31,490 nucleotides of DNA from a virus, in the IMG/VR virus record IMGVR_UViG_3300034096_000294, positions 1 to 31,490 of that record. One strand, 5' to 3'. Under the pieces are notes generated by a model. It searched no databases. It was not told the origin of the DNA and was given only the letters and a program-made list of their open reading frames with translations. Shown piece after piece: positions 1-31,490 of the stretch. Positions within the stretch are counted from its first letter, which is position 1; the number at the start of each line of letters is the position of its first letter. Both the position numbers and the translations under genes were made by a program.

Positions 1-127
1 ATTAGTTCCCTATAACGTTCCTGCCTGTATTCCGTAAACTGATACGGCTTGTTTTTGTACACCCGGAAGCGCATGTCGTTATCCCATTGTGGCAGCGCAT
101 CGTATTCGCGCATGAGTGCAATCTCAA
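1..127. repeat. Terminal direct repeat, left copy (circular overlap)
   Basis: These 127 bases are identical to the last 127 bases of the window. The repeat lies inside one continuous minus-strand coding region that reads smoothly across the junction. It is therefore best read as the overlap of a circular assembly rather than a duplication. A length of 127 equals a common assembler k-mer size, which points to an assembly overlap rather than a biological terminal repeat. A circularly permuted or circular genome of 31,363 bp is inferred. Confidence 0.95.
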
Positions 128-623
128 TCTGTGGTGGATTTTCCCTTTTGACTTCGCGCACCGGTTCTTCTTTGATGCTTAACTTATCTGCAGCTTGTTG
201 CATCGCATCCATGATTTGCGGATGCTGAAACATTTCGTAGATGTTGTTGGCTTCTTGTTCAGCGGTTTTCTTTGCCCTTACAACTACTTGCCTTTCTTGG
301 TCATAAAGTGGAAACCATGCAAGCACAGTTGCCGGGTCGATGCGGTTATATATTGTACCATAAGCACCAATAGCGCCACGATCTAAGCATAACTGCACAT
401 CCTCAAGTGAATAAAAATATTTCTGTTGCATAATTTGTTCTGCACAGAATTCAATCTGCATAGCGTTCATGTTGTTCTGCACATTCATCAGTTGAGTACA
501 TCGTGTAACCAGCTGCATGATTTTGTCTTTGGTTGTTTCTTTATCCAGCTTCCGAAGGAGACCAATCTGGTCTTGTGTTATCGCGTGCTCGACTGATAGC
601 GACTGCTTCGGCGTAAAGTGCAT
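1..623 (-). CDS. Replication-module protein of unknown function, spans the circular junction (5' part)
   Basis: On the circular molecule this gene runs from an ATG at 623 down to 1 and continues at 31363..31342, giving 214 residues. The middle reads like a family common in Bacteroidota phages and plasmids, with a YGTIYNRIDP motif and a helical, charged second half; I am not certain of the family name (DUF6633-like is possible). It follows the DUF1376/replisome-organizer-like gene directly, which suggests a role in replication or helicase loading, by inference only. The start at 623 overlaps the upstream gene by 83 bases; a later ATG at 518 would overlap only slightly and is an alternative. 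Confidence 0.75.
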   Translation of the reverse strand, partial: MHFTPKQSLSVEHAITQDQIGLLRKLDKETTKDKIMQLVTRCTQLMNVQNNMNAMQIEFCAEQIMQQKYFYSLEDVQLCLDRGAIGAYGTIYNRIDPATVLAWFPLYDQERQVVVRAKKTAEQEANNIYEMFQHPQIMDAMQQAADKLSIKEEPVREVKRENPPQIEIALMREYDALPQWDNDMRFRVYKNKPYQFTEYRQERYREL

Positions 624-1302
624 TAGCTTTTGCAATGCTGTCTGCTGTTGAATTTGATTGTTTGCCATATGATTTTTGATTTTTAATTTTATCCCATTCT
701 CTGCGCATCCAGTTGCGCACTGTACTTTGCCAATCCTTCATTGAAGATTTACCTACTATCCAACCATTGGCTTCGTAGTGATCCATGAAGGTGCGAGCGA
801 AATTAACTAATCTATCTTCGCTCATAAAGTTTTTACCTGTCGCATTCAGTTCGCCCATCAAGTTGTACACTTCATGTTCTTCCGGTTTAACGAATCGTTT
901 GCGAGTTACTTTTTTTTCATTTGCATCTTCAACTATAACTTCATTTATATTTTCAATTTCATTTTCATTTACATTTTCCATATGTGGAACATATGTTTTA
1001 GATATGTTCGACACATCTTTTTTGGTTCTATTGTTTCTTCGGCTATCGGAATAAGCTTTACGCTTCTGCATTTCAATGCTTAAACGCTCATTAAAAAAGA
1101 AACCTTCTTCATCTTTTACGAATTTGCCAAACACATCAGCATCATATGAACCACATATGTGCAACATATCTTTTTCGGAAAGTCTACCTTTACTGTGCTG
1201 AAGGCATAGCAAGGTAATATACTTACCCTTCTGCTCCATGTTGAGCAGCATTGTTCCGGTTAAGAAGTCCGAAGAATAAAAAAGGAAAGCTGGATCTTTC
1301 AT
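541..1302 (-). CDS. Phage replisome-organizer-like protein (DUF1376/DnaD-like N-terminus)
   Basis: 253 residues. The N-terminus (MKDPAFLFYSSDFLTGT, then a conserved K-G-K-Y-I-x-L-L-C-L-Q-H stretch at about 25-36) is the signature of the DUF1376/YdaU-like proteins that open the replication module of many phages. They are thought to bind origin DNA and recruit the host helicase. Residues 75-135 are a basic then acidic, Asn/Glu-rich linker. The C-terminal half (about 136-225) contains a helical region with FARTFMDHYEANGW and WMRREWDK motifs that resembles DnaD-type C-terminal domains. It is the first gene behind a strong promoter (1410..1440) and a structured leader, so expression may be controlled at the RNA level. 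No initiator protein, polymerase or helicase is visible elsewhere in the genome. Confidence 0.8.
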   Translation of the reverse strand: MKDPAFLFYSSDFLTGTMLLNMEQKGKYITLLCLQHSKGRLSEKDMLHICGSYDADVFGKFVKDEEGFFFNERLSIEMQKRKAYSDSRRNNRTKKDVSNISKTYVPHMENVNENEIENINEVIVEDANEKKVTRKRFVKPEEHEVYNLMGELNATGKNFMSEDRLVNFARTFMDHYEANGWIVGKSSMKDWQSTVRNWMRREWDKIKNQKSYGKQSNSTADSIAKANALYAEAVAISRARDNTRPDWSPSEAG

Positions 1303-1312
1303 AAACTAAATA

Positions 1313-1376
1313 CCCACCACTACACGTAAAGGCTCGTCCGCGCACGAAAGTGCTATGGCAATACGGCAGTGATGGG
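1313..1376 (-). promoter_or_regulatory. Structured 5' leader of the replication operon
   Basis: The 100-base leader between the promoter and the ATG at 1302 can fold extensively on the minus-strand RNA. A 9-bp stem pairs CCCATCACT (RNA sense, fwd 1368..1376) with AGTGGTGGG (fwd 1313..1321), one pair being G-U. It encloses a GCAC-UUUC-GUGC hairpin. ACGAGC inside the loop (fwd 1332..1337) is complementary to GCTCGT near the expected transcript start (fwd 1400..1405). That pairing would make a pseudoknot or an alternative to the closing stem. The regulatory role is inference. Confidence 0.4.
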
Positions 1377-1409
1377 ATTTAAAATGTTTTTCATAACGAA
1401 CGAGCGTTG

Positions 1410-1440
1410 CAAAGATAATCAAAATATCTCTACTTCCAAA
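1410..1440 (-). promoter_or_regulatory. Promoter for the replication operon
   Basis: On the minus strand TTTG (1440..1437) is followed after 19 bases by TATCTTTG (1417..1410). This is an exact match to the Bacteroidota -33/-7 consensus with the preferred spacing. It overlaps the end of the preceding gene and leaves a leader of about 100 bases before the ATG at 1302. Confidence 0.7.
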
Positions 1441-1852
1441 TTGCTGTGGCAATCATAAATCCGATTACAGCACCAACAGCCATGATCAATAGCATCTTGC
1501 TGTTACTGTTGTCGCATTCGGGTTCTTGCTGCACCGGTGCTGGCTGTATGCGCTCAACACGTTTGATGGGTTTGATAGTTAGCTGCTGCGTACCTGCTTT
1601 GCTTTGTGCATTGGCAATACGTGATTCCTTCAAACATTCTTTAGCAAATGCAACGGCTATTGCTTGCGTTGGCTTATCGCCTATCCAGCGTGTTACATTG
1701 CCTTCGCGTCTAATCATATTGTGTTCGCGCATCAGCGTAATCAATCGCGCACCTACACGATATTCATTGCGCATTTGTTTGATATCAAATTCTTGCATGG
1801 TATGTAATGCACACATGAATTCGTAATACTTGCTTTTTGTGTTTTTTCTCAT
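1430..1852 (-). CDS. Hypothetical tail-anchored protein
   Basis: 140 residues. The N-terminal 70 residues are basic and helical and could form a winged-helix-like fold (FDIKQMRNEYRVGARLITLM). A Gln/Pro-rich linker follows at about 85-115. The last 21 residues are a hydrophobic helix (SKMLLIMAVGAVIGFMIATA) ending in Trp-Lys, as in tail-anchored membrane proteins. It overlaps the VRR-NUC gene by 4 bases and lies in the early minus-strand operon. I do not recognise the family. A role anchoring DNA or a nuclease to the membrane is conceivable but not shown. Confidence 0.7.
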   Translation of the reverse strand: MRKNTKSKYYEFMCALHTMQEFDIKQMRNEYRVGARLITLMREHNMIRREGNVTRWIGDKPTQAIAVAFAKECLKESRIANAQSKAGTQQLTIKPIKRVERIQPAPVQQEPECDNSNSKMLLIMAVGAVIGFMIATAIWK

Positions 1853-2211
1853 TGCTCTAAATAGGTTTTAATTGTGATTGTAAATTCTTCAAATGACCTG
1901 CACACCTTTACGCAGTAACCTGCATTGATAAGCTGTGCGTGAACGATTTTTTGTGTGTCGGATAGTTTGCCCTTCTCGGTCTTCATCTCGATGAACAGGG
2001 CATGGTATGAACCACTGCTCATACAGATCATCAAATCAGGCATACCGGGCATAGCCCCTTCTGCTTTCAATATGTTCCAGCGTTTGGCTCTTTGTACCGG
2101 AGTGCCACCTATAAACACACCATTGGGGAAGGAAGCGATTAAGGTGCGAGGGAAGGAATAGCGGAACCATTCTACGCAACGTTGCTGAATCTTGCTTTCT
2201 TCGTGCTTCAT
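1849..2211 (-). CDS. VRR-NUC domain nuclease
   Basis: 120 residues matching the small stand-alone VRR-NUC nucleases of phages, members of the PD-(D/E)XK superfamily. Visible motifs: an N-terminal helix with E5 and Q9, the GMPD motif at 56-59 (catalytic Asp59), the FIEMK strand at 73-77 (Glu75 and Lys77), and a downstream SDTQ motif with Gln87. The conserved G-x-x-x-G-G around residues 31-36 is also present. Such proteins cut DNA structures, often Holliday-like junctions or flaps, during replication, recombination or packaging. It overlaps both neighbours by 4 bases, so it is coupled within the early operon. Confidence 0.88.
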   Translation of the reverse strand: MKHEESKIQQRCVEWFRYSFPRTLIASFPNGVFIGGTPVQRAKRWNILKAEGAMPGMPDLMICMSSGSYHALFIEMKTEKGKLSDTQKIVHAQLINAGYCVKVCRSFEEFTITIKTYLEQ

Positions 2212-2801
2212 GCATTCAGGGAATTAGATATTGCTAACCAAAACTTCCCGATGTAGTCTTCATCCGCCTGAATGTTTATGACAGGTAGATGTGATTCCAG
2301 CTCCATATACTCCCACTGACCGAGTGAATTTACCTGATAATCACAACCTAATGTGATTGGGCAGTATTGCACACTGCTACGTTCTACGGGAATATCAAAG
2401 CGAACTATGACGTGCTGCTCATTATTCAATGTAACAAGATAGCACATACGATTTTCATTGACTACTTTCTTCTTTACGATGTACATGTTTTTATCATTTA
2501 CCCTGCGCACATCGTGCACATCGTATTCGCTATGCATCGAATCGGTAAAGTTCTCATGAAACTCAACATTATTCAGGTTCTGCTCGATTTCTCGCCACCT
2601 TTTCTCCTTATCGTCTGTGCTGAATACCAGCTTACACCAATCCATCAACTTTGCATTGCTTACATTTAGCTCCTTGCGCAAATCAGCAAAGCTTACTTTA
2701 TCAAACTTCTTCATGATAGTAAGGATATCGCTGCGTGTTGGTAACTTAGTAGTGCGCAGCTTCTTGCCTTGCGTTTTGATATATGCTTTATATTCACTCA
2801 T
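2208..2801 (-). CDS. Hypothetical protein with N-terminal winged-helix-like segment
   Basis: 197 residues, family not recognised. Residues 22-60 (TRSDILTIMKKFDKVSFADL, then a second helix with NVSNAKLMDWCKLVF) look like a helix-turn-helix or winged-helix unit. The C-terminal 100 residues are beta-rich and acidic with several aromatic residues. Start and stop overlap the neighbours, so it is translated as part of the early minus-strand operon. A DNA-binding early protein is plausible but unproven. Confidence 0.7.
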   Translation of the reverse strand: MSEYKAYIKTQGKKLRTTKLPTRSDILTIMKKFDKVSFADLRKELNVSNAKLMDWCKLVFSTDDKEKRWREIEQNLNNVEFHENFTDSMHSEYDVHDVRRVNDKNMYIVKKKVVNENRMCYLVTLNNEQHVIVRFDIPVERSSVQYCPITLGCDYQVNSLGQWEYMELESHLPVINIQADEDYIGKFWLAISNSLNA

Positions 2802-3030
2802 CGCCTTCGTTTTTAATGGTTATACAATCGACTATCTCGCACACTGGCAGTTCCATGACGCGGCTAAGGTTTATCAGCTGGCGTAACTTGATGCTGCCCG
2901 GATCATCACACCAATTATGCAAAGTCTTTTTTACTATGGGCGTGTTGCTTCTTTGCATCGCACGTAGGAGAGCAGCTTTGCTCCCTACTGTGCGTGCAAT
3001 CAGTTGGTTCAATTCCTGTCGCTTTCTCAT
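2794..3030 (-). CDS. Small HTH-like protein (XRE-type, tentative)
   Basis: 78 residues with a basic N-terminus and helices spaced like a Cro/XRE fold. The segment around residues 30-46 (TPIVKKTLHNWCDD) could be the turn and recognition helix, and the segment at 50-68 (RQLINLSRVMELPVCEIVD) resembles the last helices of such domains. In this early operon, directly downstream of a palindrome-bearing promoter, it is a candidate ligand for that operator. It could equally be a structural small protein. Confidence 0.65.
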   Translation of the reverse strand: MRKRQELNQLIARTVGSKAALLRAMQRSNTPIVKKTLHNWCDDPGSIKLRQLINLSRVMELPVCEIVDCITIKNEGDE

Positions 3031-3356
3031 TCGATTGGTTTTAATTTAGGATTGGCTACGTAGAATATTTCGCGGTGCGCTTCGCTGAACTTATGCATAA
3101 ACACTGCTTCATCGATTGGCTCATATAGCTTATCGCGCATATCACGTTCTAAACGAAAGGCTACATCCTGCTCATCTTCGTAGCATTTTGTTTCAATGTT
3201 GCAGCTATATGCGTTATGGTAAACTGTGATAAGCTTCAAATCTGCAGTGATGCAGCAATAAAATTTGGTATAATCGCCATCAATGTAGTAGTGTGGCAGT
3301 GTTACTTTTGTAGTACCTACTCGTACCGGTGCTGTGTGTGTTACTTCGATTAACAT
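3027..3356 (-). CDS. Hypothetical early protein
   Basis: 109 residues, mixed alpha/beta, with several Cys and His residues but no clear metal-binding motif. It overlaps the next gene by 4 bases (ATGA type) and sits 21 bases after the preceding gene. I do not recognise the family. Position right behind the early promoter suggests an early host-interaction or regulatory function, by inference. Confidence 0.65.
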   Translation of the reverse strand: MLIEVTHTAPVRVGTTKVTLPHYYIDGDYTKFYCCITADLKLITVYHNAYSCNIETKCYEDEQDVAFRLERDMRDKLYEPIDEAVFMHKFSEAHREIFYVANPKLKPIE

Positions 3357-3377
3357 TGTATTGAGGTTTTAAATTGT

Positions 3378-3635
3378 TTACTGATTTTCGTCATCTTGCC
3401 AAATAGCTACAGTCACTGCATCTTCTATTTCACCGATTAACTTTTTATTATTGCTATTCATGATGCACTTAGTCATGTCAATGCCAGCGCAAAGCAGTGT
3501 GTATTTACACTGATCAATAGTTGTTTCTTCAGGCGTGTAATAGTCGCCTCTAGAAAATGCGATTACGTACTCAACTTCAATAGTGAGTGTGATAGGTGCA
3601 TTGCTGCAGTCGTGTTCAAAAGTGAAATAGCTCAT
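3378..3635 (-). CDS. Hypothetical early protein, first gene of the leftward operon
   Basis: 85 residues starting MSYFTFEHDCSN and ending in an acidic tail. The frame stays open upstream to 3800, but that extension would run through the promoter and operator at 3668..3706, and the ATG at 3635 lies about 30 bases after the -7 box. That start is therefore preferred. Beta-rich; family not recognised, though small proteins like this lead early operons in many Bacteroidota phages. Confidence 0.65.
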   Translation of the reverse strand: MSYFTFEHDCSNAPITLTIEVEYVIAFSRGDYYTPEETTIDQCKYTLLCAGIDMTKCIMNSNNKKLIGEIEDAVTVAIWQDDENQ

Positions 3636-3667
3636 GTTGTTTTGTTTTTGTTTATCTTTGACGGGTA

Positions 3668-3696
3668 CAAATGTACACGCTTTTTTGATAGTGCAA
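3668..3696 (-). promoter_or_regulatory. Leftward early promoter
   Basis: On the minus strand TTG (3696..3694) and TACATTTG (3675..3668) are separated by 18 bases, matching the Bacteroidota -33/-7 pattern. A GTACA-AA-TGTAC near-palindrome (3666..3677) covers the -7 box, and a second palindrome (3691..3706) covers the -33 box. A weaker divergent rightward promoter may use TTG 3685..3687 and TATTTTTA 3710..3717, with a long 22-base spacer. Confidence 0.6.
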
Positions 3697-3706
3697 GTAT
3701 TTACAC
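3691..3706. promoter_or_regulatory. Putative operator, copy 1 (GTGCAAGTATTTACAC)
   Basis: A 16-base near-palindrome with 6-base arms and a GTAT centre. It matches the perfect palindrome at 27400..27415 in 15 of 16 positions. Here it overlaps the -33 box of the leftward promoter and would also lie between the elements of a possible rightward promoter, as expected of a repressor site in a divergent control region. Confidence 0.55.
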
Positions 3707-3833
3707 CGATATTTTTAAATTTTAACAAATCGACTGCGTAAGTATCCATATAGGGAAACATTACAGCGCATGGCTGGACAAAGCCAGTAGGCTTGCACAC
3801 GATAAACAGAAGGGAAGTGATCTACTGCATGAA

Positions 3834-4283
3834 GTGCTTGCCCGGTTAATGGATAGACCACAGCAGGACATTGAAGATATAGTGTGCGGAGGTAAAATAG
3901 AAGCATACGTGAACAGGGCATTGTGGTTATCATGGCACAGCGCACGAAGTGATTACGCTATCAAGTATCGCAAATACTACGAATTACACGTAGAAAGGCA
4001 GGTGGACGATAGCAAACAGGACGAAACATGGATAGGTGCATTTATAGATGGTGAATATCTATACAACGCAATCGGGCGTTTAAACGAATTTGATGCAATC
4101 CTTTTGCGTCTATACAGTAAACCCGATTTTGACTACAAAGAATTGAGCGCAGAAACAGGTATTCCATACAGCTACCTGCGCACTAGCATACATAGAGCAT
4201 TAAAACGAATAAGAGAATATGTTAAACTTCAACGTTCCCTCTCACATACAGCGCGAGAGATTGAATACTTGCAAAAAATGTAA
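3834..4283 (+). CDS. Sigma-70 region 4-like protein, start codon uncertain
   Basis: 149 residues from a GTG at 3834. The C-terminal third (DYKELSAETGIPYSYLRTSI followed by HRALKRIREYV) is a sigma-region-4-type helix-turn-helix of the kind that reads -33/-35 elements. Coding-like sequence continues in frame upstream of the GTG: WLDKASRLAHDKQKGSDLLH from 3771, resembling sigma region 2 starts. No ATG, GTG or TTG occurs between the in-frame stop at 3723 and 3834. Either a rare start codon is used or the GTG start is real. As first gene of the rightward arm it is a good candidate for switching on structural genes. Confidence 0.75.
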   Translation: MLARLMDRPQQDIEDIVCGGKIEAYVNRALWLSWHSARSDYAIKYRKYYELHVERQVDDSKQDETWIGAFIDGEYLYNAIGRLNEFDAILLRLYSKPDFDYKELSAETGIPYSYLRTSIHRALKRIREYVKLQRSLSHTAREIEYLQKM

Positions 4284-4668
4284 GTTTTACAACGGTACAT
4301 TTGGCACTTGCGGTACACCAATCGTTGGTAATAACGTCAATGCTGAAGAAAATGATGTTACTTACTACAAAGAGAAGATAAAGTTGTGCGGCTGCTTCAT
4401 GGATGTGAAGACAAAATTCCGCTTTGCATCATGCCCAGCACGTAAATGGTTTGCACAAGACATGAAGGAAGAAGAAATAGCTGCACTGGATACCTTCATA
4501 GGTAAAGTAAGTAAAGCGAACAGGATAGAATCAGAAGACTTGCAAATGCTTTACTATTGGTATAGCAAGATAACGAAGAAGCATGAACGCCCATCTGGAT
4601 GCGCATCATGCATACGTGATCTAATTACAGAATTCCGCAGACAATTAGGAAAAATCGATAAACCATAA
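4219..4668 (+). CDS. Cysteine-rich putative zinc-binding phage protein
   Basis: 149 residues with eight well-spaced cysteines. CKKC (18-21) and a further Cys near 31 precede a CGC pair near 58 and a SCPARKW segment near 72. This order (CxxC, CGC, CPxxKW) recurs in Bacteroidota phage proteins of unknown function placed beside the terminase. The C-terminal half is helical with another CASC pair. It overlaps the sigma-like gene by 65 bases. Zinc binding is inferred from the Cys pattern only. Confidence 0.75.
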   Translation: MLNFNVPSHIQRERLNTCKKCKFYNGTFGTCGTPIVGNNVNAEENDVTYYKEKIKLCGCFMDVKTKFRFASCPARKWFAQDMKEEEIAALDTFIGKVSKANRIESEDLQMLYYWYSKITKKHERPSGCASCIRDLITEFRRQLGKIDKP

Positions 4669-4672
4669 TAAC

Positions 4673-4813
4673 ATGCCCCTACCCACACCCACACCCAAAG
4701 AAGAAAAGAATGAATTCATCGCACGCTGCATGAGTGATGCAAAAGTGCAAGGTGAATATCCCGATGCACAGCAGCGCATAGCCGTATGCATTGCGCAGTA
4801 TGATGCTAAGTAA
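4673..4813 (+). CDS. Small conserved phage protein (46 residues)
   Basis: Starts at ATG 4673, five bases after the preceding stop, and ends at TAA 4813. The core pattern EFIARCM ... EYPDAQQRIAVC matches a short motif found at the ends of phage head or portal-associated proteins (F-x-x-R-C-M, Y-P-D, Q-R-x-A-x-C). Here it is a free-standing gene. Function unknown; its place next to the small-terminase-like gene suggests packaging or head assembly. Confidence 0.75.
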   Translation: MPLPTPTPKEEKNEFIARCMSDAKVQGEYPDAQQRIAVCIAQYDAK

Positions 4814-4837
4814 CTTGTAAACATCAAAATAACAAAT

Positions 4838-5128
4838 ATGGGCTTACAAAAAGGAATGACCAACAACCCAAATGGTAGACCATTAGGAAGCTTGAATAAG
4901 AAGACACTTGAATGGGAAGAATTCGGGCGCACCTTTGTAGCTGAAGCATTGCCAAAGGTTGCTGAATTTATAAATGAGTGCATGGATTCACGCGATGAAG
5001 ATTTGAAGTTTAAGGCTTCAGCACTTACGCTGGATGTACTTGAATACTTCAAACCAAAACAAGCGCGTGTTACCGTAGCTGGTGACCAAAAAGCACCGGT
5101 TGTAATCAACGTGCATTCGGACTTGTAA
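4838..5128 (+). CDS. Putative small terminase subunit
   Basis: 96 residues. The N-terminus carries the basic NPNGRPLGSLNKKT motif seen in DUF5681-like and TerS-like proteins, followed by two helices with many acidic residues and a short hydrophobic C-terminus. TerS recognises the packaging site and feeds DNA to the large subunit. The large subunit lies on the opposite strand more than 8 kb away around the circle, an unusual separation, so the assignment is moderate. Confidence 0.6.
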   Translation: MGLQKGMTNNPNGRPLGSLNKKTLEWEEFGRTFVAEALPKVAEFINECMDSRDEDLKFKASALTLDVLEYFKPKQARVTVAGDQKAPVVINVHSDL

Positions 5129-5162
5129 CAAAAAGGAAGCAAAAACTACAATACAACAGAGC

Positions 5163-5765
5163 ATGAAATTAAATTTTAGCATAGCAGCTAACGCGAAAGG
5201 CATCACGCTGAACCAATACATCGACTATCAAAACGCAGTCGATAAGGTTGAGCAGGTGCATGTAATCACTGGCAAGAGCAGCGAAAGTATTCGCCTGCTT
5301 CAGGTGCATGTAATTGATGAAATCATTGAAACGTTTGAAGCAGCCATTCGCTTAAGCAGTGGTGACTTTGAACGCACAGTGCGCATTGGTGCATACGAAT
5401 TAGGGTTTATTCCTGACTTGAGTGCAATGTCTTTTGGCGAATACGTGGACATGGACATTGTTTGCGGTGACATTTATAAAGATGGTGTAATCATGGGCGA
5501 AGCTGCTCACAAAATGATGTGCATACTATACCGCCCTATCAAAGCTAAGTTTGGAAAGTATTACGACATCGAAGCTTATGATAGTAACGGCAAACGTAAG
5601 TATGAAGATGCCATAGGCAAATTGACATTAGACCATGTGTTAAATACGCTGCTTTTTTTTTCGAGTTTAGAAATCGAACTATACAACGATTCCCTCGTTT
5701 ATTTGGCAAAGGAGATAACGGAGATAGTGAAGGAGATGAAGGAACAGCAACTCCAGATGGATTAG
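5163..5765 (+). CDS. Tail assembly chaperone (gpG-like product)
   Basis: 200 residues. The central region (FGEYVDMDI, then MMCILYRPI, KYYDIEAYD and LLFFSSLEIEL) follows the pattern of tail assembly chaperones in Bacteroidota siphoviruses. These proteins hold the tape measure protein during tail-tube growth. The gene sits upstream of the tail module, as usual. A T9 run at 5653..5661 and an open -1 frame reaching exactly to the next gene indicate a frameshifted longer product. Confidence 0.75.
   Translation: MKLNFSIAANAKGITLNQYIDYQNAVDKVEQVHVITGKSSESIRLLQVHVIDEIIETFEAAIRLSSGDFERTVRIGAYELGFIPDLSAMSFGEYVDMDIVCGDIYKDGVIMGEAAHKMMCILYRPIKAKFGKYYDIEAYDSNGKRKYEDAIGKLTLDHVLNTLLFFSSLEIELYNDSLVYLAKEITEIVKEMKEQQLQMD
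5654..5660 (+). promoter_or_regulatory. Candidate slippery site T TTT TTT
   Basis: In the chaperone frame the codons read CTT TTT TTT TCG, so an ideal X-XXY-YYZ heptamer of T residues is present. A second weaker candidate is G GCA AAG at 5705..5711, which resembles the lambda G/GT site except for one base. The second lies nearer the point where the -1 frame begins to look protein-like. Confidence 0.5.
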
Positions 5766-5929
5766 GTGTGTACGGTTGGTTTCATATTATTGAATCACTT
5801 GCCGACCGGGACATAACGAAGTTTGATGCAGTGACAGAGCGCAGATGTTATGAAGTGTTCACGCACTTAACGTACTTAGCAGATTACGTGTATGTGCAGA
5901 AAATGGAAATGAAAAAAAGGAATAGATGA
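5654..5929 (+). CDS. -1 frameshift extension of the tail assembly chaperone (GT-like product)
   Basis: The -1 frame is open from before the T run to TGA 5927..5929. It encodes an acidic Gly-rich linker (GDNGDSEGDEGTATPDG) followed by a compact domain starting GLGVYGWFHIIESLADRDIT. That domain looks like a genuine T domain of a tail assembly chaperone. It has no ATG of its own until its last residues. Its stop overlaps the next start as ATGA, whereas the unshifted stop leaves a gap of 160 bases. If slippage occurs on the T run the full product would be about 255 residues. Confidence 0.7.
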   Translation, partial: FFFEFRNRTIQRFPRLFGKGDNGDSEGDEGTATPDGLGVYGWFHIIESLADRDITKFDAVTERRCYEVFTHLTYLADYVYVQKMEMKKRNR

Positions 5930-8382
5930 CAAGCTATAATTACAGCTATAATGTTCTAATCAATCGACTTGAAGCTTTTGCTGCTGGTCACTTTTTGATT
6001 AAGCGATTCACACATGGGCAGATTGACCTTGCAGACCAACTGCAGGACGATCAATACCCATTCATGCACGTAACACCTGACACGATTACTCCGATTCAGG
6101 GCGGTATGCAGTTCGGTTTCTTAGTCATGTTTGCTGACATACCACGCGACAAAGAATACAAAGCAGAATACCAGCGCGAAGTAATTAGCGATTGCATCCG
6201 ATTAGGTCAAGATTTGATAGCTGAAGTGCGCAATGGTTTGGACTTATTTGGTTTCGATGTGCAGCTGGTCAACATTCCAACGTTTGAACCATTCATCGAA
6301 GAATACAAAAACACAGTAACCGGGATTGCATTCACTTTGACACTTGAAGTCCCGTGGGATTGGAGCGCATGTGATATACCTGCTGTTTGGACAGTGGGTG
6401 GTTCGTCAAGTGGTGGAAGTGGAACAGGTTACGGCTTGACACTTCGCACCAATGGCGTAGATAACGCAGTTCAAAACATCCTTGACTTAGTAGAAGGCAC
6501 GAACGTAACCATCACAGACAACGGAGATGGTAGTGTGACTATTGATGCAGCAGGTGGAGGGGGTGGAGGTGGTGAGTATGTTAGTACCGAATACAATGCA
6601 AACCACATAACTGCATTAGGCAACCCTTACCAAATAGGTGACCGGGTATGGTATAACGGAAGTGTTTACAGATGCATTGCAAACAATGATGCAATCAATC
6701 CAACTAACCCGACTTATTGGACATTAGTTGCTGTTGGTTATCGCTTGCGTCAAACGCCTGTGGATTGGAATGCGACAAGTGGTGACTATCAAATCCTAAA
6801 TAAGCCAACCATTCCTGCAGCACAGGTCAATTCGGATTGGAATGCAGTTAGCGGTGTAGCTGAGATTTTAAACAAGCCCTTTATACCAACCAACCTTGAT
6901 GACCTTGCGGATGTAAACGCACCCACACCTTCGAATGGGCAGGTGCTAAGCTATAATAGCACATCAGGCGATTGGGAAGCTATTACACCTGCATCAGGTG
7001 GTTCGGTTACTTCGGTTGCTCTTACTGTTCCACCTGCTTTCAGTGTGACAGGTTCACCAATTACTACGGCAGGCACACTTGCAATATCGGGAGCAGGACT
7101 TGCAACACAATACGTGCGAGGCGATGGGCAACTTGCCAACTTTCCAACAACGGGTGGAGGTGGTTCATCAGTTAGCTACTATCTAAACGGCTCAATTAAT
7201 CAAACAATAGGTGGTAGCACTTACTACCAAATGAGCAAGACAGCTGTATTTGGTGCAGGTACTGATTTCACACGAACCAATGCACAAGGCAATGGATTGA
7301 TTGCGCAATTCATTACGGATGCTAATGATCCAAATGTGCTATTAGTTCCGGGCGGTAACTTTAACCTTGAACTTTATTTTAGTGCTTCATCAGGTGGTGG
7401 CTCACCTTCCTTCTATGTTGAATTATATAAGTATGATGGCAGCACATTCACACTTTTAGCCACCGATGTTGCAACACCTGAAGGCATAACGCAAGGCACG
7501 GTCATCGATGCATATTTTACGGCTCTTGCAGTACCGCCTACCACAATGGCGTTAACCGATAGATTGGCTTTGCGTGTGTTCGTAACGACATCGGGTAGAA
7601 CACTTAAGCTTCATACAGAAAATGGACACTTGTGCCAAGTAATCACAACACTTAGCACAGGCGTAAATGCAATCAATGGAATTACAGCGCAGGTTCAAAA
7701 CCTTGCAGTAGGCACAGCTGGTACTGACTTTGGAATAAGTAGCGCAGGAAGTACACATACATTCAATCTGCCAACAGCAGACGCAACAAATCGTGGTGCA
7801 TTGAGCAGCGCAGATTGGTCAACGTTTAATGGCAAGCAGAACAACATAGGACTTACCACAGTTGGAACTGCACTCGCCACACTTACCAATCCAAATGCGA
7901 TACGTTATTTAAGGCTTAACGCTGATAATTCGGCAACCGCTATAACAGCGGCACAATTAAAATCGGAATTATTAGGCGCAACACCTTATGGAGTGGTTGC
8001 GTATGGTAGTGCTTTTGTTAATACGGTTACCGCAAGTACAACAACGTATGGCACAATTACATCGGGTATTATTGCATTCAATGCCAATATCGCAAACCGA
8101 GAATTCACAATCCCATTTGGTGGCACGGTTAAAAATTTATATGTATTCACTTCCAACCAACAAGGAGCGGGTGGTTCATTAGTAATTACCATTATGCAAA
8201 ACCAAGTCGCTACCTCATTAGCCGTTACCGTGCCAGCATCAGGCACGGCAGCAACTCGCACTAATTTAACCGATAGTTTTACGGCCGTTGCGGGTGACAG
8301 ATTAGTTTTTAGATTCGTTAACAGCCACACAAACGTTAGCGCGGTAATCGTTTCAGTATCATTTATAATCGAACAGTTATGA
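5926..8382 (+). CDS. Tail terminator-like domain fused to a tail fibre
   Basis: 818 residues. Residues 1-160 resemble the small neck/tail-terminator protein of Bacteroidota phages (FPxMHVTPDTI-type strand, central helix, TVTGIAFTLTLEVPW end). After a Gly/Ser linker the protein becomes a fibre. It has DWNATSGDYQILNKP and DWNAVSGVAEILNKP repeats, an NLDDLADV segment and a GSVTSVALT module. The ATNRGALSSADWSTFNGKQN spacer is shared by many receptor-binding proteins. The last 110 residues are beta-rich and look like a BclA/TNF-type trimeric head. The host-binding tip is probably in this C-terminal part. The fusion of neck and fibre functions is unusual. Confidence 0.75.
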   Translation: MTSYNYSYNVLINRLEAFAAGHFLIKRFTHGQIDLADQLQDDQYPFMHVTPDTITPIQGGMQFGFLVMFADIPRDKEYKAEYQREVISDCIRLGQDLIAEVRNGLDLFGFDVQLVNIPTFEPFIEEYKNTVTGIAFTLTLEVPWDWSACDIPAVWTVGGSSSGGSGTGYGLTLRTNGVDNAVQNILDLVEGTNVTITDNGDGSVTIDAAGGGGGGGEYVSTEYNANHITALGNPYQIGDRVWYNGSVYRCIANNDAINPTNPTYWTLVAVGYRLRQTPVDWNATSGDYQILNKPTIPAAQVNSDWNAVSGVAEILNKPFIPTNLDDLADVNAPTPSNGQVLSYNSTSGDWEAITPASGGSVTSVALTVPPAFSVTGSPITTAGTLAISGAGLATQYVRGDGQLANFPTTGGGGSSVSYYLNGSINQTIGGSTYYQMSKTAVFGAGTDFTRTNAQGNGLIAQFITDANDPNVLLVPGGNFNLELYFSASSGGGSPSFYVELYKYDGSTFTLLATDVATPEGITQGTVIDAYFTALAVPPTTMALTDRLALRVFVTTSGRTLKLHTENGHLCQVITTLSTGVNAINGITAQVQNLAVGTAGTDFGISSAGSTHTFNLPTADATNRGALSSADWSTFNGKQNNIGLTTVGTALATLTNPNAIRYLRLNADNSATAITAAQLKSELLGATPYGVVAYGSAFVNTVTASTTTYGTITSGIIAFNANIANREFTIPFGGTVKNLYVFTSNQQGAGGSLVITIMQNQVATSLAVTVPASGTAATRTNLTDSFTAVAGDRLVFRFVNSHTNVSAVIVSVSFIIEQL

Positions 8383-8639
8383 GAAATATACAACCTTTAG
8401 ACATTTGGAGTGATGGCGAAACTAAAACAGCCGTTTGCATCCGACTTTACATTAGCTACGATGACCTTGAAACACGGGCTGCTTTTCAATACGCCTTGTG
8501 CGATATTGATGGTGTGACCATTTACGAAGGGCAAATACTTATTGAAGGTCAAACCTATTTGGATTGGGGCAGTAGTGGTGATTCAAACAATGAAGCATAT
8601 ATTATTGCGGCAACTCAACTTAATCTCACTCTTGCATAA
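8379..8639 (+). CDS. Small fibre-associated hypothetical protein
   Basis: 86 residues, beta-rich, with the pattern PLDIWSDGETKTA ... YEGQILIEGQTYLDWGSSGDS. Similar short proteins follow tail-fibre genes in Bacteroidota phages; function unknown. It overlaps the fibre gene by 4 bases and shares one base with the next gene, so expression is coupled. A fibre-assembly or tip-decoration role is inference. Confidence 0.7.
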   Translation: MRNIQPLDIWSDGETKTAVCIRLYISYDDLETRAAFQYALCDIDGVTIYEGQILIEGQTYLDWGSSGDSNNEAYIIAATQLNLTLA

Positions 8640-9166
8640 TGGCAAGTGAATTCGAAGATATATTGAATGAATATGCCGCAACGGTCATCGAGCGTGCGCA
8701 ATCTAATTTGCGCATCAAACGTCGCGTGCGTGGCAAGATTGTGAATCGCGTTTCATCGGGTAACTTGCTTCGCTCTTTGAATTACAAGCTGCGAATTCGA
8801 TATGGCAAACCAACCATTGACTTCACTGTGAAAGGAGATGCTGGTAAATATGCGGACGTTATCGAATACGGGCGCAAACCTTATCCGGGTGATCCAACAA
8901 AACGCCCACCATACGAAGACATCATGAAGTGGATTCGGATGAAACCATTAAAGCTTCGCAACAAACAGGGCGCATTTATTAAGTCCACTGAAAGCGCAAT
9001 CAAAAGTGCGGCTATTGCCATATCAAAAAGCATAGGTGCAAAAGGTATTCAAGGTATCAACTATTATCAGGAAGCAATAGACGATACATGGGATGAATAC
9101 AAAGACAAGCTAATGAATGCTTACATTAAAGACATAGAAAATAGATTACTCTTAAACAAAAGATAG
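8639..9166 (+). CDS. HK97 gp10-like head-tail joining protein
   Basis: 175 residues. The layout follows gp10/neck family proteins. A helical N-terminus leads to basic strands, a GNLLRSLNYKLRIRYGKP segment (gp10-like SGxLRxS motif) and a KYADVIEYGRKPYPG strand typical of the family (YxxxxEYGT/R). Helices follow at the C-terminus. These proteins complete the neck or the tail end. Longer than the usual gp10 by some 30 residues at the C-terminus. Confidence 0.7.
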   Translation: MASEFEDILNEYAATVIERAQSNLRIKRRVRGKIVNRVSSGNLLRSLNYKLRIRYGKPTIDFTVKGDAGKYADVIEYGRKPYPGDPTKRPPYEDIMKWIRMKPLKLRNKQGAFIKSTESAIKSAAIAISKSIGAKGIQGINYYQEAIDDTWDEYKDKLMNAYIKDIENRLLLNKR

Positions 9167-10468
9167 ATGGCATTAACAATCGTAGATGAACCCTTCAACT
9201 GGGTAGTGCGTGGTCAAAAGATTATGCTCATTGCATCGAGCACGGAAGTAGCGCAGCAAGGTTTTCGCTATGGCTTGAACATTACTGTTGATGCTAAGAC
9301 GTACACGTTCTATTTGTCACCTGCTCCGGATGATAACATGTACTTTGACATTGCGCCACTTGTGGATGATTTGCGCAACCAACAATATCACTTTGCTACT
9401 GATGATACCGTTGATGACTTAAGCAAGTATACATTAAGCGCAGCAATCACAGAATGGTGGTTAGTCAATGTACCCGGTCAAGGATTGGTCTTAACAGAAA
9501 ATGAAGGCAGCGAAGTAACCATGATTGGTCGCATCGTAATCAATGCAGCCTATCAAGTGTTCGATGGCTACAAACCAAATCCTGAAGTTGGTGTTGATGA
9601 CATTAAGTATGTGCTTGAAGTTAGCTTTAACTACGCAATGAGCGACCGAAAGTTCGGAACGCATTCATGGTATTTAGCACCAACATGGGCAGCAGGCAAC
9701 CCAACAGCTCAAAACATTATTTGGATTCCTTCATATGAAACGGACTATGGAACTTTGAGCATACCGGGTAACGCAACTTACATGTTCAATAACCTTGTAG
9801 ACAACGTGCGCATTGTATTGTATAAGGCAAATGGCTCAACAGTAGGTGATACACTATCATTGAATGGCTACGATATAGAAGCTTTACCTGTATATCCAGC
9901 TAACTTAAATGATTGGGCAGGTTTAACAGTCAAACCAAATGAAAACGACACTCCCGGTTGGCGTTATTATGAGGTATTTGCGCGAACAGGTATTACGCAG
10001 TCAAGTGTAAAGTATCGCTTCTACAATGCTGCTAAATATGGACAGAAGGATTGCCACAATGATGTGATTCGTTTGGGATGGGTTAATAGTCGCGGTGGAT
10101 GGGACTACTTCAACTTCATTAAGAAGTCCGAAATGAACGATGAGATTGAGCGTAAGAAGTACAGAAAAGTGTTGTTCAATAGTACAACAAGCGTGTTCGG
10201 CAAAGAAGATCGCGGATTGTTGGAACGTAGAAATTTAGTTCAGCAAGTGTTGACAGTAACCAGCGACTTCATACAGGAAGGTGAATTCTTATTCCTTCGC
10301 TCGTTGCTTGTGAGCAATCAGGTCGTTTGGATAACACAGCGCAACGGTGAGAACATTGCGCTTCCTGTGAACTTAGACGATACCACTTACACTGAACGCA
10401 AAACACGTGACGGCAAGCTGTACAATCTGTCTTTGAAAGTAAGAATGGCTAACGAATACTGGACATAA
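9167..10468 (+). CDS. Putative distal tail protein
   Basis: 433 residues, strongly beta-rich with many Trp and Tyr. The C-terminal part (NSRGGWDYFNFIKKSE ... LVSNQVVWI ... LPVNLDDTTYTERK) is characteristic of a large tail-tip protein conserved in Bacteroidota siphoviruses. It lies between the neck gene and the largest tail gene. The reading begins immediately after the stop of the gp10-like gene. Baseplate or distal-tail role is inferred from position and composition. Confidence 0.65.
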   Translation: MALTIVDEPFNWVVRGQKIMLIASSTEVAQQGFRYGLNITVDAKTYTFYLSPAPDDNMYFDIAPLVDDLRNQQYHFATDDTVDDLSKYTLSAAITEWWLVNVPGQGLVLTENEGSEVTMIGRIVINAAYQVFDGYKPNPEVGVDDIKYVLEVSFNYAMSDRKFGTHSWYLAPTWAAGNPTAQNIIWIPSYETDYGTLSIPGNATYMFNNLVDNVRIVLYKANGSTVGDTLSLNGYDIEALPVYPANLNDWAGLTVKPNENDTPGWRYYEVFARTGITQSSVKYRFYNAAKYGQKDCHNDVIRLGWVNSRGGWDYFNFIKKSEMNDEIERKKYRKVLFNSTTSVFGKEDRGLLERRNLVQQVLTVTSDFIQEGEFLFLRSLLVSNQVVWITQRNGENIALPVNLDDTTYTERKTRDGKLYNLSLKVRMANEYWT

Positions 10469-10469
10469 C

Positions 10470-13400
10470 ATGAACGGAGAAGTACAATTAATCGTTGGAG
10501 ATACGTATCTTGACCTATACGAAAACGAAAGCATTTCGCAGAACTGGAAGTTTCAGGACTTATCTAACTTCACGGCGCAGGGTGCGTTCAGTCGTGAATT
10601 TCGCATACCATTTAGCGAAATAAATAAGGAAGCATTAGGCGCATTATTCGATAACAACGTAGAGCAAGGTGCAGAGAATTACTTCTTCTACAAACTGCCT
10701 GCTGAAATTCGCGTTGATACGCTACCGATTGCTGCTGGTTACCTGCGTGTACGCAAGGTGTACAAACAGATGAATCGGTTGAGCGAAGTCGAAGTGGCTT
10801 TCTATGCTGAAACACCTGACCTTGTTCGCACCATTGGAGAAAAGAAGCTAAGCGATATTGCAGCACTTGCGGATTTGAATGAATCGGCTAACTATGCCAA
10901 TGTAACGGTTGAAACAGCAGACCGTATTTGGGCTTTATGTGATCGTGGGCAAAAGTGGGCTAATGATGGCAGCACAGGCTCTCGTCCGATATTCGATTCA
11001 TCAAATCCTGTCTATGCAGGTGACTTAACACCTTCTGTTAGTTGGTGGTTTTTGCTAAAAAATATTGTAACGGAAGCAGGATTTGACCTTGTTGCAAGTT
11101 CACTTGAAAATATAATCAGTGAATACTGGATGCCGTTCTGCAATACGCCACAATTAAGCACACTTGGACAAGTCAATGACTATTTATTTTTAGCCTATAA
11201 TGCCAGTGCTATTACAGCAACGGCTAATCCAACGACTACTGATGTTAACTATACAGGATTAACTGAAGTATTTGACAATGGTGGTAATTTCACAGCGGCT
11301 TCGGGCACATATACTGCGCCAGTATCGGGTACATATACATTTACAGGACAATTTAGATTTCAATTATCGTCTTTTGGAGGCAATGCAGATCACGCACGAA
11401 TTACTGTATACATGGGAAAAAATGGTACTGATTATACTAACGTTGCAGAAACAGGATATTTTTCTAGTATTCGAAGTTGTGGTTTCACCACAAATATTCA
11501 ATTAAACGCAGGTGACACAATATCATTTTCTTATTACGGTATAAGTTATAAGCAATTTACGAGTAGTGGTTTTATAACTACTGGCAGTTGTAACATTTCA
11601 TTGGTAGCAGGAACAGGTGCCACAAGTGGTGGTCAATCATTTATTTCATTAAGTAACGTTGCTGTTTCAAGTGGTCAAACAATTAACTATTCAGCGAATG
11701 CACCCGATATGCGGCAAATCGATTTCGTCAATGACGTCATCAAAATGCACAACTGTGCAATCATTCCAAGTCGTACTGTTCCAAATCGTATCGCGATCAT
11801 TCCACAAAATAGTTATTTGGGCACTGGCGATGTAGTAGACTGGACAAGCAAGCTTGATGTGAGCAAAGATGTTATGACATCAAGCACAGTTGATTTGCAA
11901 AAATCAAAGTTTCAGTTTACGTATACGGCAGGTGAAGATGCATACAGCAAATTGTATGTAGATGCCAATCGTGTTTATGGTGATTTTTTAGCAGAAGGTT
12001 ACACCGTCAATCCAACAACTAACCCAAGTGACTTTGCAATAGGCGACCAAAAGGTTACACTCATAACACGCAGCACACCTGCTGCATTGATACCGGGAAC
12101 AGGTACGCCCATAGCATCATTCTATAATGAGCAGTTGGAATTTGTTGCACCCGGTCCACGTGCTTTGTTTAATGCTGGCACGATAGCTATAAATTTATAC
12201 AATGAAGGAACGGGCAATGCAACATCGACTGTAGATGTTCCTATTCTTAATCATTACAGCGATGCCTATCCAAATCTAACAGATTCGGATTTGAATTGGG
12301 CACCTGAAACGCCACCGCACGTTATAACAGTAAATTCCAATCCTTACTTCAATCTATTCAATAGTTATTGGCGTAATTACATGAATGAACTATACTCGCC
12401 TGAAGCGAGAATAATGGAAGCATTCTTTGCGCTTGACTTAAAAGATATTCTTACGTTCAGCTTTGCCGATAAGATTTGGATTCAAGACAGCTATTGGCGC
12501 ATACTTGAAATCAGCGACTATAAAGTCGGGTTGCAGGAAAGCACAAAGGTTAAGTTGATAAAGTATCTTGACCAAATAAACGACTGTTCATCTACACCGG
12601 TTGGAGTTACCACCAATGGCGAAGTAGAATTTGAAACAGGAGGTGAAGCAGTAGAACCGACTGAAGATTGCTGCTCACGCTATGGGTATTTTTGGGACGA
12701 AGTCAATGGCATTTGTTGGGCATTCAACAATGGTGGTCAATTCCGCAATTCAATTATACCTAATTCAAATCCACCAATTTCATCTTTAAGTTCAGCTTCA
12801 AATTCCTTTGTGAATGGAGTAAAAGTTTCTGTTGAAAATGGAAATAGCAACATGCTTGCGGTTGGTCAAGATTTGAATCTAACCAAATTTGTCGATGGTA
12901 GCAATTTGCTAGGCAAAAATGTAGAAGTCAATTTGCCCGGAGTTCACATCGGAGGGGGTTATCGTGCTGGAAATGTATCGGCAACTGAGTATGGTTGGGC
13001 ACAATTTGGTCAATTCGCTTTGCATCGATATCCAACGGTGACAGCATCGGGTCAAACTTGGGAACTATTTGTTGAAGGTATTTCAAATCAGCGCATTGAA
13101 TTGCCCGACTCTACCCTTTGGAGTTGCTTGCTTAACCTGACTATAAAAGACGTAGCAGGAACAAGTGAAACATCACTTCATCACTTTACTCTTGAGAAGA
13201 TTGGAGGCATTGCCTATGCTAGTGCAATCAGTACACTAAATACCATCGGTTCAATCGGGGCGTATACTTTCACATTATCAATCGATACAACAACCGATAC
13301 TGACGAGCATCGAATCAAAATAACAACGACAGGTGGAACTTATCCTGAGGCATTCTTTTTTATCGGTTCAATTCAATACCAACAATCAAAAACAGCATAA
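10470..13400 (+). CDS. Large tail-tip protein with C1q/TNF-like insertion
   Basis: 976 residues. The N-terminal 150 residues (LYENESISQNWKFQDLSNF, GAFSREFRIPFSE, YLRVRKVYK) and the middle match a conserved tail-tip or baseplate protein of Bacteroidota phages. At about 255-385 lies a beta-rich block with TYTAPVSGTYTFTGQFRF, the hallmark of a C1q/TNF-like jelly roll; it reads like an insertion. Residues near 720-976 form a Cys-containing junction (EDCCSRYGYFWDE) followed by another beta domain that may be a carbohydrate- or receptor-binding unit. Host contact is therefore probable. Confidence 0.7.
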   Translation: MNGEVQLIVGDTYLDLYENESISQNWKFQDLSNFTAQGAFSREFRIPFSEINKEALGALFDNNVEQGAENYFFYKLPAEIRVDTLPIAAGYLRVRKVYKQMNRLSEVEVAFYAETPDLVRTIGEKKLSDIAALADLNESANYANVTVETADRIWALCDRGQKWANDGSTGSRPIFDSSNPVYAGDLTPSVSWWFLLKNIVTEAGFDLVASSLENIISEYWMPFCNTPQLSTLGQVNDYLFLAYNASAITATANPTTTDVNYTGLTEVFDNGGNFTAASGTYTAPVSGTYTFTGQFRFQLSSFGGNADHARITVYMGKNGTDYTNVAETGYFSSIRSCGFTTNIQLNAGDTISFSYYGISYKQFTSSGFITTGSCNISLVAGTGATSGGQSFISLSNVAVSSGQTINYSANAPDMRQIDFVNDVIKMHNCAIIPSRTVPNRIAIIPQNSYLGTGDVVDWTSKLDVSKDVMTSSTVDLQKSKFQFTYTAGEDAYSKLYVDANRVYGDFLAEGYTVNPTTNPSDFAIGDQKVTLITRSTPAALIPGTGTPIASFYNEQLEFVAPGPRALFNAGTIAINLYNEGTGNATSTVDVPILNHYSDAYPNLTDSDLNWAPETPPHVITVNSNPYFNLFNSYWRNYMNELYSPEARIMEAFFALDLKDILTFSFADKIWIQDSYWRILEISDYKVGLQESTKVKLIKYLDQINDCSSTPVGVTTNGEVEFETGGEAVEPTEDCCSRYGYFWDEVNGICWAFNNGGQFRNSIIPNSNPPISSLSSASNSFVNGVKVSVENGNSNMLAVGQDLNLTKFVDGSNLLGKNVEVNLPGVHIGGGYRAGNVSATEYGWAQFGQFALHRYPTVTASGQTWELFVEGISNQRIELPDSTLWSCLLNLTIKDVAGTSETSLHHFTLEKIGGIAYASAISTLNTIGSIGAYTFTLSIDTTTDTDEHRIKITTTGGTYPEAFFFIGSIQYQQSKTA

Positions 13401-13401
13401 A

Positions 13402-13575
13402 ATGGATTCAATCAAAAACTCAATGCGCTACATCCAGCTAGGAATCGCAACAAAGAAGGAACATAACTATTCATTGCGCAAATGGCAGCGTGTGTTATGG
13501 TATGTTACGCTGTATACATGGCGAATCTTGCTAGGACTAAGTGTTATTTTTTTAATCCATAAACTCATCTACTAA
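13402..13575 (+). CDS. Small single-pass membrane protein
   Basis: 57 residues. ATG 13402 lies one base after the preceding stop; an upstream in-frame start would overlap the tail gene needlessly. Basic N-terminal half, then a hydrophobic helix (VTLYTWRILLGLSVIFLIHK). The stop overlaps the tape measure start as TAATG. A small protein at this place, before the tape measure, is unassigned; membrane location is inferred from the helix only. Confidence 0.65.
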   Translation: MDSIKNSMRYIQLGIATKKEHNYSLRKWQRVLWYVTLYTWRILLGLSVIFLIHKLIY

Positions 13576-15401
13576 TGGCTGAACCTATTGTAAGGACATT
13601 TGAAATTGACACATCGAAAAGTGAACAGAACCTAAAAAGCTTGGGTACTGCTTTTGACAGTGCAGATAATTCAGGCAAATCGCTGAAAGTACAGCTGCGT
13701 GAATTACAACAGCAGTTAGCCAACACTGATCCACAGACACAAAAATATCGTGACTTATCGAAGGCAGCAGGGGAACTAAAGGATAAAATTCAGGATGCAG
13801 CGCAGGCAGTAGGCACACAGGCAGGTGGTGCATTCGAAAAAGTTGGTGGCTCACTTGGACTTGTCACATCACGTATCGCATCACTTGATTTCGAAGGTGC
13901 AGCAGAAGGTGCTAAGTTGCTTGCACAAAATATCACAGAAATCAAACCGGGTGATATTGCCAAAGGTGTACAAGGGATAGGTAGTGCATTTGCATCCATT
14001 GGTAAAGCCTTGCTTACTAACCCGATTTTTTTAATTGGTGCATCCATTGCAGCTGCAGTAGTATATGCAGAAGAACTGCTTTCGCTCATTGATGGTGTTA
14101 CGGATGCAGATAAAGAACTTTTAGATGTACAAAAGGAACGTGCCGCAGTTGCAAAAGAGAATTTTGATGCCATTTCAGCAAGTGAAGAAACATTAAAGCG
14201 TCAAGGCTTAACTGAAAAGCAAATAACTGATTTAAAATTACAAGCATTAAACGCTGCCATACTTGAACAACAGGTAGTGCTTCAAACAAATAAAGAGCAG
14301 GCTGCAGCGCAAATAGCAGCAGCGGAACGTAATGCGAACTATCTAAAGACATTTTTAGATTTTATTACTTTTCCTGCGCGTGCAATTACAGAGGTATTTG
14401 AAAACGCTGTAAATGGAGCAATCAGTCTGCTCAATACACTAGGTGCGGACATTGGTAAAATAGAATTGTCTGATTCATTTGATACATTAAATTCGTTTGT
14501 AACAAAGAGCATATTTGATCCTGAAGCAGAACGCAAAAAACAGGAGCAAGTAATTAAGGATAGTGAAAAGGCATTAGTGACGTTGGTAAACCAGCGTGAT
14601 GGTATCTTAAATGCTCAGGATGCAAAGGAAAAGGCAGCGCGTGAAAAAGCTGCAGCAGATAGAAAAGCAGCAGCGGAAAAAGAAGCAGCAGATTTAAAAG
14701 CGGTAACAGATAAAGCCACAGCGGATAGATTAAAAAATGAGCAAGAAATAAGTGATTTGCTCGACAAACTTTATCAAGAAAATGTAAAAGAATTTGAAGC
14801 AGCAGAAAAGGCAAAACTTGATGCGGCAAAACTTGCAGCCGAAGAAGCGGAAAAACTAAGACAGCAGGAATTAGCCAATGCTATTGCCCTTAAAGAGGGA
14901 AAAATACAACTTGCTACGGATTCACTTAGCATCATTTCAAATCTTGCAACTGTCTATGGTAAAATTGACGAAAAGCGTGCAAAGCGTGCATTTCAAATAC
15001 AAAAAGCTGTAAGCATCGCACAGGCAACTATTGAAACATATAAAAGTGCAAATGCTGCATTTTATGCAACGCAAGCAAATCCTGTTTCTGTTGTATTTCC
15101 TGCTGCACCATACATTGCTGCAGGTGCTGCTATCGCTGCTGGTCTTGCCAATGTTGCAACAATATCTTCGCAACAGTTTCAAGGGGGTGGCAATACTTCA
15201 CCAAGTGAACCGAGTGCACCCGGATTTGGTGGAGTTGGAGGTGACAACACTTCACAACCAGCAACGTTCAATCCATTTGCTGCGCAGTTCGTAACGAATC
15301 GTCCTGATCAATACTTACCACGTGCGTATGTGTTGGCAGGGGATGTATCAAGTCAGCAAGAAGTACGCGAGAACGTAGAAGACTTAGCACGTATAGGATA
15401 A
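13575..15401 (+). CDS. Tape measure protein
   Basis: 608 residues. The N-terminus (TFEIDTSKSEQNLKSLGTAF, then LKVQLRELQQQLA) is the usual tape measure start in this phage group. A hydrophobic helix at about 153-172 (LTNPIFLIGASIAAAVVYAE), long Ala/Lys/Glu coiled coils at about 190-470 and a second Ala-rich hydrophobic segment near 495-530 follow. It sets tail length and enters the cell with the DNA. At about 608 residues it predicts a short to medium siphovirus tail. Confidence 0.85.
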   Translation: MAEPIVRTFEIDTSKSEQNLKSLGTAFDSADNSGKSLKVQLRELQQQLANTDPQTQKYRDLSKAAGELKDKIQDAAQAVGTQAGGAFEKVGGSLGLVTSRIASLDFEGAAEGAKLLAQNITEIKPGDIAKGVQGIGSAFASIGKALLTNPIFLIGASIAAAVVYAEELLSLIDGVTDADKELLDVQKERAAVAKENFDAISASEETLKRQGLTEKQITDLKLQALNAAILEQQVVLQTNKEQAAAQIAAAERNANYLKTFLDFITFPARAITEVFENAVNGAISLLNTLGADIGKIELSDSFDTLNSFVTKSIFDPEAERKKQEQVIKDSEKALVTLVNQRDGILNAQDAKEKAAREKAAADRKAAAEKEAADLKAVTDKATADRLKNEQEISDLLDKLYQENVKEFEAAEKAKLDAAKLAAEEAEKLRQQELANAIALKEGKIQLATDSLSIISNLATVYGKIDEKRAKRAFQIQKAVSIAQATIETYKSANAAFYATQANPVSVVFPAAPYIAAGAAIAAGLANVATISSQQFQGGGNTSPSEPSAPGFGGVGGDNTSQPATFNPFAAQFVTNRPDQYLPRAYVLAGDVSSQQEVRENVEDLARIG

Positions 15402-15420
15402 AACAATATATATTTAAATC

Positions 15421-16011
15421 ATGGAAAAAAGAAAAGTAGTTAAGTGTGTAATCGACGAAGAAGGTCGTTTAGGTATTACGGCAATGGGCTTAGTAGATAT
15501 GCCAGCAATCGAAGAAAATTGGATTGCATTGAGCAAGATTCAGTTTGCCAAAGTGGATGACGAACGTAGAATGCTATATGGACCTGCATTGATACCGGAT
15601 AAGGAGATATTGCGTTATGACGATAAAGGCGAACCGTACTATGTGTACTTTGAAAAGGCAACAGTCCAGGCAATCGCGCATCAATTCTTCAAAAAGAATC
15701 TGCAACACACCACTAACCTGCAACATGAAATACCAGTAACAGGTGTAACAGTTGTAGAATCATGGTTGAAAGAAGGTAAGAATGATAAGAGCATTCAACT
15801 TGGGTTGCCTGAACTGCCTGATGGTACATGGTTTATCGGAACAAAGGTTGACGAAGACCACGTATGGAATGATGTAAAGGAAGGAAAAGTAAAAGGTTAC
15901 AGCATTGAAGGCTTCTTTAATGAAGTGGGTGTAGCCATGAGTGGTGTAAAGAACTACGAAGCAGAATTGGTTTTGGAACTAGACCAAATACTTGCAGGTT
16001 TGAAAAAATGA
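15421..16011 (+). CDS. XkdF-like prohead protease
   Basis: 196 residues. The start (RKVVKCVIDEEGRLGITAMG LVDMPAIE), the YGPALIPDKEILR strand and the helix FEKATVQAIAHQFF follow the XkdF-like phage protease family. H-containing LQHTTNLQHE (about 98-107), the VVESW strand and a VKGYSIEGFF motif (about 159-168, with the catalytic-type Ser) are all present. These enzymes cleave scaffold and capsid N-termini during head maturation. It precedes the scaffold and major capsid genes, as expected, although a control region intervenes. Confidence 0.82.
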   Translation: MEKRKVVKCVIDEEGRLGITAMGLVDMPAIEENWIALSKIQFAKVDDERRMLYGPALIPDKEILRYDDKGEPYYVYFEKATVQAIAHQFFKKNLQHTTNLQHEIPVTGVTVVESWLKEGKNDKSIQLGLPELPDGTWFIGTKVDEDHVWNDVKEGKVKGYSIEGFFNEVGVAMSGVKNYEAELVLELDQILAGLKK

Positions 16012-16021
16012 TATATATTTG
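15992..16021 (+). promoter_or_regulatory. Rightward promoter at the end of the protease gene
   Basis: TTG (15992..15994), 19 bases, then TATATTTG (16014..16021): a full match to the Bacteroidota consensus. Transcription would start near 16027. No coding region follows before the terminator at 16075, so this promoter makes either a short RNA or, with readthrough, the capsid transcript. Confidence 0.6.
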
Positions 16022-16026
16022 CCGAA

Positions 16027-16103
16027 CGTTGGTTATATAAACGTCATAAGAGATTTAGGTTTTAGATTAAAAAGTAGGGGCAAACGAGCCCCTATTTTTT
16101 TTT
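16027..16103 (+). ncRNA. Candidate small RNA or attenuated leader
   Basis: About 77 bases lie between the expected start of the promoter at 15992..16021 and a strong terminator. I find no credible reading frame in it. Weak pairing of ACGT at 16025..16028 with ACGT at 16041..16044 precedes an AU-rich single-stranded stretch. It may be a stable RNA, or an attenuator leader whose readthrough controls scaffold and capsid synthesis. Inference from signals only. Confidence 0.4.
16075..16103. terminator. Bidirectional intrinsic terminator
   Basis: TAGGGGC and GCCCCTA form a 7-bp stem with a six-base loop, followed by nine T residues on the plus strand (16095..16103). A TTTTT stretch follows the stem on the minus strand. 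It ends the putative small RNA on the right-going strand and the ribbon-helix-helix gene on the left-going strand. Confidence 0.8.
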
Positions 16104-16236
16104 ACAGCATGCAGGCACGCGAATATTCCGCTACTGTCATCTTGCTTGCTTTCGCGTTTTTCATCACAGCCTTGTACTGCTTTTCAGTTAGACGAACTGA
16201 AATCTTCTTTGTCATGAATTCAGGGTTTGCTTTCAT
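16102..16236 (-). CDS. Ribbon-helix-helix DNA-binding protein
   Basis: 44 residues, or 37 from an internal ATG at 16215. After MTKK comes the strand KISVRLTEKQY and two helices (KAVMKNAKASKM, TVAEYSRACML), which is the ribbon-helix-helix order of strand, helix A, turn, helix B. Such proteins bind tandem short sites as dimers and usually repress their own genes. It is the only minus-strand gene inside the structural arm, converges on a shared terminator, and has tandem ACATGT sites in its promoter. It could regulate itself and the flanking head genes. Confidence 0.72.
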   Translation of the reverse strand: MKANPEFMTKKISVRLTEKQYKAVMKNAKASKMTVAEYSRACML

Positions 16237-16259
16237 AATATGGGTATTTATTTATACTG

Positions 16260-16290
16260 CTAAGATAAGACATGTGGCTACATGTAACAA
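16260..16290 (-). promoter_or_regulatory. Promoter of the ribbon-helix-helix gene
   Basis: On the minus strand GTTTTG with TTG at 16290..16288 is followed after 20 bases by TATCTTAG (16267..16260), one mismatch from TAnnTTTG. The leader to the ATG at 16236 is about 20 bases. Confidence 0.5.
16270..16285. promoter_or_regulatory. Tandem ACATGT operator
   Basis: Two ACATGT boxes (16270..16275 and 16280..16285) are spaced 10 bases apart, one helical turn. They lie wholly within the spacer of the promoter above. This is the classic arrangement for a ribbon-helix-helix tetramer and suggests autorepression. Confidence 0.5.
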
Positions 16291-16326
16291 AACGCTGTTT
16301 TTGCTACTATACCCAAATATCCAAAC

Positions 16327-16920
16327 ATGTCGAATATTAAAGAACAAATCAAATCCGTATTCAATAAGTACGGCATTGATCCTTCAACAGTGGGTATCAA
16401 GTTCGAAGAAGAAACTGCTGCAACAGAAATAAAGTTTGCAGTAGAAGGCACTTTGGCTGATGGTACTAAAATCTATTCTACCGCTGATGAGTGGGTAGTA
16501 GGTGTGGACATCTACACTCAAGATGCTGAAGGAAATCCAGTGCCCGTACCTGCAGGTGAGTACCTGCTTGAAGACGGTGTTACCAAAGTCTACGTAGGCG
16601 AAGAAGGTACCATCACTGAAATCGAACGCGAAGAACAATCTACCGAAATGAGCAGCGAAGACTTAGTTGCTGTTATCGGTAACTTGTCGGAGCGCATTGC
16701 TGCACTTGAAGTTGAAAAGACTGAACTAGCTGCAGCAGTAGAATCTGCTAAGAAGGATGCAGAAGCATTGAAGACTGAACTTGCTTCAGTTAAGAAAGCA
16801 CCTGCTGTACCTTCTGTTAAATCACAAGAATTTAAAAAGAATGCTGCTCCCGTTGTTGCATCGAATGGTAATTCATTCAGCGACTTTATGGAAAGCGTTC
16901 GTGCTAAACAAGTAAAATAA
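16327..16920 (+). CDS. Putative capsid scaffold protein
   Basis: 197 residues, acidic. Residues 1-105 form a beta-rich domain with GTLADGTKIYSTADEW and PAGEYLLEDGVTKVY patterns. Residues 108-155 are a coiled coil (LVAVIGNLSERIAALEVEKT onwards), and the last 40 residues are basic and flexible. A coiled-coil acidic protein directly before the major capsid gene is the usual place and build of a scaffold in these phages. The preceding protease would remove it during maturation. Confidence 0.75.
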   Translation: MSNIKEQIKSVFNKYGIDPSTVGIKFEEETAATEIKFAVEGTLADGTKIYSTADEWVVGVDIYTQDAEGNPVPVPAGEYLLEDGVTKVYVGEEGTITEIEREEQSTEMSSEDLVAVIGNLSERIAALEVEKTELAAAVESAKKDAEALKTELASVKKAPAVPSVKSQEFKKNAAPVVASNGNSFSDFMESVRAKQVK

Positions 16921-16945
16921 TTCACCTCATAAATTTTAATTAAAA

Positions 16946-17842
16946 ATGCCAACAACAACTTCACTCACCACCACCTATGCAGGTGAATTAGCTGGTGAAA
17001 TCGTAGCAAAAGCTTTGTTGTCTAACGTTTCTGCACAGTACGTTACAATGAAGCCAAACGTACCTTACAAATCAGTAGTACGTAAAATTGATGACACCGT
17101 ATCATTTGCCGCAGGTACATGTGACTTTACTCCAACAGGTACTATCACTTTGACCGAGCGCATTTTGACTTTGGAAGAATTCCAAGTTCAGCGTCAAATC
17201 TGTAAAAAAGATTTCTTCATTGACTGGACTACTGCTGATGTAATGTCAGGACGTGTAAACACACAGATCCAAGATGCAATCATTGGCCGTTTGGTTGGTG
17301 GTATTGCTGCTGCTAACGAAACTATCATGTGGTCAGGTGTAAACGCTACAGCTGGTCAGTACGATGGATTCGAGACTTTGATTAAGGCAGCAGGTTCAAA
17401 TGCTGTATCTGCTGGTTCAGGTGCATTGACTGATGCTAACATCATTGCAACTATTTGGGATGTAATCAATACCGCAAATTCTGCTGTTAAAGGTGCTGCT
17501 GAGAAGCCAGCTCTTTACATGGGACAGGCTGCATGGGAAGCTTACATGCAAGCACAGATTGCTGCTGGCAATGGTTGGTACTTGACAGGTGGTCCTGAAG
17601 TATCTAAGCGTTTCGTAGGAATGTACGAAATCTACGTATGTCCGGGCATGACTGCTAACAATATTATCTTTGCTCAACCAAGCAACTTGATGTTGGGTAC
17701 TTGGCAGGAGAACCAAATGAACGAAGTGTTCATTTTGGACATGCAGAATCTTGATGGTTCACAGAACGTTCGCTACGGTGCACGTTTCTACTTGGGTGCA
17801 CAGATTGCAGTTGGTGAGGACATCACCTACTGGGGTGCATAA
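16946..17842 (+). CDS. Major capsid protein
   Basis: 298 residues. N-terminus TTTSLTTTYAGELAGEIVAK is followed by strands and helices typical of the HK97-type capsid of Bacteroidota phages. FQVQRQICKKDFFIDWTTAD with later IIGRLVGGIAAANETIMWSG marks the central region; a long A-domain-like C-terminus ends in QIAVGEDITYWGA. Its place after scaffold and XkdF-like protease and before a terminator fits a highly expressed head gene. Confidence 0.85.
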   Translation: MPTTTSLTTTYAGELAGEIVAKALLSNVSAQYVTMKPNVPYKSVVRKIDDTVSFAAGTCDFTPTGTITLTERILTLEEFQVQRQICKKDFFIDWTTADVMSGRVNTQIQDAIIGRLVGGIAAANETIMWSGVNATAGQYDGFETLIKAAGSNAVSAGSGALTDANIIATIWDVINTANSAVKGAAEKPALYMGQAAWEAYMQAQIAAGNGWYLTGGPEVSKRFVGMYEIYVCPGMTANNIIFAQPSNLMLGTWQENQMNEVFILDMQNLDGSQNVRYGARFYLGAQIAVGEDITYWGA

Positions 17843-17855
17843 TCAATAAATTAAG

Positions 17856-17880
17856 AAGGGGGTGTAACAGCCCCCTTTTA
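17856..17880 (+). terminator. Intrinsic terminator or attenuator after the capsid gene
   Basis: AAGGGGG and CCCCCTT form a 7-bp stem around an eight-base loop, followed by TTA. The short T run suggests partial termination, which would keep capsid mRNA more abundant than the tail-tube mRNA downstream. Confidence 0.65.
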
Positions 17881-17901
17881 ACCAAATAAAAAAATAATAA
17901 T

Positions 17902-18477
17902 ATGGCTTGTGAATTGACAACCGGCTTCACATTAGGGTGCCTCGAAGGTATCGGTGGGGTTAAAGAGGTTCTTATTACTAACTACACCCTAGCGGATGGT
18001 AGTGATTTCACTTCAGGCATCACTTACGATGGTGATGGTTTTGTGACTGGATTGCCCGGAACAGCACTTGCACCTGTAACTATCTATCGTTACGTTCCAT
18101 TCCGCAATTCAGGTTCATATGTTGAAACGGTACAAAAGAATTTGGAAACAGGTACACTGTTTTTCTCGCAGGAAGTTGGATGGACTTTTGGTAAGTTGAA
18201 CCAAGAATTGCGCAACGAATTTTTGAATGTTGCTAAGGCAAAAATGATTGTGTTTGTTCGCACTAATGACGATCAAATTTTGTTGATTGGAACAACTGAA
18301 GGAGCACAGCTTACTGCTGGTACTGTTCAATCAGGACAGCAAAAGGCAGATTTGATGGGTTATCAAGTAACATTGATTGCAGAAAATCTTGTTCCTGCCA
18401 GTCACTTGGAACCATACGGTGCAGGTGAGGTACCATTTGAAAACTTCGTTGGTATTGCTGTAAGCCCTGCTTACTAA
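17902..18477 (+). CDS. Putative major tail tube protein
   Basis: 191 residues. The start (CELTTGFTLGCLEGIGGVKE, with two Cys) and the beta-rich body with SYVETVQKNLETGTLFFSQE and a VRTNDDQILLIGTTEGAQL strand match the tail-tube variant that follows the capsid gene in many Bacteroidota siphoviruses. No tail sheath gene is present in the genome, consistent with a non-contractile tail. A gene terminator follows on each side, as for highly expressed single-gene units. Confidence 0.65.
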   Translation: MACELTTGFTLGCLEGIGGVKEVLITNYTLADGSDFTSGITYDGDGFVTGLPGTALAPVTIYRYVPFRNSGSYVETVQKNLETGTLFFSQEVGWTFGKLNQELRNEFLNVAKAKMIVFVRTNDDQILLIGTTEGAQLTAGTVQSGQQKADLMGYQVTLIAENLVPASHLEPYGAGEVPFENFVGIAVSPAY

Positions 18478-18515
18478 GAATTTGTTTTCCGTTTTTGTGT
18501 TCTTGTTGTATTGAG

Positions 18516-18547
18516 AAAAGGGCAGGTTATTTATGACTTGCCCTTTT
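18516..18547 (+). terminator. Intrinsic terminator after the tail-tube gene
   Basis: AAAAGGGCA and TGCCCTTTT form a 9-bp stem with a 14-base loop. The stem ends in T4 followed by AATTTAAA. It closes the capsid/tail-tube unit. Confidence 0.7.
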
Positions 18548-18561
18548 AATTTAAAAAGACT

Positions 18562-18951
18562 ATGATATATTTACAGACCGATACACCTGTACAAACCATC
18601 TACTTACAGCTAGATGAAACAAGGCAGTATTTTGCCACACCATTTACGCACTACTTGTTTATTTTGACACACGAGGAAAATAGCACAACCGGAGATAAGC
18701 TTGCACAGGTAGCGCAAATCGTGAATGAGAATGTGCGTATAACAGAATTATTGGTTACAACAGATAGACTAACGCTAGCAGGTAGATATCGATATGATGT
18801 CTATGGTCAAAATTCAGGTGCTAACATTAACCCAAATAATGCAAGTGTAGTTGGTTTGTTGAAACGCGGCTATGCTGTTTTAAAAGACAATACAAGTTGG
18901 TTTGATGTGCCAGCCATAACTATTCCAAATGATATAATCTATGAGCCATAA
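18562..18951 (+). CDS. Hypothetical protein preceding the portal gene
   Basis: 129 residues, beta-rich (MIYLQTDTPVQTIYLQLDE, HYLFILTHEE). Its pattern matches small proteins found in head or tail modules of Bacteroidota phages, with no known function. It overlaps the portal gene by 11 bases. A virion accessory role is likely from position. Confidence 0.7.
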   Translation: MIYLQTDTPVQTIYLQLDETRQYFATPFTHYLFILTHEENSTTGDKLAQVAQIVNENVRITELLVTTDRLTLAGRYRYDVYGQNSGANINPNNASVVGLLKRGYAVLKDNTSWFDVPAITIPNDIIYEP

Positions 18952-20875
18952 CGAATCAAATATAGTTTCTTTGAAGCTTAGCGAGTATGTTGCTAAGAGC
19001 GATGCAGAAAAGGTAGACAGAAAGGGATGGGTTAATTACGGAGATGCAAACGATTTTCCACAATACCTGCGCGATTTGGCGCACGAATCACCTGTACATG
19101 GTAGTTTAGTTGTAGCCATTGGTGACATGATAGCTGGTAAGGGTATTCAATCGGAGCAATACCAAGCCGAATTAGATGCATTAAACATAGATCGCTTAAC
19201 CTATGCATGTGCGCACGACTTAAAGTTGTTTGGTGGGTTTTATATTGAAGTCATTTGGAGCAACGACAGAACGGTTATATCCAAGCTAAACGCGATACCA
19301 TTTGAAGAATGCCGCATCGCAGTGAATCAAGAGGACGATACCGAAATAGGAATCTTTCACAGCTACGATTGGACCAACACACGTAAGAAAAGAAACACTC
19401 CCGAATTCATACCGAAGTACAATTATTTGACACGCGAGCAAGAGCCACGTCAAATCTATTATTGCTTCACTTACACCGGTAGCGATGTCTATCCACGTCC
19501 TGACTATTGGAGCGCGATAAACTACATTGAATTAGATAAGCAGATATCTATATTCCACATCAACCAAATATCAAACGGTCTTTTCCCTTCAACTATTATC
19601 AACTTCTACAATGGTCAGGCAACACCTGAACAGAAGCAGCAAATGATGATGGATTGGGAAAATAAGATGTCGGGTGCTCGTAACGCTGGCAAGGTGGTTA
19701 TGTTCTTCAATGAGCGCGATCAACCTAAGACCGAAATCACTCCGTTCCCTGTAAACGATGCAGATAAGCAGTATGCATTGATGAATGATACTGCACAGCA
19801 AAAGATTATTACTGCGCATCGTGTGACTACGCCATTGCTTTTCGGTATACGTGAGAATACAGGATTCGGTAGCAATAAAGATGAAATGGCTGTCGGCTTG
19901 GAGATATTCAACAAACAAGTGATTGAGCCATACCAAGCAAAGATTAATTACAGCTTAGAAGAATTGTTGAGCACTCAAATGCCCGGTGTAACCTTTGAGA
20001 TTATACCAAACACACCATTGGCAGTTGAGCAAGCTGAAGCTGTTGTGGATGTAACAGGTGGAACTACTACCGATGTGGCTGCTACTGCTTTAAATGGTGC
20101 GCAGATTACTTCACTTATAGACATCGTCATGCAAAGTGCAGCAGGTGCCGTACCTGTGAGCAGTGCAAAGGCAATCGTTCAAGCTGCATTCCCAACATTG
20201 CCAGCCGCTACTATCGATGCAATCTTTGCCGATGTTTTACCCGGCTCATTGCTGCCTACGGAAGTGATTCAATCTAGTGTTGAGTTAAAAAAAAAAGATG
20301 ACAGCACAGCAGGCGATGCGCTAATAGCATTGGGTGAAGATGCTAGTGAGGATTGGATACTTATAGACAGTTACAACGCAGATGAAGAAATTGAGCATGA
20401 GTTTGCGGTGCGTACAGGTGCTGCTAGGCCAGCTGCAAAAAGTGAGCAAGATGCTATTATCGATGGCAAATACTTTATTACTCGTTACGTTTACGCAGGT
20501 AGTTTTAGCCATCCTGATATGCGGCCATTCTGCAAGAAAATGATAGAAGCAGGCAAGCTATATCGCAAAGAAGATATAGTTTCAATGGAAAATGTAGCAG
20601 TCAATCCGGGTTGGGGTCCTGAAGGTGCAAACACATACGACATTTGGTTCTACAAAGGCGGTGGTAACTGCAAACACTTTTGGGAAAAGCGCGTGTATGT
20701 AGATGCACGCGGCGTAAAGATTAACCCGAACAATCCCGATGCAACACGTATAGCAGTAAGCATGGCTGAACGCATGGGTTATAAGGTGCGAAACAATTCA
20801 CTTGTTGCAAAGCTTCCTGAAGACATGCCCTATAACGGCTTCCTTCCCACAAATCCTATTTACGGCAATCAATAA
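18941..20875 (+). CDS. Portal protein with extra conserved C-terminal domain
   Basis: 644 residues. Residues 1-350 follow portal proteins of this group (GWVNYGDANDFPQYLRDL, HDLKLFGGFYIEVIW, NAIPFEECRI, HINQISNGLFPSTIINFYNG, RVTTPLLFGIRENTGFGS NKDEM). After an Ala-rich segment (about 355-450) comes a separate domain. It has YVYAGSFSHPDMRPFCKKMI at about 519-538 and YDIWFYKGGGNCKHFWEKRV near 575-594. The same KGGxxCxHxWERxVY motif occurs in other phage head proteins as a C-terminal domain of unknown function. The portal forms the DNA gate in the capsid. Confidence 0.85.
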   Translation: MSHNESNIVSLKLSEYVAKSDAEKVDRKGWVNYGDANDFPQYLRDLAHESPVHGSLVVAIGDMIAGKGIQSEQYQAELDALNIDRLTYACAHDLKLFGGFYIEVIWSNDRTVISKLNAIPFEECRIAVNQEDDTEIGIFHSYDWTNTRKKRNTPEFIPKYNYLTREQEPRQIYYCFTYTGSDVYPRPDYWSAINYIELDKQISIFHINQISNGLFPSTIINFYNGQATPEQKQQMMMDWENKMSGARNAGKVVMFFNERDQPKTEITPFPVNDADKQYALMNDTAQQKIITAHRVTTPLLFGIRENTGFGSNKDEMAVGLEIFNKQVIEPYQAKINYSLEELLSTQMPGVTFEIIPNTPLAVEQAEAVVDVTGGTTTDVAATALNGAQITSLIDIVMQSAAGAVPVSSAKAIVQAAFPTLPAATIDAIFADVLPGSLLPTEVIQSSVELKKKDDSTAGDALIALGEDASEDWILIDSYNADEEIEHEFAVRTGAARPAAKSEQDAIIDGKYFITRYVYAGSFSHPDMRPFCKKMIEAGKLYRKEDIVSMENVAVNPGWGPEGANTYDIWFYKGGGNCKHFWEKRVYVDARGVKINPNNPDATRIAVSMAERMGYKVRNNSLVAKLPEDMPYNGFLPTNPIYGNQ

Positions 20876-20883
20876 TTAAAACT

Positions 20884-21453
20884 ATGGCTGAAGTATTACT
20901 AATATCCGAGAATTACGTGAAGAAGTACACTACCATCAACGGTAGTTTAGATCCAAACCTTCTTTACCCATCAATCTATTTGGCACAGGACAAATGGCTG
21001 CTTCCCTTTTTGGGAACTGACCTTTTGAATAAGATTAAAAACGATGTTGCCGCAGGTACGATTAGCGGTAACTACGAAATATTGCTTGAAGATTACATCC
21101 AAAAGATGCTACTTTGGTGGGTTATGGTAGACGTAACTCCGAATCTGTGCTATCGGATGGACAACGGCACGCTGGTTCAACGTCAAAGTGAAGACACTGT
21201 GCCCGTTTCGGACTTAGTCATGAAGGATATGATTGACCGGGCACGCCAAAATGCGGAGCACTACACCACTTTGTTAGTCGATTACTTGTGTGCGAATAGC
21301 AGTTTGTTCCCTGAATATAGCACAGCCACATGGCCTGACCGTTCACCACGAACAGACGTGACTAACACGCTGAACTATCAGTTTTCATCGGGCAATACAG
21401 CTACCAGCTTTCGCCCTACTTACTCACGTAACATCCTTAATCGTATACCATGA
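20884..21453 (+). CDS. DUF6712-like head-tail connector
   Basis: 189 residues. Features of the DUF6712 connector family include LLISENYVKKYTTINGSLDP at the start, SIYLAQDKWLLPFLGTDLL and the helix YIQKMLLWWVMVDVTPNLCY. The C-terminal segment has FRPTYSRNI. It comes directly after the portal gene, as adaptors do. It forms the ring below the portal. Confidence 0.75.
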   Translation: MAEVLLISENYVKKYTTINGSLDPNLLYPSIYLAQDKWLLPFLGTDLLNKIKNDVAAGTISGNYEILLEDYIQKMLLWWVMVDVTPNLCYRMDNGTLVQRQSEDTVPVSDLVMKDMIDRARQNAEHYTTLLVDYLCANSSLFPEYSTATWPDRSPRTDVTNTLNYQFSSGNTATSFRPTYSRNILNRIP

Positions 21454-21569
21454 GTGATAAAAAAACACTGAAGCAAGAATACACTGAACGTTTGCGCAAG
21501 TATGAGCGTGAACTGTCACTTAAATTGAGAAGCAATGTCAACAAAGAAGCAGACAAAACCAAAAAGTGA
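21450..21569 (+). CDS. Small helical protein (39 residues)
   Basis: ATG 21450 overlaps the connector stop as ATGA and the gene ends at TGA 21569, running 35 bases into the next gene. The product is highly charged and likely a single helix (EYTERLRKYERELSLKLRSN). Family unknown; the tight coupling supports translation. Confidence 0.5.
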   Translation: MSDKKTLKQEYTERLRKYERELSLKLRSNVNKEADKTKK

Positions 21570-21954
21570 ACAGTCAAGTATCACTTACAAGTTGATTCGA
21601 TACAACCTTCAGCTGTTCGATGGCTTGTGGTCAATACCGGTAGCATTTGCGCTGTTCATCATTGCAGGTACATTGAGTGCCGAATACTTTGGCGATGCGC
21701 TCATATCTACGGAATACGTGCAATACATCGTGCTGGCTTCGCTCATCATGGTGTTTGCTAACTTCATTACGTTTTTGGGAATCCGTTTAAATTTTAGGGC
21801 ATTGCAACGCGAAGTTTATAGCAAAGAAATTAAGTATGAACTAAACACCTATTTAACCACATGGCAAAAGGTTGTCTTATACCTGGTCTTATATGCGTTC
21901 TACTTTGCTGCATTCCTGTTTGTACTTCACTTGCTGATGACGGCTACTGCGTAA
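21535..21954 (+). CDS. Three-helix membrane protein, holin candidate
   Basis: 139 residues with hydrophobic stretches at about 30-50 (DGLWSIPVAFALFIIAGTLS), 63-83 (YIVLASLIMVFANFITFLGI) and 111-135 (VVLYLVLYAFYFAAFLFVLH). The N-terminus is basic. It overlaps the endolysin gene by 94 bases. Placement directly before the endolysin makes it a plausible holin, although its helices are not arranged as in the best-known classes. Confidence 0.65.
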   Translation: MSTKKQTKPKSEQSSITYKLIRYNLQLFDGLWSIPVAFALFIIAGTLSAEYFGDALISTEYVQYIVLASLIMVFANFITFLGIRLNFRALQREVYSKEIKYELNTYLTTWQKVVLYLVLYAFYFAAFLFVLHLLMTATA

Positions 21955-22436
21955 GGGTAACAGCTTCATCATTTGTAGGTGTAAAGGAGAAGGGCGGCAA
22001 TAACAAAGGTTTTAACGATGCTGCTTTGCAGGTATTGATGAAGCAAGAAGGTTGGTTGCCCGGTTACGCTTGGTGTTCCTTCTTTGTCATGGCTATGCTC
22101 AACGAGTGTGGTATTCCTAATACAATTACAGGGTGGTCGCCTACTGCATACAACCAGCGTGATGTAATTTTTACCGATGGTAAATTCAAGCAATCGTACA
22201 GCGATAAGGATGTGCTGGTAATGACGTTAAGTTATTCCGAATTTAGGCGCAAAAGATTCAAGGGTATAGGTCACACTGGCATCGTGGACAGGGTAGGCAA
22301 GTATTCAGTGCGCACCATTGAAGGTAATACCAATGATCAAGGAATGCGCGATTCAAGGTCGCGCGATGGAGTGTATTACAAGATTAGACCACTAACCAAA
22401 AACTTACACATAACGCGATGGGGCAAAACAAATTAG
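21861..22436 (+). CDS. CHAP-type endolysin with signal sequence
   Basis: 191 residues. The N-terminus is a Cys-rich secretion signal (GLICVLLCCIPVCTSLA, about 8-25), suggesting export by the host Sec system and periplasmic action independent of large holin lesions. The catalytic part follows the CHAP/NlpC-type fold. The nucleophile is likely Cys72 in PGYAWCSFF, the base His138 in GIGHTGIV, and the third polar residue in EGNTN (154-158). It cleaves cell-wall peptide bonds. The start overlaps the preceding membrane gene by 94 bases. Confidence 0.82.
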   Translation: MAKGCLIPGLICVLLCCIPVCTSLADDGYCVRVTASSFVGVKEKGGNNKGFNDAALQVLMKQEGWLPGYAWCSFFVMAMLNECGIPNTITGWSPTAYNQRDVIFTDGKFKQSYSDKDVLVMTLSYSEFRRKRFKGIGHTGIVDRVGKYSVRTIEGNTNDQGMRDSRSRDGVYYKIRPLTKNLHITRWGKTN

Positions 22437-22837
22437 GAAACACTGTGCTACTTGTAGCAGCTCTTAGTATTATTCTATTCACTATCCTCACTAGCGTTAA
22501 AACATGCAATAAGCCCGTAACAAATCCTGCTATAAAAAGGTTACAGGACATCAATGATTCACTCTATCAAATCATTGAAACGAACAACGCTAAAACTGAT
22601 AGCCTATTCTCGAAAATTGATAGCTTACAAATACATCAGGACACAATCATTCAACGCCAACAAATCACTAATGAAATCTACCGCAATGAAACCTATAACA
22701 TTCTTTCTGCTTCTCCTACTAACGCCACTAATCAGTATAGGTCAACCCTCAAAAAATCGGACAGCCTACTTAAAGCAGGATTTTACACCCGAACTTACAA
22801 CCTACGATCAGCAGCTTTTCAATCTCAACTTCAATAG
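22418..22837 (+). CDS. Inner-membrane spanin-like protein
   Basis: 139 residues. A TM helix (NTVLLVAALSIILFTILTSV, about 8-27) is followed by a long soluble helix with heptad-like spacing (IKRLQDINDSLYQIIETNNA, SLFSKIDSLQIHQDTIIQRQ). That is the build of an i-spanin, which bridges to an outer-membrane partner to fuse the membranes. It starts inside the endolysin gene and overlaps the following exported gene by 152 bases in another frame, as Rz and Rz1 genes do. Confidence 0.65.
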   Translation: MGQNKLGNTVLLVAALSIILFTILTSVKTCNKPVTNPAIKRLQDINDSLYQIIETNNAKTDSLFSKIDSLQIHQDTIIQRQQITNEIYRNETYNILSASPTNATNQYRSTLKKSDSLLKAGFYTRTYNLRSAAFQSQLQ

Positions 22838-23126
22838 CATGATGTATTGGTATCGGACTGCGTTTGATATAGACAGTTTATACCAAATGGAAAGGCTAAA
22901 GGTTACATATTACGCAAAGATTACAGGCATTCAGGCAACGAGTTATGAAACATTAGCGGAAATCTATAAGAATAAGCAAAGCATTGAAAAGGCTATAAAT
23001 GCGGAGAAAGATGCGGAGATTAATAAGCTAAAAAAAAGCAATAGACGGTTAATAATTTCCAACACAGCACTAACATTAGGTATCACAGGACTAGCTTTTT
23101 CTACTATATATTTTGCAATCCTATGA
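22686..23126 (+). CDS. Exported coiled-coil protein, o-spanin candidate
   Basis: 146 residues from the ATG at 22686, chosen because it begins a clear export signal (MKPITFFLLLLLTPLISIGQ). An earlier in-frame ATG at 22554 would prefix a basic non-signal stretch. The middle is helical, and the C-terminus carries a second hydrophobic helix (LIISNTALTLGITGLAFSTI). There is no lipobox Cys, so it is not a standard o-spanin lipoprotein. Overlap with the spanin-like gene nevertheless suggests a partner. Confidence 0.6.
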   Translation: MKPITFFLLLLLTPLISIGQPSKNRTAYLKQDFTPELTTYDQQLFNLNFNSMMYWYRTAFDIDSLYQMERLKVTYYAKITGIQATSYETLAEIYKNKQSIEKAINAEKDAEINKLKKSNRRLIISNTALTLGITGLAFSTIYFAIL

Positions 23127-23419
23127 ACATGGCATTTGAATTACGTGATGTTATTACAATTATCGGTGCAGCTATATCACTTGCATCGCTTTATTTCGCT
23201 TTGAAGCGCAGTGTTGACAAGGTATCTGGGAATCTTGCCAGTATTGAAACGTTCCACAAAAGAGAAATTGAAATGATTAATGACGCAATTAAAGAGCAAA
23301 AGGCTGAATTGAATTCAAAGAATGCTAAGCTGGAAGGGAAGATTGATTCGATTCAATCACACATAGCGCAAATCAGCACATCACTTGCTGAATTGAACGG
23401 CTATTTGAAGGCAAAATAA
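23123..23419 (+). CDS. Membrane-anchored coiled-coil protein
   Basis: 98 residues with an N-terminal TM segment (VITIIGAAISLASLYFAL, about 10-27) and a long charged helix to the C-terminus. The build resembles XhlA/holin-associated proteins and i-spanins. It overlaps the preceding gene by 4 bases and ends the lysis cluster. Lysis function is inferred from company and topology. Confidence 0.65.
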   Translation: MNMAFELRDVITIIGAAISLASLYFALKRSVDKVSGNLASIETFHKREIEMINDAIKEQKAELNSKNAKLEGKIDSIQSHIAQISTSLAELNGYLKAK

Positions 23420-23427
23420 CAACCAGT

Positions 23428-24456
23428 ATGGATAAAATAGGTCGTGAGAAGTACCATCGTGAGATACATGATGGAACAGGTTACCTTGCTCATCGCGTTC
23501 GCGCAGTGATTGAGAAGTACAAACTAGACATGACGCTGGATTCACTTGAGAAAACATATCGCAGGTGGGCTGCAAACCTAAATACAACAGAAAGTAAGCC
23601 TGTTAGCCAGCTAAACAAGTTAGACAATCATTTAGGTGACTTCACCAACATGATGAATGAGTTGATTCCACAAGAAGCGAATCCGCTTGACCTGCCACCA
23701 TCGCAGGAATCAAACTACAAACCTTACAAGCTTCCGATAAACCACAATAACATTCTGTTGCTGTCGGATATCCATGTGCCGTATCACAACATTCAAGCTT
23801 TAACGCTGGCACTGAAGTATGGTTTAGATAACGAAGTCAATACTATTCTGCTCAATGGTGACATCATAGACTTTTATGCTATCAGTCGCTTTGAGAAGGA
23901 TCCACGTAAACGCAACTTTGGGCATGAAGTGCTAATGACACGCCAATTTTTAGGCACGCTGCGCAAGCTATTCCCAAATGCTGCTATCTATTACAAGTGT
24001 GGTAATCACGATGTGCGTTATGACCACTACATTATGCGCAATGCTCCTGACCTTTTGGGCATGGATGAATTCAACTTTGAATCATTGATGCATTTGGATA
24101 AGTACAACATCACTTTTATACCGGATAAGCAGATTATTCATGCAGGTAAGCTTACGATTCTGCATGGTCATGAATTGGGCGCATCTGTATTCAGCCCGGT
24201 AAACATCGCACGTGGTCTATTCCTGCGTGCAAAAGACAGTGCATTGTGTGGACACCATCACCAAGCAAGCGAGCACACAGAGCCAAACATCAACGGCAAG
24301 ATAACAACGTGCTGGTCTGTTGCCTGTCTGTGTGAATTGCATCCCGACTACATGCCCATTAATAAGCACCATCATGGCTTTGCCCATGTCAAGGTATTAG
24401 ATACAGGTGAATTTGAAGTGAGTAACTATCGAATAGTAAATGGCAAGATACGCTAA
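23428..24456 (+). CDS. Calcineurin-like metallophosphoesterase
   Basis: 342 residues. All five metal-binding motifs are in place: DIH (114-116), GDIID (144-148), GNHD (192-195), HGHE (246-249) and GHHH (275-278). The N-terminal 100 residues are helical with an RAVIEKYKL segment and look like a HTH or adaptor region. The family includes nucleotide and nucleic-acid phosphoesterases; the substrate here is unknown. As last large gene of the late arm it may act on host nucleic acids or nucleotides, by inference. Confidence 0.85.
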   Translation: MDKIGREKYHREIHDGTGYLAHRVRAVIEKYKLDMTLDSLEKTYRRWAANLNTTESKPVSQLNKLDNHLGDFTNMMNELIPQEANPLDLPPSQESNYKPYKLPINHNNILLLSDIHVPYHNIQALTLALKYGLDNEVNTILLNGDIIDFYAISRFEKDPRKRNFGHEVLMTRQFLGTLRKLFPNAAIYYKCGNHDVRYDHYIMRNAPDLLGMDEFNFESLMHLDKYNITFIPDKQIIHAGKLTILHGHELGASVFSPVNIARGLFLRAKDSALCGHHHQASEHTEPNINGKITTCWSVACLCELHPDYMPINKHHHGFAHVKVLDTGEFEVSNYRIVNGKIR

Positions 24457-24458
24457 TG

Positions 24459-24529
24459 AAAAAGCCCCCGACGTTTCAGGGGCTTAGTCTAATCAATAAT
24501 AAACAAAAACAAATTAGCAATTACACTAA
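24459..24529 (-). ncRNA. Candidate small minus-strand RNA
   Basis: A promoter-like signal on the minus strand (TTTTG at 24568..24564, 21 bases, TATCTTTG at 24542..24535) would start a leftward transcript near 24529. It would end at the terminator at 24462..24485, about 70 bases later. The transcript has no reading frame and would be AU-rich with one GC hairpin. The -33 half lies inside the start of the HExxH gene on the other strand. Inference from signals only. Confidence 0.35.
24462..24485. terminator. GC-rich terminator hairpin
   Basis: AAGCCCC and GGGGCTT form a 7-bp stem. On the minus strand the hairpin is followed by TTTTT, giving a full intrinsic terminator leftward. Rightward the T run is absent, so termination after the phosphoesterase gene may be partial. 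Confidence 0.6.
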
Positions 24530-24544
24530 CAGCGCAAAGATAGC

Positions 24545-24790
24545 ATGAAACGCAAGCAACATCCAAAAGTCATTCAGCGAAAGTTGGGAAGGGAACGTGC
24601 GGATGGATTGTACTGCGATAACGTGATTGAGATAGATCCAACGTTGCCACCTATGCGATATCTAATTGTGCTCATTCATGAGTACCTTCACCACATTCAA
24701 CCGGAGTGGAGTGAGGAAAAGGTAGATGCTGAAGGCGAGGCACTGGGTAGGTTTCTTTGGAAGCAAGGTTATCGCAAGGTGCAGCAATAA
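24545..24790 (+). CDS. Small HExxH putative metallopeptidase
   Basis: 81 residues. The active-site helix reads LIHEYLHHIQPEWSEEKVDA, with the HEYLH zinc motif at 45-49 and an acidic candidate third ligand at 61-63. It resembles a shortened SprT/ImmA-type peptidase core seen in Bacteroidota phages. It is the last rightward gene. Peptidase activity is likely from the motif; the substrate is unknown. Confidence 0.75.
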   Translation: MKRKQHPKVIQRKLGRERADGLYCDNVIEIDPTLPPMRYLIVLIHEYLHHIQPEWSEEKVDAEGEALGRFLWKQGYRKVQQ

Positions 24791-24816
24791 TGCGCCCACT
24801 GCTAAGGATTAGAAAC

Positions 24817-25029
24817 CTATTCATCGAGCAGCCCTTCAGTTATATCTATAAACCTATCGTATAAATCTGCAATCTTATCACTTACTTCTTCAACGTGTTC
24901 ACCGTACTTGTATTCTCTGCGCATCAATTCCATGATGTCTTTAAGCGCATCCTTATACCGGGCAGCGTTAAGGGTGTAGTTGTATTCTATTTGTTCTTCA
25001 GGTAGATTAAACGTTAGTGTTGCTTTCAT
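24817..25029 (-). CDS. Hypothetical early protein, last of the leftward arm
   Basis: 70 residues from the ATG at 25029, preferred over one at 25053 because MKATLTFNLPEEQ is the usual start of this Bacteroidota phage family. The rest is acidic and helical (YKDALKDIMELMRREYKYGE). It overlaps the preceding gene by 23 bases. Function unknown. Confidence 0.7.
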   Translation of the reverse strand: MKATLTFNLPEEQIEYNYTLNAARYKDALKDIMELMRREYKYGEHVEEVSDKIADLYDRFIDITEGLLDE

Positions 25030-25231
25030 TTTCTGCTTTGTTTGGTAGTCCATTTTTACAATCGGTGTATCCTTCAGTATAGGAATTCAGTATGTTTTCC
25101 AATTCCCATGTTTGCGCTTTCATCATGAAGGCATCTAGTTCAATCCATGTTATATTAACGGATGGTCCTTGAAACCTTTTGCGCAAGGCTTTGCTTAGTC
25201 TACGCATTGCCGTTTCTTTTTTATCGCTCAT
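25007..25231 (-). CDS. Hypothetical protein
   Basis: 74 residues, basic at the N-terminus (MRRLSKALRKRFQ) and helical after it, with YTEGYTDCKNG near the end. Start overlaps the preceding small gene as ATGA. Unassigned; part of the accessory tail of the recombination operon. Confidence 0.65.
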   Translation of the reverse strand: MSDKKETAMRRLSKALRKRFQGPSVNITWIELDAFMMKAQTWELENILNSYTEGYTDCKNGLPNKAENESNTNV

Positions 25232-25398
25232 AAATATTTTATTTCTTTGGTTAGTGTATATAGTTCTTTATTCACTGATTTGATTTTGTGGTGCAGGTTG
25301 TCTTTTATGTATCGCGTCTTAGCTGTTACAAACATCTGCAAAAGGTTAGTTCGTTCTACTTTCAGCTCGTCGATTGAGCGCATTTTCTTTGCTGCCAT
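25228..25398 (-). CDS. Small coiled-coil protein (56 residues)
   Basis: ATG 25398 to TGA 25228. The product is basic and entirely helical (SIDELKVERTNLLQMFVTAK, IKSVNKELYTLTKEIKYL). It overlaps both neighbours, by 53 and 4 bases. Not recognised; could be a nucleic-acid binder or an oligomer partner. Confidence 0.55.
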   Translation of the reverse strand: MAAKKMRSIDELKVERTNLLQMFVTAKTRYIKDNLHHKIKSVNKELYTLTKEIKYL

Positions 25399-25639
25399 TC
25401 ATTTTCAGTATTTCGTTTTTTACATGGTGGTAGTATGCTTTGACTGAATAGAATTCACCGGTGCCATCGAAGTCTTGCATAATGTCGCTGGGTGCGTTTG
25501 TCAATGCTTCGTCCACGCAATACAGCGCAGCGTTAATGGCACGCATGTGCATGAGTGCTAAATCTCCATGTTGATCACCAGCTTCGACTATATCAAAATA
25601 GTTCGAGTACAGTTGCCATGCTTTGTCTTTTGCTTTCAT
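25346..25639 (-). CDS. Hypothetical accessory protein
   Basis: 97 residues. The pattern KAKDKAWQLYSNYFDIVEA, then ALYCVDEAL and YYHHVKNEI, is common among short accessory proteins of Bacteroidota phages. Function unknown. It starts within the small gene upstream and ends in the gene downstream. Confidence 0.7.
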   Translation of the reverse strand: MKAKDKAWQLYSNYFDIVEAGDQHGDLALMHMRAINAALYCVDEALTNAPSDIMQDFDGTGEFYSVKAYYHHVKNEILKMNGSKENALNRRAESRTN

Positions 25640-25733
25640 TGTTTAGTTTATTGATTAATTCGATTACTTGCTCTTTGTTGTAGTAGTGCTGCATTGAATT
25701 GCGCACGTGTTCTTTGAGTTGGTCGGTGGTCAT
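25593..25733 (-). CDS. Small hypothetical protein (46 residues)
   Basis: ATG 25733 overlaps the end of the exonuclease gene, stop at TGA 25593. Helical, with HYYNKEQVIELINKLNNESK. The overlap of 47 bases with the following gene and the tight start suggest translation, but composition gives no function. Confidence 0.5.
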   Translation of the reverse strand: MTTDQLKEHVRNSMQHYYNKEQVIELINKLNNESKRQSMATVLELF

Positions 25734-26497
25734 ACGTTCAAGGTATTAAGGTATTCACGCCACATAGGTACACGCTCCTGAAGCTTTGCGATTGCATCAG
25801 CATCAAACTCCACAACCTTTTCATGGATGCGTTCAGCGATGGGTATATCAAACGCCCATTCGTCTTGTGGCGTTTCAAGGTTTGCATCCGGGTATTCGCG
25901 CATAAAACGTGGCATGTCGTATATCATGTTGCGCTCAATGCTCTTTGCTTTTTTGATGAATGTAGGGTCGCCTTGCGGATCAATAAGATTGAGCCTGCGC
26001 GATAGTCTATACTTCTCGTCATTAATCATTTCGATAGGTGCGCTAACTAACACGTAGCAGAAGGTAGCGCGTGGTGCGCCTGTTAACCAGCAGTAGGCTT
26101 GACCTTGCCAGTAGTAGTCTTTGCTAATGTCGCTGGTCTTTGCATCCATGAAGGTGTGAATATCCCAACTTGATTTAATATCGGGCACATTGATTACTGC
26201 ACCTGCTTCATCTTTGATAAGCAAATCGGGCGTGCCTTTGATGAAATCATTAGTAAACATTTCTTCGTTCTTGAATACGATTTCACCGCGATGCCTGCGC
26301 CACATATCGATAGCATCATTTTCAACAGCTAAACCTTTCTCAATGTACTTGTTGCTGATTTCTTTGTACCGGTTGTACTTCTGTTGCACATAGACTTCGA
26401 GCAATGCGCTCTTAGTCGTTTCGGATAAACCTGTTTTGGTTCTTGCATCGGTCATAAGCTTACCCAGCTGCGATGCTCTAAATAGTGTGTTGTTCAT
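25730..26497 (-). CDS. YqaJ/lambda-exonuclease-like nuclease
   Basis: 255 residues. The PD-(D/E)XK core is visible in order: EKGLAVENDAIDMW (about 53-66, motif Glu), KGTPDLLIK (about 87-95, catalytic Asp), DIKSSW (about 106-111) and DYYWQGQAYCWLTG (about 127-140, conserved Gln). These enzymes degrade one strand of duplex DNA and hand the other to a single-strand annealing protein. The gene for such a protein is directly upstream, separated by an RNA hairpin, so the two form a recombination pair. Confidence 0.85.
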   Translation of the reverse strand: MNNTLFRASQLGKLMTDARTKTGLSETTKSALLEVYVQQKYNRYKEISNKYIEKGLAVENDAIDMWRRHRGEIVFKNEEMFTNDFIKGTPDLLIKDEAGAVINVPDIKSSWDIHTFMDAKTSDISKDYYWQGQAYCWLTGAPRATFCYVLVSAPIEMINDEKYRLSRRLNLIDPQGDPTFIKKAKSIERNMIYDMPRFMREYPDANLETPQDEWAFDIPIAERIHEKVVEFDADAIAKLQERVPMWREYLNTLNV

Positions 26498-26522
26498 GTT
26501 GTTATTGATTGATGGGGTAAAA

Positions 26523-26557
26523 ATAGCAAATGGTTACAATCTGTAACCACCTGCTAT
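26523..26557 (-). terminator. Wobble-compensated hairpin between annealing protein and exonuclease
   Basis: On the minus strand RNA the arms ATAGCA-GG-TGGTTACA and TGTAACCA-TT-TGCTAT pair over 16 positions around a three-base loop, with the GG/TT positions as G-U pairs. TTTTA follows. On the DNA plus strand those two positions would be A-C mismatches, so the structure is favoured in the leftward RNA. It may be a terminator, an attenuator or an mRNA processing/stability element lowering exonuclease relative to annealing protein. Confidence 0.6.
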
Positions 26558-26569
26558 CATTTTTAACAT

Positions 26570-27244
26570 TTATTCGGTAATGCCGTATTGCTCTTTTTTG
26601 GCATTTAGTTCATCGCCTACTTCGGCTAATACTTCCGGGCTGCATGCTTTGAAGATTTTATGCAGCTGTGTTAGGTCGGTAGCCTGCTGGATTAGTTCGC
26701 GAACATACGCCACATCCTGTTCATGCCCCCTGCCCAATGCACCTTTCAATTTAAATGGCTTGTACGTATCTTTATTCACACGGTTAACGTCACGCCCGAA
26801 TACCTTACCTAATGACAGCGCAGCGTTTTTAAGGCATTCTGCTTTGAGTTTACCGAATGCAAGGTCCATCGCATTCGCTTTTTTATTATCGGGGTTTAAT
26901 GCCCATCTATTGCGTTCAGTACCGGTTACACCATCGGGCACGCGATCTACCATAATGATAACAGAAGCTGCGCCTACTCTGCGTATTTCGTAACCACTTA
27001 TCGGGTGTATCACTACAAGGTCAATCGATGCCTGTACTTCGTTAGCTAATACAGCCCACTTAAAATTTTCTGTTCTCCAATGTCCGAAGAACAGTTCATC
27101 TAAGGTGGTTTCAACGTGGCTAATAACCAGCGTGCGTGCTTTCTTATCCGGTGTAGATTCGATACCTGCTTGGTCAGGTTCTGCATTCAGCATTTGCTGA
27201 AACTTCTGCAATGCTTCTAAGTTGTCTTTGTGAAATGAGTTCAT
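26570..27244 (-). CDS. Rad52-like single-strand annealing protein
   Basis: 224 residues. The central block (TLVISHVETTLDELFFGHW, then NFKWAVLANEVQASIDLVVI and GYEIRRVGAASVIIMVD) follows the annealing proteins common in Bacteroidota phages and related in fold to Rad52. AFGKLKAECLKNAALSLGKV with FGRDVNR is the matching C-terminal part of the core. They pair complementary single strands during phage recombination and replication. It sits upstream of a YqaJ-type exonuclease and behind the promoter at 27392..27421. Confidence 0.82.
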   Translation of the reverse strand: MNSFHKDNLEALQKFQQMLNAEPDQAGIESTPDKKARTLVISHVETTLDELFFGHWRTENFKWAVLANEVQASIDLVVIHPISGYEIRRVGAASVIIMVDRVPDGVTGTERNRWALNPDNKKANAMDLAFGKLKAECLKNAALSLGKVFGRDVNRVNKDTYKPFKLKGALGRGHEQDVAYVRELIQQATDLTQLHKIFKACSPEVLAEVGDELNAKKEQYGITE

Positions 27245-27262
27245 GTTGCTATTGTTTATTGA

Positions 27263-27367
27263 TTAGTATTTCATTAGGCAATCATTGATTTCTTGGCAGT
27301 AGCTAAGCACTGCGTAAAGGATAACTGCTGCGATAATGTAGCGAAGGATTTTAGATGCTGTTTTCAT
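27263..27367 (-). CDS. Very small membrane protein (34 residues)
   Basis: ATG 27367 to TAA 27263, first frame behind the promoter at 27392..27421. Sequence features: a basic start (MKTASKILR), one hydrophobic helix (YIIAAVILYAVLSYC) and a polar tail. It lies 18 bases before the annealing protein. Small membrane proteins of this kind can be toxins, anti-host factors or leader peptides; I cannot tell which. Confidence 0.5.
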   Translation of the reverse strand: MKTASKILRYIIAAVILYAVLSYCQEINDCLMKY

Positions 27368-27391
27368 GTGTTTTGTTTTTAATTGATGCGA

Positions 27392-27421
27392 CAAATGTAG
27401 TGTAAGTATTTACACACGCAA
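27392..27421 (-). promoter_or_regulatory. Promoter of the recombination operon
   Basis: On the minus strand TTG (27421..27419), 19 bases, TACATTTG (27399..27392): a full consensus match. The -7 sequence is identical to that of the leftward early promoter at 3668..3696. A perfect palindrome fills most of the spacer. Confidence 0.7.
27400..27415. promoter_or_regulatory. Putative operator, copy 2 (GTGTAAGTATTTACAC)
   Basis: Perfect 6-base inverted repeat with a GTAT centre, located between the -33 and -7 boxes, directly next to the latter. It matches the site at 3691..3706 in 15 of 16 bases. A repressor bound here would block transcription of the recombination genes. Confidence 0.6.
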
Positions 27422-27438
27422 GTTAAAAATTGTTAAAA

Positions 27439-27924
27439 TTAGTTGTGCACCACTGGGACTAGTGTTGCGCCAAACATGTACAAAGCTTGTAATACCTTAT
27501 CCATTCTACATGTTTCTTTACCTCCCTCTACTTCGCGAACAAAACGTAATCCAAGACCAGATCTTTCTGCGAATTCATGTTGTGTCATTTTTAATGATTT
27601 CCTTTTTTCTTTAATAAATCTACCTACCTGATAATCTGCATACCGTAATTGTTTTGGCGATGGAATAACTTTATTAATCAAAGGAGCATTTCTATTTTTA
27701 AACTCGTTAATCCAATAGGTTTCACTATTTCTTAAATCATCTGCATTTCTTTCTAAAATTTTTACTATTGGATCACGACCTAAACCATCAATCCATTTTT
27801 TCAATTCAGGATTATGTGTGCTAGTAATGTGACTATATGGACGTTCTAATCCATTTGCGGACATACCAACATAATAGGTCAAACCATCATGTGGTGATTC
27901 AAGTGCGTAAACTATATTTTTCAT
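27439..27924 (-). CDS. GIY-YIG nuclease domain fused to XRE-type HTH regulator
   Basis: 161 residues. The first 85 follow the GIY-YIG superfamily: strand IVYAL (4-8), YYVGMSAN (17-24), Arg28 and His32, the SETYWI helix with Glu68 and APLIN with Asn84. Residues 98-157 are a Y4mF/HipB-like XRE helix-turn-helix (VGRFIKEKRKSLKMTQHEFA, then RSGLGLRFVREVEGGKETCR). The joined domains suggest a DNA-bound nuclease or a regulator derived from one. The gene has its own promoter with a palindrome over the -7 box, hence probable autoregulation. It lies directly upstream of the operator-bearing recombination promoter, making it the leading candidate for the phage's main regulator. Confidence 0.85.
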   Translation of the reverse strand: MKNIVYALESPHDGLTYYVGMSANGLERPYSHITSTHNPELKKWIDGLGRDPIVKILERNADDLRNSETYWINEFKNRNAPLINKVIPSPKQLRYADYQVGRFIKEKRKSLKMTQHEFAERSGLGLRFVREVEGGKETCRMDKVLQALYMFGATLVPVVHN

Positions 27925-27926
27925 AA

Positions 27927-27944
27927 TGTAACATATTTGTTACA
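27927..27944. promoter_or_regulatory. Putative autoregulatory operator (TGTAACATATTTGTTACA)
   Basis: Perfect 7-base inverted repeat around TATT. It begins two bases before the end of the -7 box and covers the expected transcript start, 3 bases from the ATG. The half-site TGTAA is shared with the 16-base operators, at a wider spacing. Confidence 0.55.
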
Positions 27945-27973
27945 AATATAGCGCAACGTTTAGAATATTACAA
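27943..27973 (-). promoter_or_regulatory. Promoter of the GIY-YIG/XRE gene
   Basis: On the minus strand TTG (27973..27971), 20 bases, TATATTTG (27950..27943), a full consensus match. The leader to the ATG at 27924 is about 10-15 bases. Confidence 0.65.
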
Positions 27974-27987
27974 ATGTGATATAAAAT

Positions 27988-29289
27988 CTACGCCCACGAA
28001 TAGCTGCCGTAGTTTGGGAATAGTTCAAAGTACATGCGCATCATGATAGCATCTGCATAGTCAGGTGACTTGCCATGCATCCGGGCTATTTCATCTTTGG
28101 AAATAACTGCAAGCTTTCCATCTGCTTCAGGTTGCCTTCTACGTATCATATCCAGTTCCTGAACGATTACATCACGAAACTGATTCACTTTGAAGATTAC
28201 TTTGTTCTGCTCAATTAATTCTGCAAGCTTGAAATAACATTCTGCTTTTTGATTAGTAAACTTATCTGCTTGCTTCGCACGCCCACCATTAAGGAAGCCC
28301 CTGCAACGGAGCGCATCGACCGCACCCCCTCCAACCCCATCTTCATCGCAGATCACATTGCTAAGTTTGATACCATGTCTATCGCATAGCTGACGTATGG
28401 TAGATACAACTGTTGTGATGGGTTGCTTTCGCAATTCGTGTATTTCAATCAGGTGCAATCCATGCCACACGCAAATCACACTTCTATCTTTTCCAAGTCG
28501 AGCGATGTCGGAACTGATGTATTTATCGCCTTTGCTTTCTTCATCCCGGAAGCAGCGCAACAAATCTTCATACTGATATATCCAGTCTACACTTTCGTCA
28601 TAGTCCCAATCGCCTTCGAGCAATCGCTTTCTATCTGCTTCAGGAAGGCGCATCATCTTTGCTTCATAGACTGCATCAGGATTCACTGTATTATCCTTCA
28701 TCAAAGCTTCCACAAATGCTTTGTGTGGTGGCAATAATTCTTTTTTCCATGGATGCCAATAGTCATTGTATAACCAACCTTTCGATGGATTACAACTCAT
28801 CAAACCTTTTGGAATACCACCAACTAAATTGTAACGCACACGTGTGTCGATTATATCAACCGCCTTCTTTGTCATTTCTGCAACCTCGTCTAAGAAGTAA
28901 TCAGTAATTTCAAGTGATCCAAATCTATGGAAATCGGGATCGCTGGGTGTAGCTGCCATATCCATTAGGATTGTTTCACTACCATTGAACCAACGAATCA
29001 TGTTTAGTTGCCCATTATACGTGTAGTGTTCACCTGCCTTCAATCCCATTTGGGTGCATATCTCCCAAAAGCGAAGCATGGTAGATAGTTGCAGCTTCTT
29101 TAATTCAGCACGACCTATCAAACCACGTGTATGTGGATGCTTCAGTCTGCGTGCAATTTGCCAGTAACAACCCAACCATGTCTTACCACCGTATACACCA
29201 CCACCATACAACACCTGCTCTACATTGCTGGATGTAGATAGGTGCCGTAGGGCTTGCTCTTGTTTGCTATTGAATTGGGCTTGGTACAT
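27988..29289 (-). CDS. terL: Terminase large subunit
   Basis: 433 residues. The ATPase has a Walker A-type GGGVYGGKT (29-37) and a Walker B strand YFLDE (131-135, Asp134 and Glu135). The C-terminal RNase H-like nuclease shows ISSDIARLGKDRSVI near 250, a NVICDEDGVGGG segment near 315 and GKSPDYADAIMMRM near the end, giving the acidic triad. It pumps DNA into the capsid and cuts it. Unusually, it lies in the minus-strand arm with replication and recombination genes, far from the small-subunit candidate and from the structural genes. It starts one base before the end of the HNH gene (TAATG). Confidence 0.92.
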   Translation of the reverse strand: MYQAQFNSKQEQALRHLSTSSNVEQVLYGGGVYGGKTWLGCYWQIARRLKHPHTRGLIGRAELKKLQLSTMLRFWEICTQMGLKAGEHYTYNGQLNMIRWFNGSETILMDMAATPSDPDFHRFGSLEITDYFLDEVAEMTKKAVDIIDTRVRYNLVGGIPKGLMSCNPSKGWLYNDYWHPWKKELLPPHKAFVEALMKDNTVNPDAVYEAKMMRLPEADRKRLLEGDWDYDESVDWIYQYEDLLRCFRDEESKGDKYISSDIARLGKDRSVICVWHGLHLIEIHELRKQPITTVVSTIRQLCDRHGIKLSNVICDEDGVGGGAVDALRCRGFLNGGRAKQADKFTNQKAECYFKLAELIEQNKVIFKVNQFRDVIVQELDMIRRRQPEADGKLAVISKDEIARMHGKSPDYADAIMMRMYFELFPNYGSYSWA

Positions 29290-29864
29290 TATTCAACGTG
29301 TTTCCATCTACGAAGTATTACATCCTTGATAGTTGAATCTGCTACACCATATTCCAACGCTAACATCTTCCGGGTATATTGATATGGTTTAAACTTTTGT
29401 CGAATCTCTTTTACCTGTTCTTCATTCAATTTGGCTGTTCCGTTCTTGCTACCTTTTACAAAGTTGGTACATATTGGTTTTTGAATTCGACCTGCATCGT
29501 AGCTGTACTTTGTATTTTCAGCAGGTGTAACCCATTCCAAATTTTCTAATCGGTTATCGTCACGAACAAAGTTGATGTGATTGACTTGAGTCTTCTTTTG
29601 CGGATTTTCAATCCATGCAGAAGCAACCAAGCGATGCAACATAACTGATTTAAGTTTGCCTTCTTTCAAAATCACTGTGGCTAAATAACCTTTATGATTC
29701 TTAGCTGGCTTCATAATCGCATGCCTGTTGCTATTCTTATGCTTAGTGGTAAGCAATCGTCCCATATTACTAATCAAATACCTTTGATTTGTATTTGGAA
29801 CGTACTTCCAAAATTCACCCGGATTGCTTTGAATCGGTGAGTTAATAGATTCTAATGTTATCAT
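29289..29864 (-). CDS. NUMOD4/HNH homing endonuclease
   Basis: 191 residues. NUMOD4-like start (FWKYVPNTNQRYLISNMGRL, 18-37), HNH core at about 76-112 (MLHRLVASAWI, then VNHINFVRDDNRLENLEWVT with His96, Asn97, Asn104 and Asn108), and a C-terminal HTH/NUMOD1-type DNA-binding tail (AKLNEEQVKEIRQKF, YGVADSTIKDVI). Free-standing homing endonucleases often sit beside terminase genes and spread by cutting relatives that lack them. It has its own promoter with an 18-base palindrome, and ends in a TAATG coupling to the terminase. Confidence 0.88.
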   Translation of the reverse strand: MITLESINSPIQSNPGEFWKYVPNTNQRYLISNMGRLLTTKHKNSNRHAIMKPAKNHKGYLATVILKEGKLKSVMLHRLVASAWIENPQKKTQVNHINFVRDDNRLENLEWVTPAENTKYSYDAGRIQKPICTNFVKGSKNGTAKLNEEQVKEIRQKFKPYQYTRKMLALEYGVADSTIKDVILRRWKHVE

Positions 29865-29868
29865 GATA

Positions 29869-29898
29869 CAAATATACTTTATATTTTTGGTTGCGCAA
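29869..29898 (-). promoter_or_regulatory. Promoter of the HNH/terminase operon
   Basis: On the minus strand TTG (29898..29896), 19 bases, TATATTTG (29876..29869). The -7 box ends only 5 bases before the annotated ATG at 29864, so the transcript would be leaderless or nearly so. Confidence 0.6.
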
Positions 29899-29903
29899 CC
29901 AAA
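29886..29903. promoter_or_regulatory. Perfect 18-base palindrome over the HNH promoter (TTTGGTTGCGCAACCAAA)
   Basis: Uninterrupted inverted repeat that contains the -33 TTG. It could be an operator for the HNH protein itself or for a repressor. I see no second copy in the genome. Confidence 0.55.
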
Positions 29904-29926
29904 TCATAAAAGTATTTTGCAGCATA

Positions 29927-30163
29927 TCATGTAAACAAACCGATGTACATTCCAACCAAGCCACCGCACAGCGTAGCTATCATGTCTGCATTGCTAAATG
30001 CTTTTTCCTTCAGCACAGAATCGTACAATTCTTTTCCCATCGCGCATGCAAACACAGCGACCATCGCAAAAGGTGGAGCGAACAAAGATGCAGAAAGTGC
30101 ATAAATGACTAAGCCATACAGCGCATGGTTAGCTTTGTCTTCAGGTAGGATAGGCAGGTTCAT
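29927..30163 (-). CDS. Membrane protein with D-K-x-x-H-x-x-x-G start
   Basis: 78 residues. The N-terminal LPEDKANHALYGLVIY motif followed by two or three hydrophobic helices (SASLFAPPFAMVAVFACAMG, ATLCGGLVGMYIGLF) matches a family of small phage membrane proteins of unclear function, sometimes called lysis-associated. A conserved GKELYD links the helices. It is one base from the SSB-like gene. Membrane location is likely; function open. Confidence 0.7.
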   Translation of the reverse strand: MNLPILPEDKANHALYGLVIYALSASLFAPPFAMVAVFACAMGKELYDSVLKEKAFSNADMIATLCGGLVGMYIGLFT

Positions 30164-30393
30164 TAGAATGGTAAATCTCCTGATGGTTCGTCTTGTTGTT
30201 CGTCACGTTTTACAATCGGCTCACTCATTTTACCTGAAAAGAATTTGCCGTTCTTTCCTTCCTTAACCCATGCAGCCAGTCGCATCTTCTTGCCATTGAC
30301 CATGATTTCACCTGTGTATTCAGGTGCGTTGTTGGCTGTCTTGTTGTTCTTGAATAGGGTGAACTGTCCCTCTTGCATTTGATAGTTACTCAT
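30163..30393 (-). CDS. SSB-like or DUF736-like OB-fold protein
   Basis: 76 residues. A beta-rich core (GQFTLFKNNKT, YTGEIMVNGKKMRLAAWVKE, GKFFSGKMS) with the look of DUF736 or a small OB fold is followed by an acidic tail ending in SGDLPF. That ending mimics the last residues of bacterial SSB (D-D-x-P-F), which recruit repair and replication proteins. It is therefore a candidate phage single-strand DNA-binding protein, although shorter than standard SSB. Confidence 0.65.
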   Translation of the reverse strand: MSNYQMQEGQFTLFKNNKTANNAPEYTGEIMVNGKKMRLAAWVKEGKNGKFFSGKMSEPIVKRDEQQDEPSGDLPF

Positions 30394-30397
30394 TGTA

Positions 30398-30580
30398 TTA
30401 ATTATTAATTATTGCGATGTCATCTACCATGAGGCTTATTGTAGTCTTGCCATTAAAGTCGATTGTTTCTATTACTTCAAAGGTTTCGTGGTCGATGCTG
30501 TGACCATTGATGAAGCCAATGTATATTTCAACATCGTCATTGTACTGTGCAAGCTTATCCCACAATTCGCCTATTGTCAT
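30398..30580 (-). CDS. Small hypothetical protein
   Basis: 60 residues, acidic, with a YNDDVEIYIGFINGHSID motif recognised from many phage and plasmid small proteins of unknown function. Start overlaps the preceding small gene as ATGA. Nothing indicates the mechanism. Confidence 0.7.
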   Translation of the reverse strand: MTIGELWDKLAQYNDDVEIYIGFINGHSIDHETFEVIETIDFNGKTTISLMVDDIAIINN

Positions 30581-30738
30581 AGCTTATATTCATCTTTGTC
30601 AGTTAGTAGATACAACTCCTCAAAGATAAGACGCATTGTGAGATTATCGCTCATTGCAGGGCGCATGCTTCGCCTTGCTGTTAGCACGAATAGTTTGCGT
30701 AGCAGCTCCACTTCTTTCTGTTGATCGTATTGCTTCAT
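30577..30738 (-). CDS. Small hypothetical protein (53 residues)
   Basis: ATG 30738 to TGA 30577. It has a perfect GGAGG Shine-Dalgarno sequence nine bases before the start, rare for this host group. That GGAGGT is part of what looks like the broken end of another small gene (codons for Thr-Tyr-Gly-Gly-Asp-Lys, stop). The product is basic and helical (DQQKEVELLRKLFVLTARRS). Function unknown. Confidence 0.6.
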   Translation of the reverse strand: MKQYDQQKEVELLRKLFVLTARRSMRPAMSDNLTMRLIFEELYLLTDKDEYKL

Positions 30739-30758
30739 TTGTCACCTCCGTATGTTTT
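30735..30758. repeat. Imperfect direct repeat, left copy, flanking the tRNA-like gene
   Basis: 24 bases that match 30862..30885 in 20 positions. On the minus strand it encodes the C-terminal codons NKTYGGDK-stop of a vanished member of the paralogous small-gene family upstream. Confidence 0.6.
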
Positions 30759-30771
30759 GTTTTTAAAATAT

Positions 30772-30854
30772 AGGGGATTCCAAGATTCGAACTTGGACTT
30801 GGGAAATTCATGAGATTAAGCGCGCCCCACGCACTACCATTATGCAAAACCCCC
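30772..30854 (-). tRNA. tRNA-like gene with aberrant anticodon arm
   Basis: 83 bases. The acceptor arm GGGGGTT/AATCCCC (one G-U), D-arm GCAT/GTGC with AATGGTA loop, and T-arm CCAAG-TTCGAAT-CTTGG are all regular. The 34 bases between D and T stems do not give a normal anticodon arm. Either a GU-rich 5-bp stem TGGGG/TCTCA closes a nine-base loop, or a CTCATGA loop (CAT anticodon) has an incomplete 3-bp stem preceded by about ten extra bases. No CCA is encoded. It may be a decayed tRNA, a frameshift-suppressor type or a tRNA mimic. Confidence 0.6.
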
Positions 30855-30861
30855 ATTTTTT

Positions 30862-30885
30862 TTATTTATTACTTCCGTATGTTTT
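30862..30885. repeat. Imperfect direct repeat, right copy, flanking the tRNA-like gene
   Basis: Second copy of the 24-base repeat (20 of 24 identical to 30735..30758). It is the 3' end of the intact paralogous gene 30862..31140, coding for NKTYGSNK-stop. Confidence 0.6.
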
Positions 30886-31140
30886 ATTGTAATACTGTTC
30901 TGTGTTTAATGTTTCATTGTGCATTTCAGGAGTAACTTCACCATTCCAACCTTCTGCTGTTGACATAAATCCGTTTTCCCAAGCATCAACAATCTGCTCC
31001 CTTTCCATTTTTTTGGCGGGATAAAAAAGATTATGCTTCATTAGTATAAAATCAATTTTTGAAATTTCTTGATTTTCATATTTTTGAATCAAGGCACTAA
31101 TTTCATTTTCATACCACTCCACCGCAGTTTGTTTACTCAT
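30862..31140 (-). CDS. Small protein, paralogue of the next gene upstream
   Basis: 92 residues. It shares a layout with the 71-residue gene at 31137..31352: K-Q-T-A-V-E-W/Y start, central A-K-x-x-E-x-E-x-I-V-x-A-W/Y-x-x-G block and Y-x-x-x-Y-G-x-N-K end. This family is frequent in Flavobacteria and their phages; function unknown. It begins with a Shine-Dalgarno-like GGAGGTAAC that also encodes the C-terminus of its upstream neighbour, so the two are translationally coupled. Confidence 0.75.
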   Translation of the reverse strand: MSKQTAVEWYENEISALIQKYENQEISKIDFILMKHNLFYPAKKMEREQIVDAWENGFMSTAEGWNGEVTPEMHNETLNTEQYYNKTYGSNK

Positions 31141-31352
31141 TTGTTACCTCCATATATTTCATGATAAGCATCTTTACAATGTTCGCGCAAATATCCTTCT
31201 GTATAACCTTTTCGATAGGCATAAACAATATGCTCCTTATTGATTTCTTTGGCTATTTCAATGTGGTAATGTTGTTCTTCTCCCAATACTTTAGGAAATA
31301 GTTGTTCAATCAAATATTCTACTGCTGTTTGCTTTTTCATATCAGTATTCAT
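31137..31352 (-). CDS. Small protein, paralogue of the next gene downstream
   Basis: 71 residues: MKKQTAVEYLIEQLF start, IAKEINKEHIVYAYRKGYTE middle and AYHEIYGGNK end. Tandem copy of the family at 30862..31140, shorter by an internal segment. Its start overlaps the stop of the junction-spanning replication gene. An alternative start at the second Met (residue 5) would be nearer the conserved KKQTAVE start. Unknown function. Confidence 0.75.
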   Translation of the reverse strand: MNTDMKKQTAVEYLIEQLFPKVLGEEQHYHIEIAKEINKEHIVYAYRKGYTEGYLREHCKDAYHEIYGGNK

Positions 31353-31490
31353 TTTGAGTTTCGATTAGTTCCCTATAACGTTCCTGCCTGTATTCCGTAA
31401 ACTGATACGGCTTGTTTTTGTACACCCGGAAGCGCATGTCGTTATCCCATTGTGGCAGCGCATCGTATTCGCGCATGAGTGCAATCTCAA
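31342..31490 (-). CDS. 3' part of the junction-spanning replication-module gene
   Basis: This is the C-terminal end of the protein that starts at 623 in the left end of the window. It reads through the terminal repeat in one frame and stops at TGA 31342..31344. The stop overlaps the ATGAATACTGA start region of the next minus-strand gene (start 31352), so the two are translationally coupled. The C-terminus is rich in Tyr, Arg and Glu. Confidence 0.75.
   Translation of the reverse strand, partial: EIALMREYDALPQWDNDMRFRVYKNKPYQFTEYRQERYRELIETQNEY
31364..31490. repeat. Terminal direct repeat, right copy (circular overlap)
   Basis: Second exact copy of bases 1..127. Removing either copy leaves the minus-strand gene spanning the junction intact, with its stop codon at 31342..31344. 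Confidence 0.95.

Follow-up and report, generated by a model that had tools for sequence, protein, structure and literature searches.

The window, i.e., the whole stretch of 31,490 nt that was analysed (IMG/VR virus record IMGVR_UViG_3300034096_000294), begins and ends with the same 127 bp (positions 1-127 repeat directly as 31364-31490), and the contig is circular or circularly permuted. No useful nucleotide relatives were found among named phages, the only match being one of 54 bp to Staphylococcus phage Twort, and the nearest relative of the terminase is that of Flavobacterium phage 11b (42%). The 54 bp, 87% identical to the region of the Twort homing endonuclease I-TwoI, belong to an HNH-like gene (29289-29864, minus strand) beside the large terminase gene, which suggests that this gene encodes a homing endonuclease.

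Two operons on the minus strand are considered here. The main leftward operon starts with two genes of no known family, encoding proteins of 85 aa (3378..3635) and 109 aa (3027..3356), followed by the gene of a 78-aa helix-turn-helix (HTH) protein (2794..3030), our proposed repressor, in which residues 34-42 (KKTLHNWCD) form the predicted recognition helix. The recombination operon comprises a small ORF of 34 aa (27263..27367) that is conserved in relatives, a 224-aa gene (26570..27244), and a RecE-like exonuclease gene (25730..26497; PHROG 5715, E-value 1.2e-45), in agreement with the original prediction that one of the two promoters drives recombination genes. A GIY-YIG/XRE protein is encoded on the same strand at 27439..27924.

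Palindromic sites in two early promoters

Both promoters carry the same -7 box TACATTTG, as was first described, at 27399-27392 for the recombination operon and 3675-3668 for the main leftward operon, and each has a TTG 18-19 nt upstream of it on the minus strand (27419-27421 and 3694-3696, respectively). This arrangement is of the Bacteroidota type: TAnnTTTG is the main -7 consensus of flavobacteria (PMC9723704) and also of Bacteroides (PMC7366714).

The near-identical palindromes reported at 27400-27415 (GTGTAAGTATTTACAC) and 3691-3706 (GTGCAAGTATTTACAC) are present exactly and differ at one base, with GTGYAA/TTACAC arms flanking a 4-bp spacer. Given the terminal repeat and the circular contig, they lie ~7.65 kb apart, close to the ~7.7 kb first estimated. 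On the minus strand, the candidate operator of the recombination-operon promoter (site 1, GTGTAAATACTTACAC) fills the -33/-7 spacer and abuts the -7 box, whereas the candidate operator at 3691-3706 (operator A, GTGTAAATACTTGCAC) overlaps the -33 TTG. A third site that had gone unnoted, operator B (3663-3678, minus strand, GTGTACATTTGTACCC), overlaps the -7 box of the leftward promoter that also carries operator A. Operators A and B are arranged in tandem, with start-to-start distances of 28 bp in the window and 29 bp in relatives, and in several relatives operator B is a perfect palindrome (GTGTACATTTGTACAC).

The sites stand out clearly from chance. When up to three mismatches were allowed on both strands of the whole window, four matches were obtained, all at the 27400 and 3691 places, against an expectation of 0.38, and none of 100 shuffled windows (mean 0.38) gave four. 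The pattern GTGTA-N6-TACAC with at most one mismatch occurs at five places in the window, three of them in the two promoters and two within genes (the motif matches at 20693 and 16502 are intragenic). With a scoring matrix built only from type I sites of relatives, leaving out any identical to those of the window, the three sites rank first to third in the window (23.6, 22.8, and 17.8), followed by an intragenic match of 14.5, and the highest maximum across 30 shuffles was 16.5. Chance palindromes are thus ruled out by the shuffles and the matrix scan, and the genome scan called for at the outset gave no comparable non-coding matches elsewhere in the window. The anticipated shared regulon under one trans-acting factor is supported, although it consists of three sites in two promoters rather than of two sites.

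On the plus strand, TATCTTTG at 3653-3660 (relatives have TAYCTTTG) persists whatever the operator type, although its distance from the main leftward promoter varies. A rightward promoter that faces the leftward one and overlaps operator B could have its -7 box here; no clear -33 element was seen for it. An Rfam search of 3000-4300 found nothing.

Conservation in related phages and choice of regulator

The loci collected from IMG/VR numbered about 80 for the recombination gene, 30 for the opening gene of the leftward operon, and about 150 for the HTH gene; many are near-duplicates, so that locus counts overstate independence. The sites are conserved in these relatives, as the test set at the outset requires, with conserved operator arms and variable 4-bp spacers. 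Across 38 distinct main leftward promoters of phages with a lysine at the start of the recognition helix (Lys34), positions 3-6 and 11-16 of operator A are 97-100% conserved, against values near 50% at two of the four spacer positions. The recombination operator abuts the -7 box in relatives as well, and where a gene has been inserted behind the promoter, the operator stays at the -7 box, ~410 nt upstream of the recombination genes as against 170. Exceptions are the L186/L189 loci, where operator A is degenerate despite an HTH protein of the window's type, and the apparently rearranged L207 and L220 promoters, which are off the pattern. Conservation of the promoters as such does not account for these observations, because GTGTAA upstream of the -33 element and TACMC after the -7 box are conserved too, and these arms beyond the promoter elements vary with the HTH protein. 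In the L015 and L041/L043 loci, the small ORF is separated from the 224-aa recombination gene by a tRNA-like sequence (GTCAGGTGGC...GTTCGAATCTTGTCCTGACTACA).

Two candidate regulators had been named, the GIY-YIG/XRE protein and the small HTH protein. In favour of the former, it has an XRE-type domain (HTH_3, E-value 2e-4), its gene adjoins site 1, and its own palindrome (TGTAACAAATATGTTACA / TGTAACATATTTGTTACA; 27927..27944, at the start of the gene, minus strand) has TGTAA in common with the sites. Nevertheless, the protein was found in none of 17 relatives that have the small HTH protein (positive control 4/4), most of which retain GTGTAA-type operators. Its own palindrome has a different layout (TGTAAC-N6-GTTACA), closely matched in L003-L006 and partly eroded in L007, and in L003-L006 the next promoter after the GIY-YIG/XRE gene lacks a GTGTAA site. 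We therefore reject it as the cognate regulator; that it represses these sites is highly improbable. The palindrome at 27927-27944 comes directly after a TATATTFG-like -7 box (TATATTTG; 27943-27950, minus strand) and is kept in L003-L006; it is likely the gene's own operator, and the gene is probably autoregulated and has probably moved as a mobile unit between phages.

The small HTH protein is strongly supported as the regulator. It was found in 17/17 relatives, and its gene comes third after operators A and B in the window as well as in relatives. AlphaFold2 predicts five helices (residues 2-14, 18-27, 34-42, 49-59, and 63-68; pLDDT 84 for the best model, with three of five models poor), with residue 34 at the start of the predicted recognition helix. 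In structural comparisons, phage CI heads and XRE regulators rank highest, including the DNA-binding domain of TP901-1 CI and DdrO, with SinR, P22 c2, and 434 Cro (Z 6.7) lower down; as the Foldseek E-values are weak and small helical folds easily reach middling Z scores, the matches support the fold and no more. The protein is thus predicted to be a five-helix HTH domain folding like a Cro/CI head. At the sequence level, it has no match in Pfam, PHROG, or INPHARED (50,697 phage records), a PDB sequence search gave nothing significant, and the HTH_3 profile weakly matches 6 of 31 of its relatives (best E-value 0.0083).

Linked change of recognition helix and operator

Since the universal presence of the HTH protein is in itself weak evidence, we tested for linked change between the protein and the sites. 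Residues 32-38 divide the HTH proteins into types: IVKKTLH (VKK, the window), ITKKTLY (TKK), IAVKTLY (AVK), IAEKTLY (AEK), ITERTLY (TER), ISDRTLY (SDR), and VNERTFY (NER). Phages of the VKK and TKK types have GTGTAAN4TTGCAC at operator A and GTGTANATTTGTACMC at operator B; the other types have sites such as CTGAAATTATTTGCAG, TCGAAATAATTTGCAT, or ATGTAAATATTTGCAG, with the second site at a different distance. The recombination operator changes likewise, with TTRCAC in VKK/TKK phages and TTGCAG in SDR and NER phages. Overall, Lys34 pairs with GTGTAA..TTRCAC, and other residues pair with NTGNAA..TTGCAG/T. Counted as distinct combinations, a C at operator position 16 occurs at the recombination site in 24/24 cases with Lys34 and is absent in 13/13 cases with other residues; the corresponding figures at operator A are 15/15 and 13/14.

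Operator type is not supported as a by-product of relatedness. In the rest of the protein beyond the helix, the TKK type shares 83-84% identity with the AVK/AEK/TER types and 72% with VKK, yet TKK phages have the operators of VKK phages. Likewise, the recombination operator tracks the HTH type and not the relatedness of the recombination gene: a phage with a 95% identical recombination gene and an SDR HTH protein has TTGCAG, and one with a 66% identical gene and a VKK HTH protein has TTACAC. A tree built from two further operon genes shows four changes at Lys34, each accompanied by a switch of the operator base (4/4 independent pairs); for example, L221, a TKK phage with type I sites, is nested with L225/L227, which are of the AEK type and have other sites (99% support). 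With four switches only, a sign test cannot fall below 0.125, so the evidence for the outer base tracking residue 34 is strong without being formally decisive. In a model-built complex of the 933W repressor, the first residues of the recognition helix, S41 and K42, lie on a conserved outer G of the half-site (PMC3317979), comparable to the pairing of Lys34 with the outer G here, which would call for a contact of this sort.

Proposed circuit, alternatives, and known systems

Taken together, the palindromes are most likely operators of one phage repressor, the 78-aa HTH protein, in a Cro-like shut-off of early and recombination genes. The sites, their conservation, the place of the gene, the predicted fold, and the linked change were established by computation; dimer binding, repression, and timing are inferred, with the linked change as indirect support for binding and repression. 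An HTH dimer would bind GTGYAA-N4-TTRCAC, covering the -33 element (operator A) and the -7 box and start region (operator B) of the main leftward promoter through tandem sites, and filling the -33/-7 spacer of the recombination promoter through a single site; occupancy would block the host RNA polymerase. Because its own gene is the third one that operators A and B would control, the protein would silence its own synthesis, and negative feedback is the simplest circuit: as it accumulates, it would shut down its own production along with early and replication genes, and the recombination genes in step.

The small HTH protein might instead bind the sites to activate the recombination promoter, or act both ways. 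The recombination site is fixed relative to the -7 box and many relatives have lost the -33 TTG, so the promoter could need help, although a conserved A/T-rich upstream stretch (AATTTTAACAATTTTTAACA) could stand in for the -33 element. Sites that fill the -33/-7 spacer or lie over the -7 box are normally obstacles to polymerase, and from type to type the main promoter's second site shifts its position but always covers the core promoter. As all three sites lie on the promoter core, this fits polymerase blocking and not activation, and we consider an activating role unlikely. A host regulator as the binding factor would be in keeping with the use of host-type promoters by these phages and with the 16-bp symmetrical layout, which is also typical of bacterial regulators. 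However, the sites switch with the recognition helix of the phage protein, also on the flanking-gene tree, and a host factor would need to change alongside it by chance or through host range, which makes this reading very unlikely.

It is also quite unlikely that the HTH protein is a CI-like lysogeny (immunity) repressor of a temperate phage, even though tandem operators and diverse operator types resemble immunity regions and TP901-1 CI is among the nearest solved folds of the model. Profiles of tyrosine and serine integrases (PF00589 and PF00239) matched nothing in 20 phages, and no relatives of the HTH protein, hence no prophage homes for it, were found in ~85,000 cellular genomes (one genome per species), both of which make a lysogeny repressor less likely. 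In addition, the protein has only 78 aa and no second domain, and its gene sits inside the operon that it would silence.

The preferred reading, a repressor of early genes, is closest to the Cro-type lytic repressors (lambda and 434 Cro; phiKO2 Cro, PMC4997575), which are likewise small single-domain HTH proteins encoded in an early operon, with operators that overlap early promoters as in this phage. By contrast with Cro systems, no opposing CI-type repressor was identified among the ORFs checked for HTH domains, the only other regulator noted being the GIY-YIG/XRE protein that is absent from relatives; there is also no integrase and no sequence similarity, and the promoters are of the Bacteroidota type. 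CI-type repressors (TP901-1 CI, P22 c2, and 933W) share the predicted DNA-binding fold but differ in that the small HTH protein has no C-terminal domain and there is no sign of lysogeny. Thus, the kind of circuit is known, and what is new is the protein family, its operators, and the helix-matched operator series in uncultured Bacteroidota phages; a search of the openly accessible literature found no paper on this circuit.

Among lambdoid phages (immunity types) and mycobacteriophages (immunity groups), relatives differ in repressor specificity and, together with it, in all their operators. The types described here are found in phages with no detected integrase and involve three sites in two promoters only. 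We tentatively suggest, as a possibility that we hold with considerable doubt, that in phages without lysogeny an early-gene repressor has split into several operator-specificity types via the start of its recognition helix, with every operator of a given genome re-tuned accordingly, giving immunity types without lysogeny. If so, such types would keep co-infecting relatives from mutual silencing, or let a resident phage silence a like newcomer.

The analysis suggests, from sequence alone, a likely function and DNA target for a family that lacks Pfam and PHROG annotation, and it describes a natural series of matched repressor/operator types in one phage group. Swaps could test directly the rule linking residue 34 to the outer base, and the series might also yield repressor-promoter pairs for Bacteroidota that are insulated from one another.

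Opposite the leftward operon, a rightward sigma-factor-like gene (3729-4283, plus strand; PHROG 1740) has an unusual beginning (start-codon region 3723-3834). The protein similarity to relatives extends to ATC 3729, with an in-frame TAA just upstream, and the first in-frame ATG, GTG, or TTG is GTG 3834; relatives of the SDR type have TTG in place of this ATC. The gene therefore seems to start at ATC 3729, and a non-standard AUC/AUA start is possible.

Follow-up and report, generated by a model that had tools for sequence, protein, structure and literature searches.

The locus and its flanking repeats

The DNA analyzed here, referred to throughout as the window, is the whole 31,490-nucleotide (nt) stretch comprising positions 1 to 31,490 of the IMG/VR virus record IMGVR_UViG_3300034096_000294. 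Within an array of minus-strand genes, it encodes an 83-nt tRNA-shaped RNA at positions 30772 to 30854, between a pair of small genes that we call KQTAVE-like and a gene of 53 amino acids (aa). The relevant features, all on the minus strand, are the following.

31137 to 31352, minus strand: KQTAVE-like gene, 71 aa; open reading frame with a single weak PADLOC match (E 0.005)
30862 to 31140, minus strand: KQTAVE-like gene, 92 aa; open reading frame with no Pfam, PHROG, or PADLOC match
30862 to 30885, minus strand: upstream direct repeat, the 3′ end of the 92-aa KQTAVE-like gene, ending in TAA (from the sequence and the junctions of relatives)
30772 to 30854, minus strand: tRNA-like RNA gene, 83 nt, discriminator base T, CCA not encoded (RF00005 match by cmscan; same RNA in contigs L025, L083, L084, and L085)
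30848 to 30854, minus strand: acceptor stem 5′ strand GGGGGTT, pairing 7/7 with 30773 to 30779, whose sequence in relatives varies by G-U/G-C changes only
30831 to 30845, minus strand: D arm, GCATAATGGTAGTGC, from the RF00005 match; the 19-nt TTTGCATAATGGTAGTGCG is shared with ordinary phage tRNA-Gln(TTG) genes
30825 to 30829, minus strand: anticodon stem 5′ strand TGGGG, pairing with 30800 to 30804 when the core is enforced
30805 to 30824, minus strand: expanded anticodon loop, 20 nt, CGCGCTTAATCTCATGAATT, invariant in 5/5 copies, its complement found nowhere else in the window
30800 to 30804, minus strand: anticodon stem 3′ strand TCCCA, from the core-enforced fold
30780 to 30796, minus strand: T arm CCAAG TTCGAAT CTTGG, 5/5 pairs, position 59 being the sole variable loop base
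30735 to 30758, minus strand: downstream direct repeat, copied from the 3′ end of a KQTAVE-like gene; it contains GGAGGTGA, and its TGA overlaps the ATG with which the 53-aa gene starts (from the sequence and the junctions of relatives)
30577 to 30738, minus strand: 53-aa gene following the tRNA-like gene (slot A; 67 homologous loci compared)
25730 to 26497, minus strand: recombination exonuclease gene (phrog_5715, E 1.2e-45), whose 3′ end is slot B as defined from junctions; no tRNA-like gene is present there in the window

The two KQTAVE paralogues begin with MSKQTAVEW and MNTDMKKQTAVEY. As an earlier note on this DNA had described, the RNA gene lies between 24-nt imperfect direct repeats (30885 to 30862 and 30758 to 30735), which by our own count are identical at 20 of 24 positions. 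The note had also read these repeats as 3′ ends of KQTAVE genes, one of them surviving as an end copy only, and the sequence bears this out: the downstream repeat is a copy of the gene end without the remainder of a KQTAVE-like gene, it reaches into the beginning of the 53-aa gene (30738), and the GGAGGTGA that it contains resembles a ribosome-binding site. The further idea that the RNA had replaced most of a third paralogue is needless, a duplicated gene end fitting the arrangement equally well, while insertion at a gene junction is supported.

The corresponding locus in relatives points the same way. We compared 67 homologous loci (the window counted) in which the 53-aa gene is preceded by 120 nt or more of sequence, and the window alone has the RNA there. 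In relatives without the RNA (e.g., L003, L006, L033, L034, L045, and L070), the KQTAVE-like joint runs straight into the 53-aa gene with the same joint sequence, matching an insertion in the window. Together with a similar 3′-end copy at a second site in four relatives (see below), these direct joints support the earlier proposal of capture, or insertion, of the RNA gene, here at a gene junction.

A tRNA core that default searches pass over

The tRNA-like gene is confirmed. When a 401-base stretch around the locus was searched with cmscan, the RNA matched the Rfam tRNA family RF00005 over model positions 1 to 71 with 42.5 bits (gathering threshold, 29; E 7.3e-8), and no other Rfam family, the Y RNA (YrlA) family included, matched the stretch at E values up to 10. 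The regular acceptor, D, and T arms reported earlier are all there: GGGGGTT/AATCCCC forms 7/7 acceptor pairs, GCAT/GTGC 4/4 D-stem pairs, and the T stem 5/5 pairs. Read off the sequence, the RNA also has T8, A14, A15-T48, G18G19, and a TTCGA T loop, the residues that make the elbow in known tRNAs. In the D-arm region, the 19-nt TTTGCATAATGGTAGTGCG is identical in ordinary phage tRNA-Gln(TTG) genes. The RNA therefore has the 7-bp acceptor, D arm, T arm, and elbow residues of a canonical tRNA; what it lacks is the five-pair anticodon stem with a seven-base loop, U33, and a purine at position 37.

Of the checks that the earlier note had proposed, the covariance model recognized the gene; ARAGORN missed it in default mode and returned a tRNA, tRNA-Phe(gaa), when introns were allowed. 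Over the whole window, default ARAGORN called no tRNA at all, and the fast Rfam scan of default cmscan also missed the RNA. Neither ARAGORN nor Rfam found a tmRNA gene in the window.

As a separate observation, 17 nt of the tail-fiber gene (8187 to 8203, minus strand) reproduce the 5′ part of the RNA exactly, in antisense orientation. We treated this match as chance; across 14 related records the search returned one match with two mismatches and one exact match, the latter placed by arithmetic in the RNA gene of L084.

The anticodon region

The stretch from the D arm to the T arm measures 34 bases, compared with about 22 to 23 in a corresponding tRNA. When the three arms are enforced in ViennaRNA, it folds into a five-pair anticodon stem, UGGGG/UCCCA (TGGGG/TCCCA in DNA; pair probability, 0.75 to 0.93), that closes a loop of 20 nt instead of 7 nt. 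The earlier observation of an abnormal anticodon region is hence correct, and the region is better described as the 20-nt loop CGCGCTTAATCTCATGAATT on a 5-bp stem. The unconstrained minimum-energy fold opens the D arm (−23.3 kcal/mol versus −21.3 kcal/mol for the cloverleaf), its energy is unremarkable (z −0.96), and the stem length of the window's anticodon region is ordinary compared with shuffles (p 0.11). The case for a tRNA shape consequently rests on the family model and on conservation, because the unconstrained energy by itself is not unusual.

Two other arrangements of this region had been put forward, a nine-base loop and a CAT-loop fold. We drew and scored both and rejected them, each having a pairing probability of 0.02 to 0.03 with the core enforced. 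This bears directly on the suggestion that the gene encodes a frameshift suppressor or some other unusual decoder with an enlarged anticodon loop. A nine-base loop on five pairs, two of them G-U, can indeed be drawn; however, we could not draw a loop of seven bases with U33, on five stem pairs in the anticodon position, that leaves the D arm intact, and we regard frameshift suppression as very unlikely because the nine-base form accounts for only about 3% and a 20-nt loop is ill-suited to the decoding site.

The output of ARAGORN with introns allowed raises a second possibility, namely, a translating tRNA-Phe(gaa) from which a 13-nt intron is spliced. Removing this intron leaves, by our own reading, a T at position 37, so the resulting loop is not normal; in functional tRNAs position 37 is a purine. 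Splicing of tRNA introns this short is not known from bacteria. The window proteins scanned included no convincing splicing endonuclease or ligase, the single RNA-ligase PHROG match (E 9.8e-5) lying under a far better match to a protease/unknown family, and the middles of the sister RNAs described below, which reach 66 nt and have covarying structure, are unlike introns. A spliced tRNA is accordingly very unlikely.

The same RNA at a second gene junction

The same RNA is present in four further IMG/VR contigs (L025, L083, L084, and L085), and its recurrence in four independent contigs argues against a chance resemblance. Over the five copies, 80 of 83 columns are invariant. The three that vary are T-loop position 59 and two acceptor columns with G-U/G-C changes, all of them neutral for a tRNA, and the loop, the stem, and the D arm are letter-for-letter alike in all five. 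The anticodon stem of the window type has no covariation, the five copies being too alike and the domain without variation.

This conservation is at odds with the earlier suggestion of a decaying gene, which would here be a captured tRNA that suffered an insertion in its anticodon arm and is now drifting. A D arm in common with ordinary phage tRNA-Gln genes would suit such an origin. Yet the loop, stem, and D arm are unchanged in 5/5 copies, the existing changes fall only at positions where a tRNA tolerates them, and the same RNA sits at two different sites. The phages themselves are strongly diverged at silent sites: in the nearby exonuclease gene, 39 to 52% of the fourfold sites differ for nine of the ten genome pairs, and 19% for the remaining pair, L025/L084, with the caveat that cassette transfer between phages could account for the low divergence of the RNA without strong selection. 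Taken together with the sister-family covariation described below, we consider decay unlikely.

In the four relatives, the RNA follows the exonuclease gene (slot B) and does not precede the 53-aa gene. There the 3′ end of the preceding gene is repeated on both sides of the RNA (AATACTTTAGCACTAT and variants), the second copy lying at the next start codon. In both slots, then, a short 3′-end copy after the RNA preserves the start of the next gene. Among 57 exonuclease junctions compared, 51 have a plain stop-start overlap, 2 are otherwise arranged, and 4 carry the RNA, a count that includes L083, L084, and L085, which were chosen for carrying it (without them, 1 of 54). The first genes in slot B are mostly small genes of no known function; six loci have a protein starting with MTHGSLFSGIGGFDLAA and L052 has another large one, and the two slot B genes scanned, those of L018 and L052, match DNA methyltransferases. 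The exonuclease junction is a cargo point. As a side observation, L016 and L052 carry differing methyltransferase-like genes after the exonuclease gene (confirmed for L052, judged by eye for L016).

The position of the RNA suggests yet another explanation, that the tRNA body serves as a processing signal at which RNase P and the 3′ enzymes cut polycistronic mRNA between cargo genes, the middle scarcely mattering. Each of the five copies does lie among genes of the same direction, and a copied gene end preserves the start of the gene that follows. If the middle were irrelevant, however, one would not expect the 20-nt loop to be invariant, and 51 of the 57 exonuclease junctions manage without the RNA by means of a stop-start overlap. 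A role confined to processing is in our estimation quite improbable.

The window RNA is rare, being present in 1 of the 80 terminase relatives kept. A relaxed body pattern aimed at more distant window-type variants returned the same four contigs only, an exact search for loop plus stem in the genome collection returned none, and GenBank phages gave no match to the window RNA, nor to the L264- and L150-type RNAs. A weak clue to the host comes from the terminase profile, which matched one Flavobacteriaceae MAG contig with 53% identity. The proteins scanned included no integrase.

A wider set of tRNA-like genes with long middles

We scanned IMG/VR for tRNA arms separated by a long middle, a pattern that picks long middles by design, and examined 119 contigs. 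Among the matches listed, at least 88 have at least 6/7 acceptor pairs and at least 4/5 T-stem pairs; 58 of these have an anticodon stem of standard geometry and 30 (termed odd here) do not. Again among the matches listed, the examined locus held no other ARAGORN tRNA for 20 of the 30 odd genes, compared with 11 of the 58 with a normal arm, and the 27 distinct odd sequences have T8 in 27/27 and a pyrimidine at position 48 in 23/27, neither of which was fixed by the scan. The window RNA fits the definition of the set, with an intact tRNA body, a nonstandard anticodon domain, and no other default-ARAGORN tRNA in the window. A few odd genes among the matches listed (L131 and L178), which lie in tRNA clusters, look decayed, a point that favors decay for part of the set. 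One further locus (L260, 6 kb) has five tRNA-model matches, most with long inserts.

Evidence of a maintained middle comes from a sister type in which it measures 58 nt. Its structure, drawn from the same seven distinct sequences used in the covariation test (including a slice, L281, of GenBank MW202828.1), has 27 pairs, with 100% of cells paired and 11 pairs changed on both sides, and neither value was reached by any of 500 shuffles. The 8-bp anticodon stem contributes three double-sided pairs, and in the inner hairpin three of four pairs are of this kind. Rows were left out for L276, which has one extra inner-hairpin base that MAFFT misplaced, and for L181, L261, L268, L273, L279, and L280, whose middles repeat rows already present. 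On the strength of this test, the 58-nt middle is a maintained structure and not debris. The copy in MW202828.1, a podovirus and the only GenBank phage record matched (L281:520-632), has compensatory acceptor changes and lies where no feature is annotated. In the sister loci, at E values up to 1, RF00005 was the sole family matching the sister RNAs that Rfam detects, and Y RNA families gave no match.

The same phage group also has a second, unrelated tRNA body. L199 and L263, which share several genes with the window (the 76-aa gene at 80% and the start of the terminase at 47.7%), carry between the 76-aa gene and the terminase a different tRNA-like RNA with the body AGTCAGG, a 5-bp stem, and a 21-nt loop. 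At the corresponding position, the window has instead a 78-aa gene together with a free-standing HNH endonuclease gene. The latter (29289 to 29864, minus strand), of the HNH/NUMOD4 homing type, lies directly before the terminase, and a 54-base stretch of it (29508 to 29561) is 87% identical to the I-TwoI HNH gene region of Staphylococcus phage Twort.

Searching exhaustively for the AGTCAGG body yielded 42 contigs, 7 of them with an ordinary Lys(TTT)-type arm, in a set where L271 has no full T-arm/acceptor match, L275 has an imperfect acceptor, and L132 and L277 also allow a class II arm. In the other contigs the middles range from 21 to 66 nt and are of several unrelated kinds, some recurrent; the 58-nt sister type described above is one of them. 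Three contigs of 343 to 373 kb (L257, L264, and L274) share with one another and with L210 an identical 49-nt middle in their AGTCAGG-body gene.

Middles that differ so widely on a common body could also reflect changing targets, as would be expected of an antisense or guide RNA, in which the 20-nt loop would pair with a transcript of the phage or its host, the body providing only stability. A long single-stranded loop on a conserved body fits this explanation, and the best duplex within the phage's own genome, at 10121 to 10160 (plus strand), reaches −21.7 kcal/mol. However, 6 of 60 shuffled loops pair as well within that genome, and the full loop complement, with up to 3 mismatches allowed, was found in the window at its own locus only. 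The 17-nt core of the loop occurs in five viral contigs, four of these occurrences being the RNA gene, and in the sister 58-nt type the middle is structured. An antisense function is conceivable but, on balance, rather unlikely.

A probable non-decoding RNA on a tRNA scaffold

Since its decoding loop is replaced by a much longer one, the RNA is probably not a reader of codons. Our preferred reading, to which we assign a probability of about 50%, is that it is a non-decoding RNA built on a tRNA scaffold and carried as phage cargo, perhaps for anti-defense. That it is a functional, non-decoding tRNA-like RNA is in itself probable. Given such an RNA, an anti-defense role falls somewhat short of an even chance.

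The mechanism that we envisage is as follows. The RNA would be transcribed within the minus-strand gene array, excised by host RNase P and the 3′-end enzymes, and supplied with CCA, as established tRNA biology would lead one to expect. The product would be a stable, tRNA-shaped molecule that keeps the tRNA core (acceptor, D, and T arms plus elbow residues) and has a fixed 20-nt loop in place of the seven-base anticodon loop, which would make an ordinary anticodon role impossible. The body would act as a scaffold affording stability and access to tRNA-binding proteins, the loop being the presumptive working part. The phage swaps the whole as a cassette at gene junctions, as its two sites show. 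Its most likely role would be that of an anti-defense decoy or inhibitor of a host factor that recognizes tRNA. The earlier note had likewise named a decoy, for host anticodon nucleases, as a candidate, and the RNA may act in this way. We propose anti-defense since DNA methyltransferases occupy the same slot in relatives; this slot-based argument is weak, most other slot B cargo being small genes of no known function.

More tentatively, and with somewhat less than even confidence, the window RNA may belong to a widespread, unnamed class of phage RNAs, in which a perfect acceptor-D-T core would carry, where the anticodon arm normally sits, effector modules that can be exchanged and are often structured, and would move as a cassette through anti-defense slots. 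The window RNA would be the member with a 20-nt loop, and the AGTCAGG set would exemplify module swapping. Should the wider set prove real, a class of phage RNAs is being concealed by the standard tRNA finders. The expanded domains could be used as direct baits for bound host factors, which makes non-decoding phage tRNAs testable. In the literature searched, which lay outside preprints and most subscription journals, we found no description of phage tRNA-like RNAs with an expanded anticodon domain.

Comparison with known systems

The usual explanations for phage tRNA genes are codon supply and the replacement of nuclease-cut tRNAs, and a conserved RNA with all but the decoding end of a tRNA fits neither well. 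With canonical tRNAs (RF00005) and the phage tRNA-Gln(TTG), the window RNA shares the arms, the elbow residues, and 19 nt of the D-arm region; it differs from them in its loop of 20 nt instead of 7 nt, in having no usable anticodon, and in being missed by default ARAGORN. Bacterial Y RNAs (YrlA) are noncoding RNAs that mimic the tRNA elbow. A tRNA-like elbow is common to both, while the window RNA has a free acceptor stem and in Rfam matches tRNA only. In engineered tRNA-scaffold RNAs, the anticodon arm is swapped for another RNA on an intact tRNA body, a plan that the window RNA shares, being in its case natural, phage-borne, and conserved.

A manual annotation guide gives the anticodon loop as exactly seven bases with very few exceptions (PMC9897764). 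In lysogeny, certain phage tRNAs take over from a host tRNA that has been disrupted (PMC10865867), but these must decode. The pseudo-tRNA tRNA-Other of Bacillus cereus has a role outside translation (PMC3399842); the window RNA shares with it a proposed, retained non-translation role, but tRNA-Other is chromosomal and has a Trp anticodon, whereas the window RNA has no normal anticodon loop. Van den Berg et al. (2023, PMC10264068) describe phage tRNAs whose anticodon-loop mutations are proposed to let them evade anticodon nucleases, as working, nuclease-insensitive tRNAs; the terms “insertion,” “loop length,” “intron,” and “pseudogene” are absent from the text. Those tRNAs resemble the window RNA in being phage tRNA-derived genes altered in the anticodon loop, and they are proposed there to counter host defenses that target tRNA.
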